The notes below the pieces were generated by a model. The model saw nothing but the letters and a program-made list of their open reading frames with translations. It did no database searches and was not told where the DNA came from. A stretch of DNA of 64,000 nucleotides from Dactylonectria macrodidyma (Eukaryota > Ascomycota > Sordariomycetes > Hypocreales > Nectriaceae): NCBI GenBank assembly GCA_020744425.1, contig JAGMUV010000012.1, forward strand, positions 62,001 to 126,000, written 5' to 3'. Positions 1-64,000 of this stretch are shown here, piece by piece. The translations under genes and the position numbers were made by a program. How positions within the stretch are numbered: the stretch's first letter is position 1; every line of letters starts with the position of its first letter.

Positions 1-330
1 AATATAGGTCTCAACAGTCTTCTGGGGTGTAACACTTTTTGTTTCAACAGGTTATAAAGACAGCCTAAAGTCCCCTTCACTCGAGTTTTCTAGAAGAAAA
101 AGCTTTAGTAAGAGCCGCTGAGCCAGAAGCCTATTGAGCCAGTGAGGGTGTTGAAGGTCTCAACAGTCTTCAGGGGTGTAACCCATTTTTATTTTGACAC
201 CAACAACGAACACAACGAACACAACAAAACACCTCCGACACGACCCCACTGGGTTGCGTTGATCAGTCATCACGTGGGTTGCCCCAGCTGTACATCTGGC
301 GAAGACGAACGAACAACGAGAATATAAGGA
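1..330. repeat. LTR-like remnant with internal direct repeat
   Basis: Two 27 bp direct copies beginning GGTCTCAACAGTCTTC lie at 7-33 and 156-182 and differ at one base. An A/C-rich stretch with repeated AACGAACAC units and an AT-rich block follow. There is no convincing protein. The arrangement resembles the edge of a fungal LTR element, but no matching second LTR is present, so this is a tentative reading. Confidence 0.3.
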
Positions 331-862
331 TATATGTTGTATCGGATCGAACCTGCCCGTGAATTAGACCTGCCTGTCCAGATACGTTCATCAACGGTGA
401 CCACAAGCGCCATTTGTCAGGTGTTGACGTTCTAATGGTTGGATGATTTCTACCGAGGTAGGGTGCAATGATGGGGCAAAAGCATGTACTATGTCCATTG
501 TTTGTCCCCCCCTGCGGGCACCGGCTACGGTTTGCTGGTCGGGTGCGGCAAAACGGTGAACGTGTTCGGCCGCAGGTGCCGCGCGCGTTGCTCTTGTCAC
601 CGCGCTCGGCGACCGCGCGAGGCGATGGTTTTCTTTTCCCAGTGCCGCAGCTTGTTCAGCTGCCTGCCGTGTCAAGGCGCAAGTCGCGGTCCTTGGGGTA
701 CATCAGTCACGGAGGATTCGAAGCTATCCGCACACGGACGCACGGCTTCTATCCCTGTGATCAAGCTAGCCTGTGTTTGTATGTAGATTCCGGCTATTCC
801 GTGCCCTAGTATTTCTCGGCTCTGTTCGCTTTTTTCTTTTTTTTTTTTGACCTATTGTCATA
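331..862. other. GC-rich stretch without a supported gene
   Basis: Several overlapping ORFs of 90-113 codons exist on both strands between 391 and 809. None has a recognisable domain, and they compete for the same bases, as expected in GC-rich DNA. A T-rich run at about 832-849 could be a promoter pyrimidine tract for the small ORF that follows. I see nothing else. Confidence 0.3.
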
Positions 863-1127
863 ATGTCCTACAGCGCTCACGGCAAGTGGACGACATCCCA
901 GCCACCCCAAGCCACGTCTCCATGGAGGACAGCCGGCACAGCAAGCATGGTAGGCCCCACAGCGAATCTCGTCGACGAGTGACGCACCCTGAGCCCAACA
1001 GTTACCACAAAACCCAGAGGGCAGATTCGACATGGATGACCTGGAGGGCGATTTCAACTTCATCAACCCGAATAACCCGGAGCTTTTGACAACGCTCAGC
1101 ACCTGGAGGCGCCATACGAGGAAATGA
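863..1127 (+). CDS. Possible small two-exon hypothetical gene
   Basis: An ATG at 863 opens a 29-codon exon ending at 949. A GTAGGC donor at 950 and a CAACAG acceptor ending at 1001 join it in phase to 42 more codons, giving about 70 residues. Exon 2 is acidic then Asn/Pro-rich (FDMDDLEGDFNFINPNN). A second frame stays open beyond the stop, so a frame break or a further intron is possible. No family is recognised. It is listed because the splice signals and phase fit. Confidence 0.22.
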
Positions 1128-1733
1128 AATGGGGTATACAAAATCTACATCGGCCCCCTCAGGGAGGCCGCGGTAGTCAGGAATTGTCACGTGGTACGGG
1201 CAGGCCACGCGAGTTGTGATGCAGTCGGCAGCCTTCGCAGTGTTAGAACTCAGCACGTACCTCATAAACATAGCCCTCAACAGGATGAGTTCACGACTAG
1301 GTCAGGTAGCTCACGACATCATACATCCATTCAGGGTAGCTGCCACGGCTTGGGAGGCGACCACTGCGGTCAAGCGTGACAGAACCAGAATTGCACCAGT
1401 GATTTCAGTGACCTCAGTGATCTATTAGTGGAGGATGGTGACCCCAAGGTACATAATCATCACTGGTACTGTAATCCCCGAGCCTGCACAATGTGCGGAA
1501 GTATGCACTGGCAATTGAAAAAGGGATGACATTTTTGTTCATTAACTAGGCAGAACTTGCTCAAAATACGAGTTTATCTAGTTGTGTTCCAGACCCGTCA
1601 ACACACCAAGTGCCCGTCACAACATGCACGCTCCAAAGGCAACATTTGACTCTCCCCTCACGAACACTTGCTCAAAATGTAAGACCCACAACATCCCATT
1701 GCTTGGTCCAGCCACATTTAAACACCTATCTCG
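1128..1733. other. Intergenic stretch, no supported gene
   Basis: Short overlapping ORFs at 1191-1428 on the plus strand share the same bases in two frames and have no recognisable domain. Part of this could be a decayed 3' exon of the small gene at 863. Nothing else is visible. Confidence 0.3.
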
Positions 1734-2444
1734 TTGGCTATTCGCTTGTGCGCGGAAGAAAAAACGTCGACTAATATCACTATACCATATGCGATGCCTT
1801 CACCGACGGTCCACGGTACGGGCAAAGCACAAGAGCCCATTCTTCCTTGCTTGCCTCCCAATGGCTCTGACGACCGAATACCACGAATTTCCAAGGAGAC
1901 TCTTTTGGCTGTCCTAGATGGACAGTATTCCGACAGAATTAGCCAGCAAAGAATAGTTGATTGCCGTTTCGACTATGAGTATGACGGTGGTCATATTGAT
2001 GGAGCAGTCAAGTTAAACAACCAGTTGTTGTTCGTCAACAATCTCTTCAACTCTCCCATTGATGGCAGAGTCATTCTTGTTTTCTACTGCGAATACTCTG
2101 TCTTGCGTGCTCCTAAATTGGCACAATATGTTCGATCTAGAGACAGAACCAGGAACATTGAGGAATACCCAAACCTCACATATCCAGACGTCTATGTTCT
2201 AGAGGGCGGGTAGAGTGCATTCTTTCCTAAGTACCAGTATCGATGCTCACCGCCATATTACATTACTATGAAGAACAAACAGCACTCTCGAGCACGAAGA
2301 CAAGGATTAGAACGATTAAGGGCTCGCCAGGGCCATATGCGGTATTTCAATATCGACAACGCCACGAGGGAGGCGAAAAGGGACCAGTTACCCGATAACC
2401 TAGAGCACCATCACCAAACCAATACCGAACAGGAGATGCAATGA
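1734..2444 (+). pseudogene. Cdc25-like (M-phase inducer/rhodanese fold) phosphatase gene with in-frame TAG
   Basis: The frame from 1734 encodes a rhodanese-type Cdc25 catalytic domain. Visible blocks are RISKETLLAVLDG, IVDCRFDYEYDGGHIDGA and a CX5R loop with Cys119 and Arg125, followed by YPDVYVLEGG. Cdc25 removes inhibitory phosphates from Cdk1 and normally has His before the catalytic Cys; here it is Tyr118. A TAG at 2211-2213 stands where the family has Tyr after GG. The same frame then continues with typical Cdc25 tail sequence (FFPKYQYRC) to a TGA at 2442-2444. This is therefore a Cdc25 paralogue broken by one nonsense codon, or less likely a readthrough gene. The N-terminal regulatory half is short or missing, and the start codon is uncertain. 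The altered loop suggests weak or lost catalysis even before the stop arose. Confidence 0.72.
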
Positions 2445-2734
2445 ATTGTGCGGTGTACGGGATGCAAGGGAACGAGAGGACCTAACAACTACCCTAAATC
2501 GATGTGTTGAGACTGGTGACGGTGTGCCTGCAGAGGCAAGGTAGAAGACAGCAAAAATAGAAGTGGATAAAATGCTGCAACTTGGTCAAAATGCAAGGCA
2601 ATTGCGAACCCATTTGTGCTGACAGTTATGGACGTACGCGAAAAAATCCAGAATGTTCCTTAGACTTTTCTAAGGGGCGGATTTGGCGTTCAAACCCAGG
2701 CTAATGGTATAAAGGCCTGGATTAGCGCACCATT

Positions 2735-3184
2735 GTGTCAAGCGATGTGCAGATCATGTTTACAACAATGCTGGTCACCGAATACCATGAAGTTAACAAG
2801 GCCTTTCCACCCGGCGTTGCAGACCAAGACCTCCTTGAGACTTGTCGCCAACTTGCGAACGACCTAAATAGAGCGCGAGTGAGTCTAGATGAGTTGCAAG
2901 ATCTTACCTCGATGCAACACGACAAGCTTCAAGAGGAGGCCATGAAACGGCAAATACAAGAAATGGATCTAGATCAGCATAAAGAAGCTCTTAGCCAAAA
3001 GGTCAGAGAATGTTATGTTAAAGATCAAATCATCCAAGATCAGGGCAGGTTTCTTCAACTTGTCCTGGAGAATGCTCAAAGCAAGGACCAACTCCTCTCC
3101 AGTCTGTACACCCAAATCGAAGAACTCAAAGCCCTCCTACGAAAGTATGGTGACGGTCATTTAAGCAAGAAGAGAAAACTCTAG
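2735..3184 (+). CDS. Small coiled-coil protein with C-terminal nuclear-signal-like tail
   Basis: A single-exon ORF of 149 residues. From about residue 30 nearly the whole protein is predicted-looking coiled coil, rich in Gln, Glu, Leu and Lys with heptad-like Leu spacing. It ends in the basic cluster SKKRKL, which resembles a nuclear localisation signal. No catalytic motif is seen. Its size, coiled coil and basic tail match the other small coiled-coil genes at 9.6-14.9 kb and 24.1 kb, so a role in protein-protein contact, possibly nuclear, is inferred only. The alternative is an orphan gene of no conserved function. Confidence 0.45.
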   Translation: MSSDVQIMFTTMLVTEYHEVNKAFPPGVADQDLLETCRQLANDLNRARVSLDELQDLTSMQHDKLQEEAMKRQIQEMDLDQHKEALSQKVRECYVKDQIIQDQGRFLQLVLENAQSKDQLLSSLYTQIEELKALLRKYGDGHLSKKRKL

Positions 3185-3939
3185 AAGGAACGAGGAGCAA
3201 TATTTCCGGCGAGACTTATTGACCTCACCTATAGATAGCCTAGATCTAGCCACTGTAAATGGTAAAAAAATCACCAAGCGTGATTGATCAGTTCGTCAGC
3301 TTATTACGCAATACGAGCTTGCTCCTATTTGACACGCCACCCGGAACGGGTGGTTAGCTATAGGGTAGGTAGATGAGCGGTTAACAGTCAAGGTAATTGT
3401 CTGGGCAGCTAAACACAACCTAGGGCATGGAGGTAGGAGGTAATCTAGATATTCCCTAGCCTTCCCAATATATCTGTACCGAACCCTGCCCTTGTCCCCG
3501 CCAGTGACATGCTAGCTGAGTGAACCTGCAACACCTACCAACTGAAGACAATCGCAGTTGCCCTTCAGAGCTTGGCTGTTAATCAAGCAAGATGTTGTTA
3601 GGCAGGGTATTACAGCTCCAGCGTAGTCCGGCGATTGATGCGTTCAAAGCATTGTACTTCCCTCCCCCCTCTCTCCCGGAAATGCCAGCAAGCCCCAAGC
3701 CCGCGGATCAGGAGCTCACACGGCAGATTACCTTGTACATGACTCTGCACGATCAATCCACGGTTGGTCCCCAACAAGGTGGGTCACAGTTGTTACAGGC
3801 ACGCGTGTCCACCTTCGATCGACATGTCAATTCATCATATCGAGTCTCAGTATCAAAGCCCAGTTGTGTCAATCTGGTGTATATGCCGAGGTTAGCCAAT
3901 GGTCACACTTTGTCAGAACAGCCAAGTCTCGTTAAATGT
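3185..3939. other. Intergenic stretch before the minisatellite
   Basis: No gene is supported. A 118-codon plus-strand ORF at 3592-3948 runs into the minisatellite and has no recognisable domain; its second half is already degenerate repeat, so I do not call it. Confidence 0.35.
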
Positions 3940-4470
3940 CCGATTTAGTCAAAGCCCAGTTTGAATCAAAGCCCCAGTTTTAATCGAACATCCAGTTTTG
4001 GTCAAATATCTTATCCCTGTTTTAGTCAAAGATCCCTGTTTTAGTCAAACATCCTGGTTTTAGTCAAAGATCCCTGGTTTAGTCAAATGTCCAGTTTTGG
4101 TCAAGCATCCCTGTTTTAGTCAAAGACCCCTGTTTTAGTCAAAGATCCCTGTTTTAGTCAAAGATCCTGGTTTTAGTCAAACATCCCGGTTTTAGTCAAA
4201 GATCCTGGTTTTAGTCAAACATCCTGGTTTTAGTCAAAGACCCTGGTTTTAGTCAAACATCCTGGTTTTAGTCAAACATCCTGGTTTTAGTCAAAGACCC
4301 CTGTTTTAGTCAAACATCCTGGTTTTAGTCAAACATTCTGGTTTTAGTCAAACATCCCTGTTTTAGTCAAAGACCCTGGTTTTAGTCAAACATCCTGGTT
4401 TTAGTCAAACATCCTGGTTTTAGTCAAATATCCAGTTTTTGTCAAATGTCCAGTTTTATCAAAGGTCAAA
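3940..4470. repeat. Minisatellite, about 28 units of TTTTAGTCAAA type
   Basis: About 28 tandem units of roughly 20-21 bp, each built as CATCCTGGTTTTAGTCAAA with variants (GATCCCTG, GACCCCTG, CATCCCGG). Units at the two edges are more diverged (GGTCAA, ATCGAA), the usual pattern of an array that expands from its middle. The core TTAGTCAAA also occurs in shorter arrays at about 23.3, 25.3 and 44.7 kb, so the motif is dispersed in this genome. The reverse complement contains TGACTAA, which resembles a Yap-type bZIP site; that link is speculative. Confidence 0.9.
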
Positions 4471-4572
4471 ATGGATGTTGGGGTATCAGGAAGCTCAGCC
4501 ATAATGTGGTGATAAAGCTACTAGGCGACGGTATTTTGATGGTCCCAGGTCCATTTTCAGCAAGCTCTTAGC

Positions 4573-5446
4573 TTGGGTATTACGGGAGATATGCGCCAAC
4601 ATACACAGAAAGAGAAAACGAAGGTCAGAAAGAGTGGCCAGAGTGGATTACGGAAGGTTAAACAATTGGGGCAAAAGGCCAAGATACTCACTGCATTGTT
4701 CTTCTTTGACCCTATAGCCGGTGATTTCAGCGTCGGAGGCCATATCCCTGATGGCGAAACAATTCCGGATTTTAATCTTCTGGTATGCGTTATCACACAC
4801 GTTAAACATGCAATTACTGACGAAATACTAGTTCCAAAACTATCTACGTGAGCCCCAAGCATATCCAAGACGACAGAGACGTTCAACGCGAAATGCACGG
4901 CGACAGCAGTCAGAACTGCCAAATTCCAATCAAATCATTGTCAGAGAGGACACGGCAGAGGTTGGCCAAACATCACCCACAGGCAGTTCTCCTACGGAAA
5001 GTCATCAACTCGGATCAGCGCTCGATGCTATCGACGAATCTAATCCAACCAATACGCGAAATGGATCAGTGCCAGGCACCATCGACGAGTCTGATCCACC
5101 CAATATGAGAAAAGACGAGCCGTTATTCCTATGGAATGAGACCAATGGCGATTATGTAGAGAATGGCATTCGTAGCCTGGAGGAGGAGATGCCTGTATAT
5201 CCCTCCGGCACTTCGAATTCAGGGGCAGAGATTGATCAGCATGACCCATTTCAGGCAGAAGACACAATTAACGTGCAATACCTGAATGAAGATATTTGCA
5301 TGGAAGCATTTCTTTGGGATGATGAGCCTATTGAAGGATCTCCTCAGGCGACGGTGCCAGCTCCTGAGCCAAGCAAGGCGTCTCGTGCACGAAATTTAGT
5401 ACTATTTCTCGATAGGTGTCTTGCTCGATTGACCCTAAATAGTTGA
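4573..5446 (+). CDS. Small basic N-terminal domain protein, possibly MADS-like
   Basis: Two exons fit exactly: 4573-4782 (70 codons) and 4832-5446 (205 codons), with a GTATGC donor, a TACTGAC branch site and an ACTAG acceptor, giving 274 residues. The first 45 residues are strongly basic, followed by TALFFFDPIAGDFSVGG and IPDGETIPDF. A basic helix leading into a short beta hairpin is reminiscent of a MADS/SRF domain, but the match is weak. Residues 80-105 are Arg-rich. The rest is acidic, Ser/Thr/Pro-rich and contains two similar IDES(N/D)P repeats. A transcription-regulator role is inferred. The start could be the second Met, six codons downstream. It begins about 100 bp after the minisatellite. 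Confidence 0.5.
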
Positions 5447-6143
5447 TTTCTCAGCCTTAATTCATAGGAAGATTCTTCTCTCTCAGCGAGATATAATTCA
5501 AGAGGACGCGATAAGTACAGTATGTGAGACCTGACTCAACTCAATGTTTTGGTTTAACACTTGGAATCTACAGCCACACATCAAAGAGAACCAGAAAATA
5601 GAAACACCCTCGTTGTTCTCTTTTATGACGATAATTATTCTAGAAAGGCATCCTCCCGTGTCAACCGAGGTCCCCCATGAGGGAATGTAGTTCTGGAAAT
5701 GTGGATACCATCACGGTCTGACGTATTTGGGCTTGGCTGGCTTTCGGCCCCTTTCGTTTCTTGCCTATCTGCAACTTGCCTTCTACGGCGGGAGCGGCGT
5801 ACTTCGTAGAAGTCTCGTTGGATCTGGCGCACTCCTTCAATGGCTGGGTTATCCATAGTCTCTTTTCACCACAGTGCGAAACGGGTAGGTGGTTAAGTAT
5901 TGGCGGCAGAGACCTTGATGCAGACTCCGGATTACTATACGGCATGCCAACTAATTAATGGTCCCGTATGGGCCTGTTTCCTACTCCTCTACCTTAAGAA
6001 CTTGGCAAAAACAGCCGAAAGTAGCCCCAACCCGCTCTGAAGTGATCTTTTCTTTTACACTATCACAGCTCTGTCTGTTACTCCTATAGATGCTCACCGT
6101 CACTTATGCTCCCTATACTTCTTCAAACTCTCCTTCCTAGACC
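5447..6143. other. Intergenic stretch between genes
   Basis: Minus-strand ORFs at 5635-5945 overlap in two frames. They are Arg/Lys-rich and match nothing I recognise. This stretch holds the 3' flank of the preceding gene and that of the membrane-protein gene on the other strand. Confidence 0.3.
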
Positions 6144-7312
6144 TTAGAGATGACCAAGTGATACCCCATCTTCGATATTCCCCTGGTGAAATCCAGAGCT
6201 ATGTGAAATGATTCTATCCTCAGACCCGTTTCTGAACTGTGTGGGATTGCCAGGAGAACAGAACCGTCTCTTGATAAGGGTAGAACAGCCAAGATGGTGC
6301 GCAAGGAAATCGAAGGCATGCTTGAGCGTTGGCAAGCAAGCTGAAGCAGTCCACAGAAAGATTTCGATTGCGCTCCACCCGATGATGGGAGCGAGAGTGT
6401 ACGAACTATCATCAGTCGAATACAGAGTAAGCTTCTTGAATTGGTACGCAGAAGCAATGGTAGGCCTATATATGAAGTTAGTATGTCCGTCTATACTAAG
6501 GGTAGAACACAGTACAGGAGACCTAGCCCAAATTGGCCAGTGAGTAAAATCTTTTGTGATATCCCCGTTTTCAGCCACCAGATGGAAGGCAAGGGTAGCA
6601 TCAGCATAGCGCAGTCGCTGATGGCTTTCAATACAGCGTTCGCAATCCAGATGCTAGCCTTATCGACACAGTGTCCCGAGTGTCCTGTTTTCAAGATCGG
6701 GTTGCAGCTAAAAATACACAAAGGTGTCATGACAACAGCCCTATACTTGTCAGATGCTGTCCAAACACTGATGGCAAAGGTCATATCTTACCATATGCCA
6801 ATGAAGCCCCCAAGGATATCTGCGCTGCGCTTGATCTTGACGGCAAAAATATGACGAAGCAGAAGCAAAAGGCTTATTTTGGTCCAGGCAAGGGCATAAA
6901 CATAAAGGATTTCAGCCGCACGCTGGAGTCTTTCGATGATACCGAGTTTAGTAGACGGTACCTCGATAACAGCCAAGCCAACACCGTGTTGGATCATGCT
7001 GGCCATGAGACCTATAACACTGAGATTCCAGAAAAAGGAGAGTACAACCATGCAGACATCAGGAGAGAGAGGTTTCTTGCTTTGGAACAAAGCGAGTACT
7101 CGCAGAATCACGAGTACTAGAATGAGAATACCCATGGACGTAACGACGCCAAGGCACCATGGTTGCAATGAATGGAAACCCATGAAGGCGTCGACATGAA
7201 GTATAGAAAATTGGAAGGGGCGTAAAGGCAGACATACGGGAAACTCGTTGTTGGGGGTGTACGTGTTCTTTATACGTTTCGGGAGGTCTATCATGTAAGC
7301 TAGGCCACTCAA
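6144..7312 (-). CDS. Fungal rhodopsin-domain (PTH11-like) integral membrane protein
   Basis: Three exons, 7312-6792, 6740-6516 and 6465-6144, give 355 residues with all junctions in phase. Intron 1 (51 nt, GTAAGA...TATAG) removes what looks like an in-frame TAA. Intron 2 (50 nt) has a perfect TACTAAC branch site. About seven hydrophobic helices are visible, with family landmarks YALAWTKISLLLLLRHIF in the middle, CIFSCNP at the extracellular Cys position, IWIANAVLKAISDCAMLMLPLP, and TLAPIIGWSAIEIFLWTASA before the last helix. This family (Fung_rhodopsin, PF20684) is widespread in filamentous ascomycetes and is assumed to be receptor-like; ligands are mostly unknown. A start at Met44 (MGFHSL) just before the first helix is also possible. 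Confidence 0.85.
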
Positions 7313-8779
7313 CCTGGGCCCATTTTTTTGGGCAATTCAGGAGGATGATTGCGCATGTAAATTCAAATCTGCGTCTGCTATTTAACTGGATGACGCATTG
7401 TATAGTCCAAACGTAATTTCACCTTTCTTCCTGCCTGAAAATTGACCGCCCTAGTAGGCACGTGGCAACTATATCCGAACCGGACCGATCTTGAGGACAA
7501 GACGTTGGCCTCTAGCCACCTATCCTGAAGGACTTGAGTGTACCGAGGGATAAGCAGAAGACTGTTAGACTGTCTGGTATTGTGGAGTTCAACCATGTGA
7601 TTAGAAATTTTACACCCAGGTCCAGTTTCGAGTTTTTTTGTAACCATCATTCCAGGGTCCATGCTAGACAAGGTGAATTTCTAGAGCTCAAGTTCATATC
7701 AGCCGATTGTTTTGACTGGATAAATTGTATGCAATTCGACGAGAACAAAGAGCCATTTTGAAATCTGTTCAGGTTTAGATGCCGGAACTCGTAAGCCGTG
7801 CTTTGGCGCTGAGGGTCGCACAACCATTGGTCGGTTGTATATCAAGCTCATAGCTCCACGACCAAAATGCCAACGAGTTGACGTACAACAAATGGGCTGG
7901 GCCCTCTAGCGCAATGCCTTCTTGTCGACTAATGGTGACGCAGATGGAGTAATGGTACTGAGTTTGCGCCTGTGCGTTTCAACAAGCGAAAATGGAGGAT
8001 GTGGTGACTTCGGCCACTACGGTTGGAACCCTTGACTCAAATTTTATTGACCGCTCGCCAATTTCGGGCCCAAGACCAGAAAAACATGTTGATCTCGATC
8101 ACAGGCGACTGCGAAAGTCTCAGCTCCACTAACATCAGCGACGTATTTCAAGAAGTCTTACCCTATAGCATGTTAAAGGAATTACCCTACGCACTTCAGC
8201 ACGTCTTTTGCTCCAACAGGAGATTTGGCTTCGTTACAGCCTCCAGACGAAAAATACACACACACACTACGCACTTCAGCACCATTGGTAAAAAGGGTGA
8301 CCGATGAAGTTTGCAGCTGTTCTATGTTGTAGTCGAAAATCTGGACTGGATCCATGGTGTTATAGAAGGAGCCAGCATAAAAAAATGTCAGCCGATGGGT
8401 GAAATGGGTCAAGTCAAAATTCCAGGGACGAAGGTTTAAACAGAGCGCATCTTCGTTGTTTGGTCTCTTTTGGCCCATAGCCATATCACCTCACCATTCT
8501 ATGTGCCAGACCCGACGCCTTGACTCAAAAGTGGCATTCGGCCCTACTTCCCCTGTTGGTATCGGCAAGCATCGCCCCCATATTTAGACCGCCTTCGAAT
8601 GGCACTGGTCCAAAGACGATCGAGCTGTATTCATTCGCCTGTTCTTGGCCTTTTACATTGGTGGAGAATAGTGGTATCCTAGGTGATTCCTCATTTCGCT
8701 CTGTGCAACGACAATAGGAGAAGGCATATAGAGCAAAAGGCAGCATAGGCGAGTAGAAGATGATATTAAGAGGTTACAA
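7313..8779. other. Gene-poor stretch with fragmentary ORFs
   Basis: Short ORFs occur on both strands (7378-7671, 8182-8484 and 8525-8746 minus; 8023-8307 plus), none recognisable. A 14 bp duplicate ACGCACTTCAGCAC lies at about 8189 and 8270. The minus-strand pieces at 8182-8746 could be decayed downstream exons of the hypothetical gene at 8780-9355, but I could not join them in phase. Confidence 0.3.
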
Positions 8780-9355
8780 TCAACAAAAGTCTAGCCGCGC
8801 GATCAGACTATATGCAATAAGTTTCTCGCCATCGACGTCAACAACTGTTTCATCAGATATGAAGCTGCCCGCAAAGGTGCCGCTATCTTTACGTCGATAT
8901 AGAATTCCTTGGTTCCATTTTATGTCTTTGTCCATTGTTCGCTGACAAGATTTTCCCGCCTCGCACTGTGTCTGATTGCACTCGTCCACGTGTGTATCAT
9001 CATCAATGGGTTCTTTTCCAGGATGAGTCGTGGACTGCAAACACACCAAACTCTCGCTAGGTTCTTCCGGTTCGGGTGGGCGAATGGGGGGTTTTCTTGA
9101 TTTTCCACGGCGTTCTCGCAGCCAATAGCGATCAGAGGGCGCCGTTTTCCATCGCGCCTGGTGTGCTGTTACCTCTCGCCTAGATGTTCGATGGCAGCTT
9201 CTCGTTGGGCTTTGAAGTCGATTACGATGTCTCTTGGGATATCGAGATTCAGTTAGGTTTTGCCGTACATCCATTGTGGTTTTGGGTCGCTGCGACGGGT
9301 AATGAATAGTATGACAGCATATAGGAATAGATGGCGATTCTGAATCAGAATTCAT
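8780..9355 (-). CDS. Hypothetical protein, basic N-terminal half
   Basis: A 191-codon ORF with no recognised domain. Residues 30-95 are very Arg/Lys/Ser-rich, followed by an acidic Pro/Glu stretch and a C-terminal part (ILYRRKDSGTFAGSFISDE) that looks like folded protein. It may be one exon of a longer gene. The composition would suit a nucleic-acid-binding or nuclear protein, but no motif proves it. Confidence 0.35.
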   Translation of the reverse strand: MNSDSESPSIPICCHTIHYPSQRPKTTMDVRQNLTESRYPKRHRNRLQSPTRSCHRTSRREVTAHQARWKTAPSDRYWLRERRGKSRKPPIRPPEPEEPSESLVCLQSTTHPGKEPIDDDTHVDECNQTQCEAGKSCQRTMDKDIKWNQGILYRRKDSGTFAGSFISDETVVDVDGEKLIAYSLIARLDFC

Positions 9356-9567
9356 GGATGTCTGCTATTTACATGGGAAATATTTGGAAAGGCAAAGTAC
9401 CAGGGGTGGGCAGTCTATTCTGCACCACTAGAGAGCCGAAGGAGTGGGGAGCAGAGTCAACAAAGTGCTTAGAAGGGACTACGTGCAAGAGCGCGAACAA
9501 CGTACAAGCTATCGTATGTTTCACTTAATCTAATGCTATCAAGATAACAACCTTCCAGCCCAGCACA

Positions 9568-9933
9568 TCAGTGAAATCCTTGATCGTTCGCAAATTCCCA
9601 TTGTGAAGTGGAATGCTCGATTTTCATCTTGCATTGCTGGACAGCGGCCGACAAGCCGTCACAGTGAAGTTGTATTAATGGTAAAAAAGGGATGATCACT
9701 TCGTTGGCCACATGACTCTTATGAATCAAATCCCATCTCAGTCGGCCGCTTTCTCGGCTAAGATTGACAATGAGCTTTTGTGATGCAACCTTTGCCGTCG
9801 TATCTGGTGGTTTACTGTTCCGATAACGCACAGATTTCAAGGTACGAGGCTCAGGATTGTTATCTGCGCCTGGTCGTATTTTCTTGATACCTAGGAGTTG
9901 CGAAACGCGGTTTCTCAAACCATGTTTCTTCAT
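9568..9933 (-). CDS. Small coiled-coil protein, paralogue of the gene at 12722-13069
   Basis: The start is set at 9933 rather than the upstream Met (9987) because the resulting N-terminus, MKKHGLRNRVSQ, lines up residue by residue with MEKPGWKKRISH of the gene at 12.7-13.1 kb. The C-terminal parts also align: EVIIPFLPLIQLHCDGLSA here versus EVLPIIPAIELHTAGLNA there. The product is 121 residues with a basic N-terminus and a helical C-terminal half. No known family is recognised. The shared pattern argues for a real, locally duplicated gene family. Confidence 0.5.
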   Translation of the reverse strand: MKKHGLRNRVSQLLGIKKIRPGADNNPEPRTLKSVRYRNSKPPDTTAKVASQKLIVNLSRESGRLRWDLIHKSHVANEVIIPFLPLIQLHCDGLSAAVQQCKMKIEHSTSQWEFANDQGFH

Positions 9934-9987
9934 TTTGGAACTTCGGTTTGGATGGTTGTAGATTGACCTGCTAGAACAGGGTCCCAA

Positions 9988-10781
9988 CCCTCAATTTGTA
10001 CCTTAAAACGGGTTTTATCATGGAGGAACACTTATGGACTTCTGGGGCCCAAAGGAGTAAAGAAAAAGCTATCCTATAGATGTCCATCTGAATACTGTAA
10101 GACGGAGCTCTTGGCTATTTCCTTATCCAGGCTCGTTTGCGCGCGCCATCCTTTTCACCTCTTCTAGCTCGAGGGTAGGTATTCCTCTCCACGGGAGTGC
10201 GTAACGCAAGCTCCCGCAAATTGTGTCCAACACATCATCGTCATGAAATAAGTAGCGCGCCTGTACGGATACTGTAGTATGTGTGCATTATGAAATTATG
10301 AAGATGGAACACTAAATGGATTGTGATGTACGGATATGAGCATACTCGGCGAAGGCGGAGTCTTGGCGCCATTCTACAAAACCGTCTGAGAGCTGGTTGG
10401 GAAACTTGTGGCGTCCCACTGCTCTTCGCGCCAAACAGACACTTCTGGATGTACGAAGCATGGCCGGCAGGTAGCGGATTATTAAAGTTCCGAGAGTCGC
10501 CCACAGGATGCGGTCGGATGCCAGTGTGTACATCGGCCCTTTCGAGGTGTCTGCTTGATGCGATTTTTCAGTGCATGCTCCCTTGCCTAGCGCCTTGCAG
10601 GGCTATCGGAGATTGCTCGCTGGAGTACGGGGCGCACGACGACGCTAGAGCCAAACCAAGCTCGGGCCAGCAATTTGCTCTTGATCCTACCAACCCCGCC
10701 TCTTTTTGACCAATCTCGTATAAGACACTCGGGCAGACACGACAGTGTGGTCCGGAAACTGTCCAGTCCACAGTCCTCAAC
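9988..10781. other. Intergenic stretch upstream of the bZIP-like gene
   Basis: Overlapping ORFs at 10241-10850 on both strands have no recognisable domain. The last 100 bp before 10782 are the probable promoter of the bZIP-like gene. No clear TATA box is seen. Confidence 0.3.
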
Positions 10782-11369
10782 ATGTCTTTGCAAGAGGATG
10801 ATTACGCATTGAGCGAGCAGCGAAGGCGAGGCTATAATGCGGCACAACAACGCAGGTTTCGAGCGCGTAGAAAGAAAGAGTTGGACGAGATGCAGGAGCT
10901 AAATAACAAATTGATGAAGGAACTCAAGGAACTAAAGGCAAACCTGGAAACTAGGGTGGATCATTTGGAGCGGGACCAAATGGACCAAATGAACGAGATC
11001 AACGAGCTAAAGGAAAGTTTGGAACCTAGGGTTGGAAAGTTGGAACGTGAGATAGGTAAGTCAATTCATCTCGATTACTCCTACCTAATGCTAACTATAG
11101 GTATTTACGCAGATTTGGAGTCCGACATCAACACTGAGCCTGAGTCCGAGCCCAAGTCTCAGCCCGAGTTCGAGCCGGCAAATCGGATAGCTTCTGGGTC
11201 CAAGGATGAAGGAGATACTCGACAAAATCGAATCAGCTACCCGATCGGGGCGATTCGAGCCGCAATTAGTGGGTGGGACAACAAAACTCCACATTCGAAT
11301 AATCGCCACAAGGTATTGGCCCGAGGCGGCTTGAACCGTATTTGGTCACGAGGTCAACGCGAGAGCTAA
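10782..11369 (+). CDS. bZIP-like coiled-coil protein
   Basis: The protein begins with a basic stretch whose core is YNAAQQRRFRARRKK. Asn19 and Arg27 have the N-x7-R spacing of bZIP basic regions, and the Q-x-x-F-R pattern is closest to Yap/Pap1-type fungal bZIPs. A coiled coil follows (residues about 30-90) with two similar Leu/Glu repeats. The DNA contains a perfect small intron, 11056-11100 (GTAAGT...GCTAACTATAG, 45 nt). Because 45 is a multiple of three, the frame is open with or without splicing, giving 180 or 195 residues. The region after the intron is a Pro/Glu/Ser repeat (EPESEPKSQPEFEP). Transcription-factor activity is inferred from the basic region only. Confidence 0.6.
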   Translation: MSLQEDDYALSEQRRRGYNAAQQRRFRARRKKELDEMQELNNKLMKELKELKANLETRVDHLERDQMDQMNEINELKESLEPRVGKLEREIGKSIHLDYSYLMLTIGIYADLESDINTEPESEPKSQPEFEPANRIASGSKDEGDTRQNRISYPIGAIRAAISGWDNKTPHSNNRHKVLARGGLNRIWSRGQRES

Positions 11370-11493
11370 TCGGAGGCTGGGGGTTTCCATGATGGAAGCG
11401 ACTCAATTATCAGGAGGGCATTTGTCTTGGATTTGGAAATATGTGATTTTAGCAAAGGCTAGTTATATTTTCTAGGTACAGTAGCTAACCCCC

Positions 11494-12168
11494 TTAACTC
11501 TTACGGTACTCACAAAATCTTGACCTTAGCAATGGAACGTCTGAATTGGAACCACCATCGTCTCTGTCTTTGTCTTGGCTTTGTACATCTGCGGAGACAG
11601 GCGAATTCAAATAATCTGCTTGAGGTCCCTTGTTCTGGCAGCACACGCAATTGTGTGTTGATTGGGGTGAAATACTTGTTTGACGGTAATCGCAGACACC
11701 GCCACAGCTATTCGATCCTGTTGATAGTCCTCGTTCCAGCTCTTGTAAAGCCTTTTCAAGGATCTCCATAGCGTAAAGCACACCGAACTGACAATTCGCA
11801 ATGTGACGCGGGCGAACTCGCATTTTCGTGGCACAGCTCCCACCGTTGATGAGACCGTGATTAGTACCAACCGTGTTCCGTGTATTACAGCGACCAGATC
11901 CGACAGAATTCGATCGCCCCATACTTTGACTAACCTCTACGACTTGGTCGAGATATTCACTGGGCGTTTGAGACAACTCAATGGAGTCCACGTCCTCCGA
12001 ATCCGAAACGACAAATTCCGTGCCATCGCTTTCTTCACCTGTAAAGTCACCATCTAAAAAAATAAGCGGTGAAGATTCAACTCGGGTGATATATGATCAC
12101 TTACCAGAATCATCGGTAACACCTTCCATGTCTCGCTGTGGTGCATGGTACTTGCTCTCCGAATCCAT
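11494..12168 (-). CDS. Small acidic hypothetical protein, two exons
   Basis: Exon 1 (12168-12105, 21 codons plus 1 nt) and exon 2 (12053-11494) join through a 51 nt GTAAGT...TTTTAG intron in phase, giving 207 residues. The N-terminal third is acidic (SDGDFTGEESDGTEF). A short helix (YAMEILEKALQELERG) sits near residue 130, followed by a Cys-containing stretch (CGGVCDY, CVCCQNK) that might bind metal. No family is recognised. It lies convergently next to the bZIP-like gene within the cluster of small genes. Confidence 0.5.
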
Positions 12169-12184
12169 TCTTGAGATTATTTAG

Positions 12185-12721
12185 CGTTAAAAAAAAGTTT
12201 ACCAGACTCGCACAGAGTAGTGGACAGCCCTTATTAATGAACTGGTTCCACTGGCGCTGTCCAGAACTGTCCATTCCCTAGTCTAAAATGGCCTAACCGC
12301 GCCATTTTTGAAAAGTGGTAAATGGCTCCAGAGTTTCCTCTATGGTCAAGCACGTTGGGGTCGGATTCAAGTCCGGGAGAGCCTCTTGATTGGGAAAGAG
12401 GTCCGTCCGTGCAAAATAGTTTCTGAGTTCAGAGATACAGATATCGTACGTATAGGCTTGGCTCAGTTAGTACTGTAGCTAATTTGAAAAGTGATGGAAC
12501 TCGACAAATAAACTCTCTTCTATTGTTAGGCTATCCTCCCGACCATTTCAAGTGCGATTACAAAAGTTGAAAGACAGCACCATAAGATGATGATGACAAT
12601 AATAATAATAATAATAGCAGTTACTCTACTGGCTATGGTTTATATGAAAAATCCTCACCCGTTAAATCCATACATTCAATATCAAGCCTTCGCAGGCTGA
12701 AACATCAGACATCCTAAGCTG
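12185..12721. other. Intergenic stretch
   Basis: No ORF worth calling. It contains a short TAA microsatellite (about 12597-12615) and otherwise ordinary AT-balanced DNA that would include the promoter of the gene at 11494-12168. Confidence 0.4.
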
Positions 12722-13069
12722 TCACACCCTTTCATTGCGTTCTTTGCTAAAAGGTTCTCGTTGAACGGTAGTGGGTGATCGCATGTTTGCCGTGCGATAA
12801 ATCTCATAGTTTCTCAACTCCTGCTGAAAGTTGCGAAGAGTAGCGTTGAGCCCCGCAGTGTGCAATTCAATCGCTGGTATGATGGGTAAAACCTCTTTAA
12901 TCAAATTGTCCAAGTATTCCCGCTCGTTCCTCAGCCTCCTATTCTCCTCTGCCAGCCACGCTATATGTACTTGAGGTGGGTCGATCTCTTTCGATGATGG
13001 ATCAGGGGGAGGCGGTGCAGACCTGTCGAAACAATGTGAAATGCGCTTTTTCCACCCTGGTTTCTCCAT
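12722..13069 (-). CDS. Small coiled-coil protein, paralogue of the gene at 9568-9933
   Basis: A single-exon ORF of 115 residues. A basic N-terminus (MEKPGWKKRISH) is followed by a Pro-rich linker and a helical C-terminal half (ENRRLRNEREYLDNLIKEV, then PIIPAIELHTAGLNATLRN). Both ends align with the gene 3 kb to the left on the same strand, so the two arose by duplication. No known domain is recognised. A partner-binding role through the coiled coil is inference. Confidence 0.55.
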   Translation of the reverse strand: MEKPGWKKRISHCFDRSAPPPPDPSSKEIDPPQVHIAWLAEENRRLRNEREYLDNLIKEVLPIIPAIELHTAGLNATLRNFQQELRNYEIYRTANMRSPTTVQREPFSKERNERV

Positions 13070-13233
13070 ATCACCTTGGTATCAGATAGCACGTGGTGAG
13101 GGGGGAGAGGAGACAATTAAATGGGCCTTGAATTAAGAAGAAGAAACCGATGTGATCGGAGAGCCATGAAATGGATTAAATGCTGAATGCAACACGTCTA
13201 TGAGTACAGTATAGATAGCTGAAGAGAATTTGT

Positions 13234-13761
13234 CTATTCACTTGTGTCGTCTGTAGCACATTGATGATTCTCATTTCTTTGGCCCTTTGAGTCCATTTTC
13301 TCTCCACACAGACCCTGTGCTTCGCCATCAAGAGACTCGGCCATTGCTGCTAAAATGTTGGGAGAAAATGTTCCCAATGAAGGAGAAGTTGATGTTACAG
13401 CCGACTGCGGCAGGAACAACGAGTCAAGGTTGAGCCTCCTAGGTGAAATGACTTGGTTGTTTACAACCTCGCTTCTCAGTGACTCAATAAGCCTCGCTTG
13501 TATGTGAATTATGTGTTGTTGGTATGTCACCTGTTGAACGGTTTGATGTTCCAGCACCTGCTTCTCGTGGATGAGGTTACTAATCTCCCGGTCCTGCAGC
13601 TTTACACATTCCTGATAGTGCGTTAATTCATTGATAATCGCAGTCACCCACCAGAGAGTCTGGGGATGTAGGTTTGCCCCCCAGAGGTTGTTTGTCGTCA
13701 TCATGAGTGTGAGTGGCGGAGTCGGTAATATGGTCTGCAAATACCTCGGTTGATACAACAA
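13234..13761 (-). CDS. Small coiled-coil protein, similar to the gene at 24091-24636
   Basis: A 175-codon ORF, or 156 residues from the MMTTNN start at 13704. It has a helical, Gln/Glu-rich middle (LQDREISNLIHEKQVLEHQ) and the motif HIQARLIESLRSEV, which resembles VQRELINRLESEV of the 24 kb gene. The rest is Ser/Thr/Pro-rich and probably disordered. There is no catalytic motif. It belongs with the other small coiled-coil genes in this part of the window. Confidence 0.45.
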   Translation of the reverse strand: MLYQPRYLQTILPTPPLTLMMTTNNLWGANLHPQTLWWVTAIINELTHYQECVKLQDREISNLIHEKQVLEHQTVQQVTYQQHIIHIQARLIESLRSEVVNNQVISPRRLNLDSLFLPQSAVTSTSPSLGTFSPNILAAMAESLDGEAQGLCGEKMDSKGQRNENHQCATDDTSE

Positions 13762-13885
13762 GAGCTATTTGTACCCTTTCCAATGCGACTCTTCGAATCT
13801 TTATTGGTCTCAAGGGGCGAAAGGATTCAAGGCCCTAGAGAATATGGGATCAAATCCGGCCGTGGACTACCTACAGATACAGCAG

Positions 13886-13912
13886 GAGTACAGTACTGTA
13901 CTGTACTGTAAC
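13886..13912. repeat. TACTG microsatellite
   Basis: A short run of overlapping TACTG/TACAG units. The related palindromic word TACTGTACAGTA recurs at about 19435-19470 and 31577-31590. Confidence 0.6.
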
Positions 13913-14185
13913 AATGGTGTCTTGGGCAAACCAACTGTCAGTCCAAGTTATGGCTTAATTCACCCAGTGCTTCAAGTTTGCAACCAACCAGCGGCTCCTT
14001 TCGATTTGTCTAAGAAAAGCGCCGGAAAGGTCAGCTTCCTGCTTCCAAATTGCCACAAGGCTGCGCTGAGAAATGCAGTGTTCATTTTTACTCTTCTAGG
14101 TACTGTAAGCAAGTATATAAATAAAAGAAGTTCTTTGATATCACGCCATCTATTTCAGAGCTTCTATCTACTTTTATTTTCAAAT

Positions 14186-14907
14186 ATGAGTGATCATACC
14201 GACCAGATCACAGTGAACCCTCGCGATATGGTACAGGACAGGCCTATTGTCGATGAAAGAAAGGCACTCAGAAGAAGTTGTAGAGCATTGCTTGCGGCTC
14301 ATATCAGTCAGATACCCCCACCATCCCAAAGAATATTGACTAACTATTCATAGAGGATAGCACTGGCTTAACAATCGAGCCTGAAAATGTTCGACTGGTA
14401 ACCAAGAAGAGTGATGGGTATTCTTGGATGCTACACTCATCAGAAGACGGTTACTTATTCTCTAAGAACCTAAGTGAGCACAGCTTAAGTGCCTATAGAG
14501 CACTAAGCTCAGGGGTTGGCGAAAGATTCTATGCTGTTCCCTTCATTGACCCAACAGATATGCAACTTCTTCTCGAAGAACCGCAGAGCTCTGGCCCTTC
14601 GTCGTCGCCAGAGTCTTCGGACGATTATGTGGAGTCCGGTGTTCCAGAATGCAAACAGCAAACAGTGTGGCAGTTAAGCCAACAGTTGCAACAGGAAAAA
14701 GTGGAGAATGAACGGCTGCAGGGGGCTCTTGTGTTGGCCAACAACCAGTGCGAACGCCTTGCCAGGAGAGCAGAGAGGGCGACCCTGAACGATTCTCTTG
14801 TTTTCCAGCTCCTTGCATCATTGAACGAGATCGCGTCAATCGCAGAGCGTTCGCGCAGGGAGTGCTTTGATGCTATGCAATTCGAGGACTCTTACTCCCC
14901 ATACTAG
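14186..14907 (+). CDS. Hypothetical coiled-coil protein, two exons
   Basis: Exon 1 (14186-14306) and exon 2 (14354-14907) join by a 47 nt intron with GTCAGA donor, TGACTAAC branch and CATAG acceptor, giving 224 residues in phase. The N-terminal half is Ser/Glu/Asp-rich. Residues about 135-180 form a Gln/Glu/Leu/Arg coiled coil (QLSQQLQQEKVENERL), followed by a second helix. No family is recognised. Architecture (short first exon, disordered part, C-terminal coiled coil) matches the other small genes of this cluster. Confidence 0.55.
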
Positions 14908-15189
14908 AATATTTCACATTGTGTTGGATCTGATATGGTTAATTCGATCAGGGCAATATTATTCATTACGATAGAGTACCAAGATGGTGATATTGATGGT
15001 GATCATGTTCATGATGTCTCCGTCCCTTCCGGACCCCTCTTTTCTCGTGTGGGGATTTGGGCTAGTCTGTATCAGAGGGTAGTAGTGGGTGGTCAGGTAT
15101 CGAGTAGATAGCTAGGCTCAAGTAGGTAATACTTGTCGCCGCTTTGAACTAGCCTTGTAAGCTAGCAATCCCCTAAAATACTGGCAGCA

Positions 15190-15890
15190 GTGCTACACTA
15201 CAAGCCGGGCAAGAAGAAGCCGAGGCTGCTGGTCGACCGAATCATTGGCGCAGAGTTTATGCTATTATGCAATGTGATGGACCCCCTTGCTCAGGAGCAC
15301 AGTGCTATCGGGATCCAGAGTGAGGAAATGTGCATATCAGCCTGGATGGCAAGGTTATGCAAGAGCTTGTCACATATTCCGAGGAAGGCAACAAGTTTGA
15401 GGACCAGAAGGATGTGCCACAGATCATACGCGATTTAATCTATAAAGAGGACCGCCTTAGGGTGCAACGGAAGGAGGACAGCAGGAAACGAAAGCGGCAA
15501 GACTCGTCGCCGAACTATCCAATCTAGATCACCAATATCTTACCTGGACTTCTTACCTGGACTTCTTACCTGGACTCTCCAATCAAGCCTCGGCTGTAGC
15601 TGCGGGGTTGCCACCCGATGGTCCTGATGTGGATGATTGGAATATTCCCGAGCCACGAGATGATGCGATAAAGCGGTATAAAATATGGCATACTGCTCGG
15701 GGTAGCAGTGAAAGTTGGAAGGGATGCTTCAGAAGGTAGCTGCAATTACATTTCAGCAAGGCCTCGATCTCAAGCACATGCATGAGCAACAAAGTGTTGA
15801 TCTGCATGTTCGAGAAAGAAGGCATTTCGCCAGGAATTGCGAAATCATGGGCTCAAGATGTCAAGAAGTGGGTAGATATACTCAAAAGGG
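15190..15890 (+). pseudogene. Decayed TE-associated hypothetical gene
   Basis: Pieces in different frames succeed one another: a basic segment near 15190-15240, then VHISLDGKVMQELVTYSEEGN and a Lys/Arg-rich tail (15330-15527), then DAIKRYKIWH and ITFQQGLDLKHMHEQQ (15660-15800). I recognise the order and spacing from a repeated, transposon-associated protein type in filamentous fungi, though not a named family. At least two frame changes and stops separate the pieces. A triple direct repeat, CTTACCTGGA(C/T), lies at about 15540-15572. It is non-functional as it stands. Confidence 0.4.
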
Positions 15891-16518
15891 TCAATGTACA
15901 GTAGCAGGCGCCCTTATATTCTTTCCTAATACGTATTATTGCATATTTTATGTGGTGTTTAGTCATGAGGTTCTTCCACAAACAACCCGGCATGTCGAAA
16001 ACGACCTCGGGCGCTTGCCTGTCGGGAGCCAACAACCCTCACACAGAACCCCAGGAACGCTTTAAAATCTGCCCTAATAAGAGCCAGATGCTCATTCCAA
16101 TGCTTCCTGATGTATGCCTTCAGTTCTGGGGATGAACGGTCTGTTTTCCTGGAGAATGTTGTCTCTAGTGTCCTCAAATTGGCTTACATCAAGCATTGGT
16201 ATGATGCAAGAGGCATAGAAGGATCTAGCGAGAAAAAAAGAAGAGACCATGGAAGCCTTGAAAACATTGTGGTAGATCATGGCAAGCTTTTGCGATTTGG
16301 AATCTCATTATATGCAGGGAATCTATGTAGACGTGTCTGCGCTTGCCTGCTCAACTCCGTCGGGAAAATGTAGCCTGTATTGACGATGCGAATACGCGAT
16401 AAGGGGCTGCTAATTTACTCCAATGAAGCCGACGTTGAAGAGTAGCATGATGTGAATGGTAAGCGATAGTTTCCTAGCACTTCGCATATGAAACCGCAAA
16501 GATCGACTCCTTCGGCAC
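15891..16518. other. Intergenic stretch, overlapping shadow ORFs
   Basis: ORFs at 15853-16373 on both strands mirror each other without recognisable domains. Nothing is supported. Confidence 0.3.
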
Positions 16519-17166
16519 TTATCGACTAAGCCCAGAGGTAGCTGGTTGGCTTGGGGACCTCCCTTCAGGCATCTGCATGCCATCCGTTTGGCTTTTGTAG
16601 CCCTGGGTAATGGGACCTTGGGAGTGACGACCTTTTACCTCCTCCTCCAGCTGGATGAGAGCACAGCAGCCACACCAGTAGCTGGTGCAACAGTCTCCCA
16701 TGATACTGCCCTGGATGCCAAATTGCTGACGCACCTCTCCACGCTTCATCGTAGTGTAGCTATTTGTAGGAATTTAGATAAGCCTACTTGGGAAAGCGAG
16801 GGACTTCGACACTTACACCCAACCGCAACCAGTGAGACACTGGATAGCGCAGAATATCATACAGTCATTGTTGCAGCTTCTCACAGCCTGCATGGAAGGA
16901 TTTTGCATACGATACGAAGTCCGTCCGAGCACTGTAACCCGGCCTGTAAGAATGTTGCCTGTACAATACCATTCCCCGTTTATTTGCTCGATAGTTATTT
17001 TCGGTCGCAGCGAAGGTATGTTCCATTCCGATTAAGAAGAAACGAACTTACAGATGCAGGGCAGGAAGGTGCCAAGCAAACATGTGTCGCAAGGACCACA
17101 ACTGCAGAGGCCTTTGGACCACTCCTGATTCTGGACATTGGAATCCTGAGGGTAATGCTGAGCCAT
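16519..17166 (-). CDS. PLAC8 (Cys-rich) family protein
   Basis: Three exons, 17166-17052, 16931-16817 and 16759-16519, join in phase to give 156 residues. The PLAC8 signature is clear: EWSKGLCSCGPCDTCLLG, FLPCI joined to LLGRTSYRM, then CNNDCMIFCAIQCLTGCGWV and FGIQGSIMGDCCTSYW CGCC ALIQLEEEV, a continuous Cys-rich hydrophobic domain. Fungal members are small membrane-associated proteins linked in other eukaryotes to metal tolerance and cell size; the function here is unknown. The larger plus-strand ORF over the same bases (16546-17178) is antisense noise. All introns have GTAAG donors and AG acceptors. Confidence 0.88.
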
Positions 17167-18544
17167 TGCAATCGATAGGGGCGCCGACAAATTGGTAGCG
17201 TTCGCCTTTGGCGCGATTCAAGGAATTCAAGAGGCAGTGTTGCGAGAGATCAAACGAAGGGAGGAAAATAAGAGGGGTATTTAGCATCCTAGTGCGTGTA
17301 CTTGTACAATATTATGCGACAAATATCATCATGAGGTCAACTTCCGTTACATCCATATAGTTCGGCGTCGTAGCTCCACTTAGAGAACCTGTTTGGTGAG
17401 CCGCTAACTTGAATTAATAATCAAGCCAATAGAAGCTAAGATTGCAACTACACAGCCACTGTACTCTATGCGCCGCCCCAGGAGTTCGATTCTTTGCCGG
17501 TGACTGTGAATGTCCTTAGGTGCCTATGTGGCCATTTGTGGATTCATATCCAAAACGGTGTTCAGACACAATATGGATTTTAAGGGCTAGATAATACCCA
17601 CCTATTGTCGTTCAATATTACTCACGTGTCTCATAAGCCATATTTTTATTTCTTTTCCATTAAATAAAACTATTATCCATGTAAGGAATATCCTAGGGAT
17701 GAACGTAAACTTCCTGTCCTATCCATTCGGCGGTTGATGCATGGCATCCACGTGCCCAAAATAGTAGGGCACCAGGTCCCTCAATGAAAATAAACGCGGC
17801 AGCATTGCCTGAAGATACCCTCCCAACTAAAGACATAGAGTACGATACATTTACTAGACTAGAAATTTGTTACCTTTGTTTCAGAACAGGACTTGCGCTA
17901 TTAATTTCTGACCATTACATGACTTGTTCATGCAACGCTACCCATGAAGCTCTAGGGTGGAGTTTTGGCAAGGCATTAGAGGTCTCACGAGTTAAGGGGT
18001 GCAACATAGGATGTGGCCAGAAGACATTGAATTGAGCTACTTCTTCTATCTAAGAGAGTGACGAAGGCCGGTCTCTTATACCTATGTCCAATCTGGCCAA
18101 TATCCTAGGCAGCAAGCTGCTGCCTGATACTAGTTGTGGTCGTTCACTCTCATCGTGAACAAGTTCACGATGATCGTGATCCTTGCCTCATTTCTATCCT
18201 CATTCCAACAAGAGGTATATTGCCGCTTAGGATCTAGGGAGCTTTCGGAGGTGTGAGACACGGCAGATTGAGTCAGAGTATTTGGAGTAAGGAAGACACA
18301 GCAAGCGATTTTGAAAAGACTGTATAACTAGGAAAATAAAGACGCCCATTGAATAGAATTGCTAGGTCAGGCTAGCTGACAGAGACGCACTCGTTCCTTC
18401 CTGCTGTCTGGAAAAGATGCCTCGGATGTTAAGGTCTGGTCTGGAGCCCTTCCCTTGATATATTACCCCCTTCCTTAGCCCCTGAGGTGTTGAAACCTCG
18501 GTCCAATCCATCCACGCCTGCTTCACGATTGTGGATAGCATGAG
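17167..18544. other. Gene-poor intergenic region
   Basis: No gene is supported over 1.4 kb. An 83-codon ORF at 17784-18035 has no recognisable domain. A GTGAACAAGTTCACG palindrome lies near 18156-18170. The left end holds the PLAC8 promoter. Confidence 0.35.
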
Positions 18545-19138
18545 CTAGCGTCTACTGAAATCTACAAACCCCACTAGATCAGTGTTGGTTTCTTCAAATA
18601 GAGCTGTACATGTAGATTCCGGTATATCAATCCAACCGAACCTAGATACACCCTGAGGCTTTACTGTAAAAAATCCTTTCTCAAATATTACCACTTGTAC
18701 TTTTTCACCATTGCGCATCCATTCAAGGTCTTTTTGACTAATTGGGGGTCCGGGGTATAGAAGATCAGCAATATTCAGTGTGAACTTTCCGAAGTCTACT
18801 TCAGAGGCCGATGTACCACGCTTGTGCACATGAAGAGATGCTGTTAATATATCCAGAAAGACAGGATCGTCTAATCTTTTTTCTGCCTTCACCAAGAGCA
18901 GGTAGATGTATGGCTTTTCCCCGTCTCGGCAAATGAGAGCAGGTGTCGACCCAGTAGATTGTATTTTATGAATCCAGTCGTAGTTTTTGAAAATTGAGCC
19001 CCATCGCTTCACATGGTCTACTTGATCTTGACTGACTGCGTTGTAACCATGACGATGTGTCAATAAAAAACTGAAAAGATCTCTTGGTGCAAGTTTGCCT
19101 GCTATACTATGCCAGATCTCAGATGGGAGAAATGTCAT
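18545..19138 (-). CDS. F-box protein
   Basis: A single-exon gene of 197 residues. The N-terminus carries an F-box (LPSEIWHSIAGKLAPRDLFSF followed by THRHGYNAV), the module that docks substrate adaptors on SKP1 of SCF ubiquitin ligases. The remaining 150 residues have no recognisable repeat. It is short for an F-box protein, but start and stop look natural (MTFLPSE to FSRR). Such small F-box genes are numerous in filamentous fungi. The substrate is unknown. Confidence 0.65.
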   Translation of the reverse strand: MTFLPSEIWHSIAGKLAPRDLFSFLLTHRHGYNAVSQDQVDHVKRWGSIFKNYDWIHKIQSTGSTPALICRDGEKPYIYLLLVKAEKRLDDPVFLDILTASLHVHKRGTSASEVDFGKFTLNIADLLYPGPPISQKDLEWMRNGEKVQVVIFEKGFFTVKPQGVSRFGWIDIPESTCTALFEETNTDLVGFVDFSRR

Positions 19139-19476
19139 AGTAACTGTTTAATTGGGGTATCTAGTCTAGGAGCTCCTGTAAAGCTTTATATATTTAACAT
19201 TTTACTAACAAAACAGAAGTCAATTTCAGCTTTTGCGGCCTATTAGCAATTTGTGGACGAACTGTCAAGAATTACGGTTGAAGTACGCCGCATTTCCACT
19301 TCCGGGGCAATCACAACCTTTAACTCTCTACCCTCATTTCCCGTCCGGAAGTGCGCCGCGTTTCTTATTAGCACCACGTGGCCAAAACCCGAACCTAATT
19401 GCGCATCCTGAGACGGACTCCCTATACAATACAATACTGTATGTACTGTACAGTATGTACAATACTGTACAATACA
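19139..19476. other. Promoter side of F-box gene and palindromic TACTGTA stretch
   Basis: This interval contains the upstream flank of the F-box gene and, at about 19430-19475, overlapping palindromes of the type TACTGTACAGTATG. No gene is seen. Confidence 0.4.
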
Positions 19477-19590
19477 ATTTATTAACGCCCGGCGGCTTAA
19501 GCCGAAAGGGCACTGATTACTAATGTATATGTGCATTGCCCAAATTGTGTCCTGGTCTCCTTAAGCCAATAGTGTCCTACCTTGCCTAAC
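19477..19590. repeat. Dispersed repeat, copy 1 (second copy at 40068-40180)
   Basis: About 110 bp beginning TTTATTAACGC and containing the inverted pair CGGCTTAAGCCG and the block CAAATTGTGTCCT. A diverged copy, roughly three quarters identical by eye, lies at 40068-40180 in the same orientation. It is probably an end or an internal piece of a non-autonomous element. No terminal repeats could be defined. Confidence 0.65.
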
Positions 19591-20513
19591 CTATATCCTT
19601 ATTTCCTTCAGCCCAAACTGTGTCATGCATTGCTGTGAAAACTGAAACTGGGTTCCGCTTTTTCAATTGTGAAAGATTCCCCGCTAGTCCACTTCTGACG
19701 CTGTCCTTATCGACGACTCCGAAGACCTGCCGATCGAAGATCTCCCCGACACTGTGGATGATCGGCCAGTTCTGGATTCGCAGTCTGTTGCAGCCATCAC
19801 GCACTCGACGGAGGACCCAAGGTCTAAACCGCCACTGGTTTTCCATCTCTGAAGATCCTTCATTCGAGATGATCCAAGACACTGTACGGGTCGTATAGCC
19901 CCTTCTTGGTTGTAGCGAAGAGATCCAGATGGGCTGCCCTGATGCTGATGGATGGCTGCCCTGGCCCTGACGCTGGTGGCTGCCCTGACGCTGATGCGTC
20001 ATGGATGCGCTGACGCTGATGGATGGATGCGCTGACGCTGATGGATGGACGCGCTGATGCTGATAGATTACATAAGTCCGATACCGGTACTTGCTTAAGC
20101 CGATGAGAGGACTTACATCATGGCTAATACAGTACGATGCCCCTTGTAGGTAGTTTCTCTCGACTCTGCCACTTTTAGCACGTGCCCTGAATGGGTGGGG
20201 TATAAATTTGGCCGCGTTGCCTTCCAACCGTTCCTTTAACTCTTCCCTTAACCACTGTGTTGTAGACAAAATTGGATTGGTTTATACTCAGCTTGCGGTT
20301 CTGGGTACGTTCCTCCCTTCGTTGGAATAAGCCACTTATGACTAATGGTACACAGGCTATAAGATCCGTGGCTAATACTTTCACACCGTGGATGTCGTCT
20401 ATGCATCGAGCACCACCGATGTGCATCAACATCTGGCTATACGCCTCCTCACTTTGTTGTCTCTTTGAATTGCCCTACAGTCACAGGCACCCTCCCGGTT
20501 GTCAGTACATCAA
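19591..20513. other. Intergenic region with a CTGACGCTGATGGATG minisatellite
   Basis: Between about 19925 and 20065 there are imperfect units of GCTGACGCTGATGGATG and shorter variants (CTGCCCTGACGCTGATG). A 227-codon minus-strand ORF (19586-20269) crosses it but is repeat-derived in its middle, so I do not call it. The last 300 bp before 20514 would hold the promoter of the deaminase gene. Confidence 0.55.
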
Positions 20514-22602
20514 ATGAGCGCCATCTGTTCCCGCCGTGACTCGACTGAAGGAGACCAGCCAGACGACAAGACCAAGGGAACCACCCCCCTCGCCACCATG
20601 GCTCGATTCCTTCGCTCAGCAAAGAAGCTTCCCGGTCCGCGCTGTACCCTCCAACGCGAGGAGGTCGCTGCCAGGAGTCTGATCGACGCCCATGACGCCG
20701 ACATCGCCGCCGCATTGGGTCTGGACCAGCCCATCTGGGACGGCATCAACCCCGACTCCGGCTACGATTCCGTAGATCAGTACAACGCTCTGCGCTCTCA
20801 GCTGCTCGACCGCGAGAAGATACTTGGTTTTGACTTTAGCTGCCGCAAACAGAGCTCGTCTAACGAGCGCCACGCCGAGGCCATCATCCAGCGGCTCAAG
20901 CGCGAAGATCGCTCCGGGATCTACGACACTGCCCCGCCCCGGACCGGCTTCGGTGGTCAGACGCACGCCCGGTTTGCTGGCGATCACTTCTTATCCAACC
21001 TACCTCTCATCAACCAGACGGCCCTGTTCAATGTTGCCCGTCACATGCCCAAGGGTGCGCACCTGCACATCCATTTCAATGCCTGTCTCGCCCCCAATGT
21101 CCTGCTAAGCATCGCCGAAAGCATGGATCGCATGTTTATCACAAGTAGCATCCCCCTAGTGCCGGATGATGGCTATGCTAGCTACGACTTCTGTAAAATC
21201 CAGTTCTCTCTTATGAGCCCCGAGAAGGAGAAGCCCGGCGATCTATTCTCCGCTAAATATGAGTCTCGCCAGACCATGAAATTCCAACATTTTCTCAAGT
21301 CGTTCCCTAAACACTACACCAAATTCACAGCTAAGGAGTGGCTTCTTAACAAGCTCATGTTCGATGAGCAGGAAACTTACAACCACTTACAGACAGCAGC
21401 TGGGTAAGTCCACGGGTGGAAATGCATACCTCCATTCCCTTCCATCTTTATTCATATAGGAAGCACCTTCCTCTTCTTTATCTTGGCTTATTTACTAACA
21501 ACATATAGCGCGTGGGAAAAGTTCAATGGCCGAACGAGGATGATGAAAGGGCTATTTAACTACGAGACGGCATATAGAAAGTATACCCGCCTGTGCCTCG
21601 AAGATTTTATCAAAGACAACATTCAATACGCAGAGATCAGGCCAAACTTTATGGCCAACAACCAACTCTACCACGACGATGGAACGGGTCCTATCGATAA
21701 CTGGGGCATTATGAATATCATCATTAACGAAGTGGAGGCATTCCAGGCCGACATGGTGCGGGAGAAGAAGTCATTTGGCGGCTTGAAGGTCATCTACTGC
21801 ACCCCTCGGTCCTTCCAACCACAAAATGTCAAGGCAGCCCTTGACGAGTGCCGAGAGTTCAAGAAGCGTTGGCCACAGTGGATTGCAGGTAAGATGATTG
21901 ACCTCATGACCGTTGAATGAAAGCGCTAACGAGTGCAGGATTCGACCTCGTCGGTGAAGAGGCCAAGGGTCGACCTCTAAAGGACTTTGCTAAGGAGCTT
22001 ATCGAGTTTCAAGAACTTTGCCGGAAAGACGGCCTGGACATACCATTCCTCTTCCACTGCGGCGAGACGTTAGACATGGGCACTGAAACCGACGCCAACC
22101 TGGTGGACGCACTACTCCTTAACTCGAAGCGTATTGGCCACGGGTTTGCGCTAGCGAAACATCCCTACATCATGCAGCACATGAAGGAGCGCAATATCTG
22201 CTTGGAGCTCTGTCCCATCTCCAACGAGATCCTTGGTCTTACGCCCCGGGTCAGCAGCCATGCCATGTATCAGCTATTGGCCAATAATGTGCACTGTACA
22301 GTGAGCTCCGACAACGGGACCTTCTTCCGGTATGTGATTTTTGGGTGAAGAGATGATAGTCAAGTACGGAAGCTAATGATAGATGATGCAGGTCTTCGCT
22401 GTCGCACGATTTCTACCAGGTCATGGTTGGCAAAGACGACATGGGCTTATATGGCTGGAAGCAGCTTATCCTCTGGAGCCTTCAACACTCTTGCCTCGAC
22501 GCTGAAGAGTCTGAGAAGATCATGGGGCTTTGGGAGAGCCAGTGGGAGGAGTTCATTAAGTGGCTGATTGCTACACATGACCAGGACGCTGGATCGAAAT
22601 AG
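20514..22602 (+). CDS. ADGF/CECR1-type adenosine deaminase family protein
   Basis: Four exons, 20514-21403, 21509-21888, 21939-22329 and 22392-22602, give 623 residues with every phase consistent. Metal-binding and active-site motifs of the adenosine/AMP deaminase superfamily are present: HLHIHFNA (metal His pair near residues 185/187), FLFHCGETLD (His and catalytic Glu), SKRIGHGFAL and a late VSSDNGTFFR segment where classical ADA has the metal Asp. The family deaminates adenosine or related purine nucleosides to inosine forms, releasing ammonia. The size and the long N-terminal part fit the ADGF branch rather than short ADA. No signal peptide is obvious, so a cytosolic enzyme is likely. A later Met at 20598 is an alternative start. 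Codon use is C-rich at third positions, unlike most genes here, suggesting a well-expressed gene of the core genome. Confidence 0.9.
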
Positions 22603-23411
22603 GGCTCTGGTAGTTCAAAATTGATTATATGTTCCGCGTGGGAGCGAGATAGACATACCCGGTGTCAGGGTTCCTGTTCTTGACGTATTTCCACCTTCGC
22701 ATTAATTGAAGCCTCCACGGCGTATAGTCATGGCGCCCTTTTCGTGTAATAATATATTTGCCGCCCTGAGCGTGCTAAAAGAATCAAGGATCAGGTAATC
22801 GATAGTGAGCAGCAGCAATTAATTCATTGTTGTCTAACGTGCGGGGTACTCCAGCCCACAGATTTTACCCGTGATTAGGATCTTACTAATAAATGGCGAA
22901 GACACTTAGTAAGACTGTCGCATTCTGGCCACTACGCCAAAAGGGAATGCGCGCTAATGCGCAGTAATGGCTTATATACTGGATGTGGCAAAGACCCTAC
23001 GGGCAGGCCGTTGATCTCAGCAGTACACCAACACCCAGTCCCTGCCAATCTCTCCATCGAGATTTCGTTGCTGCAGCTCATTATAGAGCTTCTAACTTCT
23101 CCTCGCCTGATATATAGATATTAGAAAGAACTTAATAGATTATAGAACTTGGACATAATCTGCTTATATGCGCGGCTTATTAGAAGATACTTCAGCTTGC
23201 TATAATTTAACTGGCTGCTGTAATATTAGCTCTCCATATTTTATATTAGGTCTGTAACTTTATTTTGGCATATTTATTTAACATATTAACGATCAGGGAT
23301 CCACCGCTTTTGGCTAAAAGTAAGGACCTCTTTTTGACTACTGTAAAAGCCTCTCTTTGACTAAGAGCAGGTCAGACAACGCAAAATGCTCCGAGGCGTA
23401 CTGTACAGTTA
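22603..23411. other. AT-rich, RIP-like intergenic stretch
   Basis: After the deaminase gene the sequence becomes AT-rich, most strongly at about 23085-23290 (many TATA, TTAT, AATAT words, no open frame). This looks like an old transposon remnant mutated by C-to-T changes. TTAGTCAAA-related words (in reverse orientation, TTTGACTA) follow at 23325-23370. Confidence 0.45.
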
Positions 23412-23794
23412 TGTGCACGTAAACAGGTGGCAACTCGGCCGAGTCATCCCCATCTCAAGCATCGCCTGGCGACCCATCGAAGAGAACGAGATCAGCGCAG
23501 GACAACGTTGAATATCCAAGTTCAAGCGAGGCAAAAACACCATCCCCGGTCGAAGACGTGTCGCGGAGTCTGGTACCGCACCCGGCTAAGCGAAGGAGGG
23601 TATCTTGTGGCGTGGCTTGGGATAAGGGCGGATGGGGTGATGGAGCCATGTTTGATGGGTGTATTACAGAGAACAGTGTCGAGTTCTTGGCAGATGTGAA
23701 TTTGGAGCTGAAGAGGGCAGTGTTGGTCGCTGCTACAGTATCACTCAGTAAAGTTTTGAGGCACAGAGGGACCCACATATCCTTAGCCCTATAA
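23412..23794 (+). CDS. Possible 3' exon of a hypothetical gene
   Basis: An open frame runs from just after a CAG at 23409-23411 to a TAA at 23792-23794. It is Ser/Pro-rich at first (SSPSQASPGDPSKRTRS), has a basic PAKRRRV cluster and ends in a hydrophobic helix (NLELKRAVLVAATVSLSK). No ATG opens it, so it would need an upstream exon that I cannot locate. No family is recognised. Composition resembles the small nuclear-type genes elsewhere in the window. Confidence 0.25.
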
Positions 23795-24090
23795 AGAAAC
23801 TCAAGCCACTTTCAGCTCTTTGGTGAGTTGTTCGATAGGCTCCCAAAAGTATCCTAGCAATACCTACCCTGCACCAACCCTATCAGTCTATCAATCTATG
23901 CATTGCCTCGTGACCCCCGGACGAAAAATATACATGCAATCTATGCATTATGTACAAGCAGTTACTATCCAAAAAATGATTCCATCACCATTCCACAAGT
24001 GGCTGTTCATCCTGGACGGAAACTAGGATATAATGAAAGACTCGCTCCCTGAATTACTCGCTCAACAGAGTATGAACAACCTCCGTCACC

Positions 24091-24636
24091 ATGGCAAATC
24101 CCAATTTCCCATTGGTCCCTGTTCAACCCAACATGCAAAATCCACCTTCTCTTGTCCAAACGATACACATCCTGAACCGTGCTAACTGTAATTGGCAAGA
24201 GCACGCCAACAGAATTGCACGAGAAAGAGATGACGCCCTCCACGCGTACCGAAAGGAACAAGCAAAATCGGCTGAGGCCATTCATGGGTGGCAGATGGAA
24301 CAAATTCGATCAGTCGAGGGGGGTAAACGCCTCGAGACATTGCAGATACTCACAACCGTGCAGAGAGAGCTCATCAATAGGCTGGAGAGTGAAGTGAATC
24401 AAGCTTCACAACATAACGTCCATGCGGGAGATGTACTGTCTATGGATCCACATCCCTCACTTACGTTGCCGCCAATCTCCCAAGAAACATTCTCGTGTGG
24501 TATCAACTTAATCCCAAGAGACGAACCCACCGGATCACCCAAAAGAAAGAAAGCGCTGGATTCGGAAAGGTCATCGAAACGAAATCGGCCTGAAGAGTTG
24601 CACCTAAGTGAGGGTGCCAACCAACCATCTGGCTGA
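24091..24636 (+). CDS. Small coiled-coil protein with nuclear-signal-like tail
   Basis: A single-exon ORF of 181 residues. Residues about 20-115 are helical and rich in Glu, Gln, Arg and Ala (HANRIARERDDALHAYRKEQ), ending in VQRELINRLESEV, which matches the HIQARLIESLRSEV block of the minus-strand gene at 13.2-13.8 kb. The C-terminal part contains two basic clusters (SPKRKKALDSERSSKRNRP) typical of nuclear proteins. No catalytic motif is seen. Nuclear scaffold or regulator is inference. Confidence 0.5.
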   Translation: MANPNFPLVPVQPNMQNPPSLVQTIHILNRANCNWQEHANRIARERDDALHAYRKEQAKSAEAIHGWQMEQIRSVEGGKRLETLQILTTVQRELINRLESEVNQASQHNVHAGDVLSMDPHPSLTLPPISQETFSCGINLIPRDEPTGSPKRKKALDSERSSKRNRPEELHLSEGANQPSG

Positions 24637-25740
24637 GGCTTAGGGTAACCGAGGGAGAAATATACGTGCATTAAAATACTTCGTGTCTATCTATGAACTT
24701 GTGCTGAGTGAGACTCGGTGCACTACTGGGTATCTTTAGATTTTATGAAAGAAGCCTATTCCGCACATAGGTGCATAAGGTGGGGATTATTGGCGCATGT
24801 GGATGAACGGTCCACTATTGGCCTAAGACTCTGGTTTAGGACTTCGTGAAGAGTATTATCCACGTAGAACTTGAGAAACGCTGAAATTTGCCGTTTTCTA
24901 TCGGTGGGAAGTTTTAGGGGACAGGGTGTGCCCTAATTTAGCCATCTTAATGGACGCCTAGGTGTACAGTATTTCATCAAGATAAAGAAAGAAGTTCTCA
25001 AGTGCCCCTGAGCTGTGGAACGATTTCCCATCCCTGGAGCAAGAGCACGAACGAGGTCGAGTGCGACTTGGGTAAAATGATTGTTTACAAGGAGAGAAAG
25101 AGATTCCTAAGGAAAGCTCTGACTTAAGTTATTTACATAATATTCATAAAGTGAGACTATTCATAAAGTATGAAAGTCACATGATCGTACCCTCACACCT
25201 AGTACGTCTTGCGGCACAATAGTCACATTCGTCACCTTAGTCAATTGAGTCACGTAAGAACTCCCCGACCCCACTATAGAGAACTGGATCTATTAAAACG
25301 GATCCTTGCTCTTAGTCAAAAAGAGGCTCTCGCTCAAAAGAAAATTCTTCTTAGTCAGAAAGGATTCTTGCATTCAGCCACAAAGAGGTCAAACTCTACA
25401 GTAACTACTCAAAACACAAAGTGTCATTCATCAAACATGTCAGTTTCCTGCGCTAGCAACTTTCCAGGCTAGTCCATTTTCTGCCTAATGGTTTTTTAAT
25501 ACAGTGTCACTGTGTGGCTAAGGTGGTCGAATCCGGAATGGATGGGCTGACCGGCCCAAGCCACATCTTGTCCACACTTGGCAACGTTGCTGACACTAAA
25601 CACTAACACTAAGCTCAGATCCTCTGGTAGTGAGTAAATGGTTTTATGTACCTTGGGACTGATTGGATTAGGAGAAAAGTCTTGAGTAATGTGAGACTGT
25701 GATACGATTGGTTCATACCGGTCACTTAAAGTAGGCGATT
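24637..25740. other. Intergenic region with a short TTAGTCAAA array
   Basis: No gene is supported. At about 25285-25370 there are CTTAGTCAAAA-type words and the phrase ATTAAAACGGATCCTTGCTC, matching closely related text at 44.76-44.97 kb. Both places lie a few hundred bp upstream of ankyrin-gene fragments, so the repeat and the fragment appear to have been duplicated together. Confidence 0.45.
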
Positions 25741-25870
25741 CATACATGGAAAGAGGCAGCTCTTTGAGGCGCCGCGGGCTACCGGCTTCTGGGAGCCTAA
25801 AAGAAAATGCTGGCAATGCGCTCGTCGCAGCGTTTAGAGACCTACTCCGTGATATTAAATGGAAAGAAAC
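25741..25870 (+). pseudogene. Ankyrin-type gene scrap, diverged copy of 45104-45200
   Basis: About 100 bp containing AAGAGGCAGCTCTTTGAGG and CGTCGCAGCGTTTAGAG match the start of the ankyrin fragment at 45.1 kb. In the corresponding frame NALVAAFRDL mirrors NALFVAAFRGL. The homology ends abruptly and stops follow, so this is a relic. Confidence 0.45.
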
Positions 25871-26451
25871 ACACAAACTGCAGTAGGTTGAATGGCTCAT
25901 CCAAATGGATCGCCGCAAGGAACAACCACTCCCCCGGAGTAGGAATAGAATCGCATATATTCTTGATCCGATCACTTTCTTCTTGAAACCCTTCCCGCTA
26001 TTTGTCCAATCTCCAGCATCCCTACTGACCTCAATCATGTTACGGGCCATACAAGACTAATAGCAGTGTACGTCTTTTGCTCCCCAGTTGTATCCTGGCA
26101 GACAATTGGTTCCGAGAATGAGCCCAGTAGTCATCAATTACTATCAATATATATGAGCAGCAGGCAGGTGATGATGTGCGTCTGACTCGTGCGAACTCCA
26201 TTTTTTAGTTACGAGAGGAAGAGCACCAGGGCACGTTATAACATCCATTGATAAGATGGGGTCGTATGTCAAGGAATAGGTTACGGGGTTGTGGACCAGG
26301 AGTATAAAGGGGGGTGAGTTCCTCAGACTAAGTTCCACGGACCTACACCTCTCCTCTCCACCAACAAACACAGCCACTACGGTAGCACCTTTTTACACAA
26401 TTCTTTTTTCTTTTCCATCATATTTACCGTGCTACTCGAGATGCTCCAGCT
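25871..26451. other. Flank and promoter of the F-box/ankyrin gene
   Basis: A 184-codon minus-strand ORF (25496-26050) crosses the ankyrin scrap antisense and is not credible. The final 150 bp, with pyrimidine-rich text (TTCTTTTTTCTTTTCC at about 26401-26416), are the probable promoter and 5' leader of the next gene. Confidence 0.35.
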
Positions 26452-28017
26452 ATGAATAGTCAAAACGTTTTGCCGCCTAAAAGACCATGGGAAGAATCCA
26501 ACTGCACATCTGAGGAGCGATGCTATTATTGTTCCAGAATTCTCCTCAAGCCTGTAAAGCGGCTTGTCGCACCCGTAACACAATCATCTGACGAGGAAGA
26601 TGAGAACACGTGTTTTGAAAGCCAGAAGAAGGTTTGCACTCTTAAAATTTGTAATATAGACTTACTCTGATGATACCAGATTCACTGTGGAAGCTGCCTA
26701 GCCCCATGTATAACAGGGCTCCCTGAATATATCTTTGTCATGATATGCAAGCTCTGTAACTGGAGCTCTCAAGCTTCCCTGGTCCTCACCTCTCGAAAAT
26801 TTTGCGAGTGGGGGAATGAAGTTCTTTACCAAGACGACGCTACCTCTTCCCGACCTAAGGCACTCTTCAGAATTTTGTCTGAATACGACGAGGGCGAGTG
26901 GGCCTTGTCTGCCTTTAGGAAAGCAAGCACAGCTGGAAGAAAGGTAGGTGCAACAGGCCTCTGGGAAAATCAGGAGATGCTCTTATCGCGACCCCCTTTA
27001 GGCTATCCAACCATTTATCGATTGATACCAATCCAACTGGCTGCGGCTCGTGGCCTTACCAGCATTGTTAAGGAGCTTCTCCTGGGAGGTGTCTCAGTCA
27101 ATGAGGGAGCCCGTTATGACATGCCGCCACTTCAGTTTGCCATTTGTGGAGGACGATTTGAGACTGTCAAGGTCTTAATTGAAAAGGGAGCATTACTCAA
27201 CTTCGCAAACTCGAATACAGCTGCCCATTTCGCCGCTACATCTGGCTCAACTGACATCATGGACTACCTTCTAAAAAGGGGACTCGATATAAATGCAACA
27301 AATATTTGGGGGGACACTCCAATGTGCTTTGCTCTCTCTTCACCCTTTAATATTTGGAAGATGATGGTTCCATATCTTATCCAGCGTGGTGCCCGGATAC
27401 AACAGCCTAAGCATACGCGAGCCGCTCTGCTCAATCTCGAATTCAACGCAGCCATCTATATTGAGAACCCGCAATCTCTCTCAACTGAGCCAGATCCGCT
27501 CCACAACAGAAAAGTCTGGCAAATCATCAACAGAGAGTGTAGAGATGCTGCGTTCTTGGACCGGTTCTGCAGGTTGGTCGTCCAGAGTGGCGACTTGGAA
27601 TTTTTTCCTACACATCTCTGTGGAAAACATCACCTGCCTTCGCATGTATATCGCGACATGCGTAAATCGGGGGAGGAAATCGCAAAGGGTAATATTGAGG
27701 ATGCTTTCGAAATCACACCGCAACTGTTCCAGCTTGTCCAAATCGCAAGACAAGTGCGGGAGCGATGGGTACGCAATCGCCTACCCCGTTCACTGATCAA
27801 ATTGATCGACGAACTAGTCTCGAGCAGGTCTACGCTAGACTACAAGGGTGCGCAGCGCTTGCTATGCCGCATCCCTTTCTATTTTGAAAACTTATATTCG
27901 CCTGACAACTTGGGTGAGACCCACAACGAGCCTGGCAGCGAGACTGATAGCGAGCCTGGCAGCGAAACTGATAGCGAGACTGATAGCGAGACTGATAACG
28001 AGCCCGGCATGGATTAG
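26452..28017 (+). CDS. F-box/ankyrin-repeat protein with N-terminal Cys pairs
   Basis: Exon 1 (26452-26631, 60 codons) joins exon 2 (26680-28017) by a 48 nt intron (GTTTGC donor, CCAG acceptor) in phase 0, giving 505 residues. The join creates an N-terminal Cys-pair region (CYYCSRILL, then IHCGSCLAPC) directly followed by an F-box (GLPEYIFVMICKLCNW ... FCEWGNEVLY). Three to five ankyrin repeats follow (IQLAAARGLTSIVKELLLGG, PPLQFAICGGRFETVKVLIE, AHFAATSGSTDIMDYLLKRG). The tail is a short tandem repeat of ETDSEPGS type. The likely role is an SCF ubiquitin-ligase adaptor with ankyrin substrate binding; whether the Cys pairs bind zinc is unproven. If translation started at 26740 the F-box would be cut, which supports the spliced model. 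Confidence 0.78.
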
Positions 28018-29449
28018 ATTGATGCGGATGAGTTTACATGGATGGCATCGACACCTTAAATAAAATAAGGCATATCGTCAACGATACATAGAAGAGGATA
28101 GAAAGAATGATATAACATTGTTTACCAGGTTGCACCATGTTCTTGATGCGAGTAATTTGGTGTATAGGCAAGTTGAAGGCCCATTTCGCTCGTGAGGCTA
28201 ATGGACTCTGACTGCGACCACGGGGGCTCTCGTGATCATTTCGTGGGCCACATCGTCTAATGATATCAAAAAAAAACACTATTATTTTGCCCTGTTAGTT
28301 GAACGATACGCGAGCCCTCGCTTATCCATGCTTGGTCATGTCAACGCAGAGAGTTGGCGCCATCAGGCATGATATGTCATATGATAAGTACCACTCGGGC
28401 AGAACTTGATAACATCGGCCTCACCACACCACCAGTAACCAATGAGGACCTCCGATGTCTTCCTGTAATTGACCGCGAGGCATTAGCGAAATATCACGAC
28501 CTGATAAGCTCAGGGATCATCCAGTTCAGGAGGTGGTGCCTATTAGGCCTGGGAATGGCCTGTCAAATGGCCTATTAAGGTGTTAATCAAGACGTGGTAA
28601 TGCATCACCAGCCCGCATATGGCCCCATTTTAGGTTTGATATGATCGTATCTTTTATGTCTGCGATGCGCAGAATTGCTAAGTCTGTCGGTGAGTATTAC
28701 CAAGTCCTTGAATCAACTAAGATGCGACGACGGCGGGGCACACCGTTCTGCGAAGTTACATTGAGGGACTTAGGGACAGTGTGCAAACTGGAGTAGAAGA
28801 AACTTGAGATTTGAGGGTGCCGGATTTGATAGAGACGAGCATGGAGACACGGTTCTTATAGTTGCTTAGGGGACCTAAATCGTGAGCCACTTACCCCTAA
28901 ATAAGCCTTGTTCAACTCGACGTCTAGCTCTTTAAAACACCCTCAAAATTACAATAATGGACTACTGACGCTGGACCCGCACCCCACTGTATAGTTAGCC
29001 CACGGAAGAAGTCCTATCTACTTTGAGTAATATATATGGAGGATGTGTTTGGACACCGATAGAGATGGGTAGCCGTTTTTGTATCCCAGATCTGATAAAA
29101 ATAGCCGACTAATAGGAGGCGGAGGCAGGATTTGATACCGTCTTTAGTCTTAGCTATTTAAAGTCATGAATAGCTACTTAGTCAATTAGTAAGGAGAAAG
29201 TCAAAAAAGAGAGCGGGTAGAGAAGGAGGGGAAAAAAAAACCTTCCTAACTATTTAAGTTGCGAATATTACTTTAGACATTTAGTATATAAGCAAGACCT
29301 TAAACTTAATTGCCTTCTTTTTCCTTAGGAAGGGGAAAGATGCAAAGCGGATATAAAATGAATGCGGCGCAGCTGTGCTACGGATGTGTAAGTGTATCTT
29401 TCTGCATTACTACTTTATTCGCTGTTTTAATATCGTCAGCAGCTTTTCG
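28018..29449. other. Gene-poor, partly AT-rich region
   Basis: No gene is supported over 1.4 kb. Short ORFs (28354-28578, 28034-28279 minus) have no recognisable domain. From about 29090 to 29320 the sequence is A-rich with repeated TATTTAAGT-like words, compatible with a mutated transposon remnant. Confidence 0.35.
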
Positions 29450-29859
29450 ACGTTGATGTTCGCAAGCAAGACGGTCGGTTCATCCTAAAACGATCAACTC
29501 TCATGAGAATACGACCTATTATACTACTCGGAAACATGGAATTTTCCCTGACCCTATCAGGTTCTACAGATTTCAGATTGAATATCTATGGCCCAGCAGA
29601 TCAGCGTGGCCTTGTCGGCAATCTCCTGGGAGACGATAAAGTGTACTTACAGCAACCTGCAACTATACGGAAGGGGATTGTCTACGATAACCCTCAATGG
29701 CTCTACGCACCCGGGGAACAGCGTGATTTAACTCGATATGTAAAATACGATGGGCAAGAGCTAGAATCATGGACCTCAATGGCAATTCAAGAAATGATAG
29801 ATTACCAAGAGACTAGGTGTATGTGGTGGCGACGGCTCTTTCGTAAAGGGAAGGAGTAG
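29450..29859 (+). pseudogene. Fragment resembling the N-terminal region of a SNF2/Rad5-type protein
   Basis: The frame ending at 29859 contains DFRLNIYGPADQRGLVGNLL and a segment with VYLQQPATI and YDNPQWLY. That layout (a late-layer line then xYLQxP and YxNPxxL) is seen just before the helicase core of fungal SNF2/Rad5-like proteins. The helicase core itself is absent, and the frame ends within 60 codons. It is a truncated piece, or a short unrelated gene of 118 residues. The assignment rests on remembered patterns only. Confidence 0.3.
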
Positions 29860-30097
29860 TATAGTAACATAGGACTCCTTGATGCCTCCATATTATCGTA
29901 TTCTTCAGTGTGTGAATGCTTGAGGTCTGGATTCTGTGATTCCCATGCCCCACGCTAAAGGGACTAAAAATATTGACTAATTAAAACGATTAAGCTTCCT
30001 GACGAATTCCCACCAACATGCATTCACTACTTGATCGAATGGAAATGTTGACGCACTCTTATCGTTATACAAAAAGCGACAATAATGATAGTCCAAC

Positions 30098-31300
30098 TTA
30101 AAGACAGATGCTGACGGAGGCTCCTATAACTACCGGCATCCCAGCATAGATCAGAAAGCTAATGAATGCTACAAAGCTTAACCCAGTACCAATAAGAATC
30201 ACTTTACCTGTAACTGTGGCAACCTTGAGCCCTTTGTCCATGTTTATCCATTCTAAAAAGGGCATGATCAATAACTCTGCGCTAGAGTTACTATAATAGG
30301 CCATAATATTAGACCATAACAGATTCCGAACGTATTCCTAGGTGTGCTGGTCGTCCTCTACACAGTCGACTCCGTGGCGGAAATATTTCGAACCCCCTGG
30401 CTGCCCGATTTCGAACTTAACCCACATAACACCTTTCATTTCGACCTCTCTTCCCTCGCACTTGCGCATTAGCTTGGGGGTGGACTCCGGTATGTCCCAC
30501 TTCGTTATTATGAAAGTGATATAAAGTCGAATCATTCTACCAGCAAGTTCATCGAGAGAGTCAATAGCCTCCTGCATGCCCGGCGACGTCCTCTCAACTA
30601 TAATATCCTAAACGTATGAAATGCCATAGACACCACCAAGAGCGCATATGAAGTAGCCTAATAGGCCCTAGATTTGCTTCTTAATAGTACCCAGCTGAGC
30701 TTTCGCATGCCCGAAGCCAGGTGTAACAGTTGTGTTAGACCGTTGTACCAGGGGGCAAAAGATTGGTTAATAATCGCTGTGGTGGCGATCATCTAGGCAC
30801 ATTACTGCACTATAGGGCCCCTATCGCTGTTCGGTGAACCAAGCCGTAACACCGGGGCTGTTAATAAAGACGAAGTGCTCGCCATCGTTTCCAGCAGCGA
30901 CACATGTAAGAATGACGGTTCCTTGAACGAAGGTGGGTCAAATTCCGGGAAAGGTAAGTGTATTACTTGGGGGGGTTACCGTCGTCCAGTTTATGTCCTA
31001 GCCGGAGATCCTCGCCTATAAGCAGTTTCACCAGGCTAGTCTTCCCAGCCCCAGCCGGGCAAATGGCGAGGGTAATCTTAACATCTTCATGCAGTTCCCT
31101 ATCGTACTGTAATGCTATTTATAAGTCTCTTAAAAGTTAGTAACATGTTTTCTTTTAGGGAGGTGAAGAGCTCACCCTTTCTTCAGCTGCTCCATTTCTT
31201 CAGCTGCTCCAGGATCTTTTTCTTCCGATCCATCGCTTCTTTCTCATACTGTTCCTCCGACTTCTTCTTGCCTGCAGTGGGCTTGGACCACACTGTTATT
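30098..31300 (-). pseudogene. Decayed P-loop GTPase (AIG1/MMR_HSR1-like) gene
   Basis: Reading the minus strand from about 31300: a Lys/Glu-rich helix, then ITLAICPAGAGKTSLVKLL (Walker A/G1), a GHKLDDG switch segment, a possible intron (about 30970-30925), and VFINSPGV where the family has DTPG (G3). After several stops, FIITKWDIP (G4-like T/NKxD position) and REVEMKGVMWVKFE follow, ending in hydrophobic helices (30098-30304). The order is that of fungal AIG1-type GTPases anchored by C-terminal membrane helices. At least five stops interrupt the frame and G3 is altered, so it is dead. Short intact pieces of 60-80 codons remain. Confidence 0.55.
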
Positions 31301-31309
31301 ACAGGCTAG

Positions 31310-32276
31310 GCCTGGCTTAGTGCTTCTATAGGTGCAGCTAAATGACTTAGCCTCCAGTTAAGTCATTACTTTCCCTTTTGCCTCAACAGGCTAGGGAACT
31401 GCTACTACGTAAGAAGGTCATAGCGCTAGCGCGCGCCGTTTCTGGTTTCGTTATGCACATGCTGACAAGGTACGCACTGGTCGTCAGCACGCACAGTACT
31501 AGCCACAGCGCACCACAGATATGTGGTCAGTGCGGAAAGATTTCTAACATTCTATTGGCGGACACTCTTCGCGGCCGCTACTGTACTGTACATACATAAT
31601 ACTATATCTCTTTCTATCTTAGAGGGAAGTTGTCTTCTGACGACCAAAAATGGACATTTGATCTTTCCCATCAGGCCTCTGTTTTCTTAGGTAGTCAGGT
31701 TGTTTTTGAATTCATTCTCCCAGCCAACACGGTACGCTCATCAAGAATTGTACTAGTCCAAAGACGGAAGCCATCACGGTCTAGCGATGGCGATCCGTAT
31801 TATCGGGTTTGACACTACAACAGCAATATATATTTAATTATTTAAAAATTGCGTTTTCATATTCTGTAGGCACTGAATTTTCCAGGATAACTAAATTAAA
31901 AAAGAGCCTTAGTTGTGGCTTTGAAGATCTACTACCAAATTGGCCCCTAGTCTACCCGAATTCCTTCCTTGCCTTTGCCTGCTGATCTAATCAGTTCCTC
32001 TGCTTGCTAGCACGTGCCCAGGCAGCTGATGCTGTGTATGTGGTTGTGTCTATCCCAGGTTTATGCCGAATGAGATCTAGTTGCTCACTATTGCTGAAAG
32101 GCAATAACGTATGTGCACTGTATACAGATAACAATACATTTCTAAAGTGGACGTAGACCCCACCAGCTTATCTTTTTAGGCCAGTTTTGGCACATTTCTA
32201 CTCCTACTAAGTCATTCCGCGTATAAACAGTCCGTATCAACTATATTGGTACTGTGTCACGTGATCCATACTGCCA
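31310..32276. other. Intergenic flank of the transposon insertion
   Basis: No gene is supported. ORFs at 31378-31599 and 31630-31812 have no recognisable domain. The region is moderately AT-rich, with a TATATATTTAATTATTTAAAAA stretch near 31828. Confidence 0.35.
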
Positions 32277-32284
32277 ATTCCCAC
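32277..32284. repeat. Target-site duplication, left copy (ATTCCCAC)
   Basis: Eight bases immediately left of the TTACCTCAGC terminus, identical to 37252-37259 on the other side of the element. Confidence 0.9.
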
Positions 32285-32428
32285 TTACCTCAGCAAGCTC
32301 AGGCCCGTGCGTCCGACGCCAAGGCGCGCTAGTCCTAATCGGTAGCACGTACGCAAAGGGCCTGAGCCAAATTTGCACTTTTTTGGTGCGGTTGTCGTTC
32401 GTGGCTCCGAAATTGCGCGACGCGATTT
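32285..32428 (+). repeat. Left terminal inverted repeat (144 bp)
   Basis: Perfect inverse of 37108-37251. Contains GCTCAGGCC, CCTAATCGGTA and GGGCCTGAG words, also found in the non-autonomous element at 60 kb. It ends about 70 bp before the DUF6589 start codon, so it also carries that promoter. Confidence 0.93.
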
Positions 32429-32500
32429 TCGGTTTGTCGGTCGCAAACCAACCCCCGTCTTTCTTGTGCCATCACCACCACATCCTACATTATTCTGAAT

Positions 32501-35016
32501 ATGACGCCCGAAAGCGGGAGGCCTTCGGGTACATCCGGTAGCCCATCTGCCTCTCTGCCCATACCACCCGTCGATGACAGACGTCGACGATCACCCCGCT
32601 CAGACGGTGAGAAGCTCGATATGGTATGCAGTTACATGCGGAAAGAGCTCGGCTGGGGTGTTTCCGACTTCATCAAGGCACTAGCTTCCGCCGGAGGCCC
32701 TAATAATGCTCGCCGAAAGGCTGCCTTTGCGGCAGCTGCATACAAGGAACCAGACGTCCTGAATTGCTTCTTTAACGATGCAAATCAGCTCTGGGATGGC
32801 GTCAGGGAGTCCGTAATCGAGACACTGGATCTAGGCAACAATGAGCTACGAAAGGAGGTTGAAAGACTGGGTTCTTTGACACCATTTAACAAGTGTGATC
32901 CGACTGTCAATAGTGGAGAATTCGACGCGCTGGATATGGACCAAACCCTACGTGCAATACAGAAGGAGGCACCTCTGTTGCTCCAGCTTGTAAGGGACAT
33001 CATGGCGCCTGAATCTCAACGGACATATCAGCGCCAAAAGGAACCTACCGCTCGAATTGTCGCCATCATATCAATCCTCTGTTTCTCACAGCGTCAAAAC
33101 ACCTGCACGGGCTTTCAGACAACTCTAGGCCTCTACCTGCACTCTCAAGGTGTGAAACGTCGGCAGCTAGAGCTCCTCAGTCACCTTGGACTTGTCGTCA
33201 GTTACGGCACTGTCATCCGGGCCATCAAAGAACAATCAGCTCGGGCTACGGCACAAGTGGAAAGAATGGGGCAGACTGACGACACCGTGACGGCGTACGA
33301 TAATTTCGAGGTCATGGAAGGCGTCAAAGAGCAGCGGGTCGATCACCAAGGTACTTTCCATTCGGTGACGACTGGCCAGGTGATTCAAGGCATTGAAATA
33401 CCACCTGGTGGACTGCGGCAAGATATGCTTGATCCACAGGCGACAATATGTGCCAATGATGTCTTCCTAGCCCCAGGAAATCAGGACGACGCTATGCAGC
33501 GTCAGGTGCGTAATTGCTTAATCATGCCCTTGGCCTCGTACTCACTGGCAACCGGCTGCAGTAGATAGCACGATACTTTGCCTACGAGGCCATGAACACA
33601 ATCTTCTCGAACGCCATCCCGGACGCTGCAAAGAAGCAGCGCCCATCAATGCCCGTTGTCGATGTTCTCGCGCCTGCTAAGACTGTCCATTGCTCCCTCG
33701 GTCCTATTCCTCATGACGAGGGCACCAATGCTGGCAATGTTCTGATTCTGGAGAACATCTTTCAGCATCAATATAATCTACCCGACTCAGCCTTTGAGCA
33801 TCGTTTATTCCTTATCTACGGTGACCAGAAGACTACGCAGCGGATTCGTTCGATCAAACAGCGCAGGGAACAAGCTCAGCGACCTTATGACAGACTGCAA
33901 TGGGCACTACCAGTGCCTGCACTCTTCCACCTCCGTATGAACTATCTCTACATGGTATCCAGAGTCCATTTCGGCGGTGCAGGCGGCGATCAATCCACAT
34001 TATATGATGCCATGAATTTCTGGACTAGGAAAAAGATTAGCAAATCCAACGCTGACTTCTACGCCTTAGAGCAGCTGATCATCCATAGCTTCCAGGCTAG
34101 AGTATGTGCCTTGCTCTGGAACATACTTACTCAGTCTAGACAGGGGGTAGGCCTCGAGTTCGAAGGCATCGCTCAAACTCTCGCTATTCACGATGCCGAG
34201 GCCTTCTCACGACTGCTCGATAGGATTGTCGATTCCTACGGCAAATATGCCCCTTCGACAGACGACGAGGAGCTTCGGAACCACGTCCTGTTTTTGCAGC
34301 ACACGCAGACCTACCTGCTCCTGAAGTACTCAATCAAGCATGCAGATCTCGGTCTCTTGCGACGAGCCATTGATCGCTGTTGTGTGTATTTCCATGGCTC
34401 AGGACAGTACAGATACGCGTTTGAGATGCTATACCTTCAGCGCCTCACCTCAACGAGCGCTGCCACCCCGGAATTGCAGCGCGCGATACTTGCAAACGGG
34501 CTTGTCAATCGTCAGGGCAAGGCGGATAGTTGGTACGAGACAGACAGGCTCGTGGAATTCCACAATGGCACTCTCCGGAAGCTGCTCAACGCCAAACGTG
34601 GATCTTCCCTTACGTTGGATTACCTTTTCGAGCACTGTGCTTTAAATACCGACTTCTTTGCCTCTCTTGCGAAGCAGATCGAGTATTTCTACAGCAGTAA
34701 TCACAATAGCGGTCATCCGGAAAAGCCAGCGGAACGTGACATCAGGGTTATGGCTGAACGTTTAGCACGCAGTGGTTCAGTCATCTTGCATAGTGGGCGA
34801 ACGGTCAAGAACAAGGCTATTAACGTGTTGGAAGTAGGAGCAATGCGAATTGCCGGCAGAGCAATAGCTGACTTCAACAAAGCGGTATGCAGCGTCGACT
34901 ACGAATACTTGGAAGCATTTGAAGGCGAACAGGATGATGAAGGCGAAGACGGAGATGGAGACATCGGTAAGGAAGTCGGCCAGTTCTTTACATCCGGCAA
35001 TGTCGACGATGATTAG
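32501..35016 (+). CDS. DUF6589 protein, candidate transposase
   Basis: Exon 1 (32501-33505) and exon 2 (33565-35016) join by a 59 nt intron (GTGCGT...GCAGTAG) in phase 0, giving 818 residues. I recognise the DUF6589 core by HRLFLIYGDQKTTQRI, RPYDRLQWALPVPALFHLRM and the downstream helical region. DUF6589 proteins are abundant in fungi and have no proven function. Three conserved-looking acidic positions sit in typical RNase H-fold contexts: Asp267 in TAYDNFE, Asp422 in YGDQKT and Glu666 in RLVEFHNGTLRKLL. The last is an ExxN-type motif like the third acidic residue of hAT and MULE transposases, and the 244-residue gap before it resembles the hAT insertion domain. The C-terminus is acidic. Position inside perfect TIRs supports a transposase role. 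The triad is my inference. Confidence 0.85.
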
Positions 35017-35038
35017 AAGGAGACGATGTTCTATCCGC

Positions 35039-36987
35039 CTAAAATTTGTATTTTGCAAGCGCTGCCTGTAAGCACGCGTTTTGTATCACTTCAAGAACCT
35101 CCTTCCCGTACAAAGCCATATTACCCCATTCTCCGTTGACTGCATGTGCTAATGAACTGAGAGAGTTAACCGTTGCGGCCGTTCGTGATATCATGGCTGC
35201 GGCCTTGTCTGGAAGGATCAGTTCGGCCGGTGCTTCTATGAAAACCGCCGGACACAGTACCGCCGCCTTTGCCTCTCGCCACTCGATCAATGCCAATTTC
35301 ACTGCTTCGATGATGTGCTTTTGGGATTGCAACGTCCTGACAGGCCGCCCTGCCTTGCTGATACGCATTCTGACTTCGTCGCCATCGCATTTGCTACAGC
35401 AAGCCTCTGTGTCTGCCGTACGGGTATATGATGTGGGCCCCTCGCCGAAGGACTCGAGAATGCCTCTCCGGATGCATCTTGAACGATTGACAAGCTCCCA
35501 TATGCCTCGTGGTAAGACGGATCGTCTCTCACGCTCCGTCATGCGCTTATTGGTAGATCGAGGTGGTAAGTGCTCTATTCTATCCCCAAAACACCATGGC
35601 TGAACTAACCAGACGAATTTGCCGTAGACTCCCTTACCACGTGCAGCTCGGCCAGCTCGCTGCAACAAAGCACCCATACTCGGCGGCACTCCCCACTGAA
35701 CGACCAGTCGGATGTCTGGATTGTCAATACCCATCCCCATTGCATCAGTGGCAACGATGATACGATGCATTGAGCTATCCAGGACGCTCTCGGTGTCAGG
35801 CTTTGCGAATTCTGTGGATATACGCCTTTTATCAGATTCTGCAAGCTCCGAGTGATAAGCTTGGACAGCATCGATGGCGGACATCATTGAACAGCCTGCC
35901 CGAATCAACAGGAGTGTCAGCACTCTGACTGCCATTAGGATCTGCCTTATCGAGTCGACATATACAATGGTCTTTGGAATCCTCTTGCAGCAGTTGCGGC
36001 TGTCAGATCCTGCTTCCTTTCGGTGATATCTAGTGTTTGTTAACACTGTCTGAGCAGCAACTTTGCCGCCACGTTTGAAAGCTTCTCTTGCCATATTCTC
36101 CCTTCTCTCCGTCACGACCTGCTCAACTGCCGCCTGCACAGGATCGACAAGGAATTCGAGATCCCGAAAATTTTTCATTGGATGTTGAATTGGTTGAATT
36201 GCAAATGTTATGTCAGGTCTGTCGATGGAGGTGCGTTGAATGCGAACGGAAAGGTCGAATCCACAGAGATCTCGAACTTCAGCAAGCGTAACAGGATCCA
36301 GTGTTGCAGAACAACCCAGCCAAGGTACAGGTCTGCTAATTAGGTCGCGCAGCAATGCCAATCCGCTGTATGAACTCCTCCAACGGAGACCCCACTCGCT
36401 GACCACGTGTAATTCGTCGATGGCCACCAATACGAGGTGGTCTCGAAAGGCCTGGTCATACAAAACCTTCGTCTTGAACCTCTCTGATAATGCAATTTCG
36501 GGACTCAGGAGCACTGATTCGTTAGTTCAACCTTGATATGCTGCTGGCAACCGTCGAACAGAGACCCTACCGTGTGTGAATTCGCCTGCTCGGATCTCAT
36601 CGAGTAACGTGTCCCTGTTCGACTGGCCGTTCAATACGCAAGGCTTGCAGCGGGCTATTCGAGCAATGGACTTGGCCTGGTAATTGAGATCCGGCCTTTC
36701 AGTGTTTCCGCGATAATCCTCTCTGCCTCGGCGCAACTGACCTGGTCCTCTTCGAGAAGATTCAGTGGCATAATCATGAGGCAAATACCGCCTCGCAAAG
36801 CCGGAATCGCCTGGAATACGGCGCTCTTGCCCCATCCGGTGGGTGCAATTAGGATTAGGTCCTGCTGGTCGACAGCAAGACTCCGTACGGCTTCTATCTG
36901 GCCGTCTCGCGGCTGGAATCCGAGCAGGGTCGCCAATGTGGAGGGCAGGGAATCGGCATCAGGGCAGCGCAATGGCGCATGTGGCAT
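35039..36987 (-). CDS. RecQ-family ATP-dependent DNA helicase
   Basis: Exons 36987-36742, 36676-36571 and 36513-35039 join in phase to give 608 residues. Helicase motifs run in order: Q-like motif GFQPRDGQ (about 23-30), Walker A APTGWGKS (Lys54), Walker B IDELH (150-153), LGCSATL (motif III), TIVYVDS (motif IV), IIVATDAMGMGIDNPDIRLV (motif V) and LLQRAGRAARG (motif VI). A short Cys pair (CCSKCDGDE) follows, a reduced version of the RecQ zinc region; HRDC is not seen. RecQ enzymes unwind DNA 3' to 5'. Being carried inside a transposon suggests it helps strand separation or repair during transposition, an inference from location. The stop lies 22 bp from that of the DUF6589 gene, in convergent orientation. 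Confidence 0.9.
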
Positions 36988-37107
36988 GGCTATCGATAGC
37001 TACAATACATATGTAGTTCCAAGCATAGTCTCAAGAAATTCAAGACGATATTGAAGGTGCAACGCGCAAATGAATTGGTGAAGTTGTTGTTGTAGAGCTA
37101 CGACCGC

Positions 37108-37251
37108 AAATCGCGTCGCGCAATTTCGGAGCCACGAACGACAACCGCACCAAAAAAGTGCAAATTTGGCTCAGGCCCTTTGCGTACGTGCTACCGATTA
37201 GGACTAGCGCGCCTTGGCGTCGGACGCACGGGCCTGAGCTTGCTGAGGTAA
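37108..37251 (-). repeat. Right terminal inverted repeat (144 bp)
   Basis: Perfect inverse of 32285-32428. It lies 120 bp upstream of the helicase start at 36987, so each TIR faces the 5' end of one internal gene. Confidence 0.93.
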
Positions 37252-37259
37252 ATTCCCAC
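37252..37259. repeat. Target-site duplication, right copy (ATTCCCAC)
   Basis: Eight bases immediately right of the GCTGAGGTAA terminus, identical to 32277-32284. Confidence 0.9.
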
Positions 37260-37316
37260 GTCACATGGAGTCGACCCAAAATTTTCAACTCGTCATTGCT
37301 TGATTAGATCTACAGA

Positions 37317-38492
37317 ATGCCGCCTAAACGCAAAGCCCTCGAACCTGCCAACTCCCCTGTTAGCAGGTCAAACAACGCGAAGAAGGCTAAGTCTGGCGAT
37401 GAACCACGTAACGACAACGACGAGCAGTTTGAGGCTGTCTTCAAAAATAGGAGTACGCGCTGGGCCAAAGTCTCAGGCTCGAAGAATTTGGACATCGAAT
37501 ATATGAAAACGACTAGGAACCTTGAGGAGGTTTATGCATTTGTGTGCATTTGTAACCCTATCCGAGACGTGGACGAGGAAGAGGATGACGACAACGCGGA
37601 TGCTGAAAACAAGGTACGGTGCGACAAGGGCAGGACGTGCCCATGCAATAAGCAATTCTCCGAGCTTCCATCTCATCCATACACAATTTCCAAGGCGGGA
37701 CTTGCGCGTAACCATTGCGCCGCAAATATGATGAACTTGCGCACGCCCGACTTTTTTGATATATATACATTTAACGATCACGCGGCCTATGGGGCGCTTG
37801 AAGTGGTGCAGAACCTGCTACTAGACTTTGACGAGGCATTTAAGAACAAGAAGTGGCAAGAGGCTTGGTCAGTCGTCGAGGCCACGGCTATTTTCGTGAG
37901 GGTGGGCGACGGTAGCCTCATGTTTATGGCCGACGACGGACAGATAATAAGCGAGACCGCGTCTCAGATTGCTAGAATGGTGCTCGCAGCGCTGGCGGCT
38001 CTAGAGAGCGATGGGATACTCAGTGGCAACTCGCACAGCAACAACGTTGGCTGGATGATCGCAATGTACATTGCCATGGCCTCCATGTTCCGGGATTTAT
38101 CTCTAATCCAGGGGAACCGCCAATTAAAAGCTAAGCTGTTCAAATTCTGGGCTGGCAACTTTGATCTCTACCTTCAGGCGATCGCGCACCGACTCAACAT
38201 CACAATTCCAGACACTGAGAATGTCTCTAAGAACATCGAACATACGATGCCAAAGGGAAACAGAAAGGACCCGTGGGGTTGGGTGAGGTCTTTTGCACAG
38301 TATAAACGAACTTCTGTGGTACCTAGATACGCATTCCGAGGGGAACATAGGAGGACGATTGGAGGTGATGGATTGGACATTACCACCTGGAGCAGCGCGG
38401 AGAGGAAGCAATACAACTTCGACGACAAAGACCCGCTTTCTCAAAAGACCATTGAGAGCCTTAAAGAAGGGCTTGTCTTGGTCCTAGGCTAG
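37317..38492 (+). CDS. Conserved-looking hypothetical protein with acidic/Cys segment
   Basis: A single-exon gene of 391 residues. The N-terminus is basic (PKRKALEPA). A CxC pair (CICN), an acidic linker and a CDKGRTCPC cluster follow near residues 77-110; then comes a mostly helical domain (HAAYGALEVVQNLLLDF ... NNVGWMIAMYIAMASM). I have no family name. The ATG is only 58 bp from the target duplication of the adjacent transposon, so the insertion sits in its promoter or 5' leader and probably changes expression. The reading frame itself is intact. A metal-binding role for the Cys cluster is possible but unproven. Confidence 0.65.
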   Translation: MPPKRKALEPANSPVSRSNNAKKAKSGDEPRNDNDEQFEAVFKNRSTRWAKVSGSKNLDIEYMKTTRNLEEVYAFVCICNPIRDVDEEEDDDNADAENKVRCDKGRTCPCNKQFSELPSHPYTISKAGLARNHCAANMMNLRTPDFFDIYTFNDHAAYGALEVVQNLLLDFDEAFKNKKWQEAWSVVEATAIFVRVGDGSLMFMADDGQIISETASQIARMVLAALAALESDGILSGNSHSNNVGWMIAMYIAMASMFRDLSLIQGNRQLKAKLFKFWAGNFDLYLQAIAHRLNITIPDTENVSKNIEHTMPKGNRKDPWGWVRSFAQYKRTSVVPRYAFRGEHRRTIGGDGLDITTWSSAERKQYNFDDKDPLSQKTIESLKEGLVLVLG

Positions 38493-39058
38493 ATTGTTCT
38501 TTAGAGACTATCACAAATGCGAAACCCCGATTTGTACTGTCTCGATCTTTAGAGTCTAATGTCAAGTTTTACAACAGTCGCCGGCTACTTCATCATAGTT
38601 GAGGTTTCTGGGCCGAATTGACTACGTCACTAGCCTGAATCCGGATATGATAAGTTGGACTCCGAAGGAATCGATTGGGACTGGGTGAATTAGAATGAAT
38701 ATTGCCAGTAGGCTCAATTGAATATTCAAAATAACCGTTGTGATGGTCTGCAAAGAGTACCGTACCCATCACGGGTGAGGCCACAGCTGCAAGTTGGGTG
38801 GCGTGACTTCGTCCAATGAACTCGCTAGAAGCCAGTGGTAGCTGGGGTGGGAGGCTTAAGGCAGCTGAGCGCTTAAAGACCGGCCGCTCCCCCCCTTCAC
38901 CTCCTCGTCTTTCCTCCTTCATCTCGTCTTCTTCCTCCATCTCCTCATTTTTCACCATTGATTACCTTTGAATAGTGCTGGAGACTTCCAGTAACCATTT
39001 CATATACGAACATTCCCATCGCCTTACAGTCATTCCTTGACCTCCGGGCCTCAGTTTT
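38493..39058. other. Intergenic, promoter of the F-box gene
   Basis: A Glu-rich minus-strand ORF (38593-38958) is the antisense of a CT-rich leader (CTCCTCGTCTTTCCTCC at about 38901-38917) and is not a gene. CT-rich leaders like this are common just upstream of fungal start sites. Confidence 0.45.
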
Positions 39059-39907
39059 ATGAGAATGTTAGCAGCCTTGCCCAACGAGTTGCAACTCAAC
39101 ATTTTCAAAACCTTCTGTGATCACTGCAACTATGATTTCCATGACGAATACATCCCATCCTCATATCAACCACTACTCAACTTGTGTCTTACATCGAAAT
39201 CAATTCGGCATGTGGCACAGAATGTGCTATTCCACAACTTTCGACATCTGGACAAGCATCCCCTGGATTCTCTCGCCTGCTTTGCGATGACGCTCCACCG
39301 CAATCCCAACCTTGCCAACAAAGTTCTTCGCTTTTCTTACATCGCTTTTGCGACACCAAGCTTTGATAACCTTGGACGCTCTCTCGTTGAGCAAATTCTT
39401 CGACAAACAGGGAATCTCCAAGAACTTCAAGTCCACCTACATTGGTATCCAACGACCACCCGCCATTCCAGTGTGAAGCGTCTGCACATCTATAATCCTT
39501 ATTCCGCCAAAGCTGAAATTTCGACCATCTCAATAGAACACATTTCGACAGGAAGTCTGCGAGAACTATCGATTAACGGATACACCATTCGTCCCAAGCC
39601 GTATATATGCCTACCACTATGCATTCGACGGCTTAGCTTGATAGACGTAGACACAAATCTTGTGTCATTCGTCGAAGCGTTAATGCCAATCGAATGGTTT
39701 GAATGGAGCGACAACGCAGCAGAGAGCGAAAATCCGCCAGACATATTAGCTAAGATTCTTCCATGGGGAAAAACACTTGAAGAAATACACATCCAAGGAA
39801 AGTCATGGGCAATCGACTGCAAGAAATTTCATCACTTTCCCCTACTAAGAAAAGGCCGTCTTCGTTGTCTGATTATAAACCAACCTCAGGGAAGAGTCAT
39901 GAGGTAA
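39059..39907 (+). CDS. F-box protein, C-terminus probably truncated or spliced
   Basis: A 282-residue frame beginning with an F-box (ALPNELQLNIFKTFCDHC, then LLNLCLTSKSIRHVAQNVLF), followed by LRR-like segments (LQELQVHLHWY, SVKRLHIYNPY, LRELSINGY, IRRLSLIDV). This is the layout of fungal F-box/LRR adaptors of SCF ubiquitin ligases. The frame stops right after a potential donor (AGGTAAGCT at 39902), so a further exon may exist, but I find no good continuation. The gene may be 3'-truncated by the repeat-rich DNA that follows. Confidence 0.68.
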   Translation: MRMLAALPNELQLNIFKTFCDHCNYDFHDEYIPSSYQPLLNLCLTSKSIRHVAQNVLFHNFRHLDKHPLDSLACFAMTLHRNPNLANKVLRFSYIAFATPSFDNLGRSLVEQILRQTGNLQELQVHLHWYPTTTRHSSVKRLHIYNPYSAKAEISTISIEHISTGSLRELSINGYTIRPKPYICLPLCIRRLSLIDVDTNLVSFVEALMPIEWFEWSDNAAESENPPDILAKILPWGKTLEEIHIQGKSWAIDCKKFHHFPLLRKGRLRCLIINQPQGRVMR

Positions 39908-40548
39908 GCTGAGCACCAGTGTGTTGAAGGGCATGGTGCATAAAGTGCCGTACTAATAGTCTTCCTCACATCAGGCTCCCTAGCGGCGTAGCGCTTAAGT
40001 TTGGCAGCACAGAGTAGAGTCAGGGTTAGATAATTGTCAAGTAGGCTTCCCTGGCTTATCAATCAATCATTTTATTAACGCACGGTGGCTCATGCCGAAA
40101 AAGCACTAATTACTAATATATCCATGTCTTGCTCAAATTGTGTCCTAGTCTCCTTCAACCCATATGCCCGCTTGCTCATGCTACCCTTACGTAGGTGTCC
40201 CTCTCCTTCTCTGCGGATTCCCATGGGTTAGATTAGCGAACTACTTTGAAGCCTATTCTTCACGTGTTCAGTGTCCTATCTACGGCAGCTGAAGCGGTGT
40301 TCGCTGTTTTTGTAACGGGTCAGGCCCACTTGGCTGGTGGCTCTGCCGCCAAGCCCGGATTCTTCTCCACAGCGCCATCGAGTTGATTCTCGAATCTTCT
40401 ATATTAAAGAAGACATAACGCGTCTTCACGCACCCAGTTTGTATTTAGATTCTTTCCTTTCTTCATCTTGAATGTAAACAGCATAGGGACTAGTTAGTTG
40501 AATCAACTCGCTAGAGGCCTTTCACAGTTTTAGCATGTGTATATATTC
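39908..40548. other. Repeat-bearing intergenic region
   Basis: No gene is visible. It contains the second copy of the dispersed repeat (40068-40180). Confidence 0.4.
40068..40180. repeat. Dispersed repeat, copy 2 (first copy at 19477-19590)
   Basis: It begins TTTATTAACGC and shares TTACTAAT and CAAATTGTGTCCTAGTCTCCTT with the copy at 19.5 kb, in the same orientation, with scattered mismatches. Confidence 0.65.
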
Positions 40549-40800
40549 TTATCTCGATTGTTGACCGGCCTGCTTGAGTAAGAGCGCAGCAGCTTTGTTA
40601 TTAGTCATAAGTAAGACGCTGTGATATATGAAGTCTAGTAGGGCTCGCCTCAAAGCATATTCTATTGCTGCAAGTTCTCCGCTGTATGGGTTTGTTCCTG
40701 TCTGGCAGTCTGACTGGTTAGCCACTTGTACAGACCCCAACATGCAACATGAACTCTCGAGAGTGCTAATAGCCAAATATCTTGATTTTATAGAGGTATC
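40549..40800 (-). pseudogene. LINE reverse-transcriptase RNase H scrap
   Basis: The minus-strand frame reads NPYSGELAAIEYALRRAL and, further on, VLLMTNNKAAALLLKQAGQQS. This matches the RNase H domain at the end of fungal non-LTR ORF2 proteins (the xELAAIxxAL helix and the following D/N-N-xAAL segment). The usual Asp before NxAAL is Asn here. Only about 75 codons remain. No reverse transcriptase is found upstream on this strand. Confidence 0.55.
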
Positions 40801-42715
40801 CCTGTATAAACCCCTTCAACTTTGCCTGACGATTGCCGTATTGCATCCTCAATATCTCCAGTTTTGACCTGCAGCCTGCAATCAACCTGGGCGTTGGAGC
40901 CTTCCCATCCACCATTTTGTCTAGTTAAGGTCATTAGAGGCCAGTCTAGGCGAGTCTGGATCTCAACAGACAGTAAAAAGCACTCCTCTATTAAGGAATT
41001 GCCCTCAATCTCTTTCCTTGTCGCTTGATCGAGCCAACGGCAACGACGCGGACTCCAATGAATTTCCTGCTTCTTCCGGTCTTTCTGGTTTTGAAGACTG
41101 ATAGATTTGAGATTAAAACGCCCATTTTCAGAAGTCGCTTCAGGAGTTGTTCCAGGCGTCGCCTGCCTCGCTCTTTTTGGACTATAGTTGAATAAGGGTT
41201 GCTGCGACCGCCGCTTTCGACGTCCCTGGGGCTTCTCCAAGTCTGCGAATTCTTCGTTTTTTGACTCCTCTGATTCAATCTCGGCCCAAGAGTCATCCCC
41301 ATTGACATCAATGATAGGGGGCCTTGTGAGAGTAGTATCACATGCCAAATGAAGTTCAGGGGAGCTTTCCCATGTATCATTTACGTCGTTCGGGTTATTG
41401 TAAGCAGATGAGTCATTTGAGGCATCGTTTTCAAGTTGAAAGCTTAGCACCATCTTCCGGCTAATGTCGTTGAGCGTGCACATGGCCGTGGAGGAGTTGG
41501 GTGAATCTGGAGGCGCCGTTCCATCTGGCAAAGCAACGCCATCGTCCTCTTCTCTGCAGCTTTCCACGACATCTAAGCAGGTAGATTCCGCTTGTATGAT
41601 TGGTCCTAAGCATAATCCAGAAGGCGATGGAGTCGAGGAGGCACTAGGGGAGTCGTGAAGGATAGGAGTCGTAGCGGAGGAGGCATCAGAGAGCCCAGAA
41701 CGAATATGGAAGGCAGCGAATGAAAGACAGCCACGGGGAGAGCCTGAACTAACACTGGTTGCAGCAGAGGAAGCATCGGTGGACCCAGATCCAATAGCGG
41801 AATCAGCAAAGGAAGCAAGGCCATCGGTGGTTGCGAGAGAACCGGTAGACCAGGAGTTGGAGATGGGGGACGCCGTTGGGGTTTCATTGACGGAGGAGCA
41901 TATTGGCGCACTATCAGTGGCCGGATAGATTTTGGGTGCACAATCGGCCAGTTCCAAATTGTTGGTAGCAGTTGTGGTTTCCGTTGTGTTGATGTCCACG
42001 CTTGAAGGGATAGGCTCTTCCATTATCTGCGCCCCAAGAGGGGAAGAGGGAACTTTGGAAGCACGCTCCTCGCTTTGAGCGAGGACGGCCAGAAGGTAGT
42101 TCTGGTCAGGATGCGCGGTGTTTCTCTCATCAGCAGGCAAGCCATAGCTAGCAGCTTTGTCCGCTAGATATAACGCCTCCACATTTGAGAGCCGCTGGCG
42201 TAAGGTGGTGGTGAGCGATGAGGAATCAGATTGATAGAAGTGGAGGTGGCGGGTGAGTTTTGATAGATCGGCTCAGCGTCAAGCGCTAGGGGGGGCTTCT
42301 GGCTTTCACGCAAGGGCATGTCTCCGCCAAAGCCGAAATTCGACGTCTCGAAACTGCCAGCAGTGCTCTCCACCGGAATAAACATGGCTAAATCAGGGGG
42401 AATGTGCTGTGCGGTTTCCAAAATCGGCCGTTGAGATAGCGCAATGTCATCAGGCTCAATGTTTGAGTAATGACCAAGACCAACGGGTTGGATTTCTGAA
42501 GCCGCCGTGAAGCCGTCTCCACTGACTTGAGTACGTGCATCGGTGCCTTTGCGATACCCGTCGTCAAAGCCAGCATTGAAGCCAGCCCTCCAAACTTGTT
42601 CACGACGCTGTGAACAGGACAGGAATGCGAGCTGAGAAGCGAGAAGCGAGTGTTTCAAGCACGACGTGTCATGTGTTTGTAGAGAGTCGTTCGTAGAGAA
42701 AGGTAAAGAATCCAT
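40788..42715 (-). CDS. Ser/Thr/Pro-rich hypothetical protein with a frame break
   Basis: Two long minus-strand frames meet at 42164-42182: 183 codons from 42715, then about 464 codons to 40788. The downstream frame has no ATG at its start and there is no GT donor close upstream of the overlap, so a simple intron does not join them. A one-base indel, or an assembly error, would. The N-terminus has WRAGFNAGFDDGYRKG. The middle is low-complexity Ser/Ala/Thr/Pro. The C-terminal third contains a bipartite basic stretch (QGRRKRRSQQPLFNYSPKRAR) and a more structured end (RWLDQATRKEIEGNSLIEEC). A nuclear regulator is possible. No domain is recognised. A LINE scrap abuts its 3' end. Confidence 0.45.
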
Positions 42716-43362
42716 GTTTTGTAGAAGTGAAAATAGAGGATGAAGTTGGAATAGCGATGAAAAGCGGATTGATGTTCCTTTAAATACCGCCGTCCTCTCT
42801 GCCAGTCCGACTTGCCTGCTGAAAAGGCCCGCTTCAATGCGAGCTTGTCGAAACCAGCAACTGGAAGCTTGAGGCGATCATTGGACAGGGAGATGCATCC
42901 TAGTCAGCGAAGCCTAGCCATGGTTGTTGCTTGGGAACCACGTCATGCCATCCACTATTCTGAACCCGGTTGACAGCGCATGGTCCACTCCTTGAAGCAC
43001 CATTGTTGGCTCTGAGGGAGGGGGGGCTGGGGCTGAGCCGTGCTGGAGATCAGCGCTCCCATACCACCCACTCACCTTTGTCTTGGGAGGAGGTGGCGAT
43101 GTACGTTAGGCTCCTCCCATCGTCCGAGGTGTAAATTTGATTAAGCAATTCTTACCACGTCGGAGAATCTGAACAGTGAAGGAAGAGCCGGGCAGTCACC
43201 GCTGAAGTACAGCCTACCCTGTCAGGGGTTGGCTCGATCGATACGTGTAACTAACAGCGCTAGGTTGGGGGAGCTAGGAGGAGGGAACAATAGCCAAAGG
43301 AGATGAACAATCTTGGAGTAAAGAGGCATGGACAAATAATAAAAATAGTTTCTGATTTCGCG
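42716..43362. other. Intergenic region
   Basis: It holds the leader of the gene at 40788-42715 and the 3' flank of the RING gene. No ORF or repeat is worth calling. Confidence 0.4.
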
Positions 43363-44260
43363 CTAGTCTATCACTATTATGTCCTCGGCTGCAGCCGTCC
43401 CTAGGATTCGCTTCGTTCTTTTCCGTTGTGATAAGCTCCTTCGACGGTTATGTGTGGAAAACTTGGTATTGGTAGAGTTCCTTTCTACCCTAGTTAAAGA
43501 TGTCATGCTTGATGAGTCATCATCATCAACCAGGGTGAGATCAATGAATACTTGGTTCCCTATGATTATCGTAGGCGCTCTGTGTAATTGACCAGGAAGA
43601 GTCGAGGCAGATTTGTATGTAAGGAGCTCAGGAGATTTTGCTGTGCTTCTATCTGGGTGGCTCTGATCTGGACTGAGGACGTGAGGCGCAATCTCGTGAT
43701 CACAACAACTTCCTCCATGAGTTTGCCCCTGCTGGACGGGACGAGGGGTATCCGATGAAACCTGCTGATCGATATCGCCATCGCTGACGGCAGCTTGACT
43801 GATACCCAATAAGGCAGCTGCTCCTAGGATAAATAGTTTATCATCAGAGGAGGCTTCATGTTTCTTTGTTAAGATCGGAGGCCCCTTTTTACAAAGAGGA
43901 CAATGTGCAGGGGCCCCATGCGTCTCTCGGTAAGTCTTACGACACTCAACCCAGCACGTCGCACAAGAACCATGGCCTTAATTATGTCAGCTCCTTGTGG
44001 CAAATGCTTTTTGCTCGCCTTACCACAATCAAAAAAGATGATATCCCCAGTGTCCCAGCATATCATGCACTTATTCCAGTAATACTGTCGTATCATGGAT
44101 CCGATGTACTTCTTACAATACAACTTCAGACTAGTTAGCTGAAACGTTATACAAGAGGACATTCCTAGCTTACAAGTTTCGAGTTTGGGAAGCGCCATTG
44201 TGGCATATCAGGCTGAAGACGGTGAAAACAAGCCGTACAGTAGGCGTCATGACGGGACAT
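43363..44260 (-). CDS. RING-finger (C3HC4) protein, three exons
   Basis: Exons 44260-44174, 44138-44024 and 43976-43363 join in phase to 271 residues. Splicing is needed to assemble the RING: Cys53, Cys56, Cys67, His69, Cys72, Cys75, Cys93 and Cys96, giving C-x2-C-x10-C-x-H-x2-C-x2-C-x17-C-x2-C, with CPLCKK at the end. This is a textbook RING-HC, so E3 ubiquitin-ligase activity is likely. An extra Cys pair (Cys8, Cys11) lies upstream. After the RING there is a short hydrophobic helix (KLFILGAAALLGI) and a disordered tail with Asp-rich and Arg/Lys-rich clusters (VDDDDSSS, RRRSLSQRKRTKR). Substrate unknown. Introns are 35 and 47 nt; the first is short, but the donor and CAG acceptor are good. 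Confidence 0.8.
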
Positions 44261-44679
44261 GATCGATGGGATGATGCAAATGTGGGAGGGAAATGGTAGT
44301 AAGCAGGAACAGCTGTCGACGGAATGGGTTCTTATACTTAGTTGAATGAGATTGGGCCGGGTCCGGGTAAATTGTCTACCGATCACAGACTTTCAGCAAA
44401 TAGTGGATAGGGATTAATAATGGCAAAGGAATAGAAGCTCAGAGTGACACCCCTGTTGTTAACCTGTCCAATAAGATGGCGAACCTGGACTCAGATAATA
44501 AACTGCGTTACCCCGGCTAGTGGTCAGCCCAGTCCAAGCTACTAATCCGCCGCCGATCCAGTTCCGTCTCGCACACACCAATAGGGTGCAGTTTCACCAA
44601 CCCATGACAAGTGGATCTTTAGATTGAACAATGCTAGGTATGTAACCGCCATTCAGTTACATGGATATTCCATCTCCCT
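44261..44679. other. Intergenic, RING gene promoter side
   Basis: No gene. It contains the 5' flank of the RING gene. An in-frame Met upstream at 44386 could extend its N-terminus by 42 residues but looks less natural than 44260. Confidence 0.4.
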
Positions 44680-44865
44680 GCTCTTAGTCAAAGAGATGAT
44701 TTTGCAATAGTCAAAAACAGGTCTTTACTTTTGAGAGCCCTGCCCTTAGTCAAATCAGATCCTTCCCTTAGTCAAAACGGATCCCTGCCCTTAGTCAAAA
44801 CAGATCCTTGTCCTTAGTAAAAAAAGCGTTCTGCGCTTTTAGTCAAACACGTCCTTACTTGAACG
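44680..44865. repeat. Short TTAGTCAAA array
   Basis: Six to seven imperfect units of CCCTTAGTCAAAACGGATC type, irregularly spaced. The same core forms the large minisatellite at 3.9-4.5 kb and short arrays at 23.3 and 25.3 kb. Confidence 0.7.
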
Positions 44866-45103
44866 AGACCCCTGCGCTGCGTCGCTTTCATCACTGCTAA
44901 TAAATGGATCTCTGAGGATAGGAAGTCAAATAGAGGCCGGATCTGTTAAAACGGATTCTTGCTCTCTTTTGGAATCCCATTCTTTACCGCCACAACAAAC
45001 GTTACAGCACTTCGTCGGCGATTGTTATTGCTGTCAAGTTATATAAGAATCAAGACACCATCATCAGGACATTGTCTATCGCTCTTTCAGTAGATAGCGA
45101 TTT

Positions 45104-45543
45104 CGAAAAGAGGCAGCTCTTTGAGGTGCCTTGGCTTCCGAGAGCCTAAAATAATACTGGCCAATGCACTCTTCGTCGCAGCGTTTAGAGGCCTGGAAAA
45201 AGTATTCGAATTCATCCTCGAGAGGGACCTCATACCTATTGACGCGGACTCGTCCGGTCAAACCCCGCTCTATGCAGCGCTGAGATCGGGTCATGGCGTT
45301 GTGGCAACATTGCTGATTGAGAACGGGGCCTCACTTTACTGGTTGTTAACTACTGCCCTCTGCGAGGCCGCCCGTGCTAATCTCAATGATGTGGTGAGAT
45401 TCTTAAAAGAGAAAAAAATGGGAATAAATGAGATTTTGTGGGAAACAACCCCACTAACAGCCGCTATAACCACGCGAGAATCAAAACTAGAGACGATATC
45501 TCTCTTAATCGACTTAGGGATGGGGTTGTGTCAACGAATATAG
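45104..45543 (+). pseudogene. Ankyrin-repeat gene fragment
   Basis: The open frame ends at 45543 and carries ankyrin repeats: ANALFVAAFRGLEKVFEFIL, SSGQTPLYAALRSGHGVVAT with LLIENGA, TALCEAARANLNDVVRFL and TPLTAAITTRE. There is no F-box or start region, and the frame stops mid-repeat after about 140 codons. The 5' 100 bp match the scrap at 25.74 kb. A full ankyrin gene would be longer, so this is a 5'- and 3'-truncated copy, or at best a very short ankyrin protein from the Met at 45121. Confidence 0.6.
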
Positions 45544-45664
45544 ACAGGACAGAAGAGATGACTATTAGTAAACTTAGAATATTTCAACCAGTTCTTTATT
45601 TACATTAATAGTTATGAAGCTAAACACAGATCATATCATCCGAAAAGATGATTTTTAGAACAGC

Positions 45665-46090
45665 TTAGGGACGATAATAGTATAGCTTCCGTCGCTGTTT
45701 ATCATCCTCCATAGCGAGTCTTGCTCTTCGAGCCTCGACCTGAATTTCCTCGTCGCCTTTCTGTTGGATGCACAGGTCGCGAGCCGGGAGGCCAATAAAC
45801 TTGCCCATTTCGCAGCGCTTCTCCTCGCGCGACATATTATGTCTCCATGTGATTTTGCACGGGTATAAGTCAGTATACCGATTTAGGGTTTTTTGGTGAT
45901 AGAATTTTGCGAGAGACTCGAGTTGCTCGTCTGTCAAAAGCCAGAAACTCAGCACTGTCTGTGGGAATGCGGGGTGGACGAGGCCTTGATCTAACTCAAC
46001 AAAGGGAAACAAACGTCGCGCCATCTGCTCGAGTTTGCTTGCCAGATCGGGGTTCTTAGTTAGCTGAATATGGTTTGCGATTTGCGCCAT
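45665..46090 (-). CDS. Conserved-looking hypothetical protein, 141 residues
   Basis: A single-exon ORF with natural start and stop. It contains RRLFPFVELDQGLVHPAFPQ and FWLLTDEQLESLAKFYHQ, then RYTDLYPCKITWR, and a charged C-terminal helix (EIQVEARRARLAMEDDKQRR). I have the impression of a small family repeated in Eurotiales-type genomes, but can give no name or function. It is mostly helical, with no signal peptide or membrane segment. Confidence 0.6.
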   Translation of the reverse strand: MAQIANHIQLTKNPDLASKLEQMARRLFPFVELDQGLVHPAFPQTVLSFWLLTDEQLESLAKFYHQKTLNRYTDLYPCKITWRHNMSREEKRCEMGKFIGLPARDLCIQQKGDEEIQVEARRARLAMEDDKQRRKLYYYRP

Positions 46091-46507
46091 CTGACAGTTT
46101 AATTAGATAGTGGCTGATGGGTTGATGTGCCTGCTTTAAATACACATTTGGCTATTGCGTAACTTACCTGACATCGAGGAGCTCAGGTCGCGCAAACAGA
46201 CCCATGCCCACTATTGACCGACTATAGCTCGGAGAGATACAGTAGACATAGCGCCTTCCCCAACCCTATTGAGTCGTTATTAGGATATGCGTTATACTGT
46301 ATAATAGCCTAACCCTTCTTATTACGTCATTATCCTAAAAGAGGGGGCCGATTGCTATTGTGTCCAAATCAGGCTTTGCACCCAAGCTCTCCAGATGATG
46401 CCTTCGGCATCAGTAATGATATCCTTCTGATCAACGGCGCCGATCGCGATGGATTTTTCCCCTTTGAAGGCAAGCCGTCGGCCTCTGTCTCGCTGATAGT
46501 ATCAAAA
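46091..46507. other. Intergenic, possible decayed exon
   Basis: A minus-strand frame from about 46475 to 46359 reads FKGEKSIAIGAVDQKD and ends at a natural-looking stop. It could be a terminal exon of the minus-strand frame at 46508-46873, but I could not join the two with consistent phase. Confidence 0.25.
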
Positions 46508-46873
46508 CTAAAATGGAGCCATATGCGGTATCCCGAAATTTCCGATACCTAAGGCGTCGCGGTTCTGAGGTTTCGCCATTAGATCCGACAAAGAGGGGCC
46601 AGAGAAGGTGAACTCTCCAAAATCCCATCCTAGGAGGCCGCCACGCCCAACCCTAACAAAGTTTCCGTAGCCATAATTCACCAATTGGATGCATTGGTTT
46701 GTAGATGGTTGTGTCCAGTCCATAGGCCAGCATTCATTCACAAAGATCAAAGACGAGAAAAGCGGGGCACAAGACGGGTCGAGAATCGAGGTGCAGTGTG
46801 ACAACTTTTGGACTAATCGTAGCCTGGGATGACGGCGTGTTGCTAGAGGCATACATACAATATTCCTTTTCAA
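46508..46873 (-). CDS. Hypothetical protein fragment
   Basis: The frame contains NYGYGNFVRVGRGGLLGWDF and FTFSGPSLSDLMAKP, which looks like folded protein rather than noise. A possible intron (GTATGT...ATTAG, 46 nt, near 46840-46795) would connect it to an upstream helix (AEWATILMRQQRLEKEY), but that exon has no ATG and overlaps the start of the opposite-strand gene. No family is recognised. It may be a decayed gene. Confidence 0.3.
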   Translation of the reverse strand: MKRNIVCMPLATRRHPRLRLVQKLSHCTSILDPSCAPLFSSLIFVNECWPMDWTQPSTNQCIQLVNYGYGNFVRVGRGGLLGWDFGEFTFSGPSLSDLMAKPQNRDALGIGNFGIPHMAPF

Positions 46874-46877
46874 GTCT

Positions 46878-48224
46878 TTGTTGACGCATCAAGATCGTCG
46901 CCCATTCCGCATAGATAGAACCCCGGCTGAATTTTCCCAGCAACCCCAACTTGTCTCATCTCCTGTGACACAGATTGGAGATGATGCTGAAAGAGAAGCA
47001 GCACACACGGATGGGCTTACAACAAGGGGTGCCAGAGGGTGGGATGGATCTCGATTAGGGGTTGAAAATCTCCAACGGCCATCACCAACGTCACCAACCC
47101 AATATCAACCAGTCGCAGAACCACCACGACGAAGTGCAAGTTCAAGTCTTAATCGGGGCACGGAGGATGACTGCCAAAGGCCACTGAACTGTGACACGGA
47201 CAGGTCAGCCTACAGCGACCATCGAAACGATCACATTGATGTACGGCAGAGCCCACGCACCCATCAGCGTGTCTTCGGGGTTCAAGGCGATGGCCACTCA
47301 AGACACTTGAGCCCATCACCATCACACAGCCAGCGACTTCCCGTGGAGATGAGCGAAGACCCAATGCGCAACACAAGCCTTATCTCCGGAACAGACGTAG
47401 CCACGTCGCAAGTCTTTTCGCCTTCTCACTTAAGCCAACTATCCCACGGCACTCGAGATGTGCCACAGCATCCACATGTACCCGGTCATGTCTCGTCGCA
47501 CTCACCCACAACGCACTCACCCACAACGCACTCAGTGCCCACCACAACAGCCATTGGAAGTCGCATCGCAGAACCCCCTGCTTCAAATCCCCGATCAGGA
47601 TCTCAGAGCCATGTTCCCAACCAAGAACCCTCAGCCAGTCCACAACATGATCGGCAGTTGGAGCTTAGACCAACCCACCAGCCCAAGTTGCCATCGCCAG
47701 AGCCAAGAGAGGAGGCGAAGGCGAATGGTGGTGGCCTTGGCTCCGCACGGCAACCTTCAACGCAAGACCTGTCGCCTGTTCAACCACGCGGTCTACCAAT
47801 TTCTGGCGCAATCCCCCCGCCACCCCCGCCTCAAACAGCGCCAGACCCAACAGTTATTCAGAGACATGAAACCAGAGGATCTTCTTCAGAGCCCTGGAAA
47901 GAACACGGCCGGGTAACTACAGAGTTTCAAGAGCGCAATCATCCCGAATTCTTGGAGTGCCAGGACTCGCTTCAAGGACAGCAAGCCAGCGCAGTGGGCT
48001 CACCTCCGCTAGTTCACCAGCAACTATACCAGCCTGAACATCCTGAAGGCACAGGCTATCTTGATCAACTTGTTGATCCAAACGAGCCGTATAACGCTAA
48101 TCAGGAGCCCAGTCAAGCTACTGACGTCGACTGGGATTTATTGAGATGGGATTCAGATACGCATCTACAAGATGTCAGTACAGATGATCTATTGTCCTTT
48201 GTCGGGCTGGATTGGGTCTCATAA
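46878..48224 (+). CDS. Low-complexity Ser/Pro/Gln/His-rich protein, probable 3' exon
   Basis: A 448-codon frame with no early ATG in frame, open back to about 46831, so it is probably the last exon of a spliced gene whose 5' part I cannot find. Almost all of it is low-complexity Ser/Pro/His/Gln, with a short tandem HSPTT repeat at about 47500-47535 and a PPPPPP run. The final 40 residues are acidic with hydrophobic pairs (DVDWDLLRWDSDTHL, DDLLSFVGLDW), which resembles a transcription-activation domain. A DNA-binding domain would be expected in missing upstream exons. Confidence 0.42.
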   Translation: MLTHQDRRPFRIDRTPAEFSQQPQLVSSPVTQIGDDAEREAAHTDGLTTRGARGWDGSRLGVENLQRPSPTSPTQYQPVAEPPRRSASSSLNRGTEDDCQRPLNCDTDRSAYSDHRNDHIDVRQSPRTHQRVFGVQGDGHSRHLSPSPSHSQRLPVEMSEDPMRNTSLISGTDVATSQVFSPSHLSQLSHGTRDVPQHPHVPGHVSSHSPTTHSPTTHSVPTTTAIGSRIAEPPASNPRSGSQSHVPNQEPSASPQHDRQLELRPTHQPKLPSPEPREEAKANGGGLGSARQPSTQDLSPVQPRGLPISGAIPPPPPPQTAPDPTVIQRHETRGSSSEPWKEHGRVTTEFQERNHPEFLECQDSLQGQQASAVGSPPLVHQQLYQPEHPEGTGYLDQLVDPNEPYNANQEPSQATDVDWDLLRWDSDTHLQDVSTDDLLSFVGLDWVS

Positions 48225-48320
48225 TGTGACATCACTGCTACGTAAATCTGCCCCTCTAGTCATTCCGTTACTCATTTATTAAAGAGATTCTGCCTTGCTT
48301 CTATAACCTATTCACCTCCG

Positions 48321-48875
48321 CTATTGCCTGCATTTTACACCTAGAAGAAAAAATCTGATTGGTATCCCCCCAGGCACAATGATGCGAACATTTGTCTCGA
48401 GCATAAATGCAAACGCACAAGACACCTCCCACATAAAATGTTCTGCTGCGCCTGTGTCCTTATTGTGTATGACAACCTTGGCCCCTGGCAGTAGTGAGAA
48501 TGGCCGAGCGATGTAGATGTCCCTTTGGTTCTCCGGGGTAACTAATGCCCCCTCGTAAAGTACATAGTCTCTCCCCTCCCAGTTTTTAGGTAGGTCCTCC
48601 TTCCCAGGCCAGTCCTTAATGTATGGTCCCTTATTAGTTAGCTGGTTAATAATATGTGATTAAAACGGACGATGCCTTACCAGTTCCATTATAATCTTGC
48701 GCGCAGCATTTTGCTTTTCAGAATTCCACGGAAGTTCTGCTAAGTTGATATCAGAGCGAGGGACCTTCTTAGGCTCGTCTTTGTTAGAAGACGGCTCGAG
48801 GGTGTGAAGGGTATCTTGCAGCTCTTGGGACAACGGGAAGCGGCAAAATCCGTCGTGCCAATCAGGCTTGGACAT
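48321..48875 (-). CDS. Hypothetical protein, two exons, 167 residues
   Basis: Exon 1 (48875-48681, 65 codons) and exon 2 (48629-48321, 103 codons) join by a 51 nt GTAAGG...TAAG intron in phase 0. Blocks include PDWHDGFCRFPLSQELQDT, GPYIKDWPGKEDLPKNWEG and IARPFSLLPGAKVVIHN, then HFMWEVSCAFAFMLETNVRI. It looks like a compact folded domain with a hydrophobic C-terminal part. No family is recognised. Confidence 0.5.
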
Positions 48876-49194
48876 GGCGACGAGACAGATTTTAGGATCT
48901 ATTAGGTAGGGGGCGTTGTACTTATAGTCATCGAGGGTTAGCGTAACGCGATGTCATTTCATGATAACATGTCAGCTGATTGGAATCAACGTGCAACAGC
49001 TTGATGCCTAAGTGACGAGATGAGCACCGAGGCTAGAATGCGGGGTTTATTGGTCAATGCGCATCCGGAATATCAAAAATCCATATTTACGGATGAATTG
49101 CGCACCGACATATGCCTAGCTACCCTAGATCCGTTATTCTTCCATCGTGAACTTTTACACTGAATAGTGGTTTGCCAGGCATATAGTGTGGCAT

Positions 49195-49378
49195 TCATGT
49201 CAATGAGCCTATTCAAAGAATATTTAGTGACATGTAATGTCTTACTATGATGTCACTTACCCGAAGTTCCAGGCACGGGCTCCGTTTGCTCTCCTGTGAT
49301 CAAACTGTCCGTCGAAACGTCCGGAATGTCTAGCGGCGGTGGGGGCGCTGGTGGTGGCGAGGTTTCTTTTTCAGGCAT
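49195..49378 (-). CDS. Possible Pro-rich microprotein, two exons
   Basis: The ATG at 49378 opens PEKETSPPPAPPPPLDIPD. A GTAAGT donor at 49260 and a TGAATAG acceptor join in phase to a five-residue end, giving 43 residues. The splice signals are very good for such a small frame. It resembles the small plus-strand frame at 52167 in size, hydrophilic composition and MP(E/D) start. Alternatively it is the first exon of a longer gene. Confidence 0.32.
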
Positions 49379-49819
49379 CGCAAGGGAAGTCGTGTGAATG
49401 ATAAACAAGGAATACCGATGGTCAACTTGGGCCGTGGCAACAATTCGAGCTGGCAGCCCCAGTGGTATTGGTCAAGTGTGACAGGACGCTCAAGAATAGC
49501 AAGATAGAATAAAAGTGCCACTTGAGAAGGTCAGATCACGACAAGCTTGAACCAAGTTGCGAGAAAGACAAACAAGATTGGAATACTACTGGACCGGAGT
49601 TCAAACTGGTGAATTTAGGATCTTCTCTTCAATTTGGACGGGCCACAAAGCCTCTTATAGCCGATGAGAGCTCAAGTGGCCTCTGGCTTTGGGCAAACCC
49701 GATGTATCTCAGGGGCTCTCAAGAAGCAGCCTAAGTCACAGACAACCCAGCTATGTGCAGGTGCGATGAAACGGCAAGGACCGATCGGTTGCAGGATGAA
49801 CAACACGACAACGCCAGCC

Positions 49820-52780
49820 GGGCCACCATATGTGGCCCCCCTCTTGTTCTGTTCTAGTCTACCTGCGGTGTGGCTGCGTGTCGTCAGCCCGGTTTGCATC
49901 ATAGGCTGAGGATAAGCTAACCAGCTTTTTAGATTCAACTCAATGTCCTCCATCCTTAACCACAGACGCGGACTGTTTGCTCAGCCTGGAATTTCAGTTC
50001 GTGTATGCAAGTGATCGGAGGCGTCCTCACGGCAAGCGTCTGGGCTACAGGGCGGTGTTGGCCAAATGTAACATGCACTTTCCCTAAGTATATCAGCCCG
50101 GTCAGCAAAGTTGTCGCATGCGTCTGTCCAATTTGGACATAGATTCCGTTCCTCAACCCCTACCGCACGCTATCGACAGCTCATGCATTAGCCACTGATC
50201 GATGAGCTGTGATGATCTACAGTCAGAGCCGACCATGTATGGGTAACCAAACTCGAACAACGGACCACTATCCCGGTGAGGTTGTTGGTCGACACTCGCC
50301 CTTGGCCGCCCCCCGCAGTACGAATTGGTCTCATTGAGGTCGACTCTGTAGGTCTGCGTTGGCCCTGGCCTTCATAATGGTAAGGCAATCTATACTTCAT
50401 GTCACGCCAAGTTCTCTCTTGTCGTTGGTTCATCGCCATTCACCGACGGTATGTGGTTCCTGCACGTCTCTCCAATTGGGACATAGATTCCATTTCCCAA
50501 CCCCTACCACACGCTATCGACAGCTCATGCATTAATCATTGGTCAATGGGTTGTGATGATCTGCAGTCAGAGTCGGCCGTATATAGGTAACCACACTCGA
50601 ACAACGGACCCCTGGTGAGGTTGTTGGTCGACATCTCACCCTTGGCCGCCTCCCGCAGTACGAATTAGTCTCATTGAGGTCGATCCTGTAGGTCTGCATT
50701 AAGACCCCCACCGTGGGAAACCAAGAGACAACCACTACGAGAGACCAAGATGAGACGGGCCACTTCTTCCGCCAACACATCAAGCAACCCTGCAATAGCA
50801 TGATGCAACTACGATGAGAACCGATCAATCAACGATCCCACAATATCAACTCACAGGCCATCATATGCGGCCTCTCTCCTCTTTCTGTTCTAGCCTGTTT
50901 GAGGTGTGGTTGCGTGTCATTCTCAGCCAGGTCTCCATTACAGGCCATGGCGATGCGAGGCGGACTTGACCACTGCAGAAAACGGAGTAAGCGCCATGTA
51001 AAGGGGGCTAAGTTAATACAGATTGTAGCAAAGCTATTGTTTAGTATGATATTGCGCGAGCGTCAAAATGGGGGCTGAAGATACATGTCTCGTCTCTGCC
51101 ATGCTATCAACCCGGACGCCATGGACACGTCAGGGAACCTGTTCTTGTTGTCTCCCCTTTGTCGACCGTAAGAACTTCTCAGCCTAGTTACATGCGAGTT
51201 GGTGTCTAGCTCGTTCACGCTGCGTTGACCTGCAGCAACTGTTCAACGCGACTGGATCGGTCACTCTAATCCCACCAGGAGTAGGCCATGATGACCCAGC
51301 ATTCGGCCACACAGAAGCCTTCAATGCAGCCGAGTTCTTGAATGTGCCACACTCCGCCCTCCGTGAGAGTTCGTTTATCCAAGTGATCGGAGGCGTCCCC
51401 ACGGCAAGTCGTCAGGACTACAGGGGCGGTGTTGGCCAAGTATAACATGCACTTTCCCTGAGAATATCAGCCCGGTTAGCAAAGTGGTCGCATAGGCCTC
51501 TCCAATTGGGACATAGATTCCATTTCCCAACCCCTACCGCACGCTATCGACAGCTCATGCACTAGCCATTGATCAATGAGCCGCGATGATCTACGGTCAG
51601 AGTCGACTGTGTATAGGTGACCACACTCGAACAACGGACCTGGTGAGCTTGTTGGTCGAACTCTGCAAGCCACCGGAACGACAGTTATGCAACCAGACCG
51701 GGACCCACCAGTTCTCTTTCGAACCGAGACCCTCTATCCACATCCACCCACACTTCTGCCAGGCATGGTTGCCATGCAGGCTCATCATGAAATCCGCCAG
51801 ATGTCCCGTCCGTAGGCTAGGCTATGCTGGCCGGAGAAGTGGTCGCATGAACCTAGGGCTACTCCGTCGCCGGGCGTGTCCCACACCCTCCTCCTGGTTG
51901 CGAGACAACAACCCCAGGATCTACTTTTGTGCTAGTCAATCATCCTAACAGGGTAGCCTCACCAGCGCCATGGTTGCTTATGTGGTATTCAGCGCAACCG
52001 ACCAACAAGACAGCAGCCCGGTAGGTGTATACGACAACGGATCAACTGCAGTATTTACTGCATCTCCCTCTTCTTTATCCTTATTGACAATTAGAAACCA
52101 ACATCACCAAAAAGGTAATAATTGTAGTCTGAAGCTTTTACCAAGTCTGACTTCTTCACTTTAGCTATGCCTGACGAGTTCAAGCCAGCCGGTGGTCAGC
52201 CGAACGATCAAACTCCAACCACCTCCTCAAACGATCAGAACACCCAATATCAAGCAACTGACGTGATGGAGAAAAAGTCTGAAAAGGGGAAGGAGGGCTC
52301 TGAGGGAAGGACATCGAAGTAGCTATTGAGTGTATTTACAATACGGATCTATTCCATCGTTCATTCTCTTATTTACAAACCATTGAAGTCGGGGAATTGG
52401 TAGGCCCGATAGCGTTGACCGTGATTTTGGTTTACCTTTAACAGCCAGATGAGTTTGTTACATACTGATTGAGGATCCTGGTGAGGTTGTTGGCCGATAG
52501 CTCACCCTTGGCCGCCCCCCGCAGGACGAATTGGTCTCATTGAGGTCGACTCTGTAGGTCTGCGTTGACCCTGGCCTTCATTATCGTAAGGCAAGCTATA
52601 CTCCGCGTCACGCCAAGTTCTCTCTTGTCGTTGGTTCTTCGCCATTCACCGATGGTATGTGGTTCAACCGGCCGCAACTATGCAAGCCACCAGAACTACA
52701 GTCATGCAACCAGACCGGGGCTCACCGGTTCTCTTTAGAGCCGAGACCTTCTATCCACACCATGCACACCCATGGTCTAC
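49820..52780. repeat. Mosaic of duplicated repeat blocks
   Basis: No gene is supported between about 49.4 and 52.1 kb. Several blocks occur two or three times, mostly in direct orientation: 50100-50270, 50460-50615 and 51495-51645; 50272-50470, 50612-50705 and 52480-52690; 50000-50105 and 51380-51490; 51660-51760 and 52672-52780; 49824-49908 and 50855-50945. Copies differ by scattered substitutions and breaks. This looks like repeated insertion and unequal exchange of one or two LTR- or MITE-type sequences. I could not define ends or an internal coding region. Confidence 0.7.
52167..52322 (+). CDS. Possible hydrophilic microprotein, 51 residues
   Basis: The ATG follows a pyrimidine-rich leader with an AG (TTCACTTTAGCT). 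The peptide is Asn/Gln/Thr/Pro-rich and then Lys/Glu/Gly-rich (MEKKSEKGKEGSEG). It has no domain and is listed because of its protein-like composition and clean start and stop inside repeat DNA. Confidence 0.28.
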   Translation: MPDEFKPAGGQPNDQTPTTSSNDQNTQYQATDVMEKKSEKGKEGSEGRTSK

Positions 52781-52839
52781 TCATTTTCAGCGCACATTTG
52801 TGGGAAGGACTAGTGGGCACTTTGTGTTCCGCCTGCTCC

Positions 52840-53030
52840 AGGATGTGTGGGCTGCCCACGACGTGTGAACTGATGTGTGGACAACCCACATATGTATGTA
52901 CGGCTGATGTGTGGACAGCCCACAACGAATGTGTGGGCTACCCACAGATGTGTGTGACGAATGCGTGGACAGCCCACAGATGTGCGGATGTGTTGGCTAA
53001 CTAATGTGTGGACAACCCACAAATGTATAC
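52840..53030. repeat. Six imperfect palindromes TGTGTGGACAGCCCACA
   Basis: Six copies of a 16-17 bp dyad, TGTGTGG-(AC/GC)-(A/T)-(A/G)CCCACA and variants, at about 52848, 52874, 52906, 52932, 52963 and 53010, spaced 25-47 bp. The spacers are unrelated to one another apart from ATGTG words. The motif resembles the repeated dyads found in LTRs of some fungal Copia elements. It is not a CRISPR array: the spacing is irregular, the repeats are imperfect and the genome is eukaryotic. Confidence 0.7.
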
Positions 53031-53088
53031 CCGGTTGGGTTGAGTGATAAATTACGCCCCCACCTCTCTGGTCACTCAACCCACCGGG
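53028..53088. repeat. Long inverted repeat (hairpin)
   Basis: ACCCGGTTGGGTTGAGTGA is followed after about 22 bases by TCACTCAACCCACCGGGT, a stem of about 18 bp with one mismatch. It directly follows the palindrome series and probably belongs to the same LTR-like element. Confidence 0.75.
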
Positions 53089-53888
53089 TAGGATCTAAGA
53101 GAAAAAGAAAATAATTATTCGTACGGATGCGTGGCGGATGTGCGGACAACCACATGTGTTCTACAATAAGGCAATGATCGTATTTCGCGTGAGCTTTATG
53201 TTGTCGGTTGGTTATTACCTCGGTAAATACATACTAACGGTCACAGAAATGTAACGGTAGTGGAACGGAGATCTTCTTTCGTTGTTGAAAACGCCAAGCT
53301 GAATGCTAGTTCCAAGGTTCCCACCCTCATTCCAAACGTGCCAAATAATCCAAAGATGCTCAGCCGTATCCCTCCTCAATAGTAGTCAGTAAGATGTTGC
53401 AAACGAGAAAGGGGCAAACGAGAGCATGGATGACCAACATACCTCCTTGTCTCGTAAGTGATGCTCGCTTTTATGCCTTTGGGGCATGGCCACAGGTTGG
53501 ACATCCGATCCCTTGGATGCCTTCGCCAAGGCAGGTTTCGCATTCAGACATCTTGGGCTTTTGGCGAGAAGAGGCAGTGCTTTTGCGTTAGACTGTCGAC
53601 ACTAGGTGTTGTAGAGAAACCTGTCTGTAATTATTGAGTCGGATGAAATAAGGTCGATGGGTTGAAGCAGCCCAACTTTCGATCACCGCCCAAGGTATTT
53701 AAGTTCTAGCGCGATTGCCTACGTACAAATTCTATCCAATTAGATTTGAGGCTTGGTGGAAGATACCGATTGGTTCATTTCCGTGGCGGATCAAATATTT
53801 CCCGATCGAGTGGCTAGCTCCTCCGCATTCTTGCTCCAGCGTCTCCAATCCGTCCGTCTACCTGTGCTTGAAATACCGCAATGGTGCC
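53089..53888. other. Intergenic; tiny Cys-rich frame on the minus strand
   Basis: No solid gene. A 26-codon minus-strand frame (53551-53471) reads SECETCLGEG then CPTCGHAPK, two CxxC pairs like a small zinc ribbon, with natural ATG and TAA. It may be a microprotein or a first exon. The remainder is the probable promoter of the zinc-finger gene. Confidence 0.3.
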
Positions 53889-54909
53889 ATGTCGAACAAG
53901 GCTAAGAAATGCACTTGCTCTGCCTTCTTTGCGAAAAGCCGGTTATTGGATGACCATATTGATGAATTTCGAGTCAGTATTCCACCAAATACCAATCCCA
54001 GACTGACCCCTCCCAGACCCAGGAAAACCATCACTCTGCTCAGCTTGAATACCACTCTGCTCAGCTTGAGAAATGCCGATCGCACTCGAGAATCGATAAC
54101 GTTGACGACCCCAATGCTCCTATTCACACTCTGAAAATCTGTCCTCACAAGGATTGTACAAACCCTAAAATGCTCAACAAACCCAACAAACCCAACAAGC
54201 AATTCCAGACCAATTTCAAACTTCAGCGACACTTCGAAACACGTGAATCTCCTCTTTCCCTCGATGCACGAAACACACAGTAACGCTCCAGGCAGACATC
54301 GAGTGTGAAGAATATTGCGTCTTCTGTGGCAAATCTGCTACTCTGGTTAGCGAGTTTAGAAGACATGCCGAGAATCATCACCAGGATGGAACCGGTTCTA
54401 GGGCGATATTCATGCAATCAAGGCAGCTGGAGCTCGGGCACTTGGCCATGAAGGAGCTGTCCATTGCGAAAGCTGCATATCTCTCCGAAATAGGCGACGG
54501 CAGGAATCAGAAGAGACCGTGGGATGTGGCAGGCATGGATGACACAACGTCGAACGCGAAGAGACCTAAGGGAGTTGGTGTACTAACCACGGAAAGCTCC
54601 CGAAGCCTGACTGGTATCGTGCATCCTTCTACCGATGTTAATCGAGATGCAAATGCACCACTTCCCGCCGCGCATATGGTCCAGGGGTTCGCGTCAGCAC
54701 CGATTACAGCACCGACGGACATGCTCGGTTTCAACAATACTTCAATACAGCTGGCCGATCTGGATTTGGTGGGAGAAACAGTCCAGCCCTTGGGTCCCTC
54801 GGATCCATACCACAATGTCTTATCCTCACATCTTCTGGAGACGGTTAACACCTATCGTAAACATGACTGGGATGAATGGTTACAACCGGTGTCTTATGAG
54901 CAGTGTTAA
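53889..54909 (+). CDS. C2H2-type zinc-finger protein, three exons
   Basis: Exons 53889-53972, 54023-54242 and 54281-54909 join in phase, giving 310 residues. The first intron (50 nt, GTCAGT...CCCAG) is sound. The second is only 38 nt, but no other pairing keeps the frame. The clearest finger is CVFCGKSATLVSEFRRHAENH (C-x2-C-x12-H-x4-H). Upstream a CPHKDC pair with FKLQRHFET may form a second, and CTCSAFF with DDHIDEF a degenerate third. A tandem HSAQLEY/HSAQLEK duplication lies near residue 35. The C-terminal half is disordered with an NLS-like RNQKRPW / AKRPK. Probably a DNA-binding regulator. Its stop overlaps that of the convergent neighbour. Confidence 0.68.
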
Positions 54910-55709
54910 CTATGAGTTTTTATTGTAATCGAATTCCCAATTGCAAAGTTTACCTGGATCTTTTCCGTTTCCAATTTGATGACATTGCGGATCAGTTCTG
55001 CTATGGGTGGGAGTTCAATTTCAGGCCAGCTAGCAAGTACCTGTTTTGTCGCAAACACGATGGTGATTACATATCCCTCCTTGAGCGAGACGTAGAGTCG
55101 GCCAGCGCGAATGATCCTACTGCTGAATTAGGATGTAGGGGTGTAGCTTGGGGAAAGCACTCACAGTCCTCCGTCTGGAAATTCCTTCTCCACAGGTTCG
55201 CAGCCTGCTTCTCGAAGGGCAGCGTCTGTTGTTTCGTGTAAACCTCGCTTGGTCTCCTCCGTCTTCTTCGTAGGTAGATCGACTAGGTGTGAGCCGGGGT
55301 AAAAGGTTATTCGTGATCCTTTGGCGATTTGATGAATGCCGAGAGCCCCCAGACCGGCTTCTCTCCCTCCCGTTATTAAAGCTTCGACATGGTTGGGTTC
55401 TGCCTTGTATCTCAACCAGTGTCCAAGCCTGCATGGGCCGAGGAGGTTTACGAGGAGTTTTGGGATGCGCTAATAGGCATTAGATAGAGCCCAAAAACAG
55501 CTTTTGTCGACTCTTACCTCATCATCGAAGACATATGTCTTGCAAGACTCCAGCCCCCATTTAGAGAAGAAAGGGAACTTCCTCAGTTCCATCTGCTGAA
55601 CATATTCCCCTATGCGTGTGTCTTGCAAATCAATGAATCCATCTTCGCGGAGGGCCCTTTGAGCGTCCTCCAGCGAAGGGGACAAGGCATTTGCTGAGTC
55701 GTGGGGCAT
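54906..55709 (-). CDS. Hypothetical protein, possibly 2OG-Fe(II) oxygenase-like
   Basis: Exons 55709-55518, 55469-55165 and 55122-54906 join exactly in phase, giving 237 residues. Acceptors are CTATTAG and ATTCAG, donors GTAAGA and GTGAGT. The middle has LGALGIHQIAKGSRITFYPG followed by SHLVDLP; the PGSH turn and its setting recall phytanoyl-CoA dioxygenase-type folds, where this His binds iron. A first HxD motif is not evident, so the assignment is weak. The C-terminal exon encodes a beta-rich end (AGRLYVSLKEGYVITIVFAT). None of this is visible without splicing. It converges with the zinc-finger gene, with overlapping stops. Confidence 0.6.
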
Positions 55710-56278
55710 CAGGCGCTGACAATATTCTTGACGAGTGGTGTGTCACAGTCGTTGAAGGCGGGGATGATTTCTTATCAGAGGCGTGCCATGTTTAGCCGAA
55801 TATGAGCCATCATTTGTCAACGTTTTTTATCAGCTCTGAACCGTTTCTTATCGTCTGGACCGTCAGTGTCCTACCGTTTAAATCTTTCAGCCTGCCAGCT
55901 CTGCGGGGATGAAAGCACTAAAGCCAGTGATATTCCATACAGTATGACGTCTAGTGGGTAGTCGGTGTCACCGGAACTGGACGATGACCTTCGTGCCATT
56001 GGTAACCCGAACGGTGTGAAGCTCGAGCAGGCTGCCTTGGGCGGATAACTGTGGCCAGTCAATTGTTCATGCGGCCTCCTGCCATCGTTGAGTAATGTAG
56101 AATGAAGTACGTGTTGATCGGGAAACAGTCGCGGTCACCCCGCTTTGGTGCCCACCGAGCGCCACATTTAGAGCCGCACCAGCCACAGCGAAGGCAAGGT
56201 TATCCCCTTGATCGGCAGAAGGTATCCAGTACAACCCCACTCTTTTTGGGCCAATCATTTGCATTACTGAGCAGGTAC
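55710..56278. other. Intergenic flank
   Basis: Minus-strand frames at 55871-56062 and 56067-56321 have no recognisable domain. It probably includes the promoter of the gene at 54906-55709 and transposon debris. Confidence 0.3.
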
Positions 56279-56420
56279 CTAGACTACACCAATTTTTGTA
56301 TGATGAAACATGTCCCAGCAAGTTTGAGAATTACAGAGGGCAACATCGCAAGTGATGCAGCCCCCTCTGACATTCGACACTCTTTGAAGCTCGCGACGAC
56401 GGCAAATTGGGGTCTCTCTC
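56279..56420 (-). pseudogene. Possible piggyBac-like transposase C-terminal zinc motif
   Basis: The minus-strand frame ending at 56279 reads RRELQRVSNVRGGCITCDVA then LCNSQTCWDMFHH. The arrangement C-x2-C-x3-LC-x4-CW-x2-xHH is that of the Cys-rich C-terminus of piggyBac-type transposases (Arg-rich run, two Cys pairs, aromatic-H). Only about 45 codons are present. It abuts the broken 3' end of the DUF7924-like gene, so an insertion here probably truncated that gene. Confidence 0.4.
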
Positions 56421-57407
56421 CTAGGGGTTTTCTGGGTGGGCGAACAGTTTGAGTGTCCCGTCGTGGTAGGTCGAACTGAACGAGTAGGCATTGCTGTCGT
56501 ACTCTGGCTCCTCCTTGCCATAGTTTTGCAGAGCGTGCATGGCACGAGCTCCAAGTGCTCCATCATAACGAGCTTGTCGTGTTGCTACAGCAGCACTGCC
56601 ATCTGGGCCTTTGACCTCCATAAAGAGATTCGGCGCCATCGGCTTGTCCTGCATCGTCGACGGTATGATGTGGCCAGTGAGTTTGCCGCGGATCGATCGG
56701 TCAAGTTCTTCAGGGTAGGCGCCGTAATAAATGTCTGGATTCGCCGGGGCTAGCGTACCGTCCGTAAGCGGCTCGAGATTCCCGAATAACGTGTTCATGG
56801 CGAACGGATGATCTGTTCGTCTTGTGCCGATAATTGTCGGAACTACATGTGTCTTCACATCGTCCTCGTCCTTGGACTGAGCGTTACTATCCTGGAAGGT
56901 CTCAAATGCACCGTCAGAGAACTTGGAAGGCGAGAGCGACTGCCTCGGGACTGCCAGGGCCGCTCGTGTATCTTCCAAGTTCGGCTTTCGTGATTTCCAA
57001 GTCGGATGAACGGTATGGTCCGTCAAATGTTGTTCGAAGCCGCGGTTATAAGCGGTTGTCGACTTCTTGGTCGTGGTCGTCCTCGAGGTTGTTGGGAGGG
57101 TTGTTGGATCGGTGGACTTGGTCGCTCGGCTTCGCGAAGAGGAGCTCATGGCGCCGGCGGGTCGGTGGCTGTTTGCCGCGGGAGGATACCCTCGAAGATC
57201 ACGCAAATCTGGACCGCCGTGTCTCGCAAATCGAGCAAGCTCTCTATTGGCAGCGGGCGTAAGGTCTTGCGCAAGCTCTGTCGGAGGCGAAAGACAGGAA
57301 GGTCGAGTACAGGTGCGCCTTTCGAGTTCTTCTACGGCGAGCAGTAGCCAGAAGCTAACGTTACAGCGTCGCCAAGCCCGAGTGGCCTCTCTCCGCATGG
57401 GGGTCAT
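56421..57407 (-). CDS. DUF7924-like PD-(D/E)XK protein, probably truncated at both ends
   Basis: The frame encodes 328 residues. Family landmarks include ARHGGPDLRDLRGYP, the disordered SSSRSRATKS linker, and the core NPDIYYGAYPEELD ... LFMEVKGPDGSAAVATRQ ... YDGALGARAMHALQNYG. Asp225 in NPDIYYG and Glu264-x-Lys266 in MEVKG form a visible PD-(D/E)XK nuclease signature. Such proteins are numerous in filamentous fungi, with no established role. The frame begins 8 bp after the stop of the upstream nuclease-like gene and without its usual N-terminal region. It ends shortly after STYHDGTLKLFAH, before the usual C-terminal helices, next to a transposase scrap. It is best read as a fragment. Confidence 0.65.
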   Translation of the reverse strand: MTPMRREATRAWRRCNVSFWLLLAVEELERRTCTRPSCLSPPTELAQDLTPAANRELARFARHGGPDLRDLRGYPPAANSHRPAGAMSSSSRSRATKSTDPTTLPTTSRTTTTKKSTTAYNRGFEQHLTDHTVHPTWKSRKPNLEDTRAALAVPRQSLSPSKFSDGAFETFQDSNAQSKDEDDVKTHVVPTIIGTRRTDHPFAMNTLFGNLEPLTDGTLAPANPDIYYGAYPEELDRSIRGKLTGHIIPSTMQDKPMAPNLFMEVKGPDGSAAVATRQARYDGALGARAMHALQNYGKEEPEYDSNAYSFSSTYHDGTLKLFAHPENP

Positions 57408-57415
57408 TCTTCAAG

Positions 57416-58526
57416 CTACCCGGGTCCATAGAGATCTTCCCCAGCTAACGGATCAGCTTGTTTAGCTTGTTCTTGGTCAGATTCCCAAAACGCCTCTGTG
57501 TCCCATACTTTATCGCCATTCTGATCCAGCAACGGGGTAGACCCATCTGTATCCGTCCAGAAGAAAGCGCCATGTGTTGGATCCACCTTACGGGTATGCC
57601 CCCAGGGGCTGCCATAAGTTTTGCCATCCTCAAGTTTCCAAAGTGGCCGTCCAGTGTAGAACTCCCGTCTGGAGGGGCGGACTGCATAAAGCGACACGTC
57701 CATCGGCCATGACCCTTGGCATCTCCGGAAACCTTGCACTAATAGTCGATATAGGGCATATCGGAGAGGGCTGCCGTGGAAATTTTCGCGAGGAAATATC
57801 CAGCAATCAACTTCGCATTTGGCATCTTTGATATCGTGCTTATCTCTAGCTCTAAACTGTAGCATGAGGAACGAGTAGTTGTCGAAACAAAAGATTTGGG
57901 GGCAATCGTATTTGTGTGCATACCTGTTCGCGTGGGCTTAGTATATGCTGCTGGCTAAAGGCACCTTGGTATTAAGGAAATGCGTACCCTCTCAATTCTC
58001 GAGAAAGAGTGCTTTGTTGGGCGGCCTCAATCTTCCCACTTTGCCATTGGTCCCGTCTCAGAAGACCTCTCTTGAATTCGCCGATTGCAAGAAGCATTCT
58101 TTCCTTGCCGTGGGATATCGAGTACGATACATCAACCGTCTGATCCGTGCGAGTCTCGGAAAGAGCCTTCTCGTGAGAAGCCTGGAGGACATTGGGATAA
58201 CTTGCGAATGCGCTAAGGACAATATTCGATATTTCCGTATGAAACCACTGAATCCCGTCTGCTTCTGAGTCCAGACGCCATTTTCGATAGTTTGGCGGAT
58301 ACCCAGGTTCGTTCAGCCGGAGGCTCTCATCATCATACTCGCCCAGGAACGCGTCATCAAAGTTCGCTACAACTGAGTCAGGCCCTTGGACAGAAGTGTG
58401 AACTCTGAGTTTGGAAATTGGGGGGTATGATTTCGCCCATGACTTGCTGCTGTCTGACTGCTTGTAGGTATCTTTGACTGGGTTCGTAGGGTGCTCGCTG
58501 ATAAGTGAAGCCACGGTGGTTGCCAT
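57416..58526 (-). CDS. PD-(D/E)XK nuclease-like protein, two exons
   Basis: Exons 58526-57988 and 57923-57416 join by a 64 nt intron (GTACGC...GAACAG) in phase, giving 348 residues. The core TVDVSYSI ... LLAIGEFKRG places Asp132 before Glu150-x-Lys152, the metal-binding signature of the PD-(D/E)XK superfamily. The following helix and strand (LRGYAHKYDCPQIFCFDN) are joined by the splice. Conserved-looking PLRYALYRLLVQGFRRCQG comes next, and the C-terminus is Asp/Gly/Thr-rich. Nuclease activity is inferred from the triad; substrate unknown. It is the intact member of a pair of adjacent nuclease-like genes, with a kinase-like gene upstream on the same strand. Confidence 0.68.
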
Positions 58527-58617
58527 GGCGATCGATGAAGATCTGGATGCGGGGTTGAAGCTAAGGAGATTGAAAAATAAATTAGTGCCCAGCCAAGCAA
58601 CTAACGTAAGCTACCCA

Positions 58618-58730
58618 TGACCTCAGGCACTCAGACCCACTGGGCGCGCTTAACAGCGCGACGCCTTCCCTAAAGGGGTAATGACTCCCAGAGGGCCTGA
58701 GAGATTTTTGACACGATTTGGTGGCCCATC
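58618..58730 (+). repeat. Orphan end of a TTACCTCAGG-type element
   Basis: It begins TGACCTCAGGCACTCAGACCC, one base different in the first ten from the left end of the 60 kb element, and contains a GGGCCTGAG word. The 8 bp to its left, GCTACCCA (58610-58617), are the exact reverse complement of the 8 bp left of the element at 60070 (TGGGTAGC, 60062-60069). I see no matching right end. Confidence 0.6.
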
Positions 58731-58829
58731 CCCCCAACTTCGTGATGAGCTCGCCAAATTGTGTGCAGCATCATAGAACAACGTAATAACAGCGTCCCTA
58801 TATACAATTCAACAAAGCCGAGACGTACA

Positions 58830-59018
58830 ATGGAAACATCTACATCACCGCTTTCGTCCATCCGTTCTATGAGCGAGCCTTCAACACGCCGCCACCTTCG
58901 TCAGAGCTCCAAGCAAATTGTCGACTACGCAGAGCAAGTAGCGCAGCACGCCCAGCATCGACCGCGATATCTCAACAACGAAGCATCGTATCCAAATGAA
59001 ACTCAATTCAATCGGTAG
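58830..59018 (+). CDS. Possible small hypothetical protein, 62 residues
   Basis: A Ser/Thr-rich then Gln/His-rich peptide (KQIVDYAEQVAQHAQHRPRY) with natural start and stop, inside the segment bounded by transposon ends. No family is recognised. It may be noise. Confidence 0.22.
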   Translation: METSTSPLSSIRSMSEPSTRRHLRQSSKQIVDYAEQVAQHAQHRPRYLNNEASYPNETQFNR

Positions 59019-59203
59019 CCGAGACGTTATAGATCTTCCATAATTTACAGCTGGAGACACATACAAAATGTATGTATCCTAAGGGATGGGCCACCAAATT
59101 CTCGATACGGGCAAGGTCGATGTCGACGCGAGAGATACAGCCAGCTGACATGCCTCGATTTATCGACGAGCTTCGTCGACAACTTCCTTTTGAAGTGTTA
59201 TAT

Positions 59204-59944
59204 CTAGAAATCATCATCATAACAATTATCCAAATATCTCTTGTATACAACCATAAGTTGTATCCTGTCAGAATTGAACACATACTCCCTGTGTTCTAGT
59301 GGAACCTCATAGACCGACTCTAAGTCCACTAGTACAACTCGGTCTTGTACGAGAATCATATTATCCAGTTTTATATCGTCATAAGCTAGGCCGAATGCGT
59401 TAAGCTCCTGGAACGCGACCTCGACAAGCTCCTTGAACTCGTCAGCCTGAAGAGGCGGCAACTTTTGCTCCCACGGCATGATACCGACGACCTCCGAGAG
59501 AATGAGAGCGCGGGTTCCCTCAAATTGCGCCTCGCCATAAAACTTGGGTATCACGCGGCCTTGAAGACTTTGGAGTCTTTCGTATATAAGCTTCTCGTTC
59601 TCGAATTCCTCAAGCCAGTCCGGCTTGACCTTCTTGAGCACCACGCGGTCAGGTAGGAAGAGGCCTGGGAAAATTGTCGCAATGAGTGTTTGAAGAAAGA
59701 TTGGAAGCCATAGGATCAGGACCATGAGCGTGCGTTCGAAAGGGCTGCGGAGAATTGATAGATGCACGACATTTAGGTGTTTGCTGTCGTTCGCTTTGCC
59801 GGAAGCCGATACGATGCTATGCCCCAAGCGAAACTAGGTAAGGGCAGGACGGTTCCAGTCAGCTTAGAGAAACAAGCAAGTGTGAGAGGGTGTTCAAACC
59901 TTAATGCGGCGTGGAAATTTATATGATTTATCGAAGTCATCCAT
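59204..59944 (-). CDS. Protein-kinase-like protein, 5' end uncertain
   Basis: Exons 59944-59900 and 59833-59204 (GTTTGA...CCTAG intron, 66 nt) join in phase to 224 residues. Kinase landmarks: a hinge-like ALILSEVVG, the catalytic-loop pattern AYDDIKLDNMIL (D-x-K-x-x-N with Tyr-Asp instead of His-Arg) and LVDLES in the place of DFG. A Lys of VVLKKVKP may be the ATP-binding Lys. The small C-lobe is typical of fungal atypical kinases of the aminoglycoside-phosphotransferase type. A hydrophobic segment (LMVLILWLPIFLQTLIATIF) lies before the kinase fold, possibly a membrane helix. The frame is open upstream to 60034, but no ATG is found before the transposon end at 60069, so the true 5' end may be lost. 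Confidence 0.6.
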
Positions 59945-60069
59945 GACCGCTTGCTGGCGTCGCTCCTCGTGGATGGCTATCTTTGTCTGGAAGACGGTGT
60001 CGTTTGATGCGAGCAGCAATTTAGGGGGTAAGGGTTATTGATCATGTGAGTCGTCCCCACTTGGGTAGC

Positions 60070-60667
60070 TTACCTCAGGCACTCAGACCATTTGCTCGTG
60101 CCAAGGCAACGGACGGGACTATACCTAATCGGTAAAGGTCACCTGACGTCCTCGAGTAAATGGCCTGAGGATCCTGTCAAATATTTTGGGCCTGAGTCAA
60201 GATGCGCACAACGCGAGCACAACAAGATCATAGGTAATTAAATGCTAACTGACGAAAGCGTTGTACAATGTTCAATAGCACTTCACTGATTTTCGACGTG
60301 TTTTCTCTTCGCTTCGTTAGCTATTCGTCGGAAGAGTGGCTCGGGCGACGATTATGCCCAAGTCTTAGTCCGCCACCTATTAGCGTTTTCCACAAGACAC
60401 AGAAACATGGGCGTTCTAAAAATTGATTTTTAGATAGAACATGTCATTACGCACAGCCCAGTGAAATTGGGGACAAATATCATGTGCTTTGATGTGACTA
60501 TTGATCGATATGGAAAAAAGTGATACTCCAGAGTCGCGAAAATTATCGGGTAGTCAGTGGCGCGCATTGACACGGCACTCAGGCCATTTGGTGGAGGACC
60601 GTACCGATTAGGTATAGTCCCGTCCGTTGCCTTGGCACGAGCAAATGGTCTGAGCTCGCTGAGGTAA
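60070..60667 (+). mobile_element. Non-autonomous TIR element (MITE-like), about 600 bp
   Basis: It starts TTACCTCAGG and ends GCTGAGGTAA, the same termini as the 5 kb element at 32-37 kb, with about 65 bp inverted repeats whose inner parts (CAGACCATTTGCTCGTGCC ... ACTATACCTAATCGG) are identical at both ends. GGCCTGAG and GGGCCTGAG words near 60160 and 60190 are shared with the larger element, as is CCTAATCGGTA. No coding capacity. The flanks (TGGGTAGC left, AAAAAGGG right) do not form a direct duplication, consistent with rearrangement. It is probably mobilised by a relative of the DUF6589 element. Confidence 0.8.
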
Positions 60668-60750
60668 AAAAAGGGCCTGCAGGGCCCTTCTGACTTTGCT
60701 TCTTCATCATTACGACGAGGGCATTAGAGTCCGAGCAGCAAAAAGGCGAT

Positions 60751-61917
60751 ATGGAATGGCAGGAGGAGGAGAGCAGCGAGGGAGCTCTGAGTCATACGCG
60801 AACTAAGAAAAGAACCACGCCTAAGGCAGCTGGCAGCATGACCGAGGCGATCCAGGGTTTGAAACGACTCCTGGAACAGGATTTCAATCAAAGAATGGAA
60901 GCAATGAAGGCAGAGTTTCAGCTCGAGTTTACAAAACTTAGCGACCGCATGGCTGAGGAAGTCACTAGGACCACGGCCCAGATGGCGCAAGAATTGTCAC
61001 AGGCTCGAGAGCAGCTCACCCTGGTTTGCAGCGAGTTGGAGCAGACCCGGCTACAGCTGGACACCTTGACCAATGCTCATGCAGCAAGATCGCCTAGTCA
61101 GACATATGCAGATGCTGCCAGGATGACGCCTATTAGTATTACCACTCAAACCCCATCCACGGTTCGATCGGCAACCCCGGAACCGGTGTTCTGCACGGTA
61201 GACACATCCAGGGTGCCCGAGGATCATATCGGAGATACTACACCAGCAGTGCTTCGCAGGACCATTGAACAGGAAATGCGAACATCTAGCGACCAACCTA
61301 GTTGGCGATGTGTTGCAGTGACCAGAGATGGACGAAATGCCAACCGCCTGAGGGTCATCGGTAGGAACGAGGAAGAACTGAAGAAGATCAAGACCATTAT
61401 TGAGGTCAAGAAGGCTCCAGGTGCGAGAGTCCTTCGTGACCAACTGTACCCAGTCAAAGTTGACAATATCAACCGTACCGCCGTTCTCGACCAGGAAGGC
61501 AAGGTCCTTCCTGGAGCAATGGAAGCCCTGGGCCAAGAGAATGAAGTCCAGATTGCCAAGATGGCCTGGTTGAGTCGCAGGGATAACGCAAAGGCATATG
61601 GATCCATGGTGGTATACCTCACCAAAAACAGTGATGCCAGGAGACTCTTACAGGAACGCTACTTCCTTGCAGCCGGTGAATCGGCTTATACCAGCATGTT
61701 CGAGCGGAGAACCGGACCGATACAATGCTATAACTGCCAGGAGCTCGGCCACAAGGCTTTCTCGTGCAGCAAGAATCGGGTATGTGCGAGGTGCGCTGCC
61801 GAAGGCCACCATCATAGTGAGTGCCAGACGCAGGTACCCAAGTGCGTACCCTGTGGTGGACCGCACGAGTCGTTCAGTCGAAGCTGCCCGAAACTCTACC
61901 CTACTCGGCATGAGTAG
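60751..61917 (+). CDS. LINE ORF1 (gag-like) protein with CCHC zinc knuckles
   Basis: 388 residues. The N-terminal third is coiled coil (MTEAIQGLKRLLEQDFNQ onward, many Gln/Glu/Leu). The middle has a folded RNA-binding-type region (WRCVAVTRDGRNANRLRVIG). The C-terminus has two canonical knuckles, CYNCQELGHKAFSC and CARCAAEGHHHSEC (C-x2-C-x4-H-x4-C), and a third variant, CVPCGGPHESFSRSC. ORF1 proteins coat the element RNA. The TAG stop lies within ATGAGTAG, so it overlaps the start of ORF2 by eight bases. Confidence 0.9.
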   Translation: MEWQEEESSEGALSHTRTKKRTTPKAAGSMTEAIQGLKRLLEQDFNQRMEAMKAEFQLEFTKLSDRMAEEVTRTTAQMAQELSQAREQLTLVCSELEQTRLQLDTLTNAHAARSPSQTYADAARMTPISITTQTPSTVRSATPEPVFCTVDTSRVPEDHIGDTTPAVLRRTIEQEMRTSSDQPSWRCVAVTRDGRNANRLRVIGRNEEELKKIKTIIEVKKAPGARVLRDQLYPVKVDNINRTAVLDQEGKVLPGAMEALGQENEVQIAKMAWLSRRDNAKAYGSMVVYLTKNSDARRLLQERYFLAAGESAYTSMFERRTGPIQCYNCQELGHKAFSCSKNRVCARCAAEGHHHSECQTQVPKCVPCGGPHESFSRSCPKLYPTRHE

Positions 61918-64000
61918 GATATTCCAGGTAATTCAACTGAATGTAAGAAAACAGGACACGGTACATGAGAGCCTAATGAACGATACGCGACTCCAAGATT
62001 TTGCAGTTGTGGTGGTCCAAGAACCACCAGCATGGAAAAGTGACGGCAAACTATTAACAGTCCCTATGGGGCATCCCAGATGGATTAAAATGGTCCCTAC
62101 GATTTGGAGAGATGGCAGATGGCCGATCCGGAGCATGTTGTGGGTGAATAGGGACTTGGAGGTCAACCAAGTACCAATACAGTCCCCGGACTTGACAGCA
62201 GCAGCCATACGACTTCCGGACCGAATAATGTTGGTTGTGTCAGTGTATGTGCCGGGACGCAAGCCCCAGGCTCTTCGAAATACATGCCATACCCTGCACC
62301 AGGTGATCCTCGACCTCAGGAGCATGGCAGGGATGGCGGTGGACGTCATACTGGCCGGAGATTTTAACCAACACGACCGGCTATGGGGAGGAGACGACGT
62401 GGCCTTAGCAAGGCAAGGCGAGGCCGAACCGATCATCGACCTCATGAACGAACACGGTCTTTGCAGCCTCCTCCCGAGAGGCACAAAGACATGGCAAGGC
62501 CCCGACAAGGAAAGCACAATCGACCTGGTGCTGGCGACGGCGGAGGTGGCAGACGAAATGGTGACGTGCTCCATACACCCGACAGAACACGGATCGGACC
62601 ACCGGGCGATCCAAACGACGTTCGATCTCGCGAGGCCTGATCGGATTGTCACGGAAAGACTGTTGTTCAAGAATGCACCATGGACAGCAATTAGAACCAA
62701 GGTGGAGGACAATCTCCAAGAGCTTCCCTGGACTGTCGGCGTGCAGGAACAGACAGACCAGTTAATGAGGGTCATCCTCGAGGCGATCCACGAGCTGACG
62801 CCCCGAGCACAACCAGTACCGTACGCGAAGTGCTGGTGGACGAAGGATTTGACGAGACTTCGGCGGGTGTACACGTTCTGGCGGAATCAGGCTAGGACAC
62901 AGCGGCGAGCAGGTCAGGTGAGGCCCGACCTGGAAGGACGGGCCAAGGAAGCATCCAAGGAGTACCATGATGCCATCCGGAAACAGAAGAAACTGCACTG
63001 GGACGAGTTCCTAGCAGAAGATGTCAACATATGGAAGGCAGCCAAGTATTTGAAACATGGAAAGGACATCATGGACGATAGGGTGCCCCCTTTGAAGAGA
63101 CAAGACGGCTCCACCACTGTAGATAGGGTGGAGCAGGCAGAGGAGCTATTCAGCACGTTCTTCCCGCCGTTGCCGGCCAGGATTGAAGATGAAGGCGACC
63201 GACCGCAACGGACGGAAGTGCACATGCCAGACCTCACCATGGAGGAAGTTGAAGAAAAAGTGATAGCAGCGAAACCTTGGAAAGCGCCTGGAGAGGATGG
63301 TCTGCCAGCAATGGTGTGGAAACAGCTTTGGCCAGTGGTTAGATACCGTGTCTTGCACCTCTTCGACACATCCCTCAGGGATGGTGTGGTACCCCACCAG
63401 TGGAGGAGCGCGAAGATCATCCCGCTAAAGAAAGCAGACAAGGGAGACTACACAGTGGCCAAGGCATGGAGACCGATATCGCTGCTGTCAACACTGGGCA
63501 AGATACTCGAGGCAGTCGTTGCAGAGCGGATATCCTATGTAGTGGAAAGCTATGGATTGCTGCCCGCAAACCACTTCGGGGCAAGGAAGCGAAGGTCAGC
63601 CGAACAAGCACTGATACTGCTGCAGGAGCAGATCTATAAGGCATGGAGGGCCGGCAGGGTGCTCAGTCTGATCAGTTTCGACGTCAAAGGCGCTTACAAT
63701 GGAGTGTTCAAAGAACGACTACTGGAGAGGCTGAAGGCGAGAGGCATACCTGGTGGACTGGTGAGATGGATTGACGCCTTCTGCTCTGGACGAATGGCCA
63801 CCGTGGTGGTAAATGGGCACACGTCACAGCTACGGGAGTTGCCACAGGCAGGTCTCCCGCAAGGATCACCGCTGTCGCCGGTGTTGTTCCTGTTCTTCAA
63901 TGCAGATTTGGTGCAGAGAAGAATCAACGCAAGAGGTGGCTCGATGGCATTCGTGGACGACTACTCAGCCTGGGTGGTGGGACCAACAGCGGAGGAGAAT
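61910..64000 (+). CDS. LINE ORF2: endonuclease and reverse transcriptase (runs off window)
   Basis: From the ATG at 61910 the frame is open for 697 codons to the last base. The APE-type endonuclease shows QLNVRKQD, VVQEPPAW, VILAGDFNQHDRLWG, the ESTIDLVLAT segment and HGSDHRAI. The reverse transcriptase follows with KPWKAPGEDGLPA, WRPISLLSTLGKILE, FGARKRRSAEQAL, ISFDVKGAYNGV (first Asp), GLPQGSPLSPVLF and FVDDYSAW (catalytic DD). The enzyme nicks target DNA and primes reverse transcription of the element RNA there. The start overlaps ORF1 in another frame, suggesting stop-and-restart translation. The 3' part, including any RNase H, is outside the window. Confidence 0.93.
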   Translation, partial: MSRIFQVIQLNVRKQDTVHESLMNDTRLQDFAVVVVQEPPAWKSDGKLLTVPMGHPRWIKMVPTIWRDGRWPIRSMLWVNRDLEVNQVPIQSPDLTAAAIRLPDRIMLVVSVYVPGRKPQALRNTCHTLHQVILDLRSMAGMAVDVILAGDFNQHDRLWGGDDVALARQGEAEPIIDLMNEHGLCSLLPRGTKTWQGPDKESTIDLVLATAEVADEMVTCSIHPTEHGSDHRAIQTTFDLARPDRIVTERLLFKNAPWTAIRTKVEDNLQELPWTVGVQEQTDQLMRVILEAIHELTPRAQPVPYAKCWWTKDLTRLRRVYTFWRNQARTQRRAGQVRPDLEGRAKEASKEYHDAIRKQKKLHWDEFLAEDVNIWKAAKYLKHGKDIMDDRVPPLKRQDGSTTVDRVEQAEELFSTFFPPLPARIEDEGDRPQRTEVHMPDLTMEEVEEKVIAAKPWKAPGEDGLPAMVWKQLWPVVRYRVLHLFDTSLRDGVVPHQWRSAKIIPLKKADKGDYTVAKAWRPISLLSTLGKILEAVVAERISYVVESYGLLPANHFGARKRRSAEQALILLQEQIYKAWRAGRVLSLISFDVKGAYNGVFKERLLERLKARGIPGGLVRWIDAFCSGRMATVVVNGHTSQLRELPQAGLPQGSPLSPVLFLFFNADLVQRRINARGGSMAFVDDYSAWVVGPTAEEN

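What the first reader, a model, noticed from the sequence alone, without database searches (positions are those of the whole stretch)
32277..37259. Young TIR transposon pairing a DUF6589 protein with a RecQ-like helicase
Seen: 144 bp identical terminal inverted repeats, a perfect 8 bp duplication (ATTCCCAC) and two intact convergent genes between them. Neither a known transposase nor another candidate enzyme is present. Known: RecQ helicases are core repair enzymes; helicases in TIR transposons are unusual outside Helitrons. Inferred: DUF6589 is the transposase and the helicase assists excision or gap repair, which would define a distinct superfamily or a hAT/KDZ offshoot.
Basis: partly seen in the sequence, partly recalled or inferred. 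Interest (0 to 1): 0.92.

Follow-up and report, generated by a model that had tools for sequence, protein, structure and literature searches.

The report
Jumping gene carrying its own helicase
A recently active fungal jumping gene pairs a protein of formerly unknown function, which folds like known DNA-moving enzymes, with its own DNA-unwinding enzyme; other helicase-carrying transposons are known, so it is probably a new branch of a known kind.

Summary
At 32285-37251 lies a 4,967-bp element with 149-bp inverted ends (first mismatch at base 145), an 8-bp duplication ATTCCCAC, and two open convergent genes: DUF6589 (818 aa) and a RecQ-type helicase (608 aa). Two paralogous unfilled sites in the same genome carry a single target copy. 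The genome (probably Dactylonectria macrodidyma) holds three divergent clades of such elements: 14 of 14 full-length DUF6589 hits have the helicase beside them, and 13 of 22 DUF6589 hits lie between TTACCTCAG ends. Sister units 100%, 99.98% and 99.55% identical sit in different flanks. Of 37 inspected end pairs, 26 have exact 8- or 9-bp duplications (8 of 11 full units, 18 of 26 shorter or other pairs). A DUF6589 model matches Hermes, P-element, Tn5 and RAG structures, with a near-invariant D-D-E. DUF6589 is therefore very probably a DDE transposase; the helicase's task is inferred. AcademH (9-10-bp duplications) is closest, but no Academ sequence was available to compare. Best label: new variant of a known kind, possibly AcademH itself.

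The parts
32277..32284 (.). left copy of the 8-bp target duplication ATTCCCAC
   Evidence: unfilled paralogues carry one ATTCCCAT
32285..32433 (+). left terminal inverted repeat, 149 bp, starts TTACCTCAGCAAGCTCAGG
32298..32305 (+). outer end box CTCAGGCC (putative transposase site)
32359..32366 (-). inner end box, inverted (GGCCTGAG)
32501..33505 (+). DUF6589 gene exon 1 (335 codons; carries the first catalytic Asp, residue 267)
33506..33564 (+). intron of the DUF6589 gene, phase 0 (inferred)
33565..35016 (+). DUF6589 gene exon 2 with stop (second Asp 422, Glu 666); PF20231
35039..36513 (-). helicase gene exon 3 with stop (Helicase_C match; later helicase motifs)
36514..36570 (-). helicase intron 2 (inferred)
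36571..36676 (-). helicase gene exon 2
36677..36741 (-). helicase intron 1 (inferred)
36742..36987 (-). helicase gene exon 1 (start codon; nucleotide-binding motif APTGWGKS, motif named from recall)
37103..37251 (-). right terminal inverted repeat, 149 bp
37170..37177 (+). inner end box, right end (CTCAGGCC)
37231..37238 (-). outer end box, right end (GGCCTGAG)
37252..37259 (.). right copy of the 8-bp target duplication ATTCCCAC

Best explanation
A young autonomous cut-and-paste DNA transposon. DUF6589 is its transposase: an RNase H-fold DDE enzyme with a large helical insert (window residues D267, D422, E666) that recognises bipartite ends (CTCAGRCC about 13 bp in, inverted GGYCTGAG about 66-99 bp in), cuts the element out and joins it to a target with an 8-9-bp stagger. 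The convergent second gene is a RecQ-type helicase that travels and diverges with the transposase. Most likely it works on the DNA left by the transposase (unwinding or strand exchange at the excision gap or the strand-transfer complex, as host BLM does in P-element gap repair, recalled), helping repair and copy gain. Shown by sequence: anatomy, duplications, empty sites, recent movement of the whole unit, mobilised short derivatives, co-divergence, purifying selection. Supported by a model: the DDE fold. Inferred only: the chemistry, the meaning of the end boxes, and the helicase's task.
Confidence: 0.82

Rival explanations
1. The element is a member of the described AcademH lineage, and DUF6589 is simply the Academ transposase under a Pfam name.
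For: AcademH encodes a helicase and makes 9 or 10-bp duplications, against 3 or 4 in nuclease-bearing AcademX (passage of PMC10045372); it is described as low-copy in Basidiomycota, Ascomycota and Mucoromycota (passage of PMC10799480). Here too: fungus, transposase plus helicase, 9-bp duplications in 9 of the 26 pairs with a duplication.
Against: 17 of 26 duplications are 8 bp and none is 10 bp; reading the 8-bp ones as 9 bp with a one-base-shorter end would need an A before the 8-mer, seen in 5 of 17, as chance gives. The AcademH paper is not held and no Academ sequence was at hand, so homology is untested.
Confidence: 0.5
2. DUF6589 elements are an offshoot of hAT or P transposons that picked up a helicase.
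Confidence: 0.15
3. The element is a passenger moved in trans by a MULE (Mutator-like) transposase; DUF6589 is cargo.
For: Long TIRs and 8-9-bp duplications suit MULEs (recalled); the genome has at least 150 MULE domain hits; two TTACCTCAG pairs, L069 and L070, hold MULE sequence.
Against: The L070 MULE is nested, with its own 94-bp TIRs and a 95% copy at C76:445077. Of 150 scored MULE hits only these two lie inside the 45 convergent pairs built from 118 listed sites; the two share flanks and lack a target duplication. DUF6589 has a DDE fold of its own.
Confidence: 0.04
4. The helicase does not act in transposition but shields the element from the host, for example as a decoy against RecQ-dependent silencing (QDE-3 in Neurospora quelling; name recalled).
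For: A RecQ helicase is tied to gene silencing in Neurospora (passage and reference title in PMC4522978); stop-rich remnants on C56 and C77 suggest host attack on repeats.
Against: No direct evidence. PMC10045372 remarks that duplication length in Academ seems related to the accessory enzyme, which speaks for a role in integration.
Confidence: 0.2

Closest known systems
AcademH (Academ superfamily; Kojima 2020, Mob DNA 11:15; paper not held, known here from passages in PMC10045372 and PMC10799480)
   Same: Fungal DNA transposon with a DDE-type transposase plus a helicase; duplications of about 9 bp.
   Different: Duplications here are 8 or 9 bp, not 9 or 10; sequence relation of DUF6589 to Academ untested.
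KolobokH (Kolobok superfamily; passages in PMC9587614)
   Same: Fungal, carries a RecQ helicase; a rhodophyte Kolobok has the helicase on the complementary strand, as here.
   Different: Kolobok makes TTAA duplications and shares C/DxxH; both not met here.
hAT (Hermes) and P element
   Different: No conserved C/DxxH motif, no sequence match among those shown, a helicase partner, 149-bp bipartite ends.
Kyakuja/Dileera/Zisupton (KDZ)
   Same: Fungal; duplications of 8 bp in several members (passages in PMC12730594 and PMC12810828; others 4-8 or 7 bp).
   Different: No KDZ model among the Pfam families shown; no KDZ-borne helicase in the passages read.
RecQ family helicases (E. coli RecQ, BLM, WRN)
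   Different: Below the curated cut-off of TIGR00614; the C-terminal helical part was barely tested.

Membership tests
TIR cut-and-paste DNA transposon | terminal inverted repeats and target duplication | tested here: met
   149-bp TIRs, ATTCCCAC twice; 26 of 37 inspected pairs of the family have exactly 8 or 9 bp, 11 do not
TIR cut-and-paste DNA transposon | unfilled sites with one target copy | tested here: met
   two paralogues for the window; three of the other seven copies tested against held loci
DDE/RNase H-fold transposase | fold and D-D-E triad | tested here: met
   model of P0004, pLDDT 80.7; the 28 best VIA rows are all DDE transposases or RAG, though Foldseek alone has none at E <= 0.001; D277 52/52, D429 55/56, E672 54/54
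DDE/RNase H-fold transposase | strand cleavage and transfer activity | not testable with these tools
   needs biochemistry
RecQ helicase | RecQ core by sequence and fold | tested here: met
RecQ helicase | score above the curated TIGR00614 cut-off | tested here: not met
   146.1 bits against 219.8; hence 'RecQ-type', not filed as a family member in NCBI's sense
RecQ helicase | RQC winged helix or HRDC domain | tested here: inconclusive
   model residues after about 504 barely tested
AcademH | 9 or 10-bp duplications | tested here: not met
   17 of 26 are 8 bp, 9 of 26 are 9 bp, none 10 bp; feature from PMC10045372
AcademH | transposase homologous to Academ | not testable with these tools
   no Academ sequence or profile at hand; paper not held
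AcademH | encodes a helicase | tested here: met
KolobokH | TTAA duplications | tested here: not met
   none of the 26 duplications; feature from PMC9587614
hAT, P, MuDR, Kolobok, Dada | C/DxxH between second D and last E | tested here: not met
   3 occurrences in 50 rows, each at a different place; feature from PMC9587614
hAT or P | sequence similarity to a family model | tested here: inconclusive
   not among the 25 of 43 families shown for 93 relatives
KDZ | PF18758 similarity | tested here: inconclusive
   not among the 25 of 43 shown; no genome hit, but the control was silent too
MuDR (MULE) | PF10551 in the encoded protein | tested here: not met
   not in the window's exon ORFs at E <= 1 nor among the families shown for 93 relatives
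Helitron | no TIR and no target duplication | tested here: not met
   TIRs and duplication present; feature recalled

The most novel reading that the evidence does not exclude
DUF6589 defines its own superfamily of DDE transposons, spread through Ascomycota and soil fungi, in which a RecQ-type helicase is an obligate partner. The element would bring its own gap-repair helicase, so that cut-and-paste excision is regularly healed from the sister copy and the element gains copies.
Probability: 0.3. Interest if true: 0.75.

Novelty: new variant of a known kind. Interest (0 to 1): 0.55.

Why it matters
It gives a probable function (DDE transposase) to a Pfam family of unknown function; one full-text search for the word DUF6589 found it in none of the 5.39 million papers held, which leaves out most subscription journals and Repbase. 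It also supplies complete, nearly identical copies in three clades for asking whether a transposon that carries its own RecQ-type helicase steers its own excision repair. Helicase-bearing transposons are also a proposed source of host fusion genes in fungi (PMC10799480, passages).

Tried and rejected
MULE rival: L069 and L070 looked at first like recognised transposases inside the same TIRs. At L070 the MULE is nested, with its own 94-bp TIRs and a 95% copy elsewhere. At L069 no own ends were found, so that MULE remnant stays unexplained.

A frame break that I suspected in the helicase near 36680-36740 reads best as an intron, judged from homologues.

Contig-length sharing between DUF6589 and helicase proteins: one search gave 10 shared lengths (9 on short contigs) against a shifted mean of 1.1 and maximum of 5. 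I dropped P0009/P0150 (contig too short for both genes) and P0015/P0126 (whole chromosome), leaving 8 of 26 DUF6589 hits on 4.4-12-kb contigs. Contig identity is inferred from equal length only.

Co-divergence: with 19 pairs, gave Spearman 0.44 (10 of 2,000 permutations as high). After dropping 4 pairs (3 N-terminal fragments that do not overlap exon 2, and P0009), one search gave 0.94 with 15 pairs.
Full report
OBSERVATION. The element spans 32285-37251 (4,967 bp) with ATTCCCAC on both sides. The TIR arms are 149 nt and 99% complementary; the ends are identical for 144 bp. Gene models: DUF6589, 818 aa, one phase-0 intron of 59 bp; helicase, 608 aa, two introns. The genes converge with 22 bp between their stops. 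Pfam, on exon ORFs: DUF6589 E 9.2e-71; Helicase_C and DEAD for the partner. Introns are inferred, without RNA.

WHERE IT IS. The window is C4:62001-126000 of a 77.28-Mb assembly in 77 contigs. Two homologues named Dactylonectria macrodidyma lie on public contigs of 1,046,827 and 718,612 bases, the exact lengths of C19 and C25 here, so this is most likely that species (inference). A search listing (PMC4400431, title and start of abstract) calls it a plant pathogen of grapevine, avocado and olive.

FAMILY IN THE GENOME. PF20231 has 22 hits and the helicase 35, many weak. Fourteen DUF6589 hits match 355 or more of 410 profile positions; all 14 have the helicase convergent and within 2 kb, in three groups with helicase identity to the window of 69-77%, 46-48% and 37-41%. 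Thirteen of 22 DUF6589 hits lie between convergent TTACCTCAG ends (12 in the listed pairs, plus C32:260862-266900), three have one end, six have none found (not all surroundings were held). The motif TTACCTCAGN{3,4}CTCAG occurs 87+95 times against 3+1 in the control (100 of 182 sites listed); the N3 form occurs 28+32 times against 0. From 118 listed sites I built 45 convergent pairs; of 12 pairs longer than 4.5 kb, 11 hold DUF6589. The exception, C8:944290-954914, has the flanks of the 1.2-kb pair L076 and so looks like that element with a nested insert.

DUPLICATIONS. I inspected both flanks of 37 TIR pairs, chosen from the listed sites, not all sites. Seventeen have exact 8-bp and nine exact 9-bp duplications; eleven have neither (C15:388472 has 6 bp). 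For the 11 full units the count is 8 of 11; for the 26 others 18 of 26. L072, L084 and L085 share flanks, so the 8-bp cases stand for 15 independent events. In 5 of the 17 8-bp cases the base before the 8-mer is A, so that a 9-bp reading with an end one base shorter is possible there; 5 of 17 is what chance gives.

EMPTY SITES. The window's flanks joined without the element and one duplication copy match C22:611607-611904 and C4:141306-141604 across the junction at 89% and 88%. Both carry a single ATTCCCAT. Eight joined flanks were tested against held loci only; three elements besides the window showed unfilled sites: C4:691466 (in L043 and L023), C25:172659 (in L043 and L048) and C32:260862 (inside a short derivative of the same family, unfilled in L071, 98.5%). 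In the divergent paralogues the single target copy differs from the duplicated one by up to two bases.

RECENT MOVEMENT. C8:442581-447894 and C15:388472-393785 are 100% identical over 5,314 bp in different flanks; the C20 and C32 copies are 99.55% identical over 6,039 bp; C25:172659 and C25:327051 are 99.98% identical over 5,297 bp with duplications TGAATAGTC and GGTGAAAAG. Whole units with both genes therefore moved recently. The C25:172659 copy already has a stop in the helicase.

SHORT DERIVATIVES. Elements of 394 to about 2,200 bp share the ends and often the duplications; L087 and L089 are internal deletions of the second clade. Ends alone thus seem enough for movement in trans.

END ARCHITECTURE. 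In eight full units CTCAGRCC lies 12-13 bases in and its inverse 66-99 bases in; seven of eight have both boxes at both ends, one only the outer pair: 30 boxes in 4,000 end bases, 1 in 39,466 interior bases. I read these as transposase sites (inference).

MECHANISM. Shown: the unit moves and duplicates 8-9 bp. Model-based: DUF6589 is the DDE enzyme. Inferred: the helicase aids processing or repair. Leads: host BLM helicase is needed in repair of P-element gaps (recalled, no call); PMC10045372 remarks that duplication length in Academ seems related to the accessory enzyme, helicase 9-10 bp and nuclease 3-4 bp (passage).

AGAINST KNOWN KINDS. PMC9587614 (passages) describes KolobokH with a RecQ helicase in fungi; Kolobok makes TTAA duplications and shares C/DxxH, and both features fail here. 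AcademH (passages in two citing papers; primary paper not held) shares the helicase, fungal hosts and about 9-bp duplications; the 8-bp majority does not fit as stated, and sequence homology could not be tested. I therefore do not file the element as AcademH but give that outcome even odds. hAT and P share the fold but not C/DxxH. The MULE rival is answered at L070 (nested) but leaves L069 open.

VERDICT. Real, young, well anchored; DUF6589 gains a probable function. Novel in detail, probably not in kind.

Noticed in passing
window 60070-60667: A second, non-autonomous pair of family ends (598 bp, 66-bp TIR at 95%): left end of the GCACTCAG type, right end of the CGAGCTCAG type, no target duplication.
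   Followed up: partly
L069 (C4:1212731-1215747): Degraded MULE sequence between TTACCTCAG ends without own TIRs found; same flanks (inverted) as L070, whose MULE is a different, nested insertion.
   Followed up: partly
window 37308-38492: The element ends about 65 bp before the first ATG of a 394-aa ORF without Pfam match; the region around that start exists in two more copies (C22:611607, C4:141306).
   Followed up: partly
P0034 (Metarhizium anisopliae protein): A protein model that joins a Piwi domain to DUF6589; it may be a transposon inserted beside an Argonaute gene or a gene-model fusion.
   Followed up: no
G000 C56:14310-27013 and C77:121366-127454: DUF6589 and helicase remnants full of TAA and TAG stops, as repeat-induced point mutation would leave.
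   Followed up: no
G000 C25:27690-27697: A full element and a 426-bp derivative stand side by side, each flanked by GATCAAGT, sharing the middle copy.
   Followed up: no
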